Assembly (NCBI GenBank): GCA_020852835.1
Contig: JADZAC010000039.1
Coordinates: forward strand, 62,001-126,000
Direction of reading: 5' to 3'
Length of the DNA: 64,000 nucleotides
DNA from: Flavobacteriales bacterium
GTDB lineage: Bacteria > Bacteroidota > Bacteroidia > Flavobacteriales_F > PHOS-HE28
In this document: piece after piece, positions 1-64,000 of the stretch
Layout of the letters: every line of letters starts with the position of its first letter
Numbering within the stretch: the first letter of the stretch is position 1
Position numbers and translations under genes: made by a program
The notes under the pieces: model-generated
What the model saw: only the letters and a program-made list of their open reading frames with translations
Database searches by the model: none
Told to the model about the DNA's origin: nothing

Positions 1-319
1 CGGCGCGGACGAGCTGGCCGTCATCCACCTTGGCGGGGTCGTAGGTCACCTTGGCATGGCCCGTTTCCGAGCCGTCGGTATACTCCACCTCCGCTTGTGT
101 AACGCCCGGCACTTTGGCCAATGCGCCCTTGATCATGTTGCCGCACATCATCGAACAGCTCATGCCCCCGATGGTCAGGTCGGCCGTGGCCATGGGTTCC
201 CCGGTGCTGATCACCACCTCCACCTCCGTACGGTCTGCCACTGCTCCGCCGTTATCCGATGAAGGGCCATGGCTGCAGGCGAAGAGCAGCAGCACGGAAA
301 GAAGGGGCAACTTGTTCAT
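1..319 (-). CDS. Heavy-metal-associated (HMA) domain lipoprotein/secreted protein, 3' part cut by window edge
   Basis: Reverse-strand translation MNKLPLLSVLLLFACSHGPSSDNGG...ATADLTIGGMSCSMMCGNMIKGALAKVPGVTQAEVEYTDGSETGHAKVTYDP; lipobox-like LLFAC and HMA-like GMSCxxxC motif. Not in ORF track because it is open at the edge. Confidence 0.8.
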   Translation of the reverse strand, partial: MNKLPLLSVLLLFACSHGPSSDNGGAVADRTEVEVVISTGEPMATADLTIGGMSCSMMCGNMIKGALAKVPGVTQAEVEYTDGSETGHAKVTYDPAKVDDGQLVRA

Positions 320-628
320 GATCAGTCGGACTTGGTACAAATGTAGTGATCGGTCCGCCATATGCCGCAGCTAACTCAGGGCCAACGCATCGTAATTCAA
401 CTGTCAATGGAAACCGCTGGTAGTCCTAAGGTTGTGAATGGCCCTTCGGCTCCGCCCAAGGCAGTACTCGTAGATCTATCCTAAACACTGCCCTGTGCGG
501 AGCCGAAGGGCCAACACCAGCTAACATCGGTGGTGGCTCTGCATGTTGCACAGCTCCAACAAGCCGGTTCAACTGCGGTCATTTTAATGCGGTTGCCCTT
601 GCAGCTACCTTCGCCCGCGCATCGCAGG

Positions 629-1537
629 ATGGACAATGGCAGCGGAAACGGGCGGTTGAAGTGGCTGCTGCTGGCGGTGCTCTCGCTGGTCTGGGGCAGT
701 TCCTTCATCCTGATGAAGCGCGGGCTGTTCCAGGGCGGCGCCCCGGCGCTTTCGCCCATGCAGCTGGCCAGCGCGCGCCTGTTCATCGCCTGGTTGGTGC
801 TGCTGCCGCTGCTCTTCCGCCACGCACACTGGTTCATCGGCCATTGGAAACCCCTGCTGGGCACGGCACTGCTGGGCAACGGCATCCCCGCGTTCCTGTT
901 CGCCCTGGCGCAAAGCCGTATCGACAGCTCCCTGGCGGGCATGCTCAACAGCCTCTCGCCGCTGTTCACCCTGCTGGTGGGCGTGCTGCTGTTCGGGGTG
1001 CGCTTCCGCGCGGCCAACTTCCTCGGCGTGCTGCTGGGCCTGGCGGGGGCCTTGGGCACCATCGCCTTCCGGCAGGGCGGCGGGGCTGCGGCCTGGAGCG
1101 TGTACGCCATCCTGCCCATCGTGGGCGCGGTGTGCTACGGGTTCAGCGGCAACATTGTGAAGCACGGCCTTTACATGGTGCCCGCCACGGCCATCTCCGT
1201 GCTGGCCATCAGCATCGTGGGGCCGTTGGGCCTCGTGGGCATTTTCGCATCGGACCTGCCGCACACCTTGGCCACGGTGCCGCATGCTTGGAGGGCCTTG
1301 GGCTTTGTGGCCATCCTGGCGGCGTTCGGCACGGGCATGTCGCTCATCCTCTGGAACCAGTTGATCAAGCTCACCTCGGCCGTGTGGGCGGCCTCCGTCA
1401 CCTACCTCATGCCCGTGGTGGCCATCGGCTGGGGCCTGTTCGATGGCGAAAGCGTGGCCCCGATGCAATTGGCCATGGTGGGCCTGATCCTGCTGGGCGT
1501 GTACTTGGTGAACAAGGGCACCTCGGCAGCGGGCTGA
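629..1537 (+). CDS. EamA/DMT-family transporter
   Basis: MDNGSGNGRLKWLLLAVLSLVWGSSFILMKRGL..., ten hydrophobic segments; start chosen at internal ATG 629. Confidence 0.85.
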   Translation: MDNGSGNGRLKWLLLAVLSLVWGSSFILMKRGLFQGGAPALSPMQLASARLFIAWLVLLPLLFRHAHWFIGHWKPLLGTALLGNGIPAFLFALAQSRIDSSLAGMLNSLSPLFTLLVGVLLFGVRFRAANFLGVLLGLAGALGTIAFRQGGGAAAWSVYAILPIVGAVCYGFSGNIVKHGLYMVPATAISVLAISIVGPLGLVGIFASDLPHTLATVPHAWRALGFVAILAAFGTGMSLILWNQLIKLTSAVWAASVTYLMPVVAIGWGLFDGESVAPMQLAMVGLILLGVYLVNKGTSAAG

Positions 1538-1709
1538 AGGCGCGCGAAGCATACGAGGTGGCGGGGGAAGGTCACGCGAAGGCGCGAAGCCGCGAAGGTT
1601 CCATCCAGGGAAAGTGGGGTAATTCACGCGAATCAAGGAGTACTCCTTCGCGGCTTCGCGAGATGCATCGTAACCTCGCGTGATCTGTTCATCCCATCTT
1701 TGCCCTCCC

Positions 1710-2456
1710 ATGTACCAAGGCAAAAAGGTCGTTGTGGTGCTCCCCGCCTACAAGGCCCAGCACACCCTGAAGCAGACCTACGACGAGATCCCCCTCGACA
1801 TCGTGGATGAGGTGGTGCTCGTGGACGACAAAAGCCCCGACAACACCGTGGAAGAGGCCAAGCGCATCGGCATCCGCCACATCGTGGTGCATGAGGTGAA
1901 CAAGGGTTACGGCGGCAACCAGAAAAGCTGCTACGACAAGGCCCTGGAGCTGGGCGCCGACATCGTGGTGATGCTGCACCCCGACTACCAGTACACCCCC
2001 AAGCTCATCACGGCCATGGTGGCGGTGATCGGTGATGGCGTATACCCCGTGGTCTTCGGCTCGCGCATCCTGGGCGGCGGTGCCCTCAAGGGCGGCATGC
2101 CCCTGTACAAGTACGTGGCCAACCGCCTGCTCACCCTTACCCAGAACCTGCTGATGGGTGAGAAGCTAAGTGAGTACCACACCGGCTACCGCGCGTACAG
2201 CGCCGAGGTGCTGCGCAAGTGCGAATACCACCGCTGCTCGGATGATTTCGTCTTCGATAACCAGATGATCGGCCAGATCTTCTGGAACCGCTTCGCCATT
2301 GCGGAGGTCACTTGCCCCACCAAGTATTTCGATGAGGCCAGCAGCATCAATTTCAGCCGTAGCATGAAGTACGGCTTCGGCGTGCTGCACGTGAGCTGGA
2401 GGTACTTCCTGGCGCGTACGGGACTGATGGGGTGGGAGCTGCTGGGCAAACGCTGA
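1710..2456 (+). CDS. Glycosyltransferase family 2
   Basis: VVLPAYKAQHTLKQTYDEIP...VDEVVLVDDKSPDNT...GYGGNQKSCYDKALELGADIVVMLHPDYQY. Confidence 0.9.
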   Translation: MYQGKKVVVVLPAYKAQHTLKQTYDEIPLDIVDEVVLVDDKSPDNTVEEAKRIGIRHIVVHEVNKGYGGNQKSCYDKALELGADIVVMLHPDYQYTPKLITAMVAVIGDGVYPVVFGSRILGGGALKGGMPLYKYVANRLLTLTQNLLMGEKLSEYHTGYRAYSAEVLRKCEYHRCSDDFVFDNQMIGQIFWNRFAIAEVTCPTKYFDEASSINFSRSMKYGFGVLHVSWRYFLARTGLMGWELLGKR

Positions 2457-2560
2457 GCGGGCCGCCGAGCGGCTTACCGGGAAGGAGACTATCAACCATT
2501 TCAAAAAACCGGGCGACATTAAAAAGCAAAATCAGTAGGACTAACAAAAAACTAACAAAA

Positions 2561-2882
2561 ATGAAATTCACAACAATTTATTTAGGGGAAAATAAAATAG
2601 AATTGTTCAACTCTCTGCTTGGGAAAGAAACTGTTAAAGTAAATGATGAAATGGTATCTTCCAAGTTTTCTATAACGGGAACCGAGCACTTGTTTAGTAT
2701 AAAAGAACAGGGCAACGAATAAAATGTAAATTAGTTACGGGATTTGGACTTAATGGAGTGGTTTTCGACTTATATAAGAACAATGAGCCAGTTATAGAAT
2801 CGCCAAAGAATGGATGCTTAACTATATTTCTAATAATTTTCGTAATAGCATTTTTAATTGGTGTGATTGAAATAATATTTTA
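2561..2882 (+). pseudogene. AT-rich small membrane-protein gene split by a frameshift
   Basis: MKFTTIYLGENKIELFNSLLGKETVKVNDEMVSSKFSITGTEHLFSIKEQGNE* then, in another frame, ...KCKLVTGFGLNGVVFDLYKNNEPVIESPKNGCLTIFLIIFVIAFLIGVIEIIF*. Confidence 0.55.
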
Positions 2883-2980
2883 ATGATTTAAAAAGTAAAA
2901 GAACTGGCCGTCAAAGAACCTGCTCATAACAAACGAAACGGCAACAGAGCGGTTGTAGTACTTCTATTGAACCGACTCTC

Positions 2981-3130
2981 GCCCAACTCTCGCTCGCGTT
3001 TGTAACGCGGGCGTTTAATTCCGGTCGTTTGCAACGACCATCCCTGAACCACTTCCGCTGGCCACCTGCGCCTGTTGAATATGCGCTGCAAGCACGCCTG
3101 GACCTTCCCCCGCGTTGCAAATGCGGGGGA
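2981..3130. repeat. Dispersed ~135-bp element, copy 1 (inverted relative to copy at 22116-22266)
   Basis: Near-identical to reverse complement of 22116-22266; internal palindrome GGTCGTT-TGC-AACGACC. Confidence 0.9.
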
Positions 3131-3162
3131 AGAAGGTGCGAAGGATCCTCGGCAACAAAAGA

Positions 3163-3618
3163 TCAGTGCGTGCTGTCCATCACCCTCTCCACCTGCTCCC
3201 TCCCGAACCCCTTCCCCACAAAATACCGGATCACCTTTTCGCGACGGATGTAGCCATCGGTCTCCTGGGTGCGCTCCCAGCGCCTGGCCACGGCGTTGCG
3301 CAGTTGTGCTGTTTCCTCTTCGGCATCTATGGCCTTCAAGCCTGAGGCGATGCAGCTTGCCGAAACGCCTTTGACCTTCAACGCCAGCTCGATCTTCCTG
3401 CGGCCCCAGCCTTTCTGGCGGCTCTTGCTTACGGCGAAGTGCTCCGCGAAGCGCGCCTCGTTGAGGAAGCCTTCACCGATGAGCTGCGCGATGGTCTGCT
3501 CCACCTCTTCCTTGTGCCCGCCCGAGGCGTAGAGCTTTTCACGCACTTCCTGCTGGCAGCGCTCCTGGCGGGCGCACCAGGCTCGGGCTTTGTGAAGGAC
3601 GGTGTTCGCGGAACACAT
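3163..3618 (-). CDS. recX: Regulatory protein RecX
   Basis: ARAWCARQERCQQEVREKLYASG...LIGEGFLNEARFAEHFAVSKSRQKGWGRRKIELALKVKGV. Confidence 0.85.
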   Translation of the reverse strand: MCSANTVLHKARAWCARQERCQQEVREKLYASGGHKEEVEQTIAQLIGEGFLNEARFAEHFAVSKSRQKGWGRRKIELALKVKGVSASCIASGLKAIDAEEETAQLRNAVARRWERTQETDGYIRREKVIRYFVGKGFGREQVERVMDSTH

Positions 3619-3667
3619 GGAAAGCCGCGAACCTACAACAGCCAACTTCATCCCCTACCTTTGCAAT

Positions 3668-3964
3668 ATGGCCATTGAGGAGCGCACCTTGGAACAGCTT
3701 CGCAGCTACTTCGCGGCGCAGCCGGTGAAGCAAGCCTTCCTGTTCGGCTCCTTCGCCCGTGGCGTTGCCGATGCGCAAAGTGATGTGGACATCCTGGTGG
3801 AACTGGACCACTCCAAGCCCATCGGCTTGCATTTCGTTCAAATGGGACTGGACTTGGAAGCACTGCTAGGTCGGCGCGTGGACCTCGTTACCATGAAGGG
3901 GCTAAGTCCGTACGTAAAAGCCTTTGTGGACGGGGACAAGCGACTGATCTATGCGCGCGCCTGA
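3668..3964 (+). CDS. MNT-type minimal nucleotidyltransferase (antitoxin of MNT/HEPN pair)
   Basis: FLFGSFARGVADAQSDVDILVEL = GSxxRG..SDxD motif; overlaps the HEPN reading frame start. Confidence 0.9.
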   Translation: MAIEERTLEQLRSYFAAQPVKQAFLFGSFARGVADAQSDVDILVELDHSKPIGLHFVQMGLDLEALLGRRVDLVTMKGLSPYVKAFVDGDKRLIYARA

Positions 3965-4409
3965 GGCAGACCGGGTACGGCTGCTCCATATTCTGGATGC
4001 CATCCGGGAGCTGGAAGAACATGCCTCCATGGTAACGGAAGATGCCCTGGATCAAGACGCCATGCTTCGCTATGCCGTGGTGAAGCTTATTGAGGTGATC
4101 GGTTAAGCAGCCAACTTATTGACCAAGGAACTCCGACAAGCCCATCCGGCAGTACCTTGGAACTTGGTCATCGGCATGCGGAACCGATTGGTGCATGACT
4201 ACTTCCGGATTGATACCACTGTGGTAGCTGAAGTGGTGCGGATCCATATCCCTAAGCTCAAACCCCAGGTGGAGGCAATTCTTCAAGGAATACCGGGACA
4301 ACCGAAGGTTCCCGGCGGGCACAGCAAGCACGGGCTTGGCGAAGCAGCGCGGTCAACATGGTTGGAGGCATGGCCACGGTTGATCACAAATAGCGGAGGC
4401 AAAGGTTAG
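3951..4409 (+). pseudogene. HEPN (DUF86-like) RNase toxin gene interrupted by in-frame TAA at 4104-4106
   Basis: MRAPEADRVRLLHILDAIRELEEHASMVTEDALDQDAMLRYAVVKLIEVIG*AANLLTKELRQAHPAVPWNLVIGMRNRLVHDYFRID; RNxxxH motif intact downstream of the stop. Confidence 0.8.
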
Positions 4410-4412
4410 AAA

Positions 4413-4473
4413 TGTCCGATGTCTCATGTCCTATGCGGTACGTAGCCGCGCATAGGACATGAGACATCGGACA
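4413..4473. repeat. Perfect 25-bp inverted repeat (11-nt loop)
   Basis: TGTCCGATGTCTCATGTCCTATGCG ... CGCATAGGACATGAGACATCGGACA. Confidence 0.95.
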
Positions 4474-4496
4474 AAGGCAGTATCTCTGAAGTTCCA

Positions 4497-6047
4497 CTAC
4501 ACCGCTACCTCCTTGCCCGCGCTATCGAAGACGTGGAACTCCAGGTATCGGCTGCTGCCTTGCGGCACCACCTTCACCCATTTCTTCCAGCGCCACCACC
4601 ATTTGTGCTGGATGCTGGGCAGGCCTTTGGTGAAGTAGGCCGCCACGAAGGGATGCACGTGCAGACAAAGCCCGCTCATGTTCTTTTCGCCGTGCAGGTA
4701 GTTGAGTCCGTTCTCGATCTCGTCCACGATGAGCACGGGGGCACTAACCTCGCCGGTGCCACCGCAGGTGGGGCAAGCCTCGCTGGTGTCGATCTCCGTT
4801 TCGGGCCGCACACGTTGGCGGGTGAGCTCGATCACGCCGAACTTGCTGGGCGGGAGCACGTTGTGCTTGGCCTTGTCATCCTCCATGGCGTCCTTGAGCG
4901 CCTTGTGGAGGGTGCGCCGGTTCTCCGGCTCATACAGGTCGATGAAGTCCACGCAGATGATGCCGCCCATGTCGCGCAGGCGTAGCAGGCGGGCCACCTC
5001 TTTGGCGGCCTCCACGTTGATGGCCAGTGCGTTGGTCTCCTGGTCGTTGCGCCCGCCCTTGCGGCTGCCGCTGTTCACGTCGATGACGTGCATGGCCTCC
5101 GTTTTCTCGATGATGAGGTAGGCGCCACTGGGCAGCAGTACCTGCCGGCCGAAGGCCTGCTTGATCTGCTTGTTGATGCCGAAGTTGTCGAAGATGTCCA
5201 GCTTGCCCTTGTAGAGCTTCACGATGCCCACGCGGTCCGGCGCCGTGCGTTCCAGGGTCTGGCGCACTTCCTCGTACACCAGGTCATCGTCCACGATAAT
5301 GCTGGTGAACTCCTTGTTGAGCACGTCGCGCAGCACGGCGCTGGTACGGTCCACTTCGCCGAGCACCTGCTTGGGCGGCATGGCACTGCGCAGGTTGTGG
5401 AACATCTGGTCCCAGCGGTGCAGCAGATGCTTCAGATCGGCCTCCAGGTCCTCGCTCCGCCGGCCTTCGGCATTGGTGCGGATGATGATGCCGAAGTTCT
5501 TCGGCCGGATCTCGTGCATAAGCGCCTTCAGGCGCTTGCGCTCGGTCTCGTCGGTAAGGCGGCTGCTGATGTGCACCCGGTTGGTGAAGGGCACCAGCAC
5601 CATGTAGCGCCCCGGCAGGGTGACCTCGGCGGTGAGGCGCGGGCCCTTGGTGCTGATGGGCTCCTTGGCGATCTGCACCAGGATGCTCTGGCTGGCGCTG
5701 AGCACATCGGGCAGCTTGCCCTCCTTCTCAATGTCCGGTTCCAGCTTCCAGTCGGCCAACAAGGAGGACTTCACCGTGCCGGCTACGGCTCCTTTGGCGA
5801 ACTTGAAACTGTTGCGGTACTGCGGCCCCAGGTCGTAGTAGTGCAGGAAGGCATCCTTCTCATGGCCCACGTCCACGAAGGCGGCATTGAGGCCGGGGGC
5901 CACCTTGCGCACTTTGGCCAGGTAGATGTCGCCCACGGCAAAGCCCCGCTCGGTGCGTTCGCGGTGCAGCTCCATGAGGAGCTTGTCGCGCACGACGGCG
6001 ATGGCCACTTCGCTCCCTTGGGAGCGGATGATCAGATCTACGCTCAC
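4497..6047 (-). CDS. rng: Ribonuclease E/G (Rne/Rng family)
   Basis: VSVDLIIRSQGSEVAIAVVRDKLLMELHRERTERGFAVGDIYLAKVRKVAPGLNAAFVDVGHEKDAFLHYYDL; GTG start inferred (ORF extends to 6083). Confidence 0.92.
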   Translation of the reverse strand: MSVDLIIRSQGSEVAIAVVRDKLLMELHRERTERGFAVGDIYLAKVRKVAPGLNAAFVDVGHEKDAFLHYYDLGPQYRNSFKFAKGAVAGTVKSSLLADWKLEPDIEKEGKLPDVLSASQSILVQIAKEPISTKGPRLTAEVTLPGRYMVLVPFTNRVHISSRLTDETERKRLKALMHEIRPKNFGIIIRTNAEGRRSEDLEADLKHLLHRWDQMFHNLRSAMPPKQVLGEVDRTSAVLRDVLNKEFTSIIVDDDLVYEEVRQTLERTAPDRVGIVKLYKGKLDIFDNFGINKQIKQAFGRQVLLPSGAYLIIEKTEAMHVIDVNSGSRKGGRNDQETNALAINVEAAKEVARLLRLRDMGGIICVDFIDLYEPENRRTLHKALKDAMEDDKAKHNVLPPSKFGVIELTRQRVRPETEIDTSEACPTCGGTGEVSAPVLIVDEIENGLNYLHGEKNMSGLCLHVHPFVAAYFTKGLPSIQHKWWWRWKKWVKVVPQGSSRYLEFHVFDSAGKEVAV

Positions 6048-6147
6048 GGGAAAAAGGGTAAGGTTGCGCGCCTCGCGACGCAAAATGCCCGAACGGCGCC
6101 CCGCGTCCCGCCAGGGGCGGAACGGGGGCAGACCGGGCGATCAACGC

Positions 6148-6243
6148 CTACCGGTTCTTCTTCTTGTGGCGGTTCTTGCGCAAACGTTTCTTGCGCTTGT
6201 GGGTGGCCATTTTATGGCGCTTCCGCTTCTTTCCGCAGGGCAT
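6148..6243 (-). CDS. AURKAIP1/COX24-like very basic 31-aa protein (mS38-type)
   Basis: MPCGKKRKRHKMATHKRKKRLRKNRHKKKNR*; below the ORF-track length cutoff. Confidence 0.75.
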   Translation of the reverse strand: MPCGKKRKRHKMATHKRKKRLRKNRHKKKNR

Positions 6244-6246
6244 GGT

Positions 6247-6828
6247 TCAATGGTTAGGCTTGTTCTTGATGTCTTGGATGTACCGGTCCGCCCCGTTGAT
6301 CAGGGCTGTGTCGGTCACCAATGTCTTGTATTTTTCCAGCACTGCCACGGCCTTCTCCAGGCTGTCCAGTGTTCCGTAGGCCTGGCCCAGGTAGGCATAG
6401 GCATCGGGGTAGTTCTTGGGGTCCAAGGCAATGACCTGCTTGAGGCGCACCATCGCCTTGTCGTACTGGCCGCTCTGCCAGCTCAACAGGGCCATGTGGT
6501 ATTGCGCCTCCACGTTCTCCGGGCGGCTGTCGGCCAGGTCCCTCAGTTTGGTGATGGCCGCCATGGGGGCTTGGCCGTGCGCCATGGCTTCGTGAAGCTC
6601 GGCAAGAATGGCGTTCACTTCCGGGTCTTTGCTGGTGGGCGCGTCGCCATGCTCGTGGCCGGCCCCTTGGGCCTGAGGCGTGGAGCCGCTGTTGGGGTCT
6701 TCACTGACCCTTGCCGAGGCCGCGTTCTTTTCCACCTGCCCCGAAGGTGTGCGGGGCGCCAGCCACAGGAGCACCACCACCAGTATGGCGGCGGCGATCA
6801 TGATCCAATGCTGGCGCTTCAGATCCAT
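6247..6828 (-). CDS. TPR-repeat membrane-anchored protein
   Basis: N-terminal TM (IMIAAAILVVVLLWLAP) then TPR-like AQYHMALLSWQSGQYDKAMVRLKQVIALDPKNYPDAYAYLGQAY. Confidence 0.8.
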   Translation of the reverse strand: MDLKRQHWIMIAAAILVVVLLWLAPRTPSGQVEKNAASARVSEDPNSGSTPQAQGAGHEHGDAPTSKDPEVNAILAELHEAMAHGQAPMAAITKLRDLADSRPENVEAQYHMALLSWQSGQYDKAMVRLKQVIALDPKNYPDAYAYLGQAYGTLDSLEKAVAVLEKYKTLVTDTALINGADRYIQDIKNKPNH

Positions 6829-7121
6829 CAGGCCGGTTTCTTGCTGGCGTTCTTCACCTTGTCCACGAAGACATCCGCCGGCTTGAAGAAGGGGATGTTG
6901 TGCGCGGGAATGATGATGGTGGTGTTGTTCTTCAGGATACGCCCCGTTTTTTGTGCGCGGTGCTTCACCAGGAAGCTGCCGAACCCGCGCAGGTGCACGT
7001 CCTCGCCGGCTTCCAAACTGTCTTTTACCTGCACCATGAACGCTTCAACGGTGTTCAACACCACCTCACGCTCGATGCCCGTTTTGCTGCTGATGGCAAC
7101 CACCAGTTCCGCCTTGGTCAT
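6828..7121 (-). CDS. HU/IHF-family DNA-binding protein
   Basis: MTKAELVVAISSKTGIEREVVLNTVEAFMVQVKDSLEAGEDVHLRGFGSFLVKHRAQKTGRI. Confidence 0.93.
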   Translation of the reverse strand: MTKAELVVAISSKTGIEREVVLNTVEAFMVQVKDSLEAGEDVHLRGFGSFLVKHRAQKTGRILKNNTTIIIPAHNIPFFKPADVFVDKVKNASKKPA

Positions 7122-7204
7122 GTCCCGATCTTCGTTTTTTGGGGGTGCGAAGATAGTGTTTTCCTTGATCTGCCGACCCGATCATTGCGCATCTTTGTCC
7201 CTGT

Positions 7205-8272
7205 ATGTCAAGTCCTTCATGGTTCAGCCAGCAACTACGGCCTTGGTACGCGGCGCATCGGCGCCCGTTGCCTTGGCGGGAAACCTTGGACCCCTACCGC
7301 ATTTGGCTCAGTGAGGTGATCCTGCAACAAACCCGTGTGGGCCAAGGCTTGGCGTATTACCTGCGCTTTACCGGCCGCTGGCCTTCGGTGGCCGCATTGG
7401 CGGCCGCCAGCGAGGATGAAGTATTGAAAATGTGGCAGGGCTTGGGCTACTACAGCCGGGCGCGGAACCTGCTGGTGGCCGCGCGGCAGGTCATGAAGGA
7501 CCACGGTGGACGATTCCCGGCCACCCATGCAGAACTGGTGCAATTGAAAGGCGTGGGCGACTACACCGCCTCGGCCATTGCCTCCATTTGCTTCGGCAGG
7601 CCCGAAGCCGTTGTGGACGGCAACGTGTACCGCGTGCTGGCGCGCTGCTTCGGCATTGCAACGCCCATTGACAGCGCGCAAGGGCGCAAACAATTCAAGG
7701 CGCTGGCCACCGAACTGCTCGATGCCCGGCACCCCGGCGACCACAACCAGGCAGTGATGGAACTCGGCGCCACCGTGTGCACACCGCGCAACCCCCAGTG
7801 CGGAACATGCCCATTGCGATCCAGGTGCACGGCTTATTCCACCGGCACCACAAGCGAACTGCCCGTGAAGGCGGGCCGGACCAAGACGCGCAACCGCTAC
7901 TTCAACTACCTGCACATACCGGCCGGAAAGGGACTGTACCTGCAACAACGCGGCGCAGGTGATATCTGGCAGGGCCTCTTTGAACTGCCACTGATCGAAA
8001 GCGCACGGCCACTGGACCGAAGAACGCTGGCGGGCGTGCTGGAGAAAACCTTCGGGAATGGCTGGAGCGTGAAGGAAATGGAGACCCGACCGCGCCACGT
8101 GCTGAGCCATCAGCAGGTGCACGCCTGTTTTTGGACTGTGATCCCGCCGCGCTCATTCAGGGTACCGGCGGAATGGAAAAAGGTGCCTGCGCGGAATTTG
8201 GATCAATATGCCGTGCCACGCCTGGTGGAACGCTGGCTGGCCGGCAAGCCGGGGCTGCTGCCCTCTGGTTGA
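7205..8272 (+). CDS. mutY: A/G-specific adenine glycosylase
   Basis: PLPWRETLDPYRIWLSEVILQQTRV...LKGVGDYTASAIASICFG...VVDGNVYRVLAR...CxxxxxxCxxCPLRSRC FeS motif. Confidence 0.93.
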   Translation: MSSPSWFSQQLRPWYAAHRRPLPWRETLDPYRIWLSEVILQQTRVGQGLAYYLRFTGRWPSVAALAAASEDEVLKMWQGLGYYSRARNLLVAARQVMKDHGGRFPATHAELVQLKGVGDYTASAIASICFGRPEAVVDGNVYRVLARCFGIATPIDSAQGRKQFKALATELLDARHPGDHNQAVMELGATVCTPRNPQCGTCPLRSRCTAYSTGTTSELPVKAGRTKTRNRYFNYLHIPAGKGLYLQQRGAGDIWQGLFELPLIESARPLDRRTLAGVLEKTFGNGWSVKEMETRPRHVLSHQQVHACFWTVIPPRSFRVPAEWKKVPARNLDQYAVPRLVERWLAGKPGLLPSG

Positions 8273-8313
8273 ATTGGCCATGCTATCGCCCTTCCGCTCC
8301 TACCTTGGTCCGC

Positions 8314-10308
8314 ATGATCCGCGCTTGCCTCCTGGCCATGTTATCCGTCCCGGCCTTGCTCCACGGCCAAACTCCTCCGCTGATGCCTTGGCCATCATCG
8401 GTGGAAATGCATTCGGGGCGCATCGCCTTTGCCGCGCCGCTGCGGCCGGTGGTGGACGGCCCTTCCAGCGCGCGCGTGGAAAGCGCCGTAGCCCGCTGGT
8501 CGGCGCGGCTGGCCGATCAGGCAGGACCTGAGGCAACTGCGGAAAGCCGCGGTGGAACGCCGTTGAAGATCCAATTTTCCGCCGTGGGCAACCTGCAAGA
8601 CCCGGCGGTGGACGGCAGCTATACGTTGCGCATCGACCGCAGCGGCATTGCGGTCCAGGCCCCCACGGACATTGGCGTGCTGCACGCCATGGCCACGCTG
8701 TACCAATGTTTGCGCCGCGATGAAGCGGGGTGGGGATTTCCCGCACTGCACATCACCGATGCCCCCCGCTTCACCTGGCGCGGGCTGCTGATCGATCCCT
8801 GCCGCCACTACATGCCCCGCCACGTGATCCTGCGCCAGCTGGACGGCATGGAGCTGGTGAAGATGAACGTGCTGCATCTGCACCTTACCGAGGACCAGGG
8901 CTTCCGCATTGAAAGCAAACTGCTGCCGGAGCTCCATGAAAAAGGCAGCAATGGCCAATACCTCAGCCAGGAAGACATCCGGGCGATCATCCGCGAAGCG
9001 GACCTGCGCGGCATCCGCGTGGTGCCCGAGTTCGACCTGCCGGGCCACGCCACCAGCTGGTTTGCCAGCCACCCCGAACTGGCCAGTGCGCCCGGCCCTT
9101 ACCAGCCGGATGACCGCTATGGCGTGCTGGATGCCGTGTTCGATCCCACCAATGAGGCCACCTACACACTGCTGGACCGCTTCCTGGGTGAGATGGCCGC
9201 GCTCTTCCCCGACCCGTACATGCACATCGGCGGGGATGAGAACAACGGTAAGCAGTGGGATGCCAACCCCGCCATCCAGGCCTTCATGAAACAGCACAAC
9301 TTGCCGGACAACCATGCCCTGCAGGCCTATTTCAACCAGCGGCTCTACGCGATCCTGAAAAAGCACGGCAAGCGCATGATGGGCTGGGACGAGATCGGCG
9401 ATGTGCCGGCGGGAAGCGCCCATGCCCTGCCTCAAGATGTCACCATCCAAAGCTGGCGCGGCAAGGAAGGGCTGGTGGGCGCGGCGCGTGCCGGCCGCGA
9501 TGCCATCCTGAGCAATGGATGGTATATCGATCTTTGCCAGAGCGCGGAATTCCACTACCTCAACGACCCGCTCCCCCCGGACAGCCCGCTGAACGCGGAG
9601 GAACGGAAGCACGTGCTGGGCGGCGAGGCCACCATGTGGGCCGAACTGGTGGATGCCCGCAACATGGATACGCGCATTTGGCCGCGCAACGCCGTAGTGG
9701 CGGAACGCCTGTGGAGCCCGGCCCATGTGCGGGATGTGCCGGACATGTACCGGCGCATGGATGCCGTTTCCAAACAGCTCGACGCCATCGGCCTGCGGCA
9801 CAAAAGCGCCCAATTGGAACTGCTGCGCCTGTTGGCAGGCAGCGATGACGTGGCCGGCCTGAAAGGGTTGGTGGACGTGATGGCGCCGGTGCAGGGCTAC
9901 AAGCGCCACCAACTGGCGGCACATTCCACGCACACGCCGCTCACCGGCCTGGCCGATGCCGCCGTGCCCGACCCGGCCGGCGCCCGCCGCTCCACCGCGT
10001 TGATCGATGCATTCCTTGCCAAACGTGATGCCGCTTCGGCCGCCGCGCTCCGCTCCGTGCTGGAAGCCGGCACGAACACCCTGGCCCTGCCCTGCTGCCG
10101 CGCCGCCGCAGATGCCCGGAACCACTTGGTAAAAGCGGCATTGGTGATCATTGATGAGCTGCTCAAGGGCCCAGCACCGGATGCCGGAGCGTGCAAGGCT
10201 TTCCAAGTGGCATTGGACCGGGCGCAAGGCCCCGTCCAGGAAGCGGAATTCGCCGACCTGCCCGCCTTCCAGCGGCTCTTCACGGCGGCTTGCACGCCCA
10301 AGAAATGA
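8314..10308 (+). CDS. Beta-N-acetylhexosaminidase (GH20)
   Basis: [24 protein letters not shown]...[17 protein letters not shown]; signal peptide [19 protein letters not shown]. Confidence 0.92.
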
Positions 10309-10357
10309 ACGGGGCGCCCGGCCGTTCGTTATCTTCGCTCGCTCAATTCCCTTGCCC

Positions 10358-10807
10358 ATGAGCGGTGTGAACAAAGTGATCCTGGTCGGCAACCTCGGTG
10401 CGGACCCCGAGGTGCGGCATCTTGAAAACGGGGTCACCGTGGCCAACTTCAACCTGGCCACCAGCGAAACCTTCAAGGACCGCCAGACCGGCGAAAAACG
10501 CGAACAGACCGAGTGGCACCGCGTGGTGGTGTGGCGCGGTTTGGCCGAGGTGGTGGAGAAATACGTGCGCAAGGGCAGCAAGGTGTACGTGGAAGGCAAG
10601 CTGCGCACACGCAAATGGGAGAAGGACGGCATTGACCGCTACACCACCGAGATCTATGCGGAGGAACTGACCATGCTGGACCGCCCGGCCGGGGCCGGCC
10701 CTTCCGCCCAAGGCGCTGCCAACCAAGCCAGCCAACCGACCCCCAAACAGGATCGGGCCCAAGTGCCGGATGCGCCGCCCGACAACGAGGACGACCTGCC
10801 CTTCTGA
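10358..10807 (+). CDS. ssb: Single-stranded DNA-binding protein
   Basis: [25 protein letters not shown]...DDLPF acidic tip. Confidence 0.96.
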
Positions 10808-10899
10808 GCTTTGGACCGAAGTAGCCGACATCCCCAGCCGTGGGCGCCTGCCATGCAGGACCCGCAACAGCCCACGGCATTCCCTGAACGGGCCGCACA

Positions 10900-12189
10900 T
10901 TGATGGACACCCTGGATCCAACGGTCGTGGCCGCTTGGGCAGGCATCGTACTGCTGCTCATGCTCTCGGCGCTCTCCTCCGCCAGTGAAGTGGCGCTGTT
11001 CTCCTTGAACGCCACGCACCTGCGCGACCTCAAGGAACGTGGCGGGGCCAGCGGCCAGCGCGTGCTGGACCTGTTGGCCATGCCCAGGCGGCTGTTGGCC
11101 ACCATTCTGGTGACCAACAACTTCGCCAACGTGGGCATCACCATTCTTTCCACCATGGTGGTGGCCAGCATGATCGACCTGGCCGAGCTCAGTGCCCAGT
11201 GGCTCTTCCTGGTGCAGGTCGTGGCCGTCACCGGCATCATCCTCCTGCTGGGCGAGGTACTTCCCAAGGTGTATGCCACCAGCCATCCGCTGCGCGTTGC
11301 CCAGATGATCAGTACGCCGGTGGTGGTGCTGCGCTACTTCTGGTCACCCGTGACCCAGCTGCTGATCGGCTCCACCTCTTTCATCGACCGCCGGTACAAG
11401 AAGCGCTCCGCCACCGTGGATGCCGACACCTTGGGGCATGCCTTGGAGCTCACCCGCGATGCCAGCACCACGGCCGAAGAACAGCGCATCCTCAAAGGCA
11501 TCGTGAAGTTCGGCAACATCGAGGCGCGGCAGATCATGCGGGCCCGCACTGAAATGACCGCCTTCAGCAAGGACATCAGCTTCAAGGAACTGCTCGAGGC
11601 CATCGTGGCCAGCGGTTTCTCCCGCGTGCCCGTGTACGAGGACACCATGGACCGCGTGGTCGGCGTGCTGTACATCAAGGACGTGCTGCCCCATCTGGAG
11701 GAAACCGGTTTTGATTGGAACACCCTGTTGCGGCCCGCCTACTTCGTGCCCGAGAACAAAAAGCTGGACGACCTGCTAAAGGAATTCCAGAACAAGCACG
11801 TGCATTTGGCGGTAGTGGTGGACGAATACGGCGGCACCAGCGGCATCGTCACGCTCGAAGACGTGATCGAAGAGATCGTGGGCGACATCACCGACGAATA
11901 CGACGACGTGGACCTGATCTACAGCAAGTTGGACGACCGTACCTATGTGTTCGAAGGGCGTGCACCGCTCACCGACATGTACAGGATCCTGGGCATCGAC
12001 GGCAAGTTGCTGGATGAGCACAAGGGCGACAGCGAAACGTTGGGCGGCTTCGTACTGGAGCTTACCGGCCGGATCCCCCAGAAAGGCGAACGTGTTTCCC
12101 TGCACAACTTCGACTTCACCGTGGAAAGCGCCGACAATAAACGCGTGCGCCGGGTGAAGGTGCATTTCCGCAATGAAGAAGCACCTTGA
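10900..12189 (+). CDS. gldE: Gliding motility-associated protein GldE (CNNM/CBS transporter-like)
   Basis: DUF21 + CBS + CorC-HlyC domain pattern (VVDEYGGTSGIVTLEDVIEEIVGDI) immediately upstream of gldD and downstream of ssb. Confidence 0.88.
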   Translation: MMDTLDPTVVAAWAGIVLLLMLSALSSASEVALFSLNATHLRDLKERGGASGQRVLDLLAMPRRLLATILVTNNFANVGITILSTMVVASMIDLAELSAQWLFLVQVVAVTGIILLLGEVLPKVYATSHPLRVAQMISTPVVVLRYFWSPVTQLLIGSTSFIDRRYKKRSATVDADTLGHALELTRDASTTAEEQRILKGIVKFGNIEARQIMRARTEMTAFSKDISFKELLEAIVASGFSRVPVYEDTMDRVVGVLYIKDVLPHLEETGFDWNTLLRPAYFVPENKKLDDLLKEFQNKHVHLAVVVDEYGGTSGIVTLEDVIEEIVGDITDEYDDVDLIYSKLDDRTYVFEGRAPLTDMYRILGIDGKLLDEHKGDSETLGGFVLELTGRIPQKGERVSLHNFDFTVESADNKRVRRVKVHFRNEEAP

Positions 12190-12231
12190 AGGCAGGAAGG
12201 GGGAAGCCGCATAGGATAGCAAGCGCAGCAG

Positions 12232-12888
12232 ATGGCAACCAGCGACAAGAGGAATGGAAGACCGCCAGGCGTGATCCGCGTGCTGGTGCCGGGCCTGTTG
12301 GGCGCGGCGCTGCTTTGGGGGTGCGGTGATGCCCCCCTGCCAAAGCCACGTGGATATTTCCGCATCGACCTGCCGGCAGACAGCACCCATGAAGCTGTGG
12401 CCCCTTGCCCCTTCAGCGCCCAAGTTCCGCTGTACTCCATTCTGGTGCCCGGCCCCGGCACCGGTGAACCCAACAGCAGCACCTGCTGGACCAACTTGGC
12501 ATTCCCTGGCCAACGCGCTGCAGTGCACATGACCTGGCGGCGCGTTCAGGGCGACCTGCCCGAACTGGTGCGCGATGCCCACGCCTTCAAGGAAAAGCAC
12601 CAGGCCATGGCCACACGGATCCGCACCGTGGACATCCTGCGCGACAGTGCACGCGTGTTCGGCACCCTGTTCCAAGTGGAGGGCAACGTGGCCAGCCCCT
12701 TCGTGTTCTACCTTACGGACAGCACCACGAATTTCCTTTACGGCGCCTTGTACTTCGATGTGCACCCCAATGCCGACTCCCTGGCGCCGGTCACCGACCG
12801 CATTCGGGGGGACATGGAGCGGTTTGCCCGAAGCCTACGCTGGGAGCCGCCGACCGGTGCGGTGCAGCACGTTCAGCACGGCCATTAG
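12232..12888 (+). CDS. gldD: Gliding motility lipoprotein GldD
   Basis: LLWGCGDAPLPKPRGYFRIDLP..., gldE-gldD synteny. Confidence 0.88.
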   Translation: MATSDKRNGRPPGVIRVLVPGLLGAALLWGCGDAPLPKPRGYFRIDLPADSTHEAVAPCPFSAQVPLYSILVPGPGTGEPNSSTCWTNLAFPGQRAAVHMTWRRVQGDLPELVRDAHAFKEKHQAMATRIRTVDILRDSARVFGTLFQVEGNVASPFVFYLTDSTTNFLYGALYFDVHPNADSLAPVTDRIRGDMERFARSLRWEPPTGAVQHVQHGH

Positions 12889-13866
12889 CAGCAGCAGCGC
12901 ACCCAACTGGTGCAATACCCCCAGGGAGATCCACACTTGGGTGACCAGCGCCAGCACGCCCAAGGTGATCTGCACGAACACCGCCCCGAACAGCAACCGG
13001 TCGCCGCCCTTGAGCGCTGCATTCCGCCGGTTGGCATAACCGAACCAGGTGACGGCCGCGGCCACCACCCAGGCGAAGTTGCGGTGGATGAACTGCACCC
13101 CGTCCTTATGGTGCGTGAAGTTCTCCCACTGGCTCTCGAAGGCCATCACATTGTCCGGCATGAACTGCCCGTTCATCAGTGGCCAAGTGGGATAGATCCG
13201 TCCGGCATCCAGCCCTGCAACGAAGGCACCGTAAATGATCTGCACCACCACAAGCACCAGCAGCCAGCGCGCCCATTTGCCCGCAGCTGTGCCATCGCTG
13301 ATGTAACTGCGACGCCCCCGGTCAATGTCAAAGATGGTCCACAGCACCAGGCTGAACACCGCGAAAGCCGCGCACAGGTGGATGGCCAGGCGGTAGTGGC
13401 TCACATCAGGGTTGTCCTCCAGGCCGCTGGCCACCATGAACCAGCCCAAGGCGCCCACCAGTCCGCCACCGGCCAGTATGGTCCAGCCCCGCCGCATCAG
13501 CCAGCCTTGCAACAGGCCCTTGCGCCAGAACCAGATGAAGGGCACGATGAAGACGATGCCCATCAGCCGCCCCCAATTGCGGTGCAGGAATTCCCAGAAG
13601 AAAATACCCTTGAATTCGGACAAGGTCATGTGGCGGTTCACCAGCGTGTACTCCGGGACCTGTTTGTACTTGTCGAAGGCCTCCTGCCATTGGGCGTCGT
13701 TCAGCGGCGGGATGGCCCCGATGATGGGCTGCCACTCGGTGATGCTCAGGCCGCTTCCCGTAAGCCGTGTAATGCCGCCGATGGACACCATGCAGGCGAT
13801 CAGGATACATCCCGTGATCAGCCAGTTCACCACCGGTTTCAACCGTTGCTCGCTCGTCTCGGACAT
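12835..13866 (-). CDS. ctaA: Heme A synthase (COX15/CtaA)
   Basis: MSETSEQRLKPVVNWLITGCILIACMVSIGGITRLTGSGLSITEWQPIIGAIPPLNDAQWQEAFDKYKQVPEY. Confidence 0.93.
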   Translation of the reverse strand: MSETSEQRLKPVVNWLITGCILIACMVSIGGITRLTGSGLSITEWQPIIGAIPPLNDAQWQEAFDKYKQVPEYTLVNRHMTLSEFKGIFFWEFLHRNWGRLMGIVFIVPFIWFWRKGLLQGWLMRRGWTILAGGGLVGALGWFMVASGLEDNPDVSHYRLAIHLCAAFAVFSLVLWTIFDIDRGRRSYISDGTAAGKWARWLLVLVVVQIIYGAFVAGLDAGRIYPTWPLMNGQFMPDNVMAFESQWENFTHHKDGVQFIHRNFAWVVAAAVTWFGYANRRNAALKGGDRLLFGAVFVQITLGVLALVTQVWISLGVLHQLGALLLLMAVLNVLHRTGRRLPA

Positions 13867-13945
13867 GGGGCGCGAAAGTACGGGCGGCTGTTGTCTGATG
13901 CCCGTTTTAGGTTGTCCATGCATCCGCTGGCAACGGACCACCGAA

Positions 13946-15223
13946 CTAATTACGGCTGTTCCACCGCACTTGGCCGTTGGCTACCATGCCCATGGGCTTG
14001 CCGGTAAGGCGGTAGCCGATAAAGGGCGTGTTGTGAGAGCGGCCCGCGATGTCGCTGGCCGCGAACATCCACTGGTGGCCCGGCGCGAAGAAGGTGGCCT
14101 CGGCCATCTCCCCCACCACCAGGTGCGGCACGTCCAACCCCAGCACCGCACGCGGCCCGTGGCAGAAGCGCTCCACGATACGGCGGACCGTCATGCGGCC
14201 TTGCAGGGCGGTGTTGGCCACGGCGAAGGCCGTTTCCAGCCCGATGATGCCGAAGGCGGCCTGGCCGAACTCCAGCTTCTTGTGCTCCACATCCTCCGGG
14301 CGGTGGTCGCTCACGATGCAGTCTATGGTGCCGTCCTTCACCCCTTCGCGCAGGGCCTCTATGTGCTCGGGACTGCGCAGGGGTGGCATCACCTTGTAAT
14401 GGCTGTCGAAGCCCCGCAGCACGCCGTCGTCCAGCAGCAGGTGGTGTGCGCAGACACTCGCGGTAACCCTAAGTTTTTTCGCCTTGGCCTGCCGCACGAG
14501 CGCCACTCCTTCCGCGGTGCTCACCGCTTCCACATGCAGGCGCGAGCCGCTGTATTCCAGCAGCTGCAGGTCGCGTGCCAAGCGGATCGGCTCGGCCATT
14601 GCCGGAATGCCGCGCAAGCCCAACCGGGTACTGGTGACCCCTTCATGCATCTGGCCCTCCACGATCACATCCGGGTCTTGCGGCATGGCCATCACCAGGC
14701 CGCCGAAGTTCCGTGCATACTGCAAGGCCAGGAGCATCAGGCGGGAGTTGTGCACCGGCGAAAGGTCATCGGTGAAGCCAACTGCCCCGGCCTGCTGCAT
14801 GTCGTACAGTTCGGCCAGTTGTTGCCCTTTGCCGCCCTTGGTCAGGGCACCCAGCGGCAGTACGCGCACCGCGTGGCCCTGGCCCTTGCGCAGCAAGTAC
14901 TCCACTGTGGCACGCTGGTCCACCGGCGGCTTGGTTCCGGGCAACACGGCAACCCCCGTGAACCCGCCGGCTGCTGCCGCATCCAAGCCACTGAGCAAGT
15001 CTTCCTTGTACTCCTCACCGGGGTCGCGGAAGTGCGCGCGCAGGTCCACCCAGCCGGGTGAAGCGTGCAACCCTTCCATGTCCACCACCGTGGCATCCCC
15101 CTTGGGCAGTTTTGCTCCGACTTCCGCCAGCCTGCCCGCTACAACGTGGAGGTCCATAACGGCGTTGTGCAGGGGGCCTCCGGGATCCGTGATGGTGACT
15201 TGGCGAAGGAGCAGATTTTTCAT
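13946..15223 (-). CDS. pyrC: Dihydroorotase-family amidohydrolase
   Basis: MKNLLLRQVTITDPGGPLHNAVMDLHVVAGRLAEVG...GLHASPGWVDLRAHFRDPGEEYKEDLLSGLDAAAAGGFTGVAVLPGTKP. Confidence 0.88.
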   Translation of the reverse strand: MKNLLLRQVTITDPGGPLHNAVMDLHVVAGRLAEVGAKLPKGDATVVDMEGLHASPGWVDLRAHFRDPGEEYKEDLLSGLDAAAAGGFTGVAVLPGTKPPVDQRATVEYLLRKGQGHAVRVLPLGALTKGGKGQQLAELYDMQQAGAVGFTDDLSPVHNSRLMLLALQYARNFGGLVMAMPQDPDVIVEGQMHEGVTSTRLGLRGIPAMAEPIRLARDLQLLEYSGSRLHVEAVSTAEGVALVRQAKAKKLRVTASVCAHHLLLDDGVLRGFDSHYKVMPPLRSPEHIEALREGVKDGTIDCIVSDHRPEDVEHKKLEFGQAAFGIIGLETAFAVANTALQGRMTVRRIVERFCHGPRAVLGLDVPHLVVGEMAEATFFAPGHQWMFAASDIAGRSHNTPFIGYRLTGKPMGMVANGQVRWNSRN

Positions 15224-17253
15224 CGGATGGTGCGGATCAACAAGACTTCCAGCAAGAGAAGGAGCAAGGCGGCGGCAATGAACCATTTCCACAGCTTAGC
15301 ACCATGGTCCAGGCCGCGCAGGTCGGCGCCCAGTTCATTGCCCGACTTTTCCAGCACGCTGATGGTGGAAAGCCCGCGTTTTTCCAGCATCAACTTCAGC
15401 TCTGGGGCCGTGTAGGCTGCAAGGTCGCCTTCCTGGCGTGGCAAGTTCAGTGCCAGCATGGCCACGGTATCCTTCATCGCAAGGGCGTAGGCGCCGGGAA
15501 CCAGGTCTTCGTCATGCAGCACCAAGGAAACCCCGGCCATGGTTCGCCGCACTTCCGGTATGGCATCGGTGCCCCCGGGCCCCCTGAGGTGCGGCGGCGC
15601 TTCCCCTGGGAGGTCCACGCCTTCCACGGGGATGGCCACCTCTTGGCCGATGATGTGGTAGAGTGCACCCATGGGCCGTGCAAGTTCGGCCATGCGCAGC
15701 AAGGAAGTGACAAACAACGCATGTTGGCTGAAAGTGCCCCCGGCGGCGGAGAGGGGAGCCGCGCAGAGGTACACCCTTCCTTTGCCCACGGGCTCGGCGC
15801 TGAGGAAGGCACCGCCGCTGCGCAGCCGCAGCAGCACCTCCGCAGCAGGTGTTGGAACCATGGCATAACGGGTGCGCACCAGCGGCAGGTCCACGTTGGC
15901 CGGCATGGTAGTGAACACCTCGCGGTAGAAGGGCGCCCGCAGGTCGATGCGGTCCACCTTTATACCGGCCGTATCGCGGTTGCCGAAGGAAACCCCGAAC
16001 TGCGCCAATGCTTCCCGGTAGCTCATGGCATCCACGTCCGCCGCCGGGAACACCGCCGCGCTTCCGCCGCCCGCCACAAAGGCTTTCACTGCACCGATCA
16101 ATCCGCTGGGCATCTCCGGCAAGGCATTGAGCACCACCAGGTCCTGCCGCCCCAGGCCGGCCAGGTCCAGTTGGCGGTAAGCCTGCGTCGTGAAGGTATA
16201 GCTGCTGTCGCCGGAGAATACCGCCCCGATATCCCGGTCGCTGGCCTCGTCCGCACCGCTCACCAGCAGCACCTGCAATTTTTCCGCGGTACGGTAGGCG
16301 ATGTGGAGGTCGTTGTCGAATGTGATCGGCCGGTCCTCAATGGCCACTACGCCAGCATGGGTACCTGTGGCATCGTTGGTGAAGTTGAGCACGGTGTCCA
16401 CCTGTGCGCCGGGCCCGATGCTGAATGTGGCCATGGCACGCTGGCGCCCGTCGATGCTGAGCTTCAGCGGCACGTTGTGCAGCACCCGGGAACCGTAGTT
16501 GCGGATCCGTACGTTCAGCGCTTCGAGCTGGCCCAAACGACGCACGGGGCTGGCGAACCATGCGGAGTCGATGGCCAAGTTGTCCGCACCGGATGCTTCC
16601 AACGGCACGATCACCGTTTGCACCGCGCTATCATTGGACCAAGCGTCCACATCCGTGGCGCCCCGTTGCAGGTCGGTGAAAAGGAAGGCGCGTTTCACCG
16701 GTGCCCCGCTGCGGGACAAGGCCTCGCGCTGCCGTTCCATCACGTGCGACAGCAGGCGGGCATGGGGTCCCACCTCCGCCCGGGCGGCGGCATCCAGCGC
16801 CTCATCACGTCCGAGCAGCACCTGTTGCCGCCCTTCGAACCCGTTGGTGAGCACTTGGAACCGTTCCGTGGGACCGTACGCCATCACCACGTCCTGTGCA
16901 TCGGTGCGCGCCTGGTCCAGCAAGCGGCCGGCACCGTTCTGGCCGTCCATGCTCCAGCTGTCATCCAGGTAGAGGCTCACCGCCCCCTGGCCGGCGACCA
17001 CGGCACCGGTGGTGGAACGCAGGTAGGGTTGCGCAAAGGCCAGTACAATGCACGCCAACGCCAACAGCCGTGCCATCAGCACCAGCCAATGGCGCACCTT
17101 CTTGCGGGAGCGCGTCTGCTGCGTTACCTCCTGCAGGAACTGCACGTTGGGGAATTCGATGCGCTTGAAGCGCCGGAGCTGGAAGAGGTGGATGATCACC
17201 GGGATGGCCAGCGCGGTGAGCGCCCAGAGGAAACCCGGGTAGAGGAAGGCCAT
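15220..17253 (-). CDS. BatA N-terminal-domain / VWA-like membrane protein
   Basis: MAFLYPGFLWALTALAIPVIIHLFQLRRFKRIEFPNVQFLQEVTQQTRSRKKVRHWLVLMARLLALACIVLAFAQPYLR. Confidence 0.88.
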   Translation of the reverse strand: MAFLYPGFLWALTALAIPVIIHLFQLRRFKRIEFPNVQFLQEVTQQTRSRKKVRHWLVLMARLLALACIVLAFAQPYLRSTTGAVVAGQGAVSLYLDDSWSMDGQNGAGRLLDQARTDAQDVVMAYGPTERFQVLTNGFEGRQQVLLGRDEALDAAARAEVGPHARLLSHVMERQREALSRSGAPVKRAFLFTDLQRGATDVDAWSNDSAVQTVIVPLEASGADNLAIDSAWFASPVRRLGQLEALNVRIRNYGSRVLHNVPLKLSIDGRQRAMATFSIGPGAQVDTVLNFTNDATGTHAGVVAIEDRPITFDNDLHIAYRTAEKLQVLLVSGADEASDRDIGAVFSGDSSYTFTTQAYRQLDLAGLGRQDLVVLNALPEMPSGLIGAVKAFVAGGGSAAVFPAADVDAMSYREALAQFGVSFGNRDTAGIKVDRIDLRAPFYREVFTTMPANVDLPLVRTRYAMVPTPAAEVLLRLRSGGAFLSAEPVGKGRVYLCAAPLSAAGGTFSQHALFVTSLLRMAELARPMGALYHIIGQEVAIPVEGVDLPGEAPPHLRGPGGTDAIPEVRRTMAGVSLVLHDEDLVPGAYALAMKDTVAMLALNLPRQEGDLAAYTAPELKLMLEKRGLSTISVLEKSGNELGADLRGLDHGAKLWKWFIAAALLLLLLEVLLIRTIR

Positions 17254-17274
17254 CAGGGGTGCAAAGGTGGGGAT

Positions 17275-17400
17275 AGTTCGTGGTTCTGGGGCGTAGGGCG
17301 TAGTTCGTAGTTCGTAGGGAATGATGCAACGGTGAAATCCTGCAAACTGTGCCCCACGAACTGCGCCCTGCGAACTATGCTCTACGAACTAAGCCCTACA
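17275..17400. repeat. Quasi-palindrome of ~7-nt words
   Basis: GTTCGTGGTTCTGGGGCGTAGGGCGTAGTTCGTAGTTCGTAGGG ... CCCACGAACTGCGCCCTGCGAACTATGCTCTACGAACTAAGCCCTAC. Confidence 0.8.
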
Positions 17401-19066
17401 AACCCAATCCCAACCTGCTGTTCCTCCGCCCGTAAGCAAAGTACACGGCCAACCCCAGCGCCATCCAACCAAAGAAGACGGCCCAGCTCCTGGCGGGGAT
17501 CTCGATCATCAGGTAGGCGCAGCTGAGCATGCCGATGCAGGGGATCAGCGAGTAGTTGCGCCGGAAGGCCTGAATGGCCGTGCCCAGCGCGAGGAGGGTG
17601 AACGCGGCAAGCAGAATGGCCTGGCGGTCCAGGTGCAGGCTGGTGAAGGCATTGGTGATGCGCACGCGGTCCAGCAGCAGGTAGGCCAGCACGATGGCGG
17701 GGATGAAGTACTTTCCGGGGATGAACGGGATGCGGAAGCGCTTGCGCCCGCTGGCATCACGGGCATCCGTGCGCGGCAGCAGCAGCACGCCGGCGCACAC
17801 CAGGGTGAAGGCGAAGAGCGTGCCGATGGAGGTGAGGTCCGTGATGATGCCGCTGGGCGCCAGCAGCGCGGGGATGCCCACCAGCACACCGGTGACCACC
17901 GTGGCGAACGCGGGCGTTCCGTACTTGCGGTGGAGGTGGCCGAAGCGCGGCGGCAGCAGCCCGTCGCGGCTCATGCTCATCCAGATGCGCGGTTGGCCCA
18001 GTTGGAAAACGAGCAGCACGCTGGTGGCGGCCAGCACCGCACCGATGCTCACCACAAAACCGAAGCTGCCCAGGCCCACCTTGTTGAACACGTAGGCCAG
18101 CGGGTCCATCACGCCCTTGAACTCCGTGTAGGGCACCATGCCGGTGAGCACCAATGCGGTGACGCAGTAGATCACCGTGCAGATCACCAGCGACCACACC
18201 ATGCTGCGGGGCAAGTCGCGCTGCGGGTCCTTGCACTCTTCCGCCGTGGTGCTGATGGCATCGAAGCCGATGTAGGCGAAGAACACCGCGCTGACGCCTT
18301 TCAGCACGCCGCCCATGCCGTTGGGCAGGAAGGGCACGTAGTTGGCGCCGTTGATGTACCACAGTCCCACCAGCGCCACCGCCGCCAGCAGCACCAGCTT
18401 CAGCAGCACCATGCCGTTGGCCACGCGCTTGCTCTCCTTGATGCCCACGTACACCACGGCGGTGATCAGCACGGTGATCAGCAAGGCCGGGATGTTCATG
18501 ATCACCCGCCAACCGCCCACCATCGGCGCGGTGGCCCAAGCCAGTGCTTCCGTGGGCTGCCCCAGTTGCAGGGCATGTTCGTAGGCTTCCTTCGCGCCTA
18601 AAGGGTCTGTGGCCAACCACGGCGGCAAGTGCAGCCCGAAGGCTGCGAGGATGTTCGTGAAGTAGCTGCTCCACGAGATGGCCACCACCACGTTGCCGAT
18701 GGCGTACTCCAGGATCAGCGCCCAGCCGATCACCCACGCCACCACCTCACCAAAGCTGACGTAGCTGTACGTGTAGGCACTGCCGCTCACCGGCACTCGC
18801 CCTGCGAATTCCGCATAGCACAATGCCGTGAAACCGCACACCGCCGCCGTGATGATGAACAGCAACACCACGCCCGGACCGCCCTCGTAGGCCGCCGCGC
18901 CCACCGTGCTGAAGATCCCAGCGCCGATCACCGCCGCCACGCCCATCAGCGTGAGGTCGCGCACGGACAGCGTGCGCTTCATGGTCGGGTGGCCGTCCGC
19001 TTCCCGCGCATGGTGCTCCTGCAGGATGCGATCCACCGATTTCTTCCGGAAGAGGTCGTTGGCCAT
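17396..19066 (-). CDS. APC-family amino acid permease (cationic amino acid transporter-like)
   Basis: MANDLFRKKSVDRILQEHHAREADGHPTMKRTLSVRDLTLMGVAAVIGAGIFSTVGAAAYEGGPGVVLLFI. Confidence 0.92.
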   Translation of the reverse strand: MANDLFRKKSVDRILQEHHAREADGHPTMKRTLSVRDLTLMGVAAVIGAGIFSTVGAAAYEGGPGVVLLFIITAAVCGFTALCYAEFAGRVPVSGSAYTYSYVSFGEVVAWVIGWALILEYAIGNVVVAISWSSYFTNILAAFGLHLPPWLATDPLGAKEAYEHALQLGQPTEALAWATAPMVGGWRVIMNIPALLITVLITAVVYVGIKESKRVANGMVLLKLVLLAAVALVGLWYINGANYVPFLPNGMGGVLKGVSAVFFAYIGFDAISTTAEECKDPQRDLPRSMVWSLVICTVIYCVTALVLTGMVPYTEFKGVMDPLAYVFNKVGLGSFGFVVSIGAVLAATSVLLVFQLGQPRIWMSMSRDGLLPPRFGHLHRKYGTPAFATVVTGVLVGIPALLAPSGIITDLTSIGTLFAFTLVCAGVLLLPRTDARDASGRKRFRIPFIPGKYFIPAIVLAYLLLDRVRITNAFTSLHLDRQAILLAAFTLLALGTAIQAFRRNYSLIPCIGMLSCAYLMIEIPARSWAVFFGWMALGLAVYFAYGRRNSRLGLGL

Positions 19067-19194
19067 GGGTGTGTTGCCGGGGCAAAGTAGGAAAGGGAGG
19101 GGAGATGGCAGCGTGGCAGGGAGTAGTAGGCAGGGGGCAGTAGGCAGGGGGTCCCGTGCTGCCGACTGCCCACTGCCTTCTTCCACGCCCCGCT

Positions 19195-20358
19195 TTAAAC
19201 CCGCGCCAGCGCCTGTTCCAGATCCGCGATCAGCAGTTGCGGCTCTTCCAAGCCCACATAGATCCGCACCAGGTCCCAGGGCAATTCACCTTGCGGGTTG
19301 CGGGGATCCATCGTAGCGGCCGTGGGGAACAGCAGTGATTCGTAGCCGCCCCAGCTCACCGCCATCAGGAAGCGCTTCAGCGCATTGCAGAAGCGTTCCA
19401 CCCCGGCCACATCCGCCGCTTTCACCCGGATGCTCATCAATCCCGCGCAGCGCTTCATCTGCCGCCTGGCCAAAGCCTGTTGCGGAAAGCTGTCCAGAAA
19501 CGGCCAATTCACCTGCACCACTTTCGGGTGCGCCTCCAGGAACTTGGCCACCTGTTCCGCACTGTCAGCGCTGCGGTGCATACGAATCTCCAGCGTGCGC
19601 AGGCCGCGCATCAGCAGCCAGGCATCGTGCGGCGAGGGGATCGCCCCCAGGGTCATGAACTCCTTGGCCATCACCTGGTGGATGTGTTCACGGTTTCCGG
19701 CCAGCACCCCGCACACCACGTCGCTGTGGCCGTTCAGGTACTTCGTTCCACTGTGCGCCACCAGGTCGATGCCCAGGTCGATGGGGTTCTGGAACAGCGG
19801 ACTGCTGTAGCTGTTGTCGCAGAGCGTGAGGATGCCGTGCTCCCTGGCGATGGCCGCAACGGCCTGCAGGTCCTGCAGTTCGAAGGTGATCGAATTCGGA
19901 CTTTCCAAAATGAAGAGCCGCGTACGCGGGGTGATGGCCCGGCGGAAGTTTTCCGCATCGATGCCGTCCACGAACGTGTGCGAAACGCCGAAGCGGTCCA
20001 GCAGCTCGTTGAGCAATTTGGTGGTCCAGCCATAGGGCTTGCGCACGCACACGATGTGGTCGCCGGCCTTCACGAAGCTGAGCACGCCCGCCGCGATGGC
20101 CGCACTGCCGCTGCCGAAGAGCAGGGCATCCTCCGCGTGCTCCAACGCGGCCAGCTTCTTGCGCACCATGGCCACCGTGGGGTTCGCGCCGCGCGTGTAC
20201 AGCGGCACGTCGAACTCGTTGCGCATGGCGTTGCGCAGAGCCTCCACCGTGGGGTAGGTGAAGTTGCCGCTCTGCACCACCGGAGGCACCACGGCCCGGA
20301 AGCCCGCTTCGCGGTCTTCACCAAGGTGGTTGAGGATGAAGGAGAGGTCGTCGCTCAT
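19195..20358 (-). CDS. PLP-dependent Cys/Met metabolism (trans-sulfuration) enzyme
   Basis: YTRGANPTVAMVRKKLAALEHAEDALLFGSGSAAIAAG...ESPNSITFELQDL...AHSGTKYLNGHSDVVCG. Confidence 0.92.
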   Translation of the reverse strand: MSDDLSFILNHLGEDREAGFRAVVPPVVQSGNFTYPTVEALRNAMRNEFDVPLYTRGANPTVAMVRKKLAALEHAEDALLFGSGSAAIAAGVLSFVKAGDHIVCVRKPYGWTTKLLNELLDRFGVSHTFVDGIDAENFRRAITPRTRLFILESPNSITFELQDLQAVAAIAREHGILTLCDNSYSSPLFQNPIDLGIDLVAHSGTKYLNGHSDVVCGVLAGNREHIHQVMAKEFMTLGAIPSPHDAWLLMRGLRTLEIRMHRSADSAEQVAKFLEAHPKVVQVNWPFLDSFPQQALARRQMKRCAGLMSIRVKAADVAGVERFCNALKRFLMAVSWGGYESLLFPTAATMDPRNPQGELPWDLVRIYVGLEEPQLLIADLEQALARV

Positions 20359-22076
20359 GGTGCTGCTGTTGCCGGCCGCCGGAAAAACACGAACCCGTTC
20401 TTGCGGTACAGCTCGTGCAGCCCGGGAATGGCCGCCACCTCCTTCGCGCTGGTCACCTTGCACACCACGTACACCGGCCGGTCCACATTGCCGGTGATCA
20501 GCCAATTTTCGCTTTGCACGCGGGAGTCGGTGATGGGCGGCATGCGCGTGTAGAACCACTCCGCGTAGCTCTTGTAGTTTTTTGTCATCACGTAGCAACG
20601 CTCCCGCTGGCGCTGTTCGAAGAACTCCACGGCCGCACGTTGGGAATAGCCTTCGATGTTGTTGATGAAGTAATACAGCGTGATGCTGACGAACAGCGCC
20701 GTGCCGCCGAACACCGCCACGATGCCGCTGCGGTACTCACGCTTCGCGAAGAAGCGGTGGCCAAGGAAGAGCACCACGCACATCCACGCCCCCGCCAAGG
20801 CTTCCCAGCCCGTCCACTGCACCTGCGCCTCCAAGTTCCCCTGGGCGAATGCGTCGTTCTTCAACAAGGGCACGATCCATTCCGGGTGCATGCCAATGAT
20901 CGGCAGCACGAGCGTGACCGCGGCGAAGAGCGTGCCGATGCCGCCCATCAGCAGGCGCGACCACAAGGTGGCCTTTCCGCCGTTCCACAGCCGCTCCAAT
21001 TGCAGCGCCGCCAGGAAGGTGAGCGGGAAATAGCACAGGCTGCTGTAGTGGACGATCTTCGTTTTAACGATGGTGAACAGGATCAGCACGACCCAAAAGA
21101 GGATGAGGAGCCAGCGGCGGTAGTTCCCAGTTGTTAGTTGTTGGTTGTCCGGCTCACCTCCTCCGGCACTCGCCCCCCTCTCCTTGGGGGAGGGGCCGGG
21201 GGTGAGGGGCTTGAGCATCTCCTGCAGGGCGAACACCGATGCCGGGAAGCAGCCGATGAGCAGCACCACGAAGTGGTAGCCGAAGAAGCCCCCGTGGCCG
21301 GCATCCTCGGTGCTGAGCATGGCCACCTGCCGCCAGAAGAAGGCGGTGATGAACACGGGCCCGTTGCGCAGCAGGTCCGCGCCGAACCACAGGCCGGGCA
21401 CCAGCAGCAGCACGCCCAGCATCAGCAGCACGCGCGGCACGGAGAAATAAAACCGGAACCGGTTCCACACCCAGTACGCCACGGCGCACAGCCCGGGGAT
21501 GAGCACGCCCACCGGCCCTTTGGTGAGCACGGCCAGGCCCAGCCAAAGCCCGGCCCACGCAGCCGACCGCGTTTTGGCCTGCGGGGAACGCCCCACCGCC
21601 GCCGGGGTGTCGGTGCTGCGGATAAATGCCAGGAAGCCGAGGAAGATGAAGAGGTTGAACCACGGATCGATGATGCCGCTACGGAAGTAGAGGTTGGGCA
21701 ACACCGAGCTGAGGTAGGCCAGCACCCACAGCAACCCGAAGGTGCGGTTGCGCAATTGAAGGCCCGTGCGGAACAGCACCACCAGCGTGGCCGCACCGCA
21801 CAAGGCGTTGGGCAGGCGTGCCGCGAATTCACCCACGCCGAGCACCGACATGCTGAGAGCCTGCATCCACATAAAGAGCGGCGGCTTTTCATAGAACGGC
21901 ACATAGCCTATCTGCGGCTGCAGCCAGTTGTGGGTGGCCAGCATCTCCCGCGCGATCTCCGCGAAGTTGATCTCGTCCCAATCGAACAGGTGTACCGCAC
22001 CCAGGCCGGGCACAAAGAGCACCAGCGCCATTAAGGCGATCAGCCAGGAAATGCTGCGGTTGGAGAGGGCCTTCAT
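20355..22076 (-). CDS. ArnT-like glycosyltransferase (GT39/PMT superfamily)
   Basis: LFDWDEINFAEIAREMLATHNWLQPQIGYVPFYEKPPLFMWMQALSM; multi-TM; ATGA overlap with downstream gene. Confidence 0.88.
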   Translation of the reverse strand: MKALSNRSISWLIALMALVLFVPGLGAVHLFDWDEINFAEIAREMLATHNWLQPQIGYVPFYEKPPLFMWMQALSMSVLGVGEFAARLPNALCGAATLVVLFRTGLQLRNRTFGLLWVLAYLSSVLPNLYFRSGIIDPWFNLFIFLGFLAFIRSTDTPAAVGRSPQAKTRSAAWAGLWLGLAVLTKGPVGVLIPGLCAVAYWVWNRFRFYFSVPRVLLMLGVLLLVPGLWFGADLLRNGPVFITAFFWRQVAMLSTEDAGHGGFFGYHFVVLLIGCFPASVFALQEMLKPLTPGPSPKERGASAGGGEPDNQQLTTGNYRRWLLILFWVVLILFTIVKTKIVHYSSLCYFPLTFLAALQLERLWNGGKATLWSRLLMGGIGTLFAAVTLVLPIIGMHPEWIVPLLKNDAFAQGNLEAQVQWTGWEALAGAWMCVVLFLGHRFFAKREYRSGIVAVFGGTALFVSITLYYFINNIEGYSQRAAVEFFEQRQRERCYVMTKNYKSYAEWFYTRMPPITDSRVQSENWLITGNVDRPVYVVCKVTSAKEVAAIPGLHELYRKNGFVFFRRPATAAP

Positions 22077-22115
22077 GCGGTGCCGAAGGTAGCGGCCTGT
22101 GAACTCCGTGATTTC

Positions 22116-22266
22116 ACTCTCGCCCGCAATTGCAACGCGGGGGAAGGTCCAGGCGTGCTTGCAGCGCATATTCAACAGGTGCAGGTGGCCAGCGGAAGTG
22201 GTTCAGGGATGGTCGTTGCAAACGACCGGAATTAAACGCCCGTGTTGCAAAAGCGGCGGGAGTTGG
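22116..22266. repeat. Dispersed ~135-bp element, copy 2
   Basis: Reverse complement nearly identical to 2981-3130. Confidence 0.9.
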
Positions 22267-22460
22267 ATGTTTTACCACACTCATCCGTGTTTGCCAGCGG
22301 GGCGGGAAGAAGCGCGGTTAACCGTTGTCCGTTATCGGGACTGGCAACTGACAACGACCAACGAAAACCGGCCGATCACACCTCAGTACCAGATTCGCAC
22401 GAACTACACCCCTCCCCTCCGTACCTTCGCGGCCCGAAAACCGGCGACTGGCCCGCACCC

Positions 22461-23558
22461 ATGATCACCATCGAAAAGGTCAATGACCTCCAAGAACGCC
22501 TCGAAGCCCTGAAGGGCTACCTGGACATTGAGGAGAAGCGCGGCCGCATCAAGGAAGAGGAAAAGTACACGCTGGACCCCGATTTTTGGAACAACCAGAA
22601 AAAGGCCCAGGGTGTGATGCACAAGATCCGCGAGCTGAAACGCTGGGTGGAGCTGTACGAAGCAGTGAAACGCGAAGTGGATGACACGGAGGTGACCTAC
22701 GAGTTCTTCAAGAGCAAGGACGCGAGCGAGGAAGAACTGGAAGCGCAGTTCAAGAAGGCCGCCACCGCTTTGGAGGAGCTGGAGTTCAAGAACATGCTTA
22801 GCGCCGAGGAAGACCCGCTGAGCGCGGTGGTGCAGATCACCAGCGGCGCGGGCGGCACCGAAAGCAACGACTGGGCCCTGATGCTGCTGCGCATGTACCG
22901 CATGTGGGCCGAGAAGGAAGGCTATGCGGTGAAGATCCTCGACTACCAGGACGGTGACGCGGCCGGCATCAAGCAGGCCACCATGGAAGTGGGCGGCGAG
23001 TTCGCCTTCGGCATGTTGAAGGGCGAGAACGGCGTACACCGGCTGGTGCGCATCAGCCCCTTCGACAGCAACGCGCGCCGCCACACCAGCTTCGTCAGCG
23101 TGTACGTGTTCCCGCTGGTGGACGAGAGCATCGAGATCGACATCAACCCGGCGGACATCACTTGGGACACTTTCCGCAGCGGCGGCGCCGGCGGACAGAA
23201 CGTGAACAAAGTGGAGACCGGCGTGCGCCTGCGCCACGCGCCCACGGGCATCATCATCGAGAACACCGAGACGCGCAGCCAGCTGGACAACAAGAACAAG
23301 GCGCTGCAACTGCTCAAGAGCCAGCTGTACGAGGCCGAACTGGAGCGCCGCCGCAGCAAGCGCAGCGAGATCGAGGCCGGCAAGAAGAAGATCGAGTGGG
23401 GCAGCCAGATCCGCAACTACGTTCTACAACCCTACAAATTGGTTAAGGACGTGCGCACCGAGCACGAGACCAGCAGCGTGGATGATGTGCTCAATGGCGA
23501 GATCGATGAATTCCTCAAGGCTTACTTAATGCAGCACGGGCAGAGCCAGAAAGCGTGA
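22461..23558 (+). CDS. prfB: Peptide chain release factor 2
   Basis: [25 protein letters not shown] domain; RF2-type N-terminus [18 protein letters not shown]. Confidence 0.95.
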
Positions 23559-23563
23559 TGGCC

Positions 23564-23709
23564 GATCAGACGATCAGAAGACCAGACGATCAGAAAATTA
23601 GAAGATCAGAGAATGAGGGTGGTGGGTCACTTGGGAAAAGGAAGGTTTCGCTCTGTACCGCATACCACGGTACAGGTATTCCATTGTCTGATCTTCTGAT
23701 CGTCTGATC
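23564..23709. repeat. Quasi-palindrome of GATCAGA/CGATCAGAAG words
   Basis: GATCAGACGATCAGAAG ... CTTCTGATCGTCTGATC (17 bp perfect arms). Confidence 0.9.
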
Positions 23710-23726
23710 AACACATTGCGCTAGCC

Positions 23727-24083
23727 ATGCCAACCTACACCATCTACCACAACACCCGCTGCAGCAAGAGCCGTTGCGCCTTGGAACTGCTGAAGGAGAA
23801 CGGCATTGAGCCCACCGTGGTGAACTACTTGCAGGACGCGCCCTCAGTGGAGGAACTGACCAAGCTGGTGGCCAAGCTGGGCATCCCCGCCGAACAACTG
23901 GTGCGCAAGAGCGAAGCACTCTACAAGGAGAAGTACAAGGGCCTGCAACTGAACGAACACGAATGGATCCGTGTTATGCACGAGAATCCGCAGCTGATCG
24001 AACGCCCGGTAGTGGTGAAAGGCCACAAGGCCGTGATCGGCAGGCCCATGGAAAACGTACAAGAGCTCATAGATAGATCGTAA
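23727..24083 (+). CDS. arsC: ArsC/Spx-family arsenate reductase-like protein
   Basis: MPTYTIYHNTRCSKSRCALELLKENGIEPTVVNYLQDAPS...VVVKGHKAVIGRPMENVQEL. Confidence 0.92.
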   Translation: MPTYTIYHNTRCSKSRCALELLKENGIEPTVVNYLQDAPSVEELTKLVAKLGIPAEQLVRKSEALYKEKYKGLQLNEHEWIRVMHENPQLIERPVVVKGHKAVIGRPMENVQELIDRS

Positions 24084-24116
24084 GGGCAGGACATGTCCCG
24101 CCCCAACTAAGGACCA

Positions 24117-25511
24117 ATGGAATACCGCATCGAGAAAGACACCATGGGCGAGGTGAAAGTGCCCGCCGACAAATACTGGGGCGCACAGACCGAGCGCAGC
24201 CGCAACAACTTCAAGATCGGCCCGCCGGCCAGCATGCCCCGGGAGATCATCCACGCCTTCGCCTACCTGAAGAAAGCCGCAGCCTTGGCCAACACCGAGC
24301 TGGGCAAGCTGCCACAGGAAAAGTGCGACCTGATCGCCAAGGTGTGCGACGAGATCTTGGCGCACCAGCTGGACGATCAGTTCCCGCTGGTGATCTGGCA
24401 GACGGGCAGCGGAACGCAGAGCAACATGAACGTGAACGAGGTGGTGGCGAACCGCGCGCACGTGCTGCAAGGCGGCAAGCTCACCGACAAGGACAAGGTG
24501 CTTGGCGCCAACGACGACGTGAACAAGAGCCAGAGCAGCAACGACACCTTCCCCACGGCCATGCACATCGCGGCATACACGGCCGCGGCGAAGATCACGC
24601 TGCCCGGCGTGCGCAAGCTGCGCGACACCCTCGCGAAAAAGAGCAAAGACTTCAAGGACATCGTGAAGACCGGCCGCACCCACTTCATGGATGCCACGCC
24701 GCTCACGCTGGGGCAGGAGATCAGCGGATACGTGCAGCAGCTGGACAATGGCATCCGTGCCGTGGAGAACGCGCTGGAGATGGTGCGCGAACTGGCGCTG
24801 GGCGGCACCGCCGTGGGCACCGGGCTTAACGCTCCCGCTGGCTACAGCGTGCTGGTGGCCAAGAAGATCGCCGAGCTCACGGGCCTGCCGTTCGTTACCG
24901 CGCCGAACAAGTTCGAGGCGCTGGCCGCGCATGATGCCATGGTGGAACTAAGCGGCGCCTTCAAGCGCCTGGCGGTTTCACTCAACAAGATCGGCAACGA
25001 CGTGCGCATGCTCAGCAGCGGCCCGCGCAGCGGCATCGGCGAGATCATCATCCCGGACAATGAGCCCGGAAGCTCCATCATGCCCGGCAAAGTGAACCCC
25101 ACTCAGCCCGAGGCACTCACCATGGTGTGCGCCCAGGTGATCGGCAACGACGTGGCCGTGAACGTGGGCGGCATGCAGGGCCAGTTCGAGCTCAATGTCT
25201 TCAAGCCGGTGATCGCCGCCAACGTGCTGCAGAGCGCACGGCTGCTGGGTGATGCCTGCGTGAGCTTCAACGACCACTGCGCCGAGGGCATCCAGCCCAA
25301 CAAGCCCGTGCTTAAGCAGCACCTGGAGAACTCGCTCATGCTGGTCACCGCGCTGAACACCCACATCGGCTACTACAAGAGCGCGGAGATCGCCAACAAG
25401 GCCCACCGCGAGGGCACCACGCTGAAACAGGCCGCACTGGCCCTGGGTTATGTGAGCGCCGAGGATTTCGACAAGTGGGTGGACCCGGCCAAGATGGTGG
25501 GCGGGGGGTAG
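24117..25511 (+). CDS. fumC: Class II fumarate hydratase
   Basis: [17 protein letters not shown]...[13 protein letters not shown]...[16 protein letters not shown]...[15 protein letters not shown]. Confidence 0.96.
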
Positions 25512-25546
25512 GGCTGGAAGCCGCGCCCACAGCGGAGGAATTGATG

Positions 25547-25585
25547 AAACTGAAAACCGCAGACACCGTCTGCGGTTTTCAGTTT
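25547..25585. terminator. 18-bp perfect hairpin after fumC (terminator-like)
   Basis: AAACTGAAAACCGCAGAC-ACC-GTCTGCGGTTTTCAGTTT. Confidence 0.8.
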
Positions 25586-25595
25586 CGCGCCGTTA

Positions 25596-25756
25596 TACCA
25601 ATTAGACATTCAATTCCGGCTAAAGATGCGCAGCTATTTTTTCGTAGGGCGATCCGTGACGGGCGTTGCGTAGCGGTGCCTACGGAACGCATGGCTCGGA
25701 GAAGCCATGCGGAAAAAGAGCAAGCAGATTGGCTGATATTGAATGCCTAATTGGTA
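25596..25756. mobile_element. MITE-like non-coding element, ~161 bp
   Basis: TIRs TACCAATTAGACATTCAAT / ATTGAATGCCTAATTGGTA (one mismatch), flanked by TTA on both sides (possible 3-bp TSD). Confidence 0.75.
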
Positions 25757-25765
25757 TTATGGGCT

Positions 25766-26902
25766 TCACCGGCTCTTCTTCTCGATCTGCCGCCGTGCCT
25801 TTACCACCACTTCTTCCAGCTTTTTCTCCTTGGGCAAAGCGATGCGATATTCCCGTGCCAGCACGCTGTTCGGCAGGCCTCCCAAGGAATAGCGGGCCAC
25901 GGCATCGTCACGTTCCGTGCAGAGGATGAGGCCCACCGGAGGGTTCTCCTCCGCATGGGTCCAGTGCGCTGCCGCATAGTTCAGGTAGAGGTTCATCTGG
26001 CCGGCATCGGCATGCGTGAAGCGGCCCACCTTCAGGTCGATGATCACCAAGCAGCGCAAGCGGCGATGGAAGAACAGCAGGTCGATGCGGTACCACTCCT
26101 TGCCCACGCGCAACCGGCGTTGCCTGCCCACGAAGGCGAAGTCGCTGCCGAGCTCCAGCAGGAAGTGTTCCAGTTGGCCCACCAGTGCCGCCTCAAGGTC
26201 GCTTTCGCTGTATTCGTCCTTCAGGTCAAGGAATTCCAGGATGTAGGGTTCCTGCATGGCCTCTTCGATCCGGCCTGCGGCGGGCACCGCGTTTTTGGCT
26301 GCCGTGGTGCGCTTCCGGCGCGATGCGCCTGTGCGCTCATAGTAGCGCGTAGCAACCTGGCGATCGAGCTGGCGTACGCTCCACCCGTTCAGCAGTGCCT
26401 CCTTTTCATAGAACGAACGGGCGCCATCGTCCTCCACGGTAAGCAGCCGCACGTAGTGTGACCATGGCAACGGGAAAGCTTCCGAGAGTGCCTGCATCAA
26501 CGGGTTTTCCAGTTCCACGGCCCTGGCCTTTCCTGCCTTTTTGAAAACCGCAGACACTGTCTGCGGAATTGGCCAAGTGAGGAAGAACGCCCGCATTTGC
26601 TCGATGTTCCGGCGTGAAAACCCGCGCCCGAAGCGCTCGCCGAGGTCTTTGCTCAAGCGCTCCAACAGTTCATCGCCATACCCTGCACGCCGTTTTCCGC
26701 CTTGCTCATGTTCCACGATGCGCCGGCCCATTTCCCAATAGGTGGCGGTCATCACGGTGTTCACGGCGCGCGCCGATTCTTGGCGGGCTTGGTCCACCAG
26801 TGCGGCCAAACCCTTGAGCACCGCGGTGTAGCCGGGGCGGCGGGCAGGCTTTCCGGGCCCGCCGTCCGTGCGCTTGACCGAGGTGTGGCGTGCAACCTTC
26901 AT
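25766..26902 (-). CDS. PDDEXK nuclease-domain protein (DUF1016/YhcG-like)
   Basis: TYWEMGRRIVEHEQGGKRRAGYGDELLERLSKDLGERFGRGFSRRNIEQMRAFF...LGSDFAFVGRQRRLRVGKEWYRIDLLFFHRRLRCLVIIDLKVGRF. Confidence 0.92.
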   Translation of the reverse strand: MKVARHTSVKRTDGGPGKPARRPGYTAVLKGLAALVDQARQESARAVNTVMTATYWEMGRRIVEHEQGGKRRAGYGDELLERLSKDLGERFGRGFSRRNIEQMRAFFLTWPIPQTVSAVFKKAGKARAVELENPLMQALSEAFPLPWSHYVRLLTVEDDGARSFYEKEALLNGWSVRQLDRQVATRYYERTGASRRKRTTAAKNAVPAAGRIEEAMQEPYILEFLDLKDEYSESDLEAALVGQLEHFLLELGSDFAFVGRQRRLRVGKEWYRIDLLFFHRRLRCLVIIDLKVGRFTHADAGQMNLYLNYAAAHWTHAEENPPVGLILCTERDDAVARYSLGGLPNSVLAREYRIALPKEKKLEEVVVKARRQIEKKSR

Positions 26903-26999
26903 GGAACGAATATCGGCAGGGACGGGTGATTCAGGTACCGCTGGTGGAAGCCACTGTTGAACCAAACGGTATTTGGCGCTTCCGCCGGACCTTTGCCCC

Positions 27000-27398
27000 A
27001 TGGTTAAAAAAGGCACCGCGCTGTACAGCATCGTGCATTTCAAATGTCCGTATTGCCGGGAAGGCGAATTCTTCCTGGCCCACCCGTACAACCTGCGCCG
27101 CGCGGGTGACTTGCATGAGCGCTGCCCCAAATGCAATGGCCGTTACACCATCGAGCCGGGCTTCTACTACGGGGCCATGTACGTGTCGTATGCGCTGGGC
27201 GTGGCCATTGCAGTCACCATTTGGGTGGCCTTCCTGGTGCTGGCGCCGGATGCTGCGCCCCACTGGATCGTGGGCACGGTGGGTGCGGTGATCCTGCTGG
27301 CCAGCCCCTACCTCTATGCGCTCAGCCGGATCATCTGGGCCAACATGTTTTTGGCAGGCAGGGGGCCGGGCGGGCTTCCGCCGAAGGAAGAGGAGTGA
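27000..27398 (+). CDS. DUF983-family membrane protein
   Basis: FKCPYCREGEFF...ERCPKCNGRYTIEPGFYYGAMYVSYALGVAI. Confidence 0.9.
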   Translation: MVKKGTALYSIVHFKCPYCREGEFFLAHPYNLRRAGDLHERCPKCNGRYTIEPGFYYGAMYVSYALGVAIAVTIWVAFLVLAPDAAPHWIVGTVGAVILLASPYLYALSRIIWANMFLAGRGPGGLPPKEEE

Positions 27399-27424
27399 AC
27401 GCGATACGGTATCTTGCCGTGGCG

Positions 27425-28033
27425 ATGTTCCACGATCCCGTGCTTCAGGAGGCCTTCAGCAAAGTGGCGGTGCGGCGCAGCTTGAAAGAGGGCGAGGTGC
27501 TGATGTGCCCCGGCGACCGGATCCAGTACATCCCGATCGTGCGGAAGGGCAGCCTGCGCATCCTGGCTCAGGACGATGAAGGGCGCGAACGTTTCCTGTA
27601 CCACATCATGCCCGGCGAGACCTGCTCGCTCTCGCTCACCTGCTGCGAGGCGGAGCGCACCAGCAGCATCATGGCGGTGGTGGAGGAGGAGGCGGAAGTG
27701 CTCCTGGTACCGGCCCGTTATGCGGATGAATGGATGGTGTTCCCGGAATGGCGCCGCTACGTGGGCGCGGCCCAGGCACAGCGCTTCCAGGAACTGCTGG
27801 ACACCATTGGCACGCTCGCCTTCCACAAGATGGACGGCCAACTGTGGGACTATTTGGTGAAACGCGCGCAGGCCACGGGCGATCCCGCGCTGAAGGTGAC
27901 CCACCAAGTGATCGCCGATGAGCTGGGTTCGCCCCGGGAAGTGATCACGCGGCTGTTGCAGCAGTTGCAGCGGGAAGGCCGCGTGCGATTGGCGCGCGGA
28001 ACGATCACCGTGGACCTGAGCACCGGGCGGTAG
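27425..28033 (+). CDS. Crp/Fnr-family transcriptional regulator
   Basis: cNMP-binding-like N-term; C-term HTH LKVTHQVIADELGSPREVITRLLQQLQREGRVRL. Confidence 0.9.
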   Translation: MFHDPVLQEAFSKVAVRRSLKEGEVLMCPGDRIQYIPIVRKGSLRILAQDDEGRERFLYHIMPGETCSLSLTCCEAERTSSIMAVVEEEAEVLLVPARYADEWMVFPEWRRYVGAAQAQRFQELLDTIGTLAFHKMDGQLWDYLVKRAQATGDPALKVTHQVIADELGSPREVITRLLQQLQREGRVRLARGTITVDLSTGR

Positions 28034-28036
28034 TGA

Positions 28037-28342
28037 TCAGAGGAACGGCTGCAATGCCTGTTGCAACTGGGCAGCGCTCAGCACCCCGCTTTGCCGCCAC
28101 ACCACGCCACCGTTTTTGAAGATGGCCAGCGTGGGCACGCCCCGCACCTGGTAGGCCTGCGCGGCAGCGGGGTTCTTGTCCACATCGATCTTGATCACCG
28201 TGGCCTTGTCGCCCACCTGCTGCTTGAACTCATCCAGGATGGGGGCCATGGTCTTGCACGGCCCGCACCAGGTGGCGAAGAAATCCACCACCACGGGCTT
28301 CTCGCCGTTGATCAGTTCCTTGAAGGTCGATTTAGCTTCCAT
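28037..28342 (-). CDS. trx: Thioredoxin
   Basis: [23 protein letters not shown]...[13 protein letters not shown]. Confidence 0.95.
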
Positions 28343-28614
28343 GTTATGCCACTGGGCCTTTCACATTCCACCACAAAGTGATCGTAGCCGCAGGGTCTCC
28401 TGCGGAAGACCGCTGCGGAAGCGGTAGGATGGCTTGTCGCCGTTGATCAGCTCCTTGAAGGTCGGTTTAGCTTCCATGCTATGACACTGGGTCTTTCACA
28501 TTCCACCACCGTACCGATCGTTGTCGCAGGGTCTCCTGCGAAAGACCGCTGCGGAAGCAATAGGATGGTGCGTTGCCGTTGATTAGTTCCTTGAAGGTGG
28601 GCTTGCCTTCCATC
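28304..28614. repeat. Tandem ~135-bp repeat of trx 5' end + intergenic hairpin (2 full + 1 partial unit)
   Basis: GCCGTTGATCAGYTCCTTGAAGGT.G.TT.GCTTCCAT recurs at 28304, 28439, 28575; intervening CCGCAGGgtctCCTGCGG hairpin recurs. Confidence 0.93.
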
Positions 28615-28616
28615 GG

Positions 28617-28856
28617 TCAGCGCACTTCTTCGTAGTGTACATCCTCAACAACGGCGTTGCTCTTCCGGTTCGCCGGGGGCGCGGCACAGGCGTTGCCGCA
28701 GCAACCCGTGTTGAGCACGGCCTGCAGGCCGAACAGCGCGGCCAAGGCATACGCGATCCATTCGCCGTTGTTCCAGGCCGCGCCCAGAAAGGCCAGTGCA
28801 AGCCCCAAACGCAGCAAGCGCGCGAAATTCCAGCCGTGCAGCAGCCGCTCCTTCAT
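28617..28856 (-). CDS. Small membrane protein (DUF2892/YgaP-TM-like)
   Basis: MKERLLHGWNFARLLRLGLALAFLGAAWNNGEWIAYALAALFGLQAVLNTGCCGNAC. Confidence 0.7.
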   Translation of the reverse strand: MKERLLHGWNFARLLRLGLALAFLGAAWNNGEWIAYALAALFGLQAVLNTGCCGNACAAPPANRKSNAVVEDVHYEEVR

Positions 28857-29158
28857 CCCTTCAGTACGCGGTCCAGGCTGGCCCAACCGCCGCCGTTGTA
28901 AGCTTCATAGCCTTGGCCCTTCAAAAAGGAAACGGCCTGTCCGCTGCGGCCGCCGCTCAGGCAGCAGGCTACCACCTTCTTGCCTTTCGGGACCTTGTTC
29001 AGCTTGCCCGGCAGTTGGTCCAAGGGGATGTTCACGGCGCCCTTCACATGGCCCGAAGCGAATTCCTGCGCCGTGCGCACATCCAAGATCATCGCGCCTT
29101 CAGCGCAAATTGCCTTCAGGTCCTCCTTGGGACCCATGCCGAAAAGTGAGCGGAACAT
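28853..29158 (-). CDS. Single-domain rhodanese-like protein
   Basis: MILDVRTAQEFASGHVKGAVNIPLDQLPGKLNKVPKGKKVVACCLSGGRSGQAVSFLKGQGYEAYNGGGW. Confidence 0.93.
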   Translation of the reverse strand: MFRSLFGMGPKEDLKAICAEGAMILDVRTAQEFASGHVKGAVNIPLDQLPGKLNKVPKGKKVVACCLSGGRSGQAVSFLKGQGYEAYNGGGWASLDRVLKG

Positions 29159-29202
29159 TGGTTCTGTTGTTAGATGTTTGGGCGTGGTTCGTAGTGCTTA
29201 TG

Positions 29203-29472
29203 TCACCGTTCACCTGTCTTTGCCCTGAGCGGAGCCGAAGGGCACTTCTTCTCCTCTTCACTCCCTGAGCGGAGCCGAAGGGCACCTCCTCTTTCTTCCT
29301 TCTTGAACATCCCGCCGACCAAGCCGCCCATCAGCGCGCCGTAGAGCGTGCTGTTCACGGGATGGCCGGTGATGGCGCAGCCCTCCGTGCAGCCCCAGTA
29401 GTTCCAGTACAGCCATCCGGCCACCGCGCCCAGTGCGATGCCGATGCCAATGAGGAGCCATGTCTTCTTCAT
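29203..29472 (-). CDS. DUF6132-like small membrane protein with repeat-derived C-terminal tail
   Basis: MKKTWLLIGIGIALGAVAGWLYWNYWGCTEGCAITGHPVNSTLYGALMGGLVGGMFKKEE + RGGALRLRSGSEEEKKCPSAPLRAKTGER. Confidence 0.8.
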   Translation of the reverse strand: MKKTWLLIGIGIALGAVAGWLYWNYWGCTEGCAITGHPVNSTLYGALMGGLVGGMFKKEERGGALRLRSGSEEEKKCPSAPLRAKTGER

Positions 29473-29603
29473 CACCTTGCGGGAGTTGTGCAAAGATCAT
29501 GGCTGCTGATCGAAGCGTTGGTGAGGATCCTCACCAAACGGCGTAGAATGGTGCAGGAGCAGACCTGACCACTTGGATCAGACCACCGGTCAAACAAGCG
29601 GTT

Positions 29604-31007
29604 CTACTTGGCCTGGCATACGAAATCCGTGGTGGGCAGCCCCGTCTTTTTGATCGCGGCGAATCCCCCGGCAACGTCCACCACGTTGTGGAAACCGCGC
29701 GCCTTGAGGATGCTCGCGGCCGTCATGCTGCGGTAGCCGCCTGCGCAGTGGATGTAATTGGGCTCGTTCTTGCTGAACTCGGCCAAGTGGTCGTTGATGA
29801 ATTGCAGTGAGGCATGGTGCGCCTGCTCCAGGTGCTCAGCGGCCCATTCGCCCTGCTTGCGCACGTCGAATACCTTCAACTTGTCCGTTTTCATGCGCAC
29901 TGAAAATTCCTCCGCAGGGATGCTCTCGACGGCATCGGCCTCGCGACCTGCGGATTTCCATGCAGCGATGCCGCCCTTCAGGAAGCCCAGCACGTTGTCG
30001 TAGCCCACGCGCGCCAGGCGCGTCACGGCTTCATCCTCGCTGCCCGCGTCGGTCACGATCACCAAGGGCTGCTTCACGTCGGGGATCATGGCGCCCACCC
30101 ATGGCGCGAAATCGCCGCGCAGGCCGATGTTGATGCTGCGCGGTACGAAGCCATCCTTGAAAGTTTGTGCGGGGCGTGTGTCCAGCACCAGCGCGCCTTC
30201 GCTTTCCACCAGGAGTTCCAACTGGTCCGGCGACAGCGCGCGGAGACCGGTCTTCTTCACGGTTTCCAAGCTGGGAATGGCCCCCCGGTTCATCGCCACG
30301 TTCTGCGGGAAGTATGCGGGAGGGGGCAGGATGCCGTCCGTGACCTCCTTGATGAACTGCGCCTTGGTAGCGGCCTTCAGCGCGTAGTTCACCTGCTTCT
30401 GGTGGCCCAGCGTGTCCCAAGTCTCCTTGCTCATGTTCTTGCCGCAGGCGCTGCCGGCACCGTGCGCGGGGTACACGATCACGTCATCGGGCAGGGTCAT
30501 GATCTTGTTGTGCAGCGAGTCGTACAGGTGCCCGGCGAGGTCTTCCATGGTAATGCTGCCGGCTTTCTGCGCCAGGTCGGGGCGGCCCACATCGCCGATA
30601 AAGAGCGTGTCCCCGCTGAAGATGCAGTGCGGCTTGCCCTGCTCATCCAGCAGCAGGTAGGTGGCGCTTTCCATGGTGTGGCCGGGCGTGTGCAGCACCT
30701 TGATGGTCACTTTGCCGAGCTTGAGTTCCTCGCCGTCGGTGGCGATGTGTGCGGGGAAATCCGTCTTGGCTGTGGGTCCGTACACGATGGTGGCGCCGGT
30801 GCGCTTGGCGAGGTCCACGTGGCCGCTCACGAAGTCCGCGTGGAAGTGGGTCTCCAGCACGTACTTGATCTTCGCGCCGCACTTCTCCGCCCGGTCTATG
30901 TAGGGTTGGCTTTCGCGCAGCGGATCGATCACGGCGGCTTCGCCGTTGCTCTCGATGTAGTAGGCGCCCTGTGCGAGGCAGCCGGTATAGATCTGTTCGA
31001 TCTTCAT
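29604..31007 (-). CDS. MBL-fold hydrolase with C-terminal rhodanese domains (persulfide dioxygenase-like)
   Basis: ETHFHADFVSGHVDLAKRTGATIVYGP...HTPGHTMESATYLL...IFSGDTLFIGDVGRPDL...AHGAGSACGKNMSKE; two rhodanese-like stretches. Confidence 0.9.
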   Translation of the reverse strand: MKIEQIYTGCLAQGAYYIESNGEAAVIDPLRESQPYIDRAEKCGAKIKYVLETHFHADFVSGHVDLAKRTGATIVYGPTAKTDFPAHIATDGEELKLGKVTIKVLHTPGHTMESATYLLLDEQGKPHCIFSGDTLFIGDVGRPDLAQKAGSITMEDLAGHLYDSLHNKIMTLPDDVIVYPAHGAGSACGKNMSKETWDTLGHQKQVNYALKAATKAQFIKEVTDGILPPPAYFPQNVAMNRGAIPSLETVKKTGLRALSPDQLELLVESEGALVLDTRPAQTFKDGFVPRSINIGLRGDFAPWVGAMIPDVKQPLVIVTDAGSEDEAVTRLARVGYDNVLGFLKGGIAAWKSAGREADAVESIPAEEFSVRMKTDKLKVFDVRKQGEWAAEHLEQAHHASLQFINDHLAEFSKNEPNYIHCAGGYRSMTAASILKARGFHNVVDVAGGFAAIKKTGLPTTDFVCQAK

Positions 31008-31023
31008 GGTATGTCTTGTTTAG

Positions 31024-31113
31024 TTCACCACAGAGGCACAGAGGACACGGAGAAATGCGGACCTCGATCGCGCCGACCAGTAATACTCTGTGTCCTCTGT
31101 GTCTCTGCGGTGA
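31024..31113. repeat. Quasi-palindrome of CACAGAGG words
   Basis: TTCACCACAGAGGCACAGAGGACACGGAG ... CTCTGTGTCCTCTGTGTCTCTGCGGTGAA. Confidence 0.9.
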
Positions 31114-31125
31114 AGGCAATTGAAA

Positions 31126-31932
31126 TTACCCGTTCAGGGTGTAAAGTTCGCGCAGCAGGATGTATGTGCCCATGGCCAGGATGAACCAGCCGAACGCGGG
31201 GCGCAGTTTTTCGCTGCTGATGCGCTTGGACAGGCGTGCGCCAACAACGATGCCGATCGCGGCCAAGGCCAGGAAGGGGAGCAGGATCGTCACGTGGTCG
31301 GCCAAATGGACATGCCGATCGCCCAAGAAGCCGATGAAGGAGTTCACGGTGATCAGTAACAGCGAAGTGCCCACAGCCCGTTTCATGTCCACACCGGCCA
31401 GTAGCACCAGCGCGGGCACGATGAGGAAACCGCCGCCTGCGCCCAGCACGCCTGTAAGCAGGCCCACAAGAAGGCCGATGAGCAGGAGGGAAGGCAGGTG
31501 AAGGCGGCCATCACCAGCGGACATTGGGTGGTTCCGGCGGCGGATCATGCTCCAGGCCGAAAGCAGCATCACCACGGCGAAGAGCGCCAGGATGGCCTCT
31601 CCTTTGCCCACGGCCACACTTCCAAGGTGCAGCAAGGGGTCCGGCAGGGCGGGCACCATGAAGCGGCGGGTGATGAACACGCTGAAGATCGACGCCGCGC
31701 CGAACACTGCTGCCGTGCGCCATTCGATGTTGCCTTGACGGTGGTGGCTGAAGATGCCCGCACCGCTGGTGGCCCCCACGATGAAGAGCGACAGCCCCGT
31801 GGCCGTCACGGGGTCTTGCCCGAAGAGGTACACCAGGATGGGCACGGTGAGGATGGAGCCGCCACCGCCCAGCAGGCCGAGGGAGAAACCCATCAGCACC
31901 GCACCGGCATAGCCCAAAAGTTCCCAGCTCAT
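31126..31932 (-). CDS. TauE/SafE-family (sulfite exporter-like) permease
   Basis: MSWELLGYAGAVLMGFSLGLLGGGGSILTVPILVYLFGQDPVTATG...GLLTGVLGAGGGFLIVPALVLLAG. Confidence 0.92.
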   Translation of the reverse strand: MSWELLGYAGAVLMGFSLGLLGGGGSILTVPILVYLFGQDPVTATGLSLFIVGATSGAGIFSHHRQGNIEWRTAAVFGAASIFSVFITRRFMVPALPDPLLHLGSVAVGKGEAILALFAVVMLLSAWSMIRRRNHPMSAGDGRLHLPSLLLIGLLVGLLTGVLGAGGGFLIVPALVLLAGVDMKRAVGTSLLLITVNSFIGFLGDRHVHLADHVTILLPFLALAAIGIVVGARLSKRISSEKLRPAFGWFILAMGTYILLRELYTLNG

Positions 31933-32060
31933 TTCTGTGTTTGTGCCGCAATGTGGTGGCGACGGCAGGGGCAAACGTAGGGCGTGGGCGGTAGGCGGAG
32001 CGTGTGGAAAGGCACAGCACGATCCACCGCAACAGATGTATATGGGCTCTGCACCGTGAT

Positions 32061-33185
32061 CTACACAACCTCCAGGAGCGCCACCCCGAATTCCTGCGCT
32101 TGGTATGTGCGCAAGCCAGGCACTGCCTGCAAGGCGGCCATGTCGGCGGGCTTGCTGCGGGCAATATCCGTGAGCAACTGGTTGGCAGCGATGATGCCGG
32201 GGCGTAATTCATAGCGGGCCGCCAGCTCATCCCGCACCGTCTTCAGGCGCTTGAAGCGCTCGTCGAAGGCCGGGTCGCGGGGCCAGCGTTTGGGGCGCTC
32301 CGTCCGCGGCCAAAGCTCCTTGGGCACGGCCAGCCCGCGTTCCACTGCAGCCAGGATGTCGGCCGCGTGCTTTTCCATGATCGAGGGACCGATACCCTTC
32401 AGTGCAGCCAATTCGGCCGGTGAGGATACGGGTTGCCGGCTCAAGGCCAGCATCACCTCGTTGCCCAGCACCATGAAGGGGGCGCGGTCGATGCGGGCCG
32501 CCACGCTGTCGCGCCAGGCGTGCAGTTCGCGCAGGATGGCCAGCTCCTTCGGGCGCAGGGCTTTGGCACCCTTGATGCGTAAAAAGCCCGGCGTTTGGTC
32601 GTCATGGGCTTGGAAGGGGATCTCGGTAAGCAGGGCGAATTCCTCCAAGGCCCAATCCATGCGGCCCAGCTGGTTCAGCTTTGTGGCCAGCACGTCGCGC
32701 AGGGCGATCAGGTGGCGGGTGTCCATGGCGGCGTATTCCAGCATGCCGGAGGTAAGGGGCCGCTTGGTCCAATCTGCCTTCTGGTAGCGCTTGTCCAGTT
32801 GGATGCCGAAATACCTCTTCATCAGCGAGGCCAAGCCCAGCTCGGGCTCGTTCACCAGCTCGGAGGCAATGAGCGTATCGAAGATGTGGCGCACGCGGAA
32901 TCCGTACATGCGCTTGAGCAAACGCAGGTCGTAGTCGGCGTCGTGGATCACGGTCTCGTTGCCATCCGTGCCCAGCAGCTTGCCCAGCGCGTCCATGTCG
33001 GGCAGGGCCAAGGGGTCCAGCAGCCAGGTATCCTTGCGGTCGCTGAGCTGGATCAGCCCGATGCGCTCGTGGAAGCGGTGGAAGCTGCTGGCTTCAGTGT
33101 CCAAGGCTATGCAGACCGTGCCCGAGAGGCGGGTCATCAAGTCTTGGAGCGCACCTGCGTCGGCGATGAGGGGAGCTTCCGTCAT
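32061..33185 (-). CDS. rnd: Ribonuclease D
   Basis: IALDTEASSFHRFHERIGLIQLSDRKDTWLLDPLAL...VIHDADYDLRLLKRMYGFRVRHIFDTLIASELV; HRDC-like C-term. Confidence 0.93.
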   Translation of the reverse strand: MTEAPLIADAGALQDLMTRLSGTVCIALDTEASSFHRFHERIGLIQLSDRKDTWLLDPLALPDMDALGKLLGTDGNETVIHDADYDLRLLKRMYGFRVRHIFDTLIASELVNEPELGLASLMKRYFGIQLDKRYQKADWTKRPLTSGMLEYAAMDTRHLIALRDVLATKLNQLGRMDWALEEFALLTEIPFQAHDDQTPGFLRIKGAKALRPKELAILRELHAWRDSVAARIDRAPFMVLGNEVMLALSRQPVSSPAELAALKGIGPSIMEKHAADILAAVERGLAVPKELWPRTERPKRWPRDPAFDERFKRLKTVRDELAARYELRPGIIAANQLLTDIARSKPADMAALQAVPGLRTYQAQEFGVALLEVV

Positions 33186-33344
33186 GGGGCGTGCAAAGGA
33201 AGGACTTTTTGAAGGTGCAAGGCGGAAAAGCTGTTGGTAGCAGGCGATGAACCTATCATGGGCCGGCGGCCCGGTGGCAGGGAAAGTAGCCATCCTCCGG
33301 ACCATTTCCGGTCGGCCAGGCCACCTGCCCCCTCCCGGATCCCC

Positions 33345-34436
33345 TTAGATGTACCGTTCTCCGGTATCCTTGGTGATCTCTTGCACGAATTGCTTGATCT
33401 TCTGCTCATCGTGCTTGCGGCACACCAGCAAGGCATCGGGGGTGCTCACTACAATAAAATCGTCCAATCCTTGCAGCACCACCAAGCGCTGGTCCTGCAC
33501 GTGCACCATGTTGTTGGCACCATCATGGATGCGCACGGTTTGGCAGGTACCGGTGTTGCCTTGCGCGTCCTTTTCCAATTGGGTGTACAAGCTGCCCCAA
33601 GTGCCCAGGTCGCTCCAGCCGAAATCGGAGGGTACAACGAACACATTGTCAGCCTTTTCCAAAATGCCGTAATCGATGCTGATATTCTGGCATTCCCGGT
33701 AGATGCGGTCGATGAACGCCTGCTGGCCGGGGGTGCCGTACGCCTGTTCGCCGGTGGCAAAGAGCGATTCCATGGCTGGCAAATGCTTGCTGAAGGCGTT
33801 GCGGATGCTGTGGAGCGACCAGATGAAGATGCCGCTGTTCCAGAGGTATTCGCCGCTTTCCAGAAAGCGCTGGGCCGTGGCGTGATCGGGTTTTTCGGTA
33901 AAGGCCGCCACCCGCTTTACTTCGGGCCGTTCGGCGGGGCCGTTGTGGCTGAACCGGATGTATCCGTACCCGGTATCAGGCCGGTCTGGCTTGATGCCCA
34001 AGGTGACCAGGCAGTCTTCGGCGGCGGCTTGTTGCAGGGCCAAGGCCAAGCGGGCATGGAATTCGGCCTCGTTCTTCACCAAATGGTCGCTGGGTGCGGT
34101 GATGATCAGGGCTTTGGGGTTGCGTTGGGCGATGACGTGGTTGGCAAAGGCGATGCAGGGCGCGGTGTTGCGGCGGTCGGGCTCTTGGAGCACCTGTTCA
34201 GGGCTGAGTGCGGGCAGTTGCTCCATTACCAGCGCGGCATATTGCGCGTTGGTCACCACAAAAAAGTTTTCCGCCGGGCAAATGGCCGTGAACCGGTCGA
34301 AGGTCTGTTGGATCAGGGTGCGGCCGGTGCCGAGGAAGTCGAGGAATTGCTTGGGCCGGTTGGTGCGGCTCATCGGCCAAAAACGGCTTCCGATGCCGCC
34401 GGCCATGATGACGCAGTAGGTGTTCTTGTTCTGCAT
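33345..34436 (-). CDS. manC: Mannose-1-phosphate guanylyltransferase
   Basis: YCVIMAGGIGSRFWPMSRTNRPKQFLDFLGTGRTLIQQTFDRF...FVVPSDFGWSDLGTWGSLY. Confidence 0.93.
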   Translation of the reverse strand: MQNKNTYCVIMAGGIGSRFWPMSRTNRPKQFLDFLGTGRTLIQQTFDRFTAICPAENFFVVTNAQYAALVMEQLPALSPEQVLQEPDRRNTAPCIAFANHVIAQRNPKALIITAPSDHLVKNEAEFHARLALALQQAAAEDCLVTLGIKPDRPDTGYGYIRFSHNGPAERPEVKRVAAFTEKPDHATAQRFLESGEYLWNSGIFIWSLHSIRNAFSKHLPAMESLFATGEQAYGTPGQQAFIDRIYRECQNISIDYGILEKADNVFVVPSDFGWSDLGTWGSLYTQLEKDAQGNTGTCQTVRIHDGANNMVHVQDQRLVVLQGLDDFIVVSTPDALLVCRKHDEQKIKQFVQEITKDTGERYI

Positions 34437-34456
34437 GGAAGATTGGTGGCCGCGGT

Positions 34457-35086
34457 TCAGGAGGCTTTGCGTGTGGTGAGGGCCTGCTCCAAGTGAACCT
34501 CGGCGGTGGGGTCGATCAGGTAGATGCGGCGGTTGTTGAGGCAGCGGCAGCGGAAACGTTTGCGCAACTGACGGCCTTTGATGAAGACCTTGTCGTTGAA
34601 GCGGAATACGGTATTTTCCTCCAGCTCCTCCAGAAAGGGTCTGGGATCACGGTCGTAGCGGCGCAGCACGCGCATCAGCCCATGGTCCGTGCAACTGCTG
34701 CTGGGTGCGTCGTTCAGGTGGAGGATGAGCAGGCGCAACACGTCGGCCGGAAAGATCTCGCGGCTGAGAAAGGGGCGCATCAGGCGCTTGTACTCGGCCT
34801 TCCATTCGGCACCATGCGGCTCGTGGCGGCGGTACTTCCGGAAGGTGGCGAAGTGGGCGAATTCATGCACCAGCACTACCAGAAAGGCATAGCGGTTCAG
34901 GTCCTCGTTCACCGATATGCGATGTGCCTGGGTGCGCGTGGCCGTGCGGTAATCGCCCAATTTGGTGGTGCGTGGCGTGCTGATGCGCACGTGCACCGGA
35001 TTACGGCGCAACCATTGCTCCACCACAGGCCATGCACGGCGCGGAAGATGGGCTTGCAGACGGAGGATGTCAGTGACGGGACGCAT
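34457..35086 (-). CDS. SprT-like zinc-metalloprotease-like protein
   Basis: NEDLNRYAFLVVLVHEFAHFATFRKYRRHEPHGAEWKAEYKRLM; HExxH motif. Confidence 0.88.
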   Translation of the reverse strand: MRPVTDILRLQAHLPRRAWPVVEQWLRRNPVHVRISTPRTTKLGDYRTATRTQAHRISVNEDLNRYAFLVVLVHEFAHFATFRKYRRHEPHGAEWKAEYKRLMRPFLSREIFPADVLRLLILHLNDAPSSSCTDHGLMRVLRRYDRDPRPFLEELEENTVFRFNDKVFIKGRQLRKRFRCRCLNNRRIYLIDPTAEVHLEQALTTRKAS

Positions 35087-35300
35087 CGCAGTATGCGGAG
35101 AGAAGGGTTTGTCCACGTTGTTGGCCAACGTGCAGTTGATGGTTGCGGGCGGGCGGCAGCGCATTCCACTTGGGGCAATCACAGCCGCGCTTTTTCTTAT
35201 GCTTGGTGACCCCATAAGGCGGCCGCTGGCTGGAACAACCTGAAAGTACCAAGAGGACCCCCGTGAGGGCTAAAAATCTGGAGGCGGAGAATGGGCGCAT
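35070..35300 (-). CDS. Small lipoprotein
   Basis: MRPFSASRFLALTGVLLVLSGCSSQRPPYGVTKHKKKRGCDCPKW; lipobox LSGC. Confidence 0.6.
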   Translation of the reverse strand: MRPFSASRFLALTGVLLVLSGCSSQRPPYGVTKHKKKRGCDCPKWNALPPARNHQLHVGQQRGQTLLSAYCDASRH

Positions 35301-35428
35301 GGGTTGAACAGCGGCCCGCTGCAAGCGGTGGTTGGCAAATGTAGGCGAGCGGCCAACGGAGCGAAAGGCGCCATGAAAGTTATTGGTCCGGGGCAGGGGC
35401 CCTACATTAGCCGGTCTTTTTCAGGGCC

Positions 35429-36169
35429 ATGGCGTTGCTATTCCACATTGGTCGGTATTTTATGCTGCTGGGGGAGGTCTTCTCCAAACCCGAGCGGCGC
35501 AGCGTATACTGGAAGCGTACCGTGGAGGAGATGGAGTTGCTGGGAGTCAAGAGCTTAGGTATCGTGTCCCTGCTCTCCTTGTTCATGGGGGCGGTAATCG
35601 CGATCCAGACCAAGACCAACATCGATTCCCCCTTGATCCCGTTCTATGTGGTGGGCTTCACGGTACGGCAGAGCACCATTCTGGAGTTCAGCCCCACGAT
35701 CATTTCGCTGATCCTGGCCGGAAAGGTGGGGTCGACCATTGCGGCGGAGATCGGATCCATGCGGGTACGGGAGCAGATCGACGCCTTGGACATCATGGGG
35801 GTAAACTCCGCTGGCTACTTGATCCTGCCGAAGATCCTCGCCACCGCGCTGATCAACCCGTTCTTGATCATCATCAGCATGTTCCTGAGCATCTTCGGCG
35901 GGTGGATGGCCGGGGTGTTCACCGGTATCATCAGCTCGGAGAACTACATCGCCGGCGTTCAGTGGGATTTTGACCCTTACATTGTTTCCTATGCCTTGGT
36001 GAAGACGGTGGTGTTCGCAGTGATCATCGCCACGGTCTCGGCGTACCAAGGCTACTACACCCGCGGGGGCACGCGGGAAGTGGGCATCAGCAGCACCCGG
36101 GCAGTGGTGTACAGCGATGTGGTGATCCTGATCGCCAACTATCTCCTTACCCAATTGCTGCTATTATGA
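35429..36169 (+). CDS. mlaE: MlaE-family ABC transporter permease
   Basis: YWKRTVEEMELLGVKSLGIVSLLSLFMGAVIAIQT...LILAGKVGSTIAAEIGSMRVREQIDALDIMGV. Confidence 0.92.
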   Translation: MALLFHIGRYFMLLGEVFSKPERRSVYWKRTVEEMELLGVKSLGIVSLLSLFMGAVIAIQTKTNIDSPLIPFYVVGFTVRQSTILEFSPTIISLILAGKVGSTIAAEIGSMRVREQIDALDIMGVNSAGYLILPKILATALINPFLIIISMFLSIFGGWMAGVFTGIISSENYIAGVQWDFDPYIVSYALVKTVVFAVIIATVSAYQGYYTRGGTREVGISSTRAVVYSDVVILIANYLLTQLLLL

Positions 36170-36927
36170 TCGAGGTGCGGGGCCTATCCAAGAGTTTCGA
36201 CCAGGTGGAGGTGCTTCAGGACATCAACGCAACCTTCAAGAAAGGGCGGGTGAACCAGATCATCGGCAAGAGCGGCAGCGGCAAGAGTGTGCTGGCCAAG
36301 TGCATCGTGGGGCTGATCCGGCCCACGCAGGGCGAGGTGGTCTACGATGGAGAGTCGTTCCAGGCCATGGACAAAGAACGAAAGAAGCTGCTTCGGCAGG
36401 AGATCGGCATGCTGTTCCAAAGCAGTGCCCTGTTCGACTCGCTCACCGTATTGGAGAATGTGCTCTTCCCCTTGCGGATGTTCGCTACCCAGAGTGAACA
36501 CGAGATGCGCGAGCGGGCTGATTTCTGCCTGAAGCGGGTGAATATCGTAGGCCAGGATGCCAAATACCCGGCGGAGCTCAGCGGCGGCATGCAAAAGCGC
36601 GTGGGCATTGCGCGGGCAATTGCCATGCAGCCCAAGTACCTGTTCGTGGACGAGCCGAACAGCGGCCTGGACCCCCAAACAAGCATCGTGATCGACAACT
36701 TGATCCGCGAGATCACCGAGGAGTTCGATACCACCACGATCGTGATCACCCATGATATGAATTCGCTTATGGGCATTGCCGATGAGGTGTTCTTCATCCA
36801 CAACAAGCGCCTGTGGTGGCAAGGCAGCCGGGATGAGCTGGCCCGCAGTGATAACCAAGAGCTGCAGGATTTCATCTTCGCGGGAAGCTTAATGCGCCAA
36901 GTACGCAAGGCGTTGCGCGGGGAGTAA
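36166..36927 (+). CDS. mlaF: MlaF-like ABC transporter ATPase
   Basis: GKSGSGKSVLAKCIVGL Walker A, LSGGMQKRVGIARAIAMQPKYLFVDEPNSGLDP; ATGA overlap with mlaE. Confidence 0.93.
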   Translation: MIEVRGLSKSFDQVEVLQDINATFKKGRVNQIIGKSGSGKSVLAKCIVGLIRPTQGEVVYDGESFQAMDKERKKLLRQEIGMLFQSSALFDSLTVLENVLFPLRMFATQSEHEMRERADFCLKRVNIVGQDAKYPAELSGGMQKRVGIARAIAMQPKYLFVDEPNSGLDPQTSIVIDNLIREITEEFDTTTIVITHDMNSLMGIADEVFFIHNKRLWWQGSRDELARSDNQELQDFIFAGSLMRQVRKALRGE

Positions 36928-36972
36928 GGCGGGAAGCGGCGTTGGAGGTTGGTACGGGCCACGTGGCGATCG

Positions 36973-37273
36973 TATGCATGGCCATACATGCCATGTGTGG
37001 ATTTTGTAGCCCCGATCTCCTTATTGTTTCAGGTGGTGACTGCATGTAAGTGTGTTATGATTATGCATGGCCATGCATACGTTGGGCAGAAGTGATAAGC
37101 TCGGGTGGTTCTTGCCACCGGGCAAGAGTTACGAGGCCAGAGGCCAGCGACTATCAGATGCATGGCCATGCATCTGATAGTCGCTGGCCGGGCGTACTGA
37201 AGGCATGCAAAATGTGTAATTCATTGTGAATCAAGGATTTTGGCTAGCATCGATATATGCATGGCCATGCATA
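36973..37273. repeat. Four-copy array of palindrome TATGCATGGCCATGCATA
   Basis: Copies at 36973 (one deviation), 37062, 37157 (core of 48-bp palindrome 37142-37189), 37256. Confidence 0.95.
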
Positions 37274-37354
37274 CGAAAAACAGGGCTGCTGCTCCCATAG
37301 CTGCGCCACTCGCTATTCTCCTCTCCGGTATGGAGGATAGAGATCCACCGCCAT

Positions 37355-37390
37355 AAAAAAAACCGCCCCACGAGTGTGGAGCGGTCTTTT
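37355..37390 (-). terminator. Intrinsic terminator of gcvP
   Basis: Reverse strand: ACCGCTCCAC-ACTC-GTGGGGCGGTTTTTTTT. Confidence 0.85.
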
Positions 37391-37414
37391 CTACAATGAA
37401 GTGCGAGGCCGAGA

Positions 37415-40288
<2,874 letters not shown>

Positions 40289-40810
40289 GGTATGAGGTTG
40301 ATGGTGCGAAAAAAGGCAGGCAAAGATACCGGGCGGCGGGGTTGATGGATGTCAGCGTTGAAGCACGTGCGTGGGTGCGTGGGTTAGGCCACGCGGAGCG
40401 GCGCTACCAGTGGCCCGAAAAGCGGGGGAAGGGCGGATCCGGGCGCATGTTCGAGTGTGTGCGGCGGTGTTCGGGGCGTCTGCCTGCGACCTTGGTTGTC
40501 CTGTGTTCAATACCGGCGCCGTGTCCTTCGTGCCGGCATCCTGCCGGTGGGTGGAGGAGGCCACTTCCCCGCAACCCGGCAGCCGGCCAGCAAAGCACGT
40601 GGGCGCCAAGGTTGCCGAGGCTTTCCGAATGATGATCGTGGATGGTGCCGGTGTGCCAAGCATTGCCGCAAGGTCCGTTGATCCCCCAGGCAACGGTGCC
40701 ATACGTCCGGCATGAGGGCTTGCCGGAATGCGATCCATTTGTTTCCGGTGCTGGCCCGTCTGCCACTTGAACACATCGGCGGTTCTTCCATTCTTCGCCA
40801 ACTTCGCCCC

Positions 40811-41428
40811 ATGCGCTCCTTCACCGTGTTGGGCCTTCTGCTTGCCCTCTCTGTCCATGCCCAGGACAAGATCAACCTGATGAACGGGCAGGTGCTGGAG
40901 GGCAAGGTGGTGGGCCAGAGCAGCCTGGAGATCCGCTATGTGGTGCCTAAGAAGCAACGCCTGGTGGAGCGGTCGGAGCCCACCAGCGGCGTGTTCAGCG
41001 TTACCGACAGCTTGGGGCGGGAAAAGGTGTGGTATTTCATGGACAGCGTGTTCGGCAATGAATACAGCGTACCGCAGATGCGCTGGTTCATCAACGGGGA
41101 GCGCGACGCGCGCCAAGGCTACAAGCCGTGGGGGCCCGTGCTCGGCGGTTTTGCGCTGGGTGCGGGACTCACCATGGCATTGGACCTGGAAGTGAATTCG
41201 TTGATCATCCCCCCGGTGTATGCAGGTTTCATGGCGTGGCCACGGGTGTACGTTACCCGCGGCTCCATCAGCGACCCCAACATGGAGGGTGACCCCATCT
41301 ATGCCACGGGTTACAGCGCCGTGGGCCGCCCCAAACGCGTGCTCAACAGCCTGCTGGGCACCGCGCTGGGCGTGGCCGTGGGCTTTGGCATGAACCAGCT
41401 GGTGATCAACCCGGCAGCCGATCGCTGA
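40811..41428 (+). CDS. Hypothetical secreted/membrane protein
   Basis: Signal peptide MRSFTVLGLLLALSVHAQ; LMNGQVLEGKVV; TM segments near C-term. Confidence 0.75.
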   Translation: MRSFTVLGLLLALSVHAQDKINLMNGQVLEGKVVGQSSLEIRYVVPKKQRLVERSEPTSGVFSVTDSLGREKVWYFMDSVFGNEYSVPQMRWFINGERDARQGYKPWGPVLGGFALGAGLTMALDLEVNSLIIPPVYAGFMAWPRVYVTRGSISDPNMEGDPIYATGYSAVGRPKRVLNSLLGTALGVAVGFGMNQLVINPAADR

Positions 41429-41431
41429 ACC

Positions 41432-42298
41432 ATGGCCGAGGACATCCGGCATCCGGTATGGCGCTGGCTGATCTTCGGCCATATCTGGGTGGCCTTGGCC
41501 GTGGGGGCGCAAACGCTTTGGACCACCTTGTTCCTGCATGGTGGTGGACTGGCCCGGCGCTATGCCTTGGCCGCATCCTTGGGAGCGTTCACGGCCTATG
41601 GGATCACCCGCCTTGCCCGTGTGGGCAGCCCGGAGGCTGACGTCTATGTCAACCTGCGGTGGTATGCGGCCAACAGGCGCTTGATGTACCTGCTCGTCGG
41701 CGGGGCTGGAACCGTGGCATTGCTGCTTATGTGGCCGTTGTGGCCACGGATCTGGCACATCCTGCTGCCTGCTGCGGCACTCACCTTCTTCTACGTCACT
41801 CCGTTCACCTCCGGTAGGGGCCGCGGCATCGGCCTGCGTGAAGTACCCTTCCTGAAGGCCATGCTCATCGCCGTGCTCTGGTCGGTGGTGGTGGTGGCCA
41901 TACCCTTGCACCTGGACAACGCTGCGTTTTCCACTGGTGCCATCATCGCGTATACCTGCATGCGCGTGCCGCTCATCTTGGCTTTGGCCATACTGTTCGA
42001 CATCCGAGACCAGCCCACGGACGACCCCGCGCTGCGTACGGTGCCGCTGGTCTTCGGCGTCAGAGGTGCCAAGGCCATCGCGGTATTCCTGCTGCTGTGC
42101 TCGGCTGCTTTCGAGGTGCTCTTTCTTCGGGGCCTGGGCTACACTACGGCCGCATGGACCATACTGGCCGGTTATGCGTTCGCCATCGTGCTTGCCTTGT
42201 TGGCCAAGCCGGTCCGCGATCCATTCTACTATGCCATCCTGGTGGACGGGGTGATGATCGCCGTGCCGCTTTGCGGTTGGTTGGGCACCCACTGGTAA
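41432..42298 (+). CDS. UbiA-like multi-pass membrane protein
   Basis: Eight-TM pattern; LAILFDIRDQPTDDPALRTVPLVFGVRGAKAIA resembles UbiA second Asp-rich motif. Confidence 0.7.
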   Translation: MAEDIRHPVWRWLIFGHIWVALAVGAQTLWTTLFLHGGGLARRYALAASLGAFTAYGITRLARVGSPEADVYVNLRWYAANRRLMYLLVGGAGTVALLLMWPLWPRIWHILLPAAALTFFYVTPFTSGRGRGIGLREVPFLKAMLIAVLWSVVVVAIPLHLDNAAFSTGAIIAYTCMRVPLILALAILFDIRDQPTDDPALRTVPLVFGVRGAKAIAVFLLLCSAAFEVLFLRGLGYTTAAWTILAGYAFAIVLALLAKPVRDPFYYAILVDGVMIAVPLCGWLGTHW

Positions 42299-42322
42299 GC
42301 CACAGCTATTTTCGCTGCCCAC

Positions 42323-43603
42323 ATGCAACTCCCGGAGAACAACCTTGGATCTGCGCGGCAGTGGGATGCGCAAGACCCGCTGAACGCCTTTCGCGAGCAA
42401 TTCCTCATCCCCAAGGTGGAGCAAACCCCCATCGTTTATTTCACCGGCAATTCGCTCGGCCTGCAACCTGTGGATGCCGAAGCGGCCATCAAGCGGGAGT
42501 TGGAGGACTGGGCCCGCTTCGGCGTGGAGGGCCACTTCCACGCACGGCACCCCTGGTTCAGCTACCATGAACGGTTTGGTGCCGGTGCAGCATCCGTGGT
42601 GGGCGCGCGGCTCGAGGAGGTGGTGCTGATGAACCAGCTCACCAGCAACCTGCATTTCTTGCTGATCAGCTTCTACCGCCCCAAGGGCAGGCGCGTGAAG
42701 ATCCTCATGGAGCACGGGCCTTTCCCCAGCGACCGCTACGCCTTGGCCTCGCAGATCGCCCTGCACGGCCTGGATCCCGGGGAATGCTTGGTGGAGATGC
42801 AGCCCCGCGAAGGCGAATACCTGTTGCGTACGGATGACATCCTGGCCAAGATCAACGAGATGGGCGATGAGTTGGCCCTGGTGCTTTTCGGTGGCGTGAA
42901 CTATTTCACGGGCCAAGCCTTCAACATGGAGGCCATCACCGCCAAGGCGCACGAAATGGGTGCGTTTGCCGGCTTCGACCTGGCCCATGCCGCAGGCAAC
43001 ATCCCTTTGCAGCTGCACGATTGGAACGTGGACTTCGCCTGCTGGTGCACCTACAAATACCTGAACAGCGGCCCGGGCAGCGTGGGCGGGGCCTTCGTGC
43101 ATGAGCGCCACCTGAATTCCGGCCTGCCGCGGCTGGCGGGCTGGTGGGGGCACGACAAGAAGACGCGCTTCCAAATGGGCCCGGACTTCAGCCCCATGCC
43201 CACGGCCGAAGGCTGGCAGGTGAGCAACGCGCCGGTGTTCAACATGGTGGTCCACGGCATCGCCTTGGCGCAGTTCGTGCAAGCCGGCATGGAGCGGTTG
43301 AGGGCCAAGAGCCTGCTGCTCACCGGCTACGCTGAGGCCATCATAGACGAGATCAACGACAAGCACCTTGCCGGGCTGCAGATCATTACCCCGCGCGACC
43401 CCGCTCAGCGCGGCTGCCAGCTCTCCATTGTGGCGCCCGTGAAGGGAAAGACGATCTACAACCGCCTCACTGAGCGCGCCGTTTCCGTGGATTGGCGTGA
43501 ACCCAGCGTGATCCGCATGGCACCGGTGCCCATGTACAATAGTTTCGAGGACGTGTTCCGGTTTGGCGAGATCCTGAAGGAATGTTTGGGAGTAAGGGCA
43601 TAG
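42323..43603 (+). CDS. kynU: Kynureninase
   Basis: YFTGNSLGLQPVDAEAAIKRELEDWARFGVEGHFHARHPWFSYHE...FDLAHAAGNIPLQLHDWNVDFACWCTYKYLNSGPG. Confidence 0.95.
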   Translation: MQLPENNLGSARQWDAQDPLNAFREQFLIPKVEQTPIVYFTGNSLGLQPVDAEAAIKRELEDWARFGVEGHFHARHPWFSYHERFGAGAASVVGARLEEVVLMNQLTSNLHFLLISFYRPKGRRVKILMEHGPFPSDRYALASQIALHGLDPGECLVEMQPREGEYLLRTDDILAKINEMGDELALVLFGGVNYFTGQAFNMEAITAKAHEMGAFAGFDLAHAAGNIPLQLHDWNVDFACWCTYKYLNSGPGSVGGAFVHERHLNSGLPRLAGWWGHDKKTRFQMGPDFSPMPTAEGWQVSNAPVFNMVVHGIALAQFVQAGMERLRAKSLLLTGYAEAIIDEINDKHLAGLQIITPRDPAQRGCQLSIVAPVKGKTIYNRLTERAVSVDWREPSVIRMAPVPMYNSFEDVFRFGEILKECLGVRA

Positions 43604-43721
43604 TACGCAGGGCGTGGTTCGTAGTGGAAGAAACACACCAACTGCACGTTGCCCATTTTGATCCACGCAAAGGCCGCTGTACCCCACGACCTGCACCCTA
43701 CGAACCGCGAACCTGTCACCC

Positions 43722-45077
43722 ATGAAGAACATCACCATTGTCGGCGGAGGGCTGGTAGGCAGCCTGCTCGCGGTGCTGCTGGCCAAGCGCGGCCACAAAG
43801 TGGACGTGTACGAACGCCGCGAAGACCCCCGCACCACCAAGGCATGGGAAGGCCGCTCCATCAACCTGGTGGTGAGCCACCGCGGCTGGCAGGCGCTACG
43901 GCTGGCCGGGCTGGAAGAGGAAGTGCGCGGTATCACCGTGCCGGTGTACGCCCGCATGACGCACGACCCCGAAGGCAAGACCAACCGCCAGCCGTACAGC
44001 ATCGACAACAAGGCCAACTGGTCCGTGAGCCGCGGCCGCCTGAACAACCTGCTGCTGGACCAGGCCGAAAAGGTGCCCGGCGTCACCCTGCACTTCGGCT
44101 ACCGCTGCGTAGACGTGGACCTGGACAAGGCCACCGGCATCTTCACGCGGAAAGGGGAAGAGGCCAAGACGGTTCCCGCCGACGTGATCCTGGGCTGTGA
44201 CGGCGCCTTCAGCGCGGTGCGGCTCAAGATGCAGTTCGGCCGCATGAACTACCAGCAGGAATACCTGGAGCACGACTACAAGGAGATCGCCTTTCCAGCC
44301 GGCCCGGACGGCGCCTCATTGATGGACCCGCAGTGCCTGCACATCTGGCCGCGCCGGTATTACATGCTCATGGGCCTGGCCAACGGAAACGGCAGCTTCA
44401 CGGGCACGCTCTTCATGCCGCACAAGGCCCTGCCACAAGCTCCCGATGCCGGTTTCGACAAAGTGCGCACCGAAGCCCAGGCCGATGCCTTCCTCAAACG
44501 GCACTTCCCCGATGCCTACGCCATCATCCCGGACATGACGGCCCAATACATGCGAAACCCGGAAGGCATGCTGGTGATGGTGCGCTGCAGCCCCTGGATC
44601 CACGGCAGTACCGCCGCCTTGCTGGGCGATGCTGCCCATGCCGTGGTGCCCTTCTACGGCGAAGGCATGAACGCCGGCTACGAGGATTGCCACGTGCTCT
44701 GCAAGATGCTCGATGCCCACGGCGACGACAACTGGGGTGCGGTGCTCCACGCCTACAACGAGCAACGCGTGGCCAACGGCCATGCCATCGCCGACCTCAG
44801 CGTGCGCAACTACACGGAAATGCGAGACCTGGTGGCCGACCCCCGTTTCCTGCTGCGTAAAAAGATCGAAGGGCACCTGCAGGCCAAGCATCCCGACCAG
44901 TGGATGCCCTTGTACAGCTTGGTGAAATTCTCCGACATTCCCTACGTGGAAGCCCTGCGCGAAGGCCAGCGCCACGACCGCGTGATGGAACAGGTACTGG
45001 CCATGCCGGAGATCGAAACGAATTGGGGGAGTGCGGAGGTGGAGAAGAAGGCCCTGGAACTGCTGAAGCAGGTGTGA
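43722..45077 (+). CDS. kmo: Kynurenine 3-monooxygenase
   Basis: ITIVGGGLVGSLLAVLLAKRGHKVDVYERREDPR...GRSINLVVSHRGWQALRLAGLEEEV; adjacent kynU. Confidence 0.94.
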   Translation: MKNITIVGGGLVGSLLAVLLAKRGHKVDVYERREDPRTTKAWEGRSINLVVSHRGWQALRLAGLEEEVRGITVPVYARMTHDPEGKTNRQPYSIDNKANWSVSRGRLNNLLLDQAEKVPGVTLHFGYRCVDVDLDKATGIFTRKGEEAKTVPADVILGCDGAFSAVRLKMQFGRMNYQQEYLEHDYKEIAFPAGPDGASLMDPQCLHIWPRRYYMLMGLANGNGSFTGTLFMPHKALPQAPDAGFDKVRTEAQADAFLKRHFPDAYAIIPDMTAQYMRNPEGMLVMVRCSPWIHGSTAALLGDAAHAVVPFYGEGMNAGYEDCHVLCKMLDAHGDDNWGAVLHAYNEQRVANGHAIADLSVRNYTEMRDLVADPRFLLRKKIEGHLQAKHPDQWMPLYSLVKFSDIPYVEALREGQRHDRVMEQVLAMPEIETNWGSAEVEKKALELLKQV

Positions 45078-45212
45078 GCGTTCACCCCATTGAGCGGAGC
45101 ACATGGCAGCCACCGAACCTCCGTTTCGGAACTGAATGGCCCCATGGATGTCCTCGTTCACCTGCGCAGGACCTCACGAACAGCAAATCTTTGGTGAACA
45201 CTCCTTTTCGAT

Positions 45213-45461
45213 ATGACCACCGCCGCGCTGATCACCAAGCTGAAGAAGCAATTGGACAAGGAGACCGACCGTGAGGTGCTTCATTCAATTGAATTTCTCT
45301 TATCGGAAGGTACCAAGGCAGAGCGGGCCAAACGGAGATTGATGCTCGTTGCCATGAAAAGTGAGCGCGCCATCGCAGATGGAAGGACCATGACCTTGGA
45401 AGAGGCCAAATTGAAACTTGCGGATTCCATGGAAGTGCGCCGCACCATGCGCGGCAAGTAG
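45213..45461 (+). CDS. Putative antitoxin
   Basis: Small ORF (82 aa) immediately upstream of a ParE/RelE-like ORF. Confidence 0.6.
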   Translation: MTTAALITKLKKQLDKETDREVLHSIEFLLSEGTKAERAKRRLMLVAMKSERAIADGRTMTLEEAKLKLADSMEVRRTMRGK

Positions 45462-45473
45462 CCAGGTGCGCCC

Positions 45474-45773
45474 ATGCGGATCGTGATCACGGAGCCGGCT
45501 TGGGAAAGCTTTGATCAAGCGGTTGGGTTCCTCCAGGCCCAATGGTCCGACAAGGTGATCGACCGAATTGTGGCCCGGATCTGGGAAAGCATCGGCTTGT
45601 TGGCGGTGCATCCGCATGGCGGGCAGGTTGAAGAGGATTTGGCATACTTGTCAAAAGGCCACCGGCGCACGGTTGTGGGCCACTTCGAGATCATCTACTA
45701 TGTGGAAGGAGATGTTGTCTACGTCACGGACATCTTTGACAGTCGACAGGACCCCGGCAAGATGAAAGGCTAA
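45474..45773 (+). CDS. RelE/ParE-superfamily toxin
   Basis: MRIVITEPAWESFDQAVGFLQAQWSDKVIDRIVARIWESIGLLAVHPHGGQVEEDLAYLSKGHRRTVVGHFEIIYYVEGDVVYVTDIFDSRQDPGKM. Confidence 0.85.
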   Translation: MRIVITEPAWESFDQAVGFLQAQWSDKVIDRIVARIWESIGLLAVHPHGGQVEEDLAYLSKGHRRTVVGHFEIIYYVEGDVVYVTDIFDSRQDPGKMKG

Positions 45774-45921
45774 GTACTGCAACATGGATTGACGCGGAAC
45801 CCACGTCCATCTACGTCCATTTGGAGGGCCATTCGAGCTGCCCTGCCACCCACAGCCCCCCGTTGACACTTCCGTCCCGGTTCCATCGTTAAAGGTGCAT
45901 ACCCGTCCTTCCTTTGAAACG

Positions 45922-46770
45922 ATGAACCGCTACTTCACCCTTGTCCTTGGCATGCTGCTTGTCGGCAGCCTTTGTGCCCAGGGCATCTATGGCCGAAAGC
46001 GCCCGGAGATCTTCCCCACCGACGGCAAAATGCGGCGTGGCGGCTTCTACTTCGCGCCGGGCATTACGTACTCGCTGCCCCGGTTCAAGGATGAGGAGGA
46101 AACGGTGTTCCAAAACGCAGACACCACCTACACGGCCTTGTTCGACCCCAATGGCAAGATCGGCCTGTACCTGGAAGCAGGCTGGTTCATCTCCACCCGC
46201 GATCCCATCATCTTGGACTACTGGGACTTCGGCCTGGCCTACAAGCAGCTCAAGGGCACCGAGGACTACACCAGCACCTTGGTGCGCGGCGACAGCATCG
46301 GGCACATTGCCGGTGGTGGTGCCTTCAACGACCGGCACCTCACCTTGCACGCCAACGCCAACAAGCTCTTCCAGGTGCGCGACTACCAGTTCATCCAATT
46401 CAGCCTTGGCGCCAACGTGGACTGGCGTTTCAGCACCGGGCGCGACTACGCCGCCGACCTCACCACGCTGAACCGCTGGGCCTTCCCGCCGGAGATCATC
46501 GGTCAAGTTCACGCCAAACTGGGCTACGGCTTCAAGCTCACCCAACAGTTAATGGTGATCCCCGCCATCGAAACGCCGTTCCTCAGCATACAGCCGGGCG
46601 ACGACGGCAACTTCGGGAAGCTGCAATGGTTCAGCAGCACCTACCGCCCGCTGATCCTCAGTGTACGCTTCCTCTTCCTGCGTTACCCGAAAGGTTGGGC
46701 CTGTCCGCCAGTAAAGCAGAACGCCTTTGAGAAGAGCAAGACGGTGAACCCGAGCTACGAACGAAAGTAG
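45922..46770 (+). CDS. Outer-membrane beta-barrel-like hypothetical protein
   Basis: MNRYFTLVLGMLLVGSLCAQGIYG signal peptide; alternating beta-like strands. Confidence 0.65.
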   Translation: MNRYFTLVLGMLLVGSLCAQGIYGRKRPEIFPTDGKMRRGGFYFAPGITYSLPRFKDEEETVFQNADTTYTALFDPNGKIGLYLEAGWFISTRDPIILDYWDFGLAYKQLKGTEDYTSTLVRGDSIGHIAGGGAFNDRHLTLHANANKLFQVRDYQFIQFSLGANVDWRFSTGRDYAADLTTLNRWAFPPEIIGQVHAKLGYGFKLTQQLMVIPAIETPFLSIQPGDDGNFGKLQWFSSTYRPLILSVRFLFLRYPKGWACPPVKQNAFEKSKTVNPSYERK

Positions 46771-46776
46771 CCGATC

Positions 46777-47412
46777 CTACCCCCGCACAAACGGATTCCC
46801 TCTCCGTTCTTCTCCGATGGTGGTTTCCGGCCCGTGGCCGCAGTATACCACCACTTCATCCCCCAAAGCGTATAGTTGTGTACGGATGCTCTCCAGCAGC
46901 GTGTCCATATCACCGCCGGGCAGGTCGGTGCGGCCGATGCTGCGCTGAAAGAGCACGTCGCCGCTGAGGATGAAGTGCCGCTTTGGATTGTAGAATGCAA
47001 TGTGCCCCGGGGCATGGCCCGGCACGAAAAGCACGTCCAGGTGCTCATCACCCAGGGGGATCACCTCGCCCTCCTCAATGAACCGGGCAGGGGCTGGGGG
47101 CGAGGCGCAGGCCACACCGAACATGGCGGCACTGGCCGCGGCATGCTCCAACACGGGCAGGTCCTTGGCGTGCAGTTCCGGGGAAAGGCCATAGCGCTTT
47201 TTTGCCCAGGCACAGCCCATCACATGGTCCACATGGGCATGGGTGAGCAACACCCGGACGGGCCTGATGCCGTGGTCCCGCAGCCAGTGTTCCAGTTCCC
47301 GTTCCTCGTTTTGGTTGCTGCAGCCGGGGTCGATGAGCATACCTTCACCATCCGCGTGCAGCACGTAGGTGTTTTCCTGGAAAGGGTTGAACGTGAATTT
47401 TTGGACGTGCAT
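46777..47412 (-). CDS. MBL-fold metallo-hydrolase (glyoxalase II-like)
   Basis: MHVQKFTFNPFQENTYVLHADGEGMLIDPGC...LLTHAHVDHVMGCAW...VPGHAPGHIAFY...LSGDVLFQRSIGRTDLPGG. Confidence 0.93.
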   Translation of the reverse strand: MHVQKFTFNPFQENTYVLHADGEGMLIDPGCSNQNEERELEHWLRDHGIRPVRVLLTHAHVDHVMGCAWAKKRYGLSPELHAKDLPVLEHAAASAAMFGVACASPPAPARFIEEGEVIPLGDEHLDVLFVPGHAPGHIAFYNPKRHFILSGDVLFQRSIGRTDLPGGDMDTLLESIRTQLYALGDEVVVYCGHGPETTIGEERRGNPFVRG

Positions 47413-47469
47413 GCCAGCGGAAAAAGCGTGAACTTCGCAACTCTTCCCGCAAAAGTACCCGAGACCGCC

Positions 47470-50400
47470 GTGTGCCGCCCCATCCGCATCCTGCTGTTGC
47501 CGCTGTTGGCCCTGTTGGCGGCGCCCGGCAGTGCGCAGTTCTACAACGGAAGCCAGCAGCGCTTCGGGAAGAACCGGGTGCAATACCGCGAGTTCCTTTG
47601 GCAGAGCTACCGCTTCCCGCAGATCGAGACCTATTTCTACAAGGAAGGCCGGGATGTGGCGAAGTACGTCTCCATCAGCGCCATGCGCAACAAGCAGGAG
47701 CTGGAGAAGTTCTTCGACCACCCGATCGATGAGCGCCTGCAGTTCGTGGTGTACAACACCCAGAGCGACTTTCGGCAGAGCAACATCGGGCTTACCGACG
47801 ATGAGCTCTACAACATCGGCGGAGTAACCCGCATTGTGGGCAGCAAGGTGTTCGTGTACAACGAGGGCGACCACGCCCTGTTGGACCGGCAAGTGCGCTC
47901 GGGCATCGCCCAGGTGATCTTGGACCAAATGATGTTCGGCGGCAACTGGCGTGAGGTGCTGCGCAACAGCGCCACCATGAACCTGCCCGAATGGTTCACC
48001 AAGGGCCTGGTGGGCTATGTGAGCGGACCGTGGGATGCCGCTTCGGAGAGCCGCCTGCGCGATGCGGTGCTGGGCGGGCGGTATGCCAAGTTCAACCGGT
48101 TGGAGGGGCGGGATGCCGAACTGGCCGGGCAAGCCCTGTGGAGCTATGTGGCGGATGTGTACGGTACGGCGGTGATCCCCAACATACTCTACATGACCCG
48201 TGTAAGCCGCAACCCGGACAGCGGTTTTATGTATGTGCTGGGCGTGCCCCTGAAGGAACTGTTGGAGGAATGCACCAACCATTACCGCACGCGCTTCCTG
48301 GAAGAAGAGCGCCAGCGCGATGAGGCGGACCTGGAGGAGTTGGCCGTGAAAACGCGCAAGGCCCGCAGCTATTCCCAGTTCAAGCTCAGTCCGGACGGGC
48401 GATATGCCGCCTGGGTGAGCAATGAACTGGGCCAGTACAAGGTATGGCTTTGCGACTTGGGCACGCGCAAGGTGAAGAGGATCGCCAAGGGCGAAAAAAA
48501 GATCGACCGCATCATCGACACGAGCTGGCCGGTGCTGGCCTGGCACCCCACTGGCAGTGCACTCACGTGGACCACCGAACGAAAAGGCGAGCTGCTGCTG
48601 AACACATGGACGGCGGATGACCGGAAAACGGTGCGCAAGCCCGTGTTCATGTTGGACAAAGTGCTGGACATGGCCTACAGCCCGGACGGCCGAAACATGG
48701 TGTTCAGCGGGGTGCGGGAAGGCCGCACGGACCTGTACCTCTACTACGTCATCGGCAACCGGCAGGAGCAGCTCACCAACGACCAATGGGACGACCTGGA
48801 CCCCGCTTTTGCCGATGGCGGCCGCTCGATCATCTTCAGCAGCAACCGCAGCGACGACACGCTCCGCACCGCCACTGAGCCATTATGGGCTCCTCATGCC
48901 AAGGATATATTTCTCTATGACCTGGCCCGTCGGGGCAGCGTGCTCAAGCGGCTTACCGACACGCCAGGTGCCGATGAGCGCCAGCCCGCCATGTTCGACA
49001 GCACCCACTACACTTGGTTGAGCAATGCCGCCAGGCTGCAGGACCGCTGGGTGGCGCACTACGACAGTGCGGTAAGCGCCGTGGACACCACCATCCACTA
49101 CCGCTATTTCACCGTGGCCGCGCGCGGCTCCAACTACAAGCGCGGCATCTTGGAACAGGATGTGGCCGGGCAGGGCCGCATGGCACAATTGCTCTTCAAT
49201 GGCGGCAAGTACAGGTTTCAGGTAGGCGCAACGGACCGGCTGCAAAGTGCCCTTGGGCAGCCGCCGGCAGAACTGCACGAAGACCAGGCAGTGAAGCCCG
49301 GCGGGGCGATCGATCACCTGAGCGCGGTGGTGAAGGTGGCAGTACCGGCAGATAGTGTTGCGGATGCCGTGGACATCCGCAACTACCGCTTCAGCGATGA
49401 GGGCGCAGTGCCGCCCAAGGCCCCTCCTGGGGAGCAAAGCCGGCAAGAGGAAGTGCCCGTGGTGGGCCTGGCCGACAGCGGACAGGATTCCGTGCTGGTC
49501 ACCAAGCTGCAATACCCCGAGCAGCGCAACTACAACGTGAACTTCGCCACGGACGAGGTGCTCACCCAGTTGGACAATAGCTACTCCTCGGAGTTCTACC
49601 AGCCGCTCACCGGGGCGGCCGCACTCAACCCCGGCCTAAGCGGACTGATGCGCATGGGGATAAGCGACCTGTTCGAGGACTACAAGATCACCGGCGGCTT
49701 CCGTTTGGCGCTGGACCTGAACAACAACACGTACATGCTTCAGTTCACCAACCTGAAGCGCCGCTTGGACAAGGACATCATTTTGCAGCGCCAAGCCACC
49801 CAGGGCCTCAGCAACCTGGGCGTGGTGAAGCTGCTCACCCATTCCGCCACCTACCGCGTGTCATGGCCGTTCAACGAACTCACGTCCCTGCGGGCATCGC
49901 TCTCCTACCGGCACGACCGCTACGTAACCCAGAGCATCGACCAGCTCTCGCTGCGCGTGCCCAACGCCAGCGACCAAACCGCCAGTGCCAAACTGGAGTA
50001 TGTGTACGACAGCAGCCGCCCGCGCGGGCTCAACTTGTACAATGGATGGAAGGCCAAGGCCTTCGGCGAGTACTACCAGCAGCCGGACGGCGCAAAGACC
50101 GGCATGCAAGTGGTGGGCTTCGACATACGCAACGGTTTGGCCCTGCACCGCGAATTGACCTGGGTGAACCGCTTGGCGGGTTCAGCGTCGTTCGGCAGCC
50201 GCAAAGTGCTCTTCTTCATGGGCGGGGTGGACAATTGGCTCTTTGCCAAAACCGATGACAGTGTCCCCATCGACTTCACGCAGAATTATTTCTACCAAAG
50301 CTTGGCAGTGCCCATGCGCGGCTTCTACTACAATGCCCGCAACGGCAATGCGTTCGCAATGGCCAACTCCGAACTGCGGCTTCCGGTGTTCAAATACCTG

Positions 50401-50706
50401 CTCAACAAGCCCCTGCAAAGCGATTTCCTCAGGACGTTCCAAGTGGTGGCTTTCGCCGATGCCGGCACGGCCTGGACCGGAAGCAACCCCTATGCCGAGG
50501 ACAACTTCTTCAACCGGCAGGTGATCCAGCGCAATCCGCTCACGATCACCGTCCGCAACCAGCGCGAGCCCATCATCTGGGGCTATGGTTTCGGCGCCCG
50601 TGCACGTCTGTTGGGCTACTACATGCGGGGCGACTGGGCTTGGGGCGTGGACGATGGCGTGGTCCAAAAGGGCGTGTTCCAATTTTCGCTCAGTTTGGAC
50701 ATCTGA
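47470..50706 (+). CDS. Large secreted protein: gluzincin-like N-term + TolB/PD40 propeller + BamA-like barrel C-term
   Basis: GTG start CRPIRILLLPLLALLAAPGSAQFYNG; LPEWFTKGLVGYVSG; YSQFKLSPDGRYAAWVSNELGQYKVWL; C-term FYYNARNGNAFAMANSELRLPVFKYLL. Confidence 0.8.
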   Translation: MCRPIRILLLPLLALLAAPGSAQFYNGSQQRFGKNRVQYREFLWQSYRFPQIETYFYKEGRDVAKYVSISAMRNKQELEKFFDHPIDERLQFVVYNTQSDFRQSNIGLTDDELYNIGGVTRIVGSKVFVYNEGDHALLDRQVRSGIAQVILDQMMFGGNWREVLRNSATMNLPEWFTKGLVGYVSGPWDAASESRLRDAVLGGRYAKFNRLEGRDAELAGQALWSYVADVYGTAVIPNILYMTRVSRNPDSGFMYVLGVPLKELLEECTNHYRTRFLEEERQRDEADLEELAVKTRKARSYSQFKLSPDGRYAAWVSNELGQYKVWLCDLGTRKVKRIAKGEKKIDRIIDTSWPVLAWHPTGSALTWTTERKGELLLNTWTADDRKTVRKPVFMLDKVLDMAYSPDGRNMVFSGVREGRTDLYLYYVIGNRQEQLTNDQWDDLDPAFADGGRSIIFSSNRSDDTLRTATEPLWAPHAKDIFLYDLARRGSVLKRLTDTPGADERQPAMFDSTHYTWLSNAARLQDRWVAHYDSAVSAVDTTIHYRYFTVAARGSNYKRGILEQDVAGQGRMAQLLFNGGKYRFQVGATDRLQSALGQPPAELHEDQAVKPGGAIDHLSAVVKVAVPADSVADAVDIRNYRFSDEGAVPPKAPPGEQSRQEEVPVVGLADSGQDSVLVTKLQYPEQRNYNVNFATDEVLTQLDNSYSSEFYQPLTGAAALNPGLSGLMRMGISDLFEDYKITGGFRLALDLNNNTYMLQFTNLKRRLDKDIILQRQATQGLSNLGVVKLLTHSATYRVSWPFNELTSLRASLSYRHDRYVTQSIDQLSLRVPNASDQTASAKLEYVYDSSRPRGLNLYNGWKAKAFGEYYQQPDGAKTGMQVVGFDIRNGLALHRELTWVNRLAGSASFGSRKVLFFMGGVDNWLFAKTDDSVPIDFTQNYFYQSLAVPMRGFYYNARNGNAFAMANSELRLPVFKYLLNKPLQSDFLRTFQVVAFADAGTAWTGSNPYAEDNFFNRQVIQRNPLTITVRNQREPIIWGYGFGARARLLGYYMRGDWAWGVDDGVVQKGVFQFSLSLDI

Positions 50707-50709
50707 GGA

Positions 50710-51906
50710 ATGGCGGAGCGCATCACGGTGGAGGCGGTGAAGGAATTGGTGAAAGCGGGCCACGCGCATGCCGTGAAGGATCGCAGGCACCTGCACGCCC
50801 GGCCGGAGCTCAGCTTCCAAGAGCACGAAACCGCCGCGTATATCGCGGAGCGGTTGCGGGAGCAGGGCATTGAAGTGCGCCCGGGCATTGCGGGCACTGG
50901 CGTGATCGGCGTGGTGCAAGGGGCAAAACCGGGCCGCGTGTTCTGCCTGCGCGCAGACATTGATGCACTGCCGATCCAAGAGGCGGAAGGGGCGCCTTAC
51001 CGTTCCACGAATCCCGGCGTGATGCACGCCTGCGGCCATGATGCGCACACGGCGATGGTACTTTCCGCCGGGCGGATCCTGCATCAACTGCGTGGGGAAT
51101 GGAACGGCACGGTGCTCCTGCTATTCCAGCCGGGCGAGGAGAAGATCCCCGGCGGTGCTTCGGTCGTGTTGGGCGAAGGAGCCTTGAAGAACCCCGCTCC
51201 GGAAGGCATCCTTGGGCAGCATGTCACCCCGGAGCTGGAGGTGGGCAAGGTGGGCTTCCACGCCGGGCCGTTCATGGCCAGCAGTGATGAGGTCTACATC
51301 ACCGTAAAAGGCAAGGGGGGCCATGCGGCGCAGCCTGAGAAACTGGTGGACCCCATCGTGATCGCGGCACGGCTGCTGCTTGCGCTCAAGGATGAGTTTG
51401 ACGCGTGGCGCAGGGACAGGCCGCTGGTGCTGGGCTTTGGCCGCGTGATCGCCGATGGCGCGACCAACGTGGTACCTGATGAAGTGCGGATCGCCGGTAC
51501 GCTGCGCACCTTCGATGAAGGCCTGCGCGCGGAGCTGCACGGGTGGCTGCCGCGCAGGGCCGCCGAGATCTGCGCACAACACGGTGGCTCATGCGAACTT
51601 GAAGTAAGGCGCGGTTATCCGGTGCTGGTGAACGACCCGCCGTTGACGGAAAGGATCCGGGGCGCGGCTGCGGAATTTCTGGGAGCGGAGCACGTGGTGG
51701 AGATGCCGCGCCGCATGGGTAGCGAAGACTTTGCCTTCTACACCCGGGTGATGCCGGGCTGCTTTTTCCGCTTGGGCACGGGCAATCTGAAGAAAGGCCC
51801 CGCGCCGGGCCTGCACACGCCCTCCTTCAACATCGCCGAAGAGGCCATGGCCATCGGGGCGGGCGTGATGGTGTGGGGGGCGTTGGGGGAGCTGGGAAGT
51901 GGGTAG
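50710..51906 (+). CDS. M20-family amidohydrolase/peptidase
   Basis: RRHLHARPELSFQEHETAAYIAERL...LRADIDALPIQEAEGAPYRSTNPGVMHACGHDAHTAMVL. Confidence 0.95.
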   Translation: MAERITVEAVKELVKAGHAHAVKDRRHLHARPELSFQEHETAAYIAERLREQGIEVRPGIAGTGVIGVVQGAKPGRVFCLRADIDALPIQEAEGAPYRSTNPGVMHACGHDAHTAMVLSAGRILHQLRGEWNGTVLLLFQPGEEKIPGGASVVLGEGALKNPAPEGILGQHVTPELEVGKVGFHAGPFMASSDEVYITVKGKGGHAAQPEKLVDPIVIAARLLLALKDEFDAWRRDRPLVLGFGRVIADGATNVVPDEVRIAGTLRTFDEGLRAELHGWLPRRAAEICAQHGGSCELEVRRGYPVLVNDPPLTERIRGAAAEFLGAEHVVEMPRRMGSEDFAFYTRVMPGCFFRLGTGNLKKGPAPGLHTPSFNIAEEAMAIGAGVMVWGALGELGSG

Positions 51907-51962
51907 TGGGCAGTGAACAGCATCCGCCCCTTACCGCCTTCGAGACGAAGAATGTCCCGGCA

Positions 51963-52130
51963 TCACGCCCAGAGCCAATAGGCCAATAAAGCCCATACGC
52001 CGATGAACATTCCGCCCACTGCAATCGTGCCTTTGTGCTTTTTCAGGTCGCGCTTTACCAGCAAGCGATACAGTGCCCAGCCGATAAAAAGGGCCAGCAA
52101 TCCGATGGCCATCCCGATGCGTGTTCCCAT
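51963..52130 (-). CDS. 55-aa small membrane protein
   Basis: MGTRIGMAIGLLALFIGWALYRLLVKRDLKKHKGTIAVGGMFIGVWALLAYWLWA*; two TM segments. Confidence 0.6.
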   Translation of the reverse strand: MGTRIGMAIGLLALFIGWALYRLLVKRDLKKHKGTIAVGGMFIGVWALLAYWLWA

Positions 52131-52159
52131 TCCAATTGGATAGATGATCGACGAAAGGG

Positions 52160-54355
<2,196 letters not shown>

Positions 54356-54566
54356 AGCGGGGTCTGTTGGGCAATTGCCCTGGAAAGGATTGATCGCTTA
54401 AAAGTAGGGCGATCGGAGGGAAGTACAATGCAATACGTCAAGGAACATTGAAAGCTTAGGAGATCTTGGGCAATCCCTGGATCGCCAGCGGGGGGCAGGG
54501 CGCCTGCACAAGGGTCGGCATGGTCGCGCTTCTATATTTGGCGCGGCCTTCATTGGCCCGAGGCGC

Positions 54567-55394
54567 ATGGCTGAACCCAAGAAGGACCTGACGTTCCTGG
54601 AGCATTTGGAGGCCCTGCGGTGGACGTTGGTCCGCTCGGCGGTGGCCGTGCTGGTCGGCATGATCGCGGCGTTCGTCTACAAGGATGTCGTGTTCGACGC
54701 AATTGTGCTGGCGCCGCAACATCCGGATTTCATCACCTACCGGGTGTTTTGCCAAGTTGCGCTCAAATTGGGGCTCGACCGCTCCTTTTGCATGGACAGC
54801 ACGGGGTTCACGCTGATGAACACCTCCATGGGCGGCCAGTTCATGGTGCACATCATGGTATCGTTCGTGGCGGGCATCATCCTGGCCTTCCCCTTCATCC
54901 TCTGGGAGGCATGGCGTTTTGTGAAGCCTGCATTGGCCAAGACGGAGCGGAAGGCCGTGGGGGGCGTGGTGTTCTTTGCCAGCATGCTGTTTTTCCTGGG
55001 CGTGGCCTTCGGGTACTTCGTGCTGGCGCCCATGAGCATCCAGTTCCTGGGCAACTATAGCGTTAGCGGATCCGTGCCCAACCTGGTGGACCTGAACAAT
55101 TACATCGGCACCATCACGTCGTTGACCTTGTGGACGGGTGTGGTTTTTGAACTGCCCATGGTGGTGTATTTCCTGGCCCGGACGGGGTTGGTGGGCCCGG
55201 GTTTTCTGCGCACCTACCGGCGCCACGCCTATGTGGTGATCTTGATCATCGCCGCCGTCATCACCCCTCCCGACGTCACCAGCCAATTGATCGTTTCCTT
55301 GCCGTTGTTCGCCCTGTATGAGGGGAGCATCTTCCTGGCGGCCCGCACCGAGCGGCTGTCGGCCCGTCGCACCGCCAATGCCGCCACCGCATGA
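54567..55394 (+). CDS. tatC: Sec-independent translocase TatC
   Basis: MAEPKKDLTFLEHLEALRWTLVRSAVAVLVGM...FPFILWEAWRFVKPAL...FRTYRRHAYVVILIIAAVITPPDVTSQ. Confidence 0.94.
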   Translation: MAEPKKDLTFLEHLEALRWTLVRSAVAVLVGMIAAFVYKDVVFDAIVLAPQHPDFITYRVFCQVALKLGLDRSFCMDSTGFTLMNTSMGGQFMVHIMVSFVAGIILAFPFILWEAWRFVKPALAKTERKAVGGVVFFASMLFFLGVAFGYFVLAPMSIQFLGNYSVSGSVPNLVDLNNYIGTITSLTLWTGVVFELPMVVYFLARTGLVGPGFLRTYRRHAYVVILIIAAVITPPDVTSQLIVSLPLFALYEGSIFLAARTERLSARRTANAATA

Positions 55395-57898
55395 TCCGGC
55401 AATTGCTGCGCCTGATCCTTGACAGGCGGTGGGTGGTCCTTGCGCAGGTGGTTGCCGCCTTCCCGTTATTGGCCCAAACCACGCGCATTTCGGGCACGGT
55501 AACCGATGCGGCCACCGGCGAGCCGTTGCCGTTCGTCAATGTGGGCTTCGTGGACAGCCGAGTTTCCACCAACAGCGACTTCGACGGCCGATATGTGCTG
55601 GATACCTACTACGCCACCGACAGCATTCGGGCAGTAAGCGTGGGCTATGAGCCGTTCACTGCAGCGGTGAAGCGCGACAAGGTGCAACAGATCGACATCC
55701 GCCTCAAACCGCAGACGGCCGAACTGGCCGATGTGGTGGTGACCTACAAAGGCAATCCCGCATGGCCCATCCTGCGCCGCTTGGTGGCGAACAAGCCGGT
55801 GAACAACCGTGAAAAGCTGGAGGCGTACGAGTACGAGGCCTACAACAAGGTGGAGTTCGACCTGAACAACATCACCGAGGATTTCAAGCAGAAGAAGCTC
55901 TTCAAGGATTTCGCCTTCATCTTCGACCATGTGGACTCTTCAGGGGGCAAGCCCTTCCTGCCCATTTTCATGACCGAAACGCTCAGCGAGGTGTACTATA
56001 GGCAGAAGCCCAGGACCCGGCGGGAAGTGATCCATGGCACCAAGGTCAGCGGCCTGGAGAACACCAGCATCTCGCAGTTCATGGGCGACATGTACCAGAA
56101 CGTGAACATCTACGACAATTTCCTGGTGCTCTTCGGCAAGAATTTCGTCAGCCCGATCGCCGATGGCGGGCGGGGCTACTACGACTACTATCTGGTGGAC
56201 AGCAACTGGGTGGGGCGCAACTGGTGCTACCAGATCACGTTCGCGCCCAAGCGGGTGCAGGAGCTCGCTTTCACAGGCAGCATGTGGGTGAACGACACCA
56301 GCTATGCGGTCAAGCGCATCGAGGCCTCCATCGCCCGAGGGGCAAACCTCAACTTTGTGCAGGGCTTCCAGGTGAAACAGGAATACACCGAGGTGCAGCC
56401 GGAGGTGTGGATGCTTACCAAGGACCAATTGTTCGTGGACCTCAATGTGGTCAAGGACCGGGGCAAACCCGCGGACAACCCGATCCAAGGGTTCTATGGA
56501 AGGCGCACGGCGAGCTACCGTGATTTCACCATCAACGCGCCCAAGCCGCCGGTGTTCTACGAAGGTGCGGACGAGGTGGTGCTGGACATCGACCCGCTGA
56601 GCCTCGGGGCGGGTTATTGGGAGGAGCACCGCCACGAGAACCTGACCAAGCAGGAAGTGGCCATCTACCACATGGTGGATACCATGAAGACGATCCCCCG
56701 GTTCCGCACCTACGTGGACATCGTCACCACGGTGGTCACGGGCTACTACACCAAAGGCAAAGTGGACCTGGGCCCGTACTTCACCACGTACAGCTTCAAC
56801 CCCGTGGAGGGGAACCGGTTCCGTATCGGCGGCCGCACCAGCACCAACTTCAGCACCCGGCAGGAGCTCAACGGCTACTTGGCCTATGGCACGCGGGACG
56901 AAGCATTCAAGTTCGGCTTGGGCGCCAAGGCGCTCATTGGCCGGGAAACCCGGCAGATCGTGGAGGTGGGCTACAAGCAGGATGTGGAACAACTCGGCGA
57001 AAGCGTCAACGCCTTCCGGCAGGACAACATCCTGAGCAGCGTGTTCCGCCGCACGCCCAACACGCGCCTCACCTTGGTGGAAGAGTCCTCGGCGAGCTAT
57101 CAGCGTGAATGGTTCACCGGTTTGGACAATACGGTAATGCTGCGCTACCGGACGCTGTATCCCTTGGGCGACCTGGAGTACCTGCGGCCCGGGGCGGACG
57201 GCGGACAGCCGGAAGTGCTCAACACCATCCACACCGCTGAAGTGGCCCTCAATACCCGCTTTGCCTACCGGGAGAAATACGTCAGCGGCGACTTCACGCG
57301 GGTGAGCTTGGGCACCCGCTATCCCACGGTGGAGCTCCACCTGGCCACGGGCCTGCCCAGCATGGCCCGCAGCGAGTATGGCTACACCAAAGCCGTGGCC
57401 CACGTGTACCAGCGCTTGCAGCTGGGCACCTTCGGATGGATGCGCCTGAATGCGGAAGCGGGCCGCATCTGGGGCAACTTGCCCTACCCGCTGCTGATCC
57501 TGCACAGCGGCAACGAGACTTTCTACTACGACGACCTCGCATTCAACACCATGAACTACTTCGAGTTCATCAGCGACCGCTACGCCCAGTTGTTCGTGGA
57601 GCACCACTTCGAAGGCTTGTTCCTGAACCGGATACCGTTGATGCGGCGGCTGAAATGGCGCGAAGTGGTGGTGGGCAAGGTGGTGGCCGGCGCGTTGGAC
57701 AGGCAGCGGGCCGAGCAGGAACTGCTGCTGCTGCCCGGCATGTATACCTTGGACGGCGGGCCGTTCATGGAGGTCAGCGCCGGCGTGGAGAACATCCTGA
57801 AGATACTGCGCGTGGACGGCGTTTGGCGCTTGAGCTACAACGACCATCCGCGCACCAACCCCTTCGCTTTGCGCCTGAAATTAGCCGTGACCTTCTGA
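55391..57898 (+). CDS. DUF5686 / carboxypeptidase-like regulatory domain outer-membrane protein
   Basis: RISGTVTDAATGEPLPFVNVGFVDSRVSTNSDFDGRYVLDT...SVGYEP; C-term barrel. Confidence 0.88.
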   Translation: MIRQLLRLILDRRWVVLAQVVAAFPLLAQTTRISGTVTDAATGEPLPFVNVGFVDSRVSTNSDFDGRYVLDTYYATDSIRAVSVGYEPFTAAVKRDKVQQIDIRLKPQTAELADVVVTYKGNPAWPILRRLVANKPVNNREKLEAYEYEAYNKVEFDLNNITEDFKQKKLFKDFAFIFDHVDSSGGKPFLPIFMTETLSEVYYRQKPRTRREVIHGTKVSGLENTSISQFMGDMYQNVNIYDNFLVLFGKNFVSPIADGGRGYYDYYLVDSNWVGRNWCYQITFAPKRVQELAFTGSMWVNDTSYAVKRIEASIARGANLNFVQGFQVKQEYTEVQPEVWMLTKDQLFVDLNVVKDRGKPADNPIQGFYGRRTASYRDFTINAPKPPVFYEGADEVVLDIDPLSLGAGYWEEHRHENLTKQEVAIYHMVDTMKTIPRFRTYVDIVTTVVTGYYTKGKVDLGPYFTTYSFNPVEGNRFRIGGRTSTNFSTRQELNGYLAYGTRDEAFKFGLGAKALIGRETRQIVEVGYKQDVEQLGESVNAFRQDNILSSVFRRTPNTRLTLVEESSASYQREWFTGLDNTVMLRYRTLYPLGDLEYLRPGADGGQPEVLNTIHTAEVALNTRFAYREKYVSGDFTRVSLGTRYPTVELHLATGLPSMARSEYGYTKAVAHVYQRLQLGTFGWMRLNAEAGRIWGNLPYPLLILHSGNETFYYDDLAFNTMNYFEFISDRYAQLFVEHHFEGLFLNRIPLMRRLKWREVVVGKVVAGALDRQRAEQELLLLPGMYTLDGGPFMEVSAGVENILKILRVDGVWRLSYNDHPRTNPFALRLKLAVTF

Positions 57899-58630
57899 AT
57901 GATCCTGCGTGCCGACCACATAGTGAAACGCTACAAGCGCCGTACCGTGGTGGGCGGGGTGAGCGTAGCGGTGCACCAAGGCGAGATCGTGGGCCTGCTG
58001 GGCCCCAATGGTGCGGGGAAGACCACCAGTTTCTACATGATCGTGGGCCTGGTAAAGCCCAACGAAGGCCGTGTATTCCTGGATGCGACGGACATCACGG
58101 ACCTGGCCATGTACAAGCGCGCGCAGCGGGGCATCGGTTACCTGCCGCAAGAGGCCAGCGTGTTCCGCAAGCTCAGCGTGGAGGACAACATCCGGGCCAT
58201 CCTGGAGATGACCAAGCTCACCAAGGCGGAGCAGCACCGCAAACTGGAGAGCTTGCTGGATGAATTCAGCCTGCAGCACGTGCGCAAAAACATGGGCGAC
58301 GTGCTCAGCGGCGGCGAGCGCCGCCGCACGGAGATCGCGCGGGCCTTGGCCACCGAGCCCAAGTTCATCCTGCTGGACGAGCCCTTCGCCGGCGTGGACC
58401 CCATTGCCGTGGAGGACATCCAAGGCATTGTGTCCCACCTCAAGGAGCGCAATATCGGCGTGCTCATCACCGACCACAACGTACAGGAAACGCTGAGCAT
58501 CACCGATCGCGCCTACCTGCTCTTCGAGGGAAAGATCCTCAAACAGGGCACTGCCGAGGAACTGGCTGCGGATGAGCAGGTGCGCAAGGTGTACCTCGGG
58601 CAGAATTTCGTGCTGCGCAGAAAGGTGTGA
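57899..58630 (+). CDS. lptB: LPS export ABC transporter ATPase
   Basis: [67 protein letters not shown]...[40 protein letters not shown]. Confidence 0.96.
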
Positions 58631-58698
58631 CCGTATGATCGCACGGGCCTGTATCGATCAACAAGCTTTGATCCGCCGATCATTCGTGTAAAGGAACC

Positions 58699-59289
58699 AT
58701 GGTCACCGGTGAGGAAGCCTTGCTCTTCGCAGAAGCGTCCGCGGTAGTGCTCAACGTGGCCTTCACGCTGTGCATCGCATGGGAGAAGCGCATCGGCTGG
58801 GCGTTGGGTTTAGTGGCTGGAGTGATCGGCGTGGGGCTCTACGCATTGGCGCACACATGGGCCATGAGCGTGCTCAACGGCTACTACGTGGTGATGGCCG
58901 TGTATGGCTGGTGGAGCTGGGGCCGCGGTGAAGAGAACCAGGTCCGTACGCAGCGATGGACCTTTCACGCCGTGGTGATCCCGGCGGGCCTTGTGCTGGC
59001 GTACGCCACGGCAGTGTTGCTGGGCAACTACCTCAACGGCAACTTCCCGCACCTGGATGCCTTCGTTACGGTGTTCAGCTTCATCGCCACCTGGATGATG
59101 GCGCGCAAGTACATCTCCACATGGTACTACTTCATCGTGGCGGATGCCGTGTCCATTTGGCTCAACTGGCGCATTGGCTACTTGGGCTTCGCAGCGCTGA
59201 ACGCCGTGTACCTCGTGCTGTCCGTGATCGGCCTGGTGAAGTGGGGGCGGTTGTTGGCGCAGCAGCGCCGGCAGGGCATCACTGCTTGA
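58699..59289 (+). CDS. pnuC: Nicotinamide riboside transporter PnuC-like
   Basis: SAVVLNVAFTLCIAWEKRIGWALGLVAGVIGVGLYALAHTWAMSVLNGYYVVMAVYGWWSW...FIATWMMARKYISTWYYFIVADAVSIWLNWR. Confidence 0.93.
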   Translation: MVTGEEALLFAEASAVVLNVAFTLCIAWEKRIGWALGLVAGVIGVGLYALAHTWAMSVLNGYYVVMAVYGWWSWGRGEENQVRTQRWTFHAVVIPAGLVLAYATAVLLGNYLNGNFPHLDAFVTVFSFIATWMMARKYISTWYYFIVADAVSIWLNWRIGYLGFAALNAVYLVLSVIGLVKWGRLLAQQRRQGITA

Positions 59290-60634
59290 TGAACGGCAAC
59301 ACGGTCCGTACCCCGTTCACGGTAAGCCGTACCAGGTAGCATCCTTGGGCCAAGACGCCGGCATCCACGCATGCACGGGTGCCGCTCACGGTGGTGGGCA
59401 CAGCTGCCCGTTGGCCATCCATGGTGAACACGTCTACGCTTGCCGCGGCCGCTGCTTCCGCAGGGAGGGTGATGAACAACTGGTCCTGCACCGGGTTGGG
59501 ATGGAGCTGTATCCCGGCAATGGTACCGGGAGCCGGCCGCAGGCCGGTGGTCAGGGTGGTATGGGCAATGTGGTCCATGTTGTCCGGCCCGTTCTGGGAA
59601 AGCTCACCGGCGGCGATCAGGCCCAGTGCGCTGTTGTGCGCCAAGGACGAAACCGGTGCGTTGAAGTCGGCCCATGGCGAAAATCCATCGGATGTGCCGT
59701 TGAAACGGGCCAAATGGGCACCGGTAGTGCTGCCTTCCTCCAGGTGGAAGTCGCCCCCGATGAAGAGGTGGGCCCCGTCATAGTGCAGCGCATGCACCGC
59801 GGCATCGGCAGGGTTGCCCACATTGATGTAATCCAGCGCGTTCGGCATGAGTTCCTCCCACGCCGTGCCGTTTTCCGGAAAGCGGGCCAGGCCGAACTGG
59901 GCCGATCCGTTTTGCTTGATGTTGCCTGCTGCGTACAGGCTGCCGTCCACGTCAAGCAAGGTGTTCACCGTGCCGGGCAGTCCGGTCCCCAGGGGTCCCC
60001 AATCGCCGCCATTGAGCACGGCCACGTGGTTCAGGTTGGTGCCACCGCCGTTCTGCAATGCGGTGAACTCGCCCCCAACGACCAACTGTCCATTGTGCCA
60101 GCCCAAGCCATTGATCAGGTTGTTCAGGGTGCTGCCGAGCAGGGTCCAATTTCCATTGTCCAGGCGTTTCACCACGTCGTCAGAGCCTGCGAAGCCGCTT
60201 ACGATACCACCGGCGTAAAGTGTTCCGTCATGTGCGAACAAGGTGCGCACTTGCGGGAAGTTGCCCGAGAAAATGGTGCTGTAGCTCCACGCCGTGCCGT
60301 TCCAGGTGGCCAGGTCGGTGTAGTTGTTGCTCAGCGCAGATCCCCCGATGTAAATGGTATTGCCGATGATCGCGGCACTGGTGATGTTCCCGGAGACCCC
60401 GGTGCCGAGCGCCGAGAAGGTGGAGCCGTCCCATAAGGCCACGTTTTGGGCAGGAATACCTCCGGCTTCGGTGAACTGGCCCACTACCACCAAGGTGTCT
60501 TCATTGCCCTGCAGCACGGCCAGCACGGGTCCGTTCACCCCGCCGCCCAACTCCGCCCAAGGCACATCGACAGGTTGCGAACGTGCGGCCCATGCAAGGG
60601 TGGCAATGAACACGGAGAGTAACGTCTTTTTCAT
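59279..60634 (-). CDS. T9SS type A sorting-domain secreted protein
   Basis: Signal peptide; repeated GG(D/E)F motifs; C-term IQLHPNPVQDQLFITLP...QGCYLVRLTVNGVRTVLPFIKQ. Confidence 0.9.
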   Translation of the reverse strand: MKKTLLSVFIATLAWAARSQPVDVPWAELGGGVNGPVLAVLQGNEDTLVVVGQFTEAGGIPAQNVALWDGSTFSALGTGVSGNITSAAIIGNTIYIGGSALSNNYTDLATWNGTAWSYSTIFSGNFPQVRTLFAHDGTLYAGGIVSGFAGSDDVVKRLDNGNWTLLGSTLNNLINGLGWHNGQLVVGGEFTALQNGGGTNLNHVAVLNGGDWGPLGTGLPGTVNTLLDVDGSLYAAGNIKQNGSAQFGLARFPENGTAWEELMPNALDYINVGNPADAAVHALHYDGAHLFIGGDFHLEEGSTTGAHLARFNGTSDGFSPWADFNAPVSSLAHNSALGLIAAGELSQNGPDNMDHIAHTTLTTGLRPAPGTIAGIQLHPNPVQDQLFITLPAEAAAAASVDVFTMDGQRAAVPTTVSGTRACVDAGVLAQGCYLVRLTVNGVRTVLPFIKQ

Positions 60635-60849
60635 GGATCAGGGATTTAGGTCGTGCGTTGAACGTATCAATGGCGCAGCCCCAAAGGATGCTGAGCGGCA
60701 ATTAGACGGCACAAGTTGCGGACAAGTATGCCTCGGCCTTGTGGAATGTGATGAGCGGTGTTGGGCGGCGGGCGGTGGAACGTGCGGGTGGATCGGTGCC
60801 TTGCGTGCACGGGCCGGGTCAAGAGGCGACGGCACTACCTTGCCTGCCC

Positions 60850-61368
60850 ATGCGCAAGGTCGTTGTTACCGGTCCGGAATGCAGCGGCAAGTCCGTGCTC
60901 TCCGCGCAATTGGCGGAGCGCTTCGGGCTGCCGTGGGTGCCGGAAATGGCGCGGCCCTACCTCGATGAGCTGGGCAGGCCGTATGGCGAAGCGGATCTGC
61001 GGCGCATCGCCGAGCTGCAGTTGCGCACGGAAGCGGAGTGCACCGCTGATCAACCTGGTGCCCCGTTGTTGATCTGCGACACTGACCTGATCACCATCCG
61101 CATCTGGGGCGAAGAGAAGTACGGTCGCAGCGACCCATGGGTGGTGGAACAAACTGAAGGTCGCCCGTACGACCTGTGGCTCTTGTGCACGCCGGACATC
61201 CCGTGGGTGTATGATCCCCAACGCGAGAACCCGCACGACCGTGACCGCTTGTTCGAGGTTTACCGGCAGGTGTTGGAGCGGCTGGGCAAGCCCCATGCGG
61301 TGATCCACGGGCAAGGAGCACAGCGCTTGGCCTTGGCGGTGGATGCGGTGGGGTTGCTGTTGCGGTAG
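60850..61368 (+). CDS. NadR-like AAA ATPase (ribosylnicotinamide kinase-like)
   Basis: MRKVVVTGPECSGKSVLSAQLAERFGLPWVPEMARPYLDELGRPYGEADLRRIAELQ...CDTDLITIRIWGEEKYG. Confidence 0.9.
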   Translation: MRKVVVTGPECSGKSVLSAQLAERFGLPWVPEMARPYLDELGRPYGEADLRRIAELQLRTEAECTADQPGAPLLICDTDLITIRIWGEEKYGRSDPWVVEQTEGRPYDLWLLCTPDIPWVYDPQRENPHDRDRLFEVYRQVLERLGKPHAVIHGQGAQRLALAVDAVGLLLR

Positions 61369-61402
61369 GTCGCCTTGGTGCGAGGGTGGCGCTGCATGCA
61401 CA

Positions 61403-61436
61403 ACGCCGTGTGCCTGCGGCTGCAGGCACACGGCGT
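61403..61436. terminator. 15-bp perfect hairpin between convergent genes
   Basis: ACGCCGTGTGCCTGC-GGCT-GCAGGCACACGGCGT. Confidence 0.75.
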
Positions 61437-61471
61437 CGATGGTTACCGCGTTGCGGGCTGTTGGATAGCGC

Positions 61472-63340
61472 TCAGTGCTTCAGGAAGGTCTTGGTTCCGA
61501 CCTGGCCGCCATCGATGATCACCACGCTGTACATGCCCGGGGCAAGGTCGGACACATCGAGGTTGCGCGAGGCATCGCTTCCGAAGGCCTCATTGGCCAC
61601 CACGCGGCCCACGGCATCGCGGATCAGCAGGGTGCCGCCGGTTTCCGCGGCATAGGTGATGTTCAGCACCTCCTCGGCCGGGTTGGGCGCAAGGCTGAAG
61701 CTGAGCGTGCCGGCGGCCATGGGGGCCTCCTTCCAATCACCGCCAGGCGACCAAATGGCAATATGGTTGAGCACGCTGGTGTATGGCGGGAAGATGATGT
61801 CCGGCACTGTTTGCGAGGTAAAGGCACCACCGAACACCACACGCCCGCCGTAGGTGGAAACATCCAGCACATCCTTGTTGACATTGGCGGACGGCAACAG
61901 CACGCCGGGGTTGGCATGGTACACGGCGAAGTTGCGCCCATGGGCCAGTCCGTAGTTGAAACTGAAGCGGCCTCCCACATAGATGGCGGCATTGTCCACG
62001 GTATGGAGGGTAAGGATCCTCGTGTAGCCAGGTGAAGGCAGCAACGGGTTGTTGGGGTCCATCAACGGCTCCCAGGCATTGCCGTACAGCGGATGCTTGG
62101 CAAAGCCGAACACCAAGTTGCCATTGGCATCGTACACATCGCCGCCTGCATAGAGCTCGGCGTTCATCATCTCCAGGTCGTACACCGGGGCATTGAGGCC
62201 GTCCGAAAGTTGCTGCCATCCGCCGTTGACCAACTGGGCCACGTGCTGGATGCTGGAGTCGACCGGTCCGAATTGGGCCGTGCCGGTGAAGCTGCCGCCG
62301 ATGGTGAGCGTGCCCCGGAAGCTGGCCATGGCATGGATGGGGCCGTTCATTTTTCCGCCTACGGGCACCCAGGCACTTCCTGAAAGCCTCCTCACCTCAT
62401 GGTCCGTTCCGGCAAAGCCGCTTGAGCTGCCTGCGGCATAGAGCCGCCCATTGTGCACGTGCAGGGCGTTCACCAGTGGGTTCATGCCGGGGAAGGCATT
62501 GCCGTATTTCCAGCTTGTGCCGTTCCACATGGCAATGTCCCTAAGGCCACCTTGGAAGGAACCGCCCACAAAGATCTTCCCACTGTACTCCACGGCGCAT
62601 TCGGCACGGCCGTTCAGACCGTTTCCCAGAGGCTGGTAGATGGCACCGTTCCAGAGGGCCACGCGCCTGCAGTCCACACCGCTTGCGCTGGTGAAGGTGC
62701 CCGCCACGAGCAGCTCGCCGCTGTTCAGGGCGAGCAGTGTGGTTACCGGGGCATCGGTGCCATTGCCCAAGTTTACCCACCCCGGGTTGGAGCCATAGGC
62801 AGGCTGGATCCAAGCCAGCTCATCCGCGGTGAAACCATGTTCCCGTGCCCAAACGCCCAGTTCCGGAAGGTTGATCTCGCGTACATAGGCCAAGTTCATC
62901 TCATGGCTGATGCGTTCCGCCAGCTCGCGATGACCGCTTTCGATGATGAGCTGCCCCACGGCACACGCGGTGCCGTGCGGATCAATAAAGACAGGGTTGC
63001 GGTAGGGCAGCACGTAGTTGATGGGAAAGACGCCGCGATCGGCATACGCCTCCAAGTCGTTGAGCAAGCTGTTGCGCTGGGCCAGCTCCTCGGCAGTGAA
63101 CCCGGCAGGGACATGTGTTTTGAGATATCCTCCTACCAAGTGCAAATGGGTGGCTATCCGTTCCGCATCGGTGGTGAAGTGCGTGAACGGGCCGTCTTCC
63201 AGGAGGTCCGGGGCCATTTTCGGCCACTGGGCATTCACTTCCGTCAGGTGGCGGAAAAGCGTTGCCTCGGTCTGTGGTGCCAATTGGGCAACCGCTGCGG
63301 AGGCCACAAGAAGGAGCGGGGAGAGGAGTGCTTTACGCAT
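61472..63340 (-). CDS. T9SS type A sorting-domain secreted protein with conserved N-terminal module
   Basis: MRKALLSPLLLVASAAVAQ signal peptide; C-term FSLAPNPAEEVLNITYAAETGGTLLIRDAVGRVV...APGMYSVVIIDGGQVGTKTFLKH. Confidence 0.9.
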   Translation of the reverse strand: MRKALLSPLLLVASAAVAQLAPQTEATLFRHLTEVNAQWPKMAPDLLEDGPFTHFTTDAERIATHLHLVGGYLKTHVPAGFTAEELAQRNSLLNDLEAYADRGVFPINYVLPYRNPVFIDPHGTACAVGQLIIESGHRELAERISHEMNLAYVREINLPELGVWAREHGFTADELAWIQPAYGSNPGWVNLGNGTDAPVTTLLALNSGELLVAGTFTSASGVDCRRVALWNGAIYQPLGNGLNGRAECAVEYSGKIFVGGSFQGGLRDIAMWNGTSWKYGNAFPGMNPLVNALHVHNGRLYAAGSSSGFAGTDHEVRRLSGSAWVPVGGKMNGPIHAMASFRGTLTIGGSFTGTAQFGPVDSSIQHVAQLVNGGWQQLSDGLNAPVYDLEMMNAELYAGGDVYDANGNLVFGFAKHPLYGNAWEPLMDPNNPLLPSPGYTRILTLHTVDNAAIYVGGRFSFNYGLAHGRNFAVYHANPGVLLPSANVNKDVLDVSTYGGRVVFGGAFTSQTVPDIIFPPYTSVLNHIAIWSPGGDWKEAPMAAGTLSFSLAPNPAEEVLNITYAAETGGTLLIRDAVGRVVANEAFGSDASRNLDVSDLAPGMYSVVIIDGGQVGTKTFLKH

Positions 63341-63626
63341 GGTGCAAAAGGTGTTGCGTTTACAGGGTCCGCTTACTGCGGCATTGGCCGCAGCGTAACG
63401 AAGGTAGCGCGGGAAATGGTGGTTTCGACCGGGCCTCCCGGCCGTGTGCGCATCCCTCCCGATCCATTGCATGCCGCCAACCCCTACCTTTGCCCCGTCT
63501 TCCACTGGGGTGCCCGCCACGCGCGAGCTGAGATCATACCCGATGAACCTGCGCAGGTAATGCTGCGAAGGGAACCGCACCGGCCCGCCGGCGCACCTCC
63601 GTGCCAGACGCAACACACGGAGGAAC

Positions 63627-64000
63627 ATGCATCGATCTCAACTATCCTTTCAGAATAGGTCCTTGGCGCGAGCGTCCACGCTCGTGCCCTCGAAACTCCC
63701 GCAGGGTCTCCGCCTCGGGACCCTGCGGTACCAGGCATCGAAGCTCCCGCAGGGTCTCCGCCCCGGGACCCTGCGGTACAATGCACTGCTTGCCCACACC
63801 CTGGCGCGAGCGTCCGCGCTCGTGCCTATACTGCCCGTCATAAAACTCCCGCAGGGTCACCGCCTCGGGACCCTGCGGTACAACGCCCACAACCTGGCGC
63901 GAGCGTCCACGCTCGTGCCTGCACTGCTCGCCATCCTCCTCTCCACCACCCTCTCCGCCCAATCCAGGCTGAGCGGCACCGTGCAGGATGCCGAAGGCAC
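63627..64000 (+). CDS. 5' part of a secreted protein (carboxypeptidase-regulatory-like start); open frame spans six repeat units; cut by window edge
   Basis: MHRSQLSFQNRSLARASTLVPSKLPQGLRLGTLRYQASKLPQGLRPGTLRYNALLAHTLARASALVPILPVIKLPQGHRLGTLRYNAHNLARASTLVPALLAILLSTTLSAQSRLSGTVQDAEGT; real start could instead be GTG 63915. Confidence 0.6.
   Translation, partial: MHRSQLSFQNRSLARASTLVPSKLPQGLRLGTLRYQASKLPQGLRPGTLRYNALLAHTLARASALVPILPVIKLPQGHRLGTLRYNAHNLARASTLVPALLAILLSTTLSAQSRLSGTVQDAEG
63660..63917. repeat. Interspersed array of two palindromic repeat types, order A-B-B-A-B-A
   Basis: A = YTGGCGCGAGCGTCCRCGCTCGTGCC (3 copies); B = CTCCCGCAGGGTCWCCGCCYCGGGACCCTGCGGTAC (3 copies). Confidence 0.95.

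Follow-up and report, generated by a model that had tools for sequence, protein, structure and literature searches.

Repressors of the MarR family that regulate their own genes – Escherichia coli MarR, SlyA and MepR among them – combine a winged-helix fold with a dyad operator at their own promoter, one operator type serving each regulator. The operators of a local repressor are usually few and located at promoters. Dispersed intergenic palindromes, often paired 70–200 bp apart, with variable spacers and a link to a single-copy gene, are known from the REPIN/RAYT system (PMC3116915), and archaeal TrmBL2 (PMC4877046), one of the chromatin proteins derived from regulators, shows a wHTH family at work in chromosome architecture. 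The array described here has something in common with each of these. We found no report of comparable arrays in the open-access literature searched.

The window – the whole 64-kb stretch analysed, from a 3.44-Mb draft genome of 96 contigs, G000 – carries the palindrome ATGCATGGCCATGCAT in the spacer between mlaF and gcvP, with the following features:

36166–36927, + strand: mlaF, ABC ATPase, left flank
36928–37414, no strand: convergent intergenic spacer with the array, 487 bp
36974–36989, no strand: palindrome copy 1, ATGCATGGCCATACAT, one half-site change relative to ATGCATGGCCATGCAT
37063–37078, no strand: palindrome copy 2
37158–37173, no strand: palindrome copy 3
37142–37189, no strand: 48-bp perfect palindrome, copy 3 extended by unique arms
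37257–37272, no strand: palindrome copy 4
36990–37256, no strand: three inter-copy spacers of 73, 79 and 83 bp, mutually unrelated
~37354–37395: gcvP terminator hairpin, distinct from the array
37415–40288, − strand: gcvP, right flank, stop at 37415

The original prediction had described four palindromes, the first with one substitution, in steps of 89, 95 and 99 bp, lying between mlaF and the convergent gcvP terminator and having no further copy in the window. The coordinates bear out all of this: the spacer is convergent, lying between the mlaF (+) end at 36927 and the gcvP (−) stop at 37415; the terminator hairpin is separate; and a fifth copy was found nowhere else in the 64 kb, even allowing three mismatches. 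Pfam matches (MlaE, ABC_tran and GDC-P) confirm the gene assignments at the locus. Shuffled versions of the window held a mean of 0.82 copies and never reached four. The sequence flanking the copies varies from one to the next, the 18-mer TATGCATGGCCATGCATA being exact in copies 2 and 4 only, with copy 3 forming the middle of the 48-bp palindrome. The latter has a counterpart elsewhere (L129, 2979–3024), and such perfect palindromes of 46–48 bp, centred on the site and extended by unique arms, are far beyond chance; both probably arose as inverted duplications through template switching at the site. Another perfect palindrome in the window, TTGGTGAGGATCCTCACCAA, spans 20 bp at 29518–29537.

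Beyond the window, G000 holds 12 copies (≤1 mismatch) in just four clusters, on contigs C39 (the window), C38, C6 and C57, the last adjoining a contig end; the similar density throughout the genome that would have spoken against a dedicated array was not seen. On C38, the copies lie around a small gene (G000:C38:6908–7345) whose product matches Pfam PF01047 (E = 1.2e-13) and whose predicted structure resembles MarR-family structures, including DNA complexes, with MarR, MepR and SlyA among the matches; winged-helix domain and modelled fold both place it in that family. A palindrome copy lies 15 bp 5′ of the marR ATG, immediately upstream of a Bacteroidetes −7 box. The consensus of this promoter element is TAnnTTTG (PMC9723704 and others), which the TAnnTT boxes seen here resemble. 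The same order – palindrome, a few bases, TAnnTT box and marR ATG, with conserved spacing – recurs in nine genomes, so that the dyad over the marR promoter is conserved among orthologues there, though not in G002 and G022, which have no site at that promoter. Examined across 415 palindrome flanks, a TAnnTT box at the right distance occurs in nine, all of them marR promoters, and none abuts an array site outside marR. The protein has an N-terminal Cys at position 11, invariant in 12 of 12 aligned orthologues, which suggests that oxidants or electrophiles might release MarR from DNA in a form of redox sensing. A more distant MarR of the same genus (L237, in G067) has a different 24-bp palindrome, TCATTTGCTTGTACAAGCAAATGA, to either side of it (1399–1422 and 1878–1901).

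Across the genus, searches for the MarR protein and for the palindrome with variable arms, run separately, gave matching lists. Each of the 13 genomes with at least three palindromes encodes an orthologous marR, flanked by sites in every case, and none of the 25 without marR reaches three (Fisher p = 1.7e-9). Array-bearing genomes carry 3–36 sites at 4 to ~18 loci. G006 is the sole congener with the exact window 16-mer, and its copies surround the orthologous marR; among 85,462 GTDB species genomes, that exact 16-mer appeared in 33 stretches against a chance estimate of ~60, and therefore marks no wider family. Besides the bare promoters of G002 and G022, two genomes speak against a strict pairing of protein and sites: G058 has a MarR homologue, clustering with a paralogue, and no such sites, and G026 retains one relic array of two sites with no marR detected. 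G016 has a single site.

Sites are near-uniform inside each genome and differ by lineage: ATGCATGGCCATGCAT in the window genome; ATGTATGGCCATACAT in G008, G025, G033, G027, G060 and others; ATTCATGGCCATGAAT at all 21 sites of G018; and TTGCATGGCCATGCAA in G002, G004, G013 and G022. The recognition region of MarR reads LGQST in G018 only among the aligned orthologues, and LDQST or LDQTT in others, or LD-x-ST in the TTGCAT group; site sequence thus covaries with the regulator, outgroups included. Over 205 sites, the dyad reaches RAYRT-core-AYRTY, with a logo like that of a protein-binding site, and flank pairing past this point is at chance level save in seven long palindromes. In other families of the class (Bacteroidia), the genes of the best MarR relatives are preceded, and often also followed, by TTTGTATATACAAA-like palindromes, and palindromes of this type number merely 1–5 copies per genome in distant Bacteroidia. 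Because these outgroups have their own palindrome at marR in so few copies, the ancestral state would have been an ordinary autoregulated MarR, and the arrays are what is new in this genus. In two outgroup loci (L247 and L248), a second operator lies just 5′ of a gene, 3′ of marR, that is similar at its start to an NAD-dependent epimerase/NmrA-like protein and is a plausible target in the ancestral state. Elsewhere, a Flavobacteriales MAG (L029, ~552–672) has ACGCATGGCAATGCGT repeated in a short tandem array, most steps being 23 bp, close to an exact copy of the ATGCATGGCCATGCAT dyad, and Bacteroidales genomes (L022, ~3096; L036, ~197) have AAAGATGCATGGCCATGCATCT hairpins, one of them amid tRNA genes, which look like unrelated REP elements.

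That the palindrome is the operator of the G000 MarR is well supported by sequence evidence, namely co-occurrence, covariation by lineage, position at the marR promoter and the outgroup palindromes at marR. The binding array for a dimeric regulator that had been proposed for the window therefore gains strong support, a MarR-family protein being encoded beside another array of the same genome. A MarR winged-helix dimer would bind the core ATGCATGGCCATGCAT within an operator of ~26 bp, RAYRT-ATGYATGGCCATRCAT-AYRTY. As one operator overlaps the marR promoter, MarR presumably represses its own gene; the remaining operators form intergenic arrays apart from promoters, like that of the window. Our best guess is that MarR binds these arrays cooperatively at multiple sites, structuring or insulating intergenic DNA, notably between convergent genes, and that array operators also titrate the protein. 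We regard this account as a whole – an autorepressor with arrays that insulate or organise and titrate – as probable.

The placement of the arrays is strictly intergenic, with steps mostly of 90–220 bp. Counting one representative per orthologous locus and excluding marR loci, they occupy 13 convergent, 8 divergent and 11 tandem gaps, against 19, 57 and 104 among other gaps, a convergent enrichment (13/32 vs 19/180, p = 6e-5) that rests on approximate gene calls. Species at ~85% nucleotide identity keep array positions and often exact steps, most spacers having no remaining similarity. Each of the 12 arrays of G033 has its counterpart in G008, in which the sites persist, steps are often identical and spacer similarity ranges from 88% down to none detectable. 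We claim no special constraint on spacer length (181/181, 208/208, 218/218), since gene-to-array distances look similarly stable, and hypermutation of the diversity-generating type was rejected on an ordinary substitution spectrum (transition fraction 0.50, without base bias). Arrays lengthen through tandem duplication. Distant lineages use the same spacers, such as the 3′ side of aroE (G008 group and G018) and mlaF–gcvP (G000 and G004). At the latter, the spacer measures 860 bp in G004, which carries its own TTGCAT array, and 56–158 bp in G013, G022, G028 and G032, which have none.

Such differences raise the question of mobility. If the palindrome–spacer–palindrome units and the palindrome–marR–palindrome cassette had spread like REPINs, the sites would be ends for a mobilising enzyme, and sites do bound marR and cluster, as a rule, in groups of at least two. 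Moreover, the marR block of G008 (~1 kb) is missing in G023 and G026, where the flanks are joined as an empty site; together with the variable mlaF–gcvP spacer and at least seven unrelated marR contexts, this indicates that arrays and gene are gained or lost as units. In G018, G008 and G013, homologous spacers turn up at separate loci, and within one array of G018 (L158, contig C26) the spacer at 3087 is the exact reverse complement of that at 3426, pointing to recent inversion of a palindrome-bounded segment. The original suggestion of a hot spot for a palindromic element thus gains some support, in that the arrays are inserted sequence when compared with relatives and a few of the spacers reappear at more than one locus. 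A k-mer enrichment test of the spacers gave weak matches only. REPIN-like spread is nevertheless somewhat unlikely: dispersed intergenic doublets are present, but neither a Y1 transposase flanked by the repeats nor a long doublet hairpin is; the five Y1 (RAYT) genes of G000 all lie away from sites, for which reason a RAYT link was rejected; neither folding nor self-pairing of the spacers exceeds chance (mean z −0.13 for folding, z 0.16 for self-complementarity); arrays keep their positions between G008, G025 and G033; and a MarR protein is not a nuclease. Phage carriage was rejected too, as viral contigs had neither a MarR relative nor the site.

A classical regulon, in which every array controls transcription of its neighbours, would fit the arrays in divergent spacers and the neighbour genes that recur across lineages, yet we consider it improbable. 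The avoidance of promoter boxes and the convergent bias argue against it; they speak for binding that serves architecture, insulation or titration, or else for REPIN-like spread in the past with the arrays retained afterwards. A CRISPR-like array is very improbable, and so are RNA hairpins acting as terminators or processing sites: the dyads are perfect and the clustered repeats have differing spacers, but no T-run follows the sites, gcvP has its own terminator, and structured RNA in the spacers was rejected, no fold exceeding chance and Rfam matches being marginal, all below family gathering scores. Nor do the spacers look acquired from mobile elements, those of the window having no match among phages and plasmids and those of other genomes being inherited or tandemly duplicated. 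The idea of parS-like partition sites, to which a symmetric site in clusters had lent some appeal, finds no support and has next to no probability, given the covariation with MarR, the dispersal of the site across 4 to ~18 loci and its absence from most congeners. By comparison, non-promoter, convergent placement favours the sponge or nucleoid-organising roles also proposed.

Returning to the MarR account, the matching pair of site and repressor that each species has for itself suggests that a repressor has spread its sites over the chromosome for a purpose other than ordinary promoter control. Its boldest form – a self-repressing MarR turned organiser of genome-wide spaced arrays that lie mostly apart from promoters and lean towards convergent gene ends, as a lineage-specific bacterial system of insulation or architecture with sites and protein coevolving in concert – is a tentative proposal that we hold at rather less than even. 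What matters more broadly is that one regulator's operator has been multiplied into conserved arrays that, at up to dozens of sites, have followed changes in the specificity of the protein; the many species and the clean controls for absence make this a natural system for asking how a transcription factor turns chromosome-organising or selfish-like. Set beside E. coli MarR, SlyA and MepR, the system differs in having 3–36 operators per genome, arranged as intergenic arrays with no abutting promoter. Unlike in REPIN/RAYT, the associated gene encodes a MarR regulator rather than a Y1 transposase, spacer hairpins are lacking and the sites are complete dyads that match the one at the regulator's own promoter. 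Compared with TrmBL2, binding here would be site-specific, at arrays, within an architecture that is so far hypothetical.
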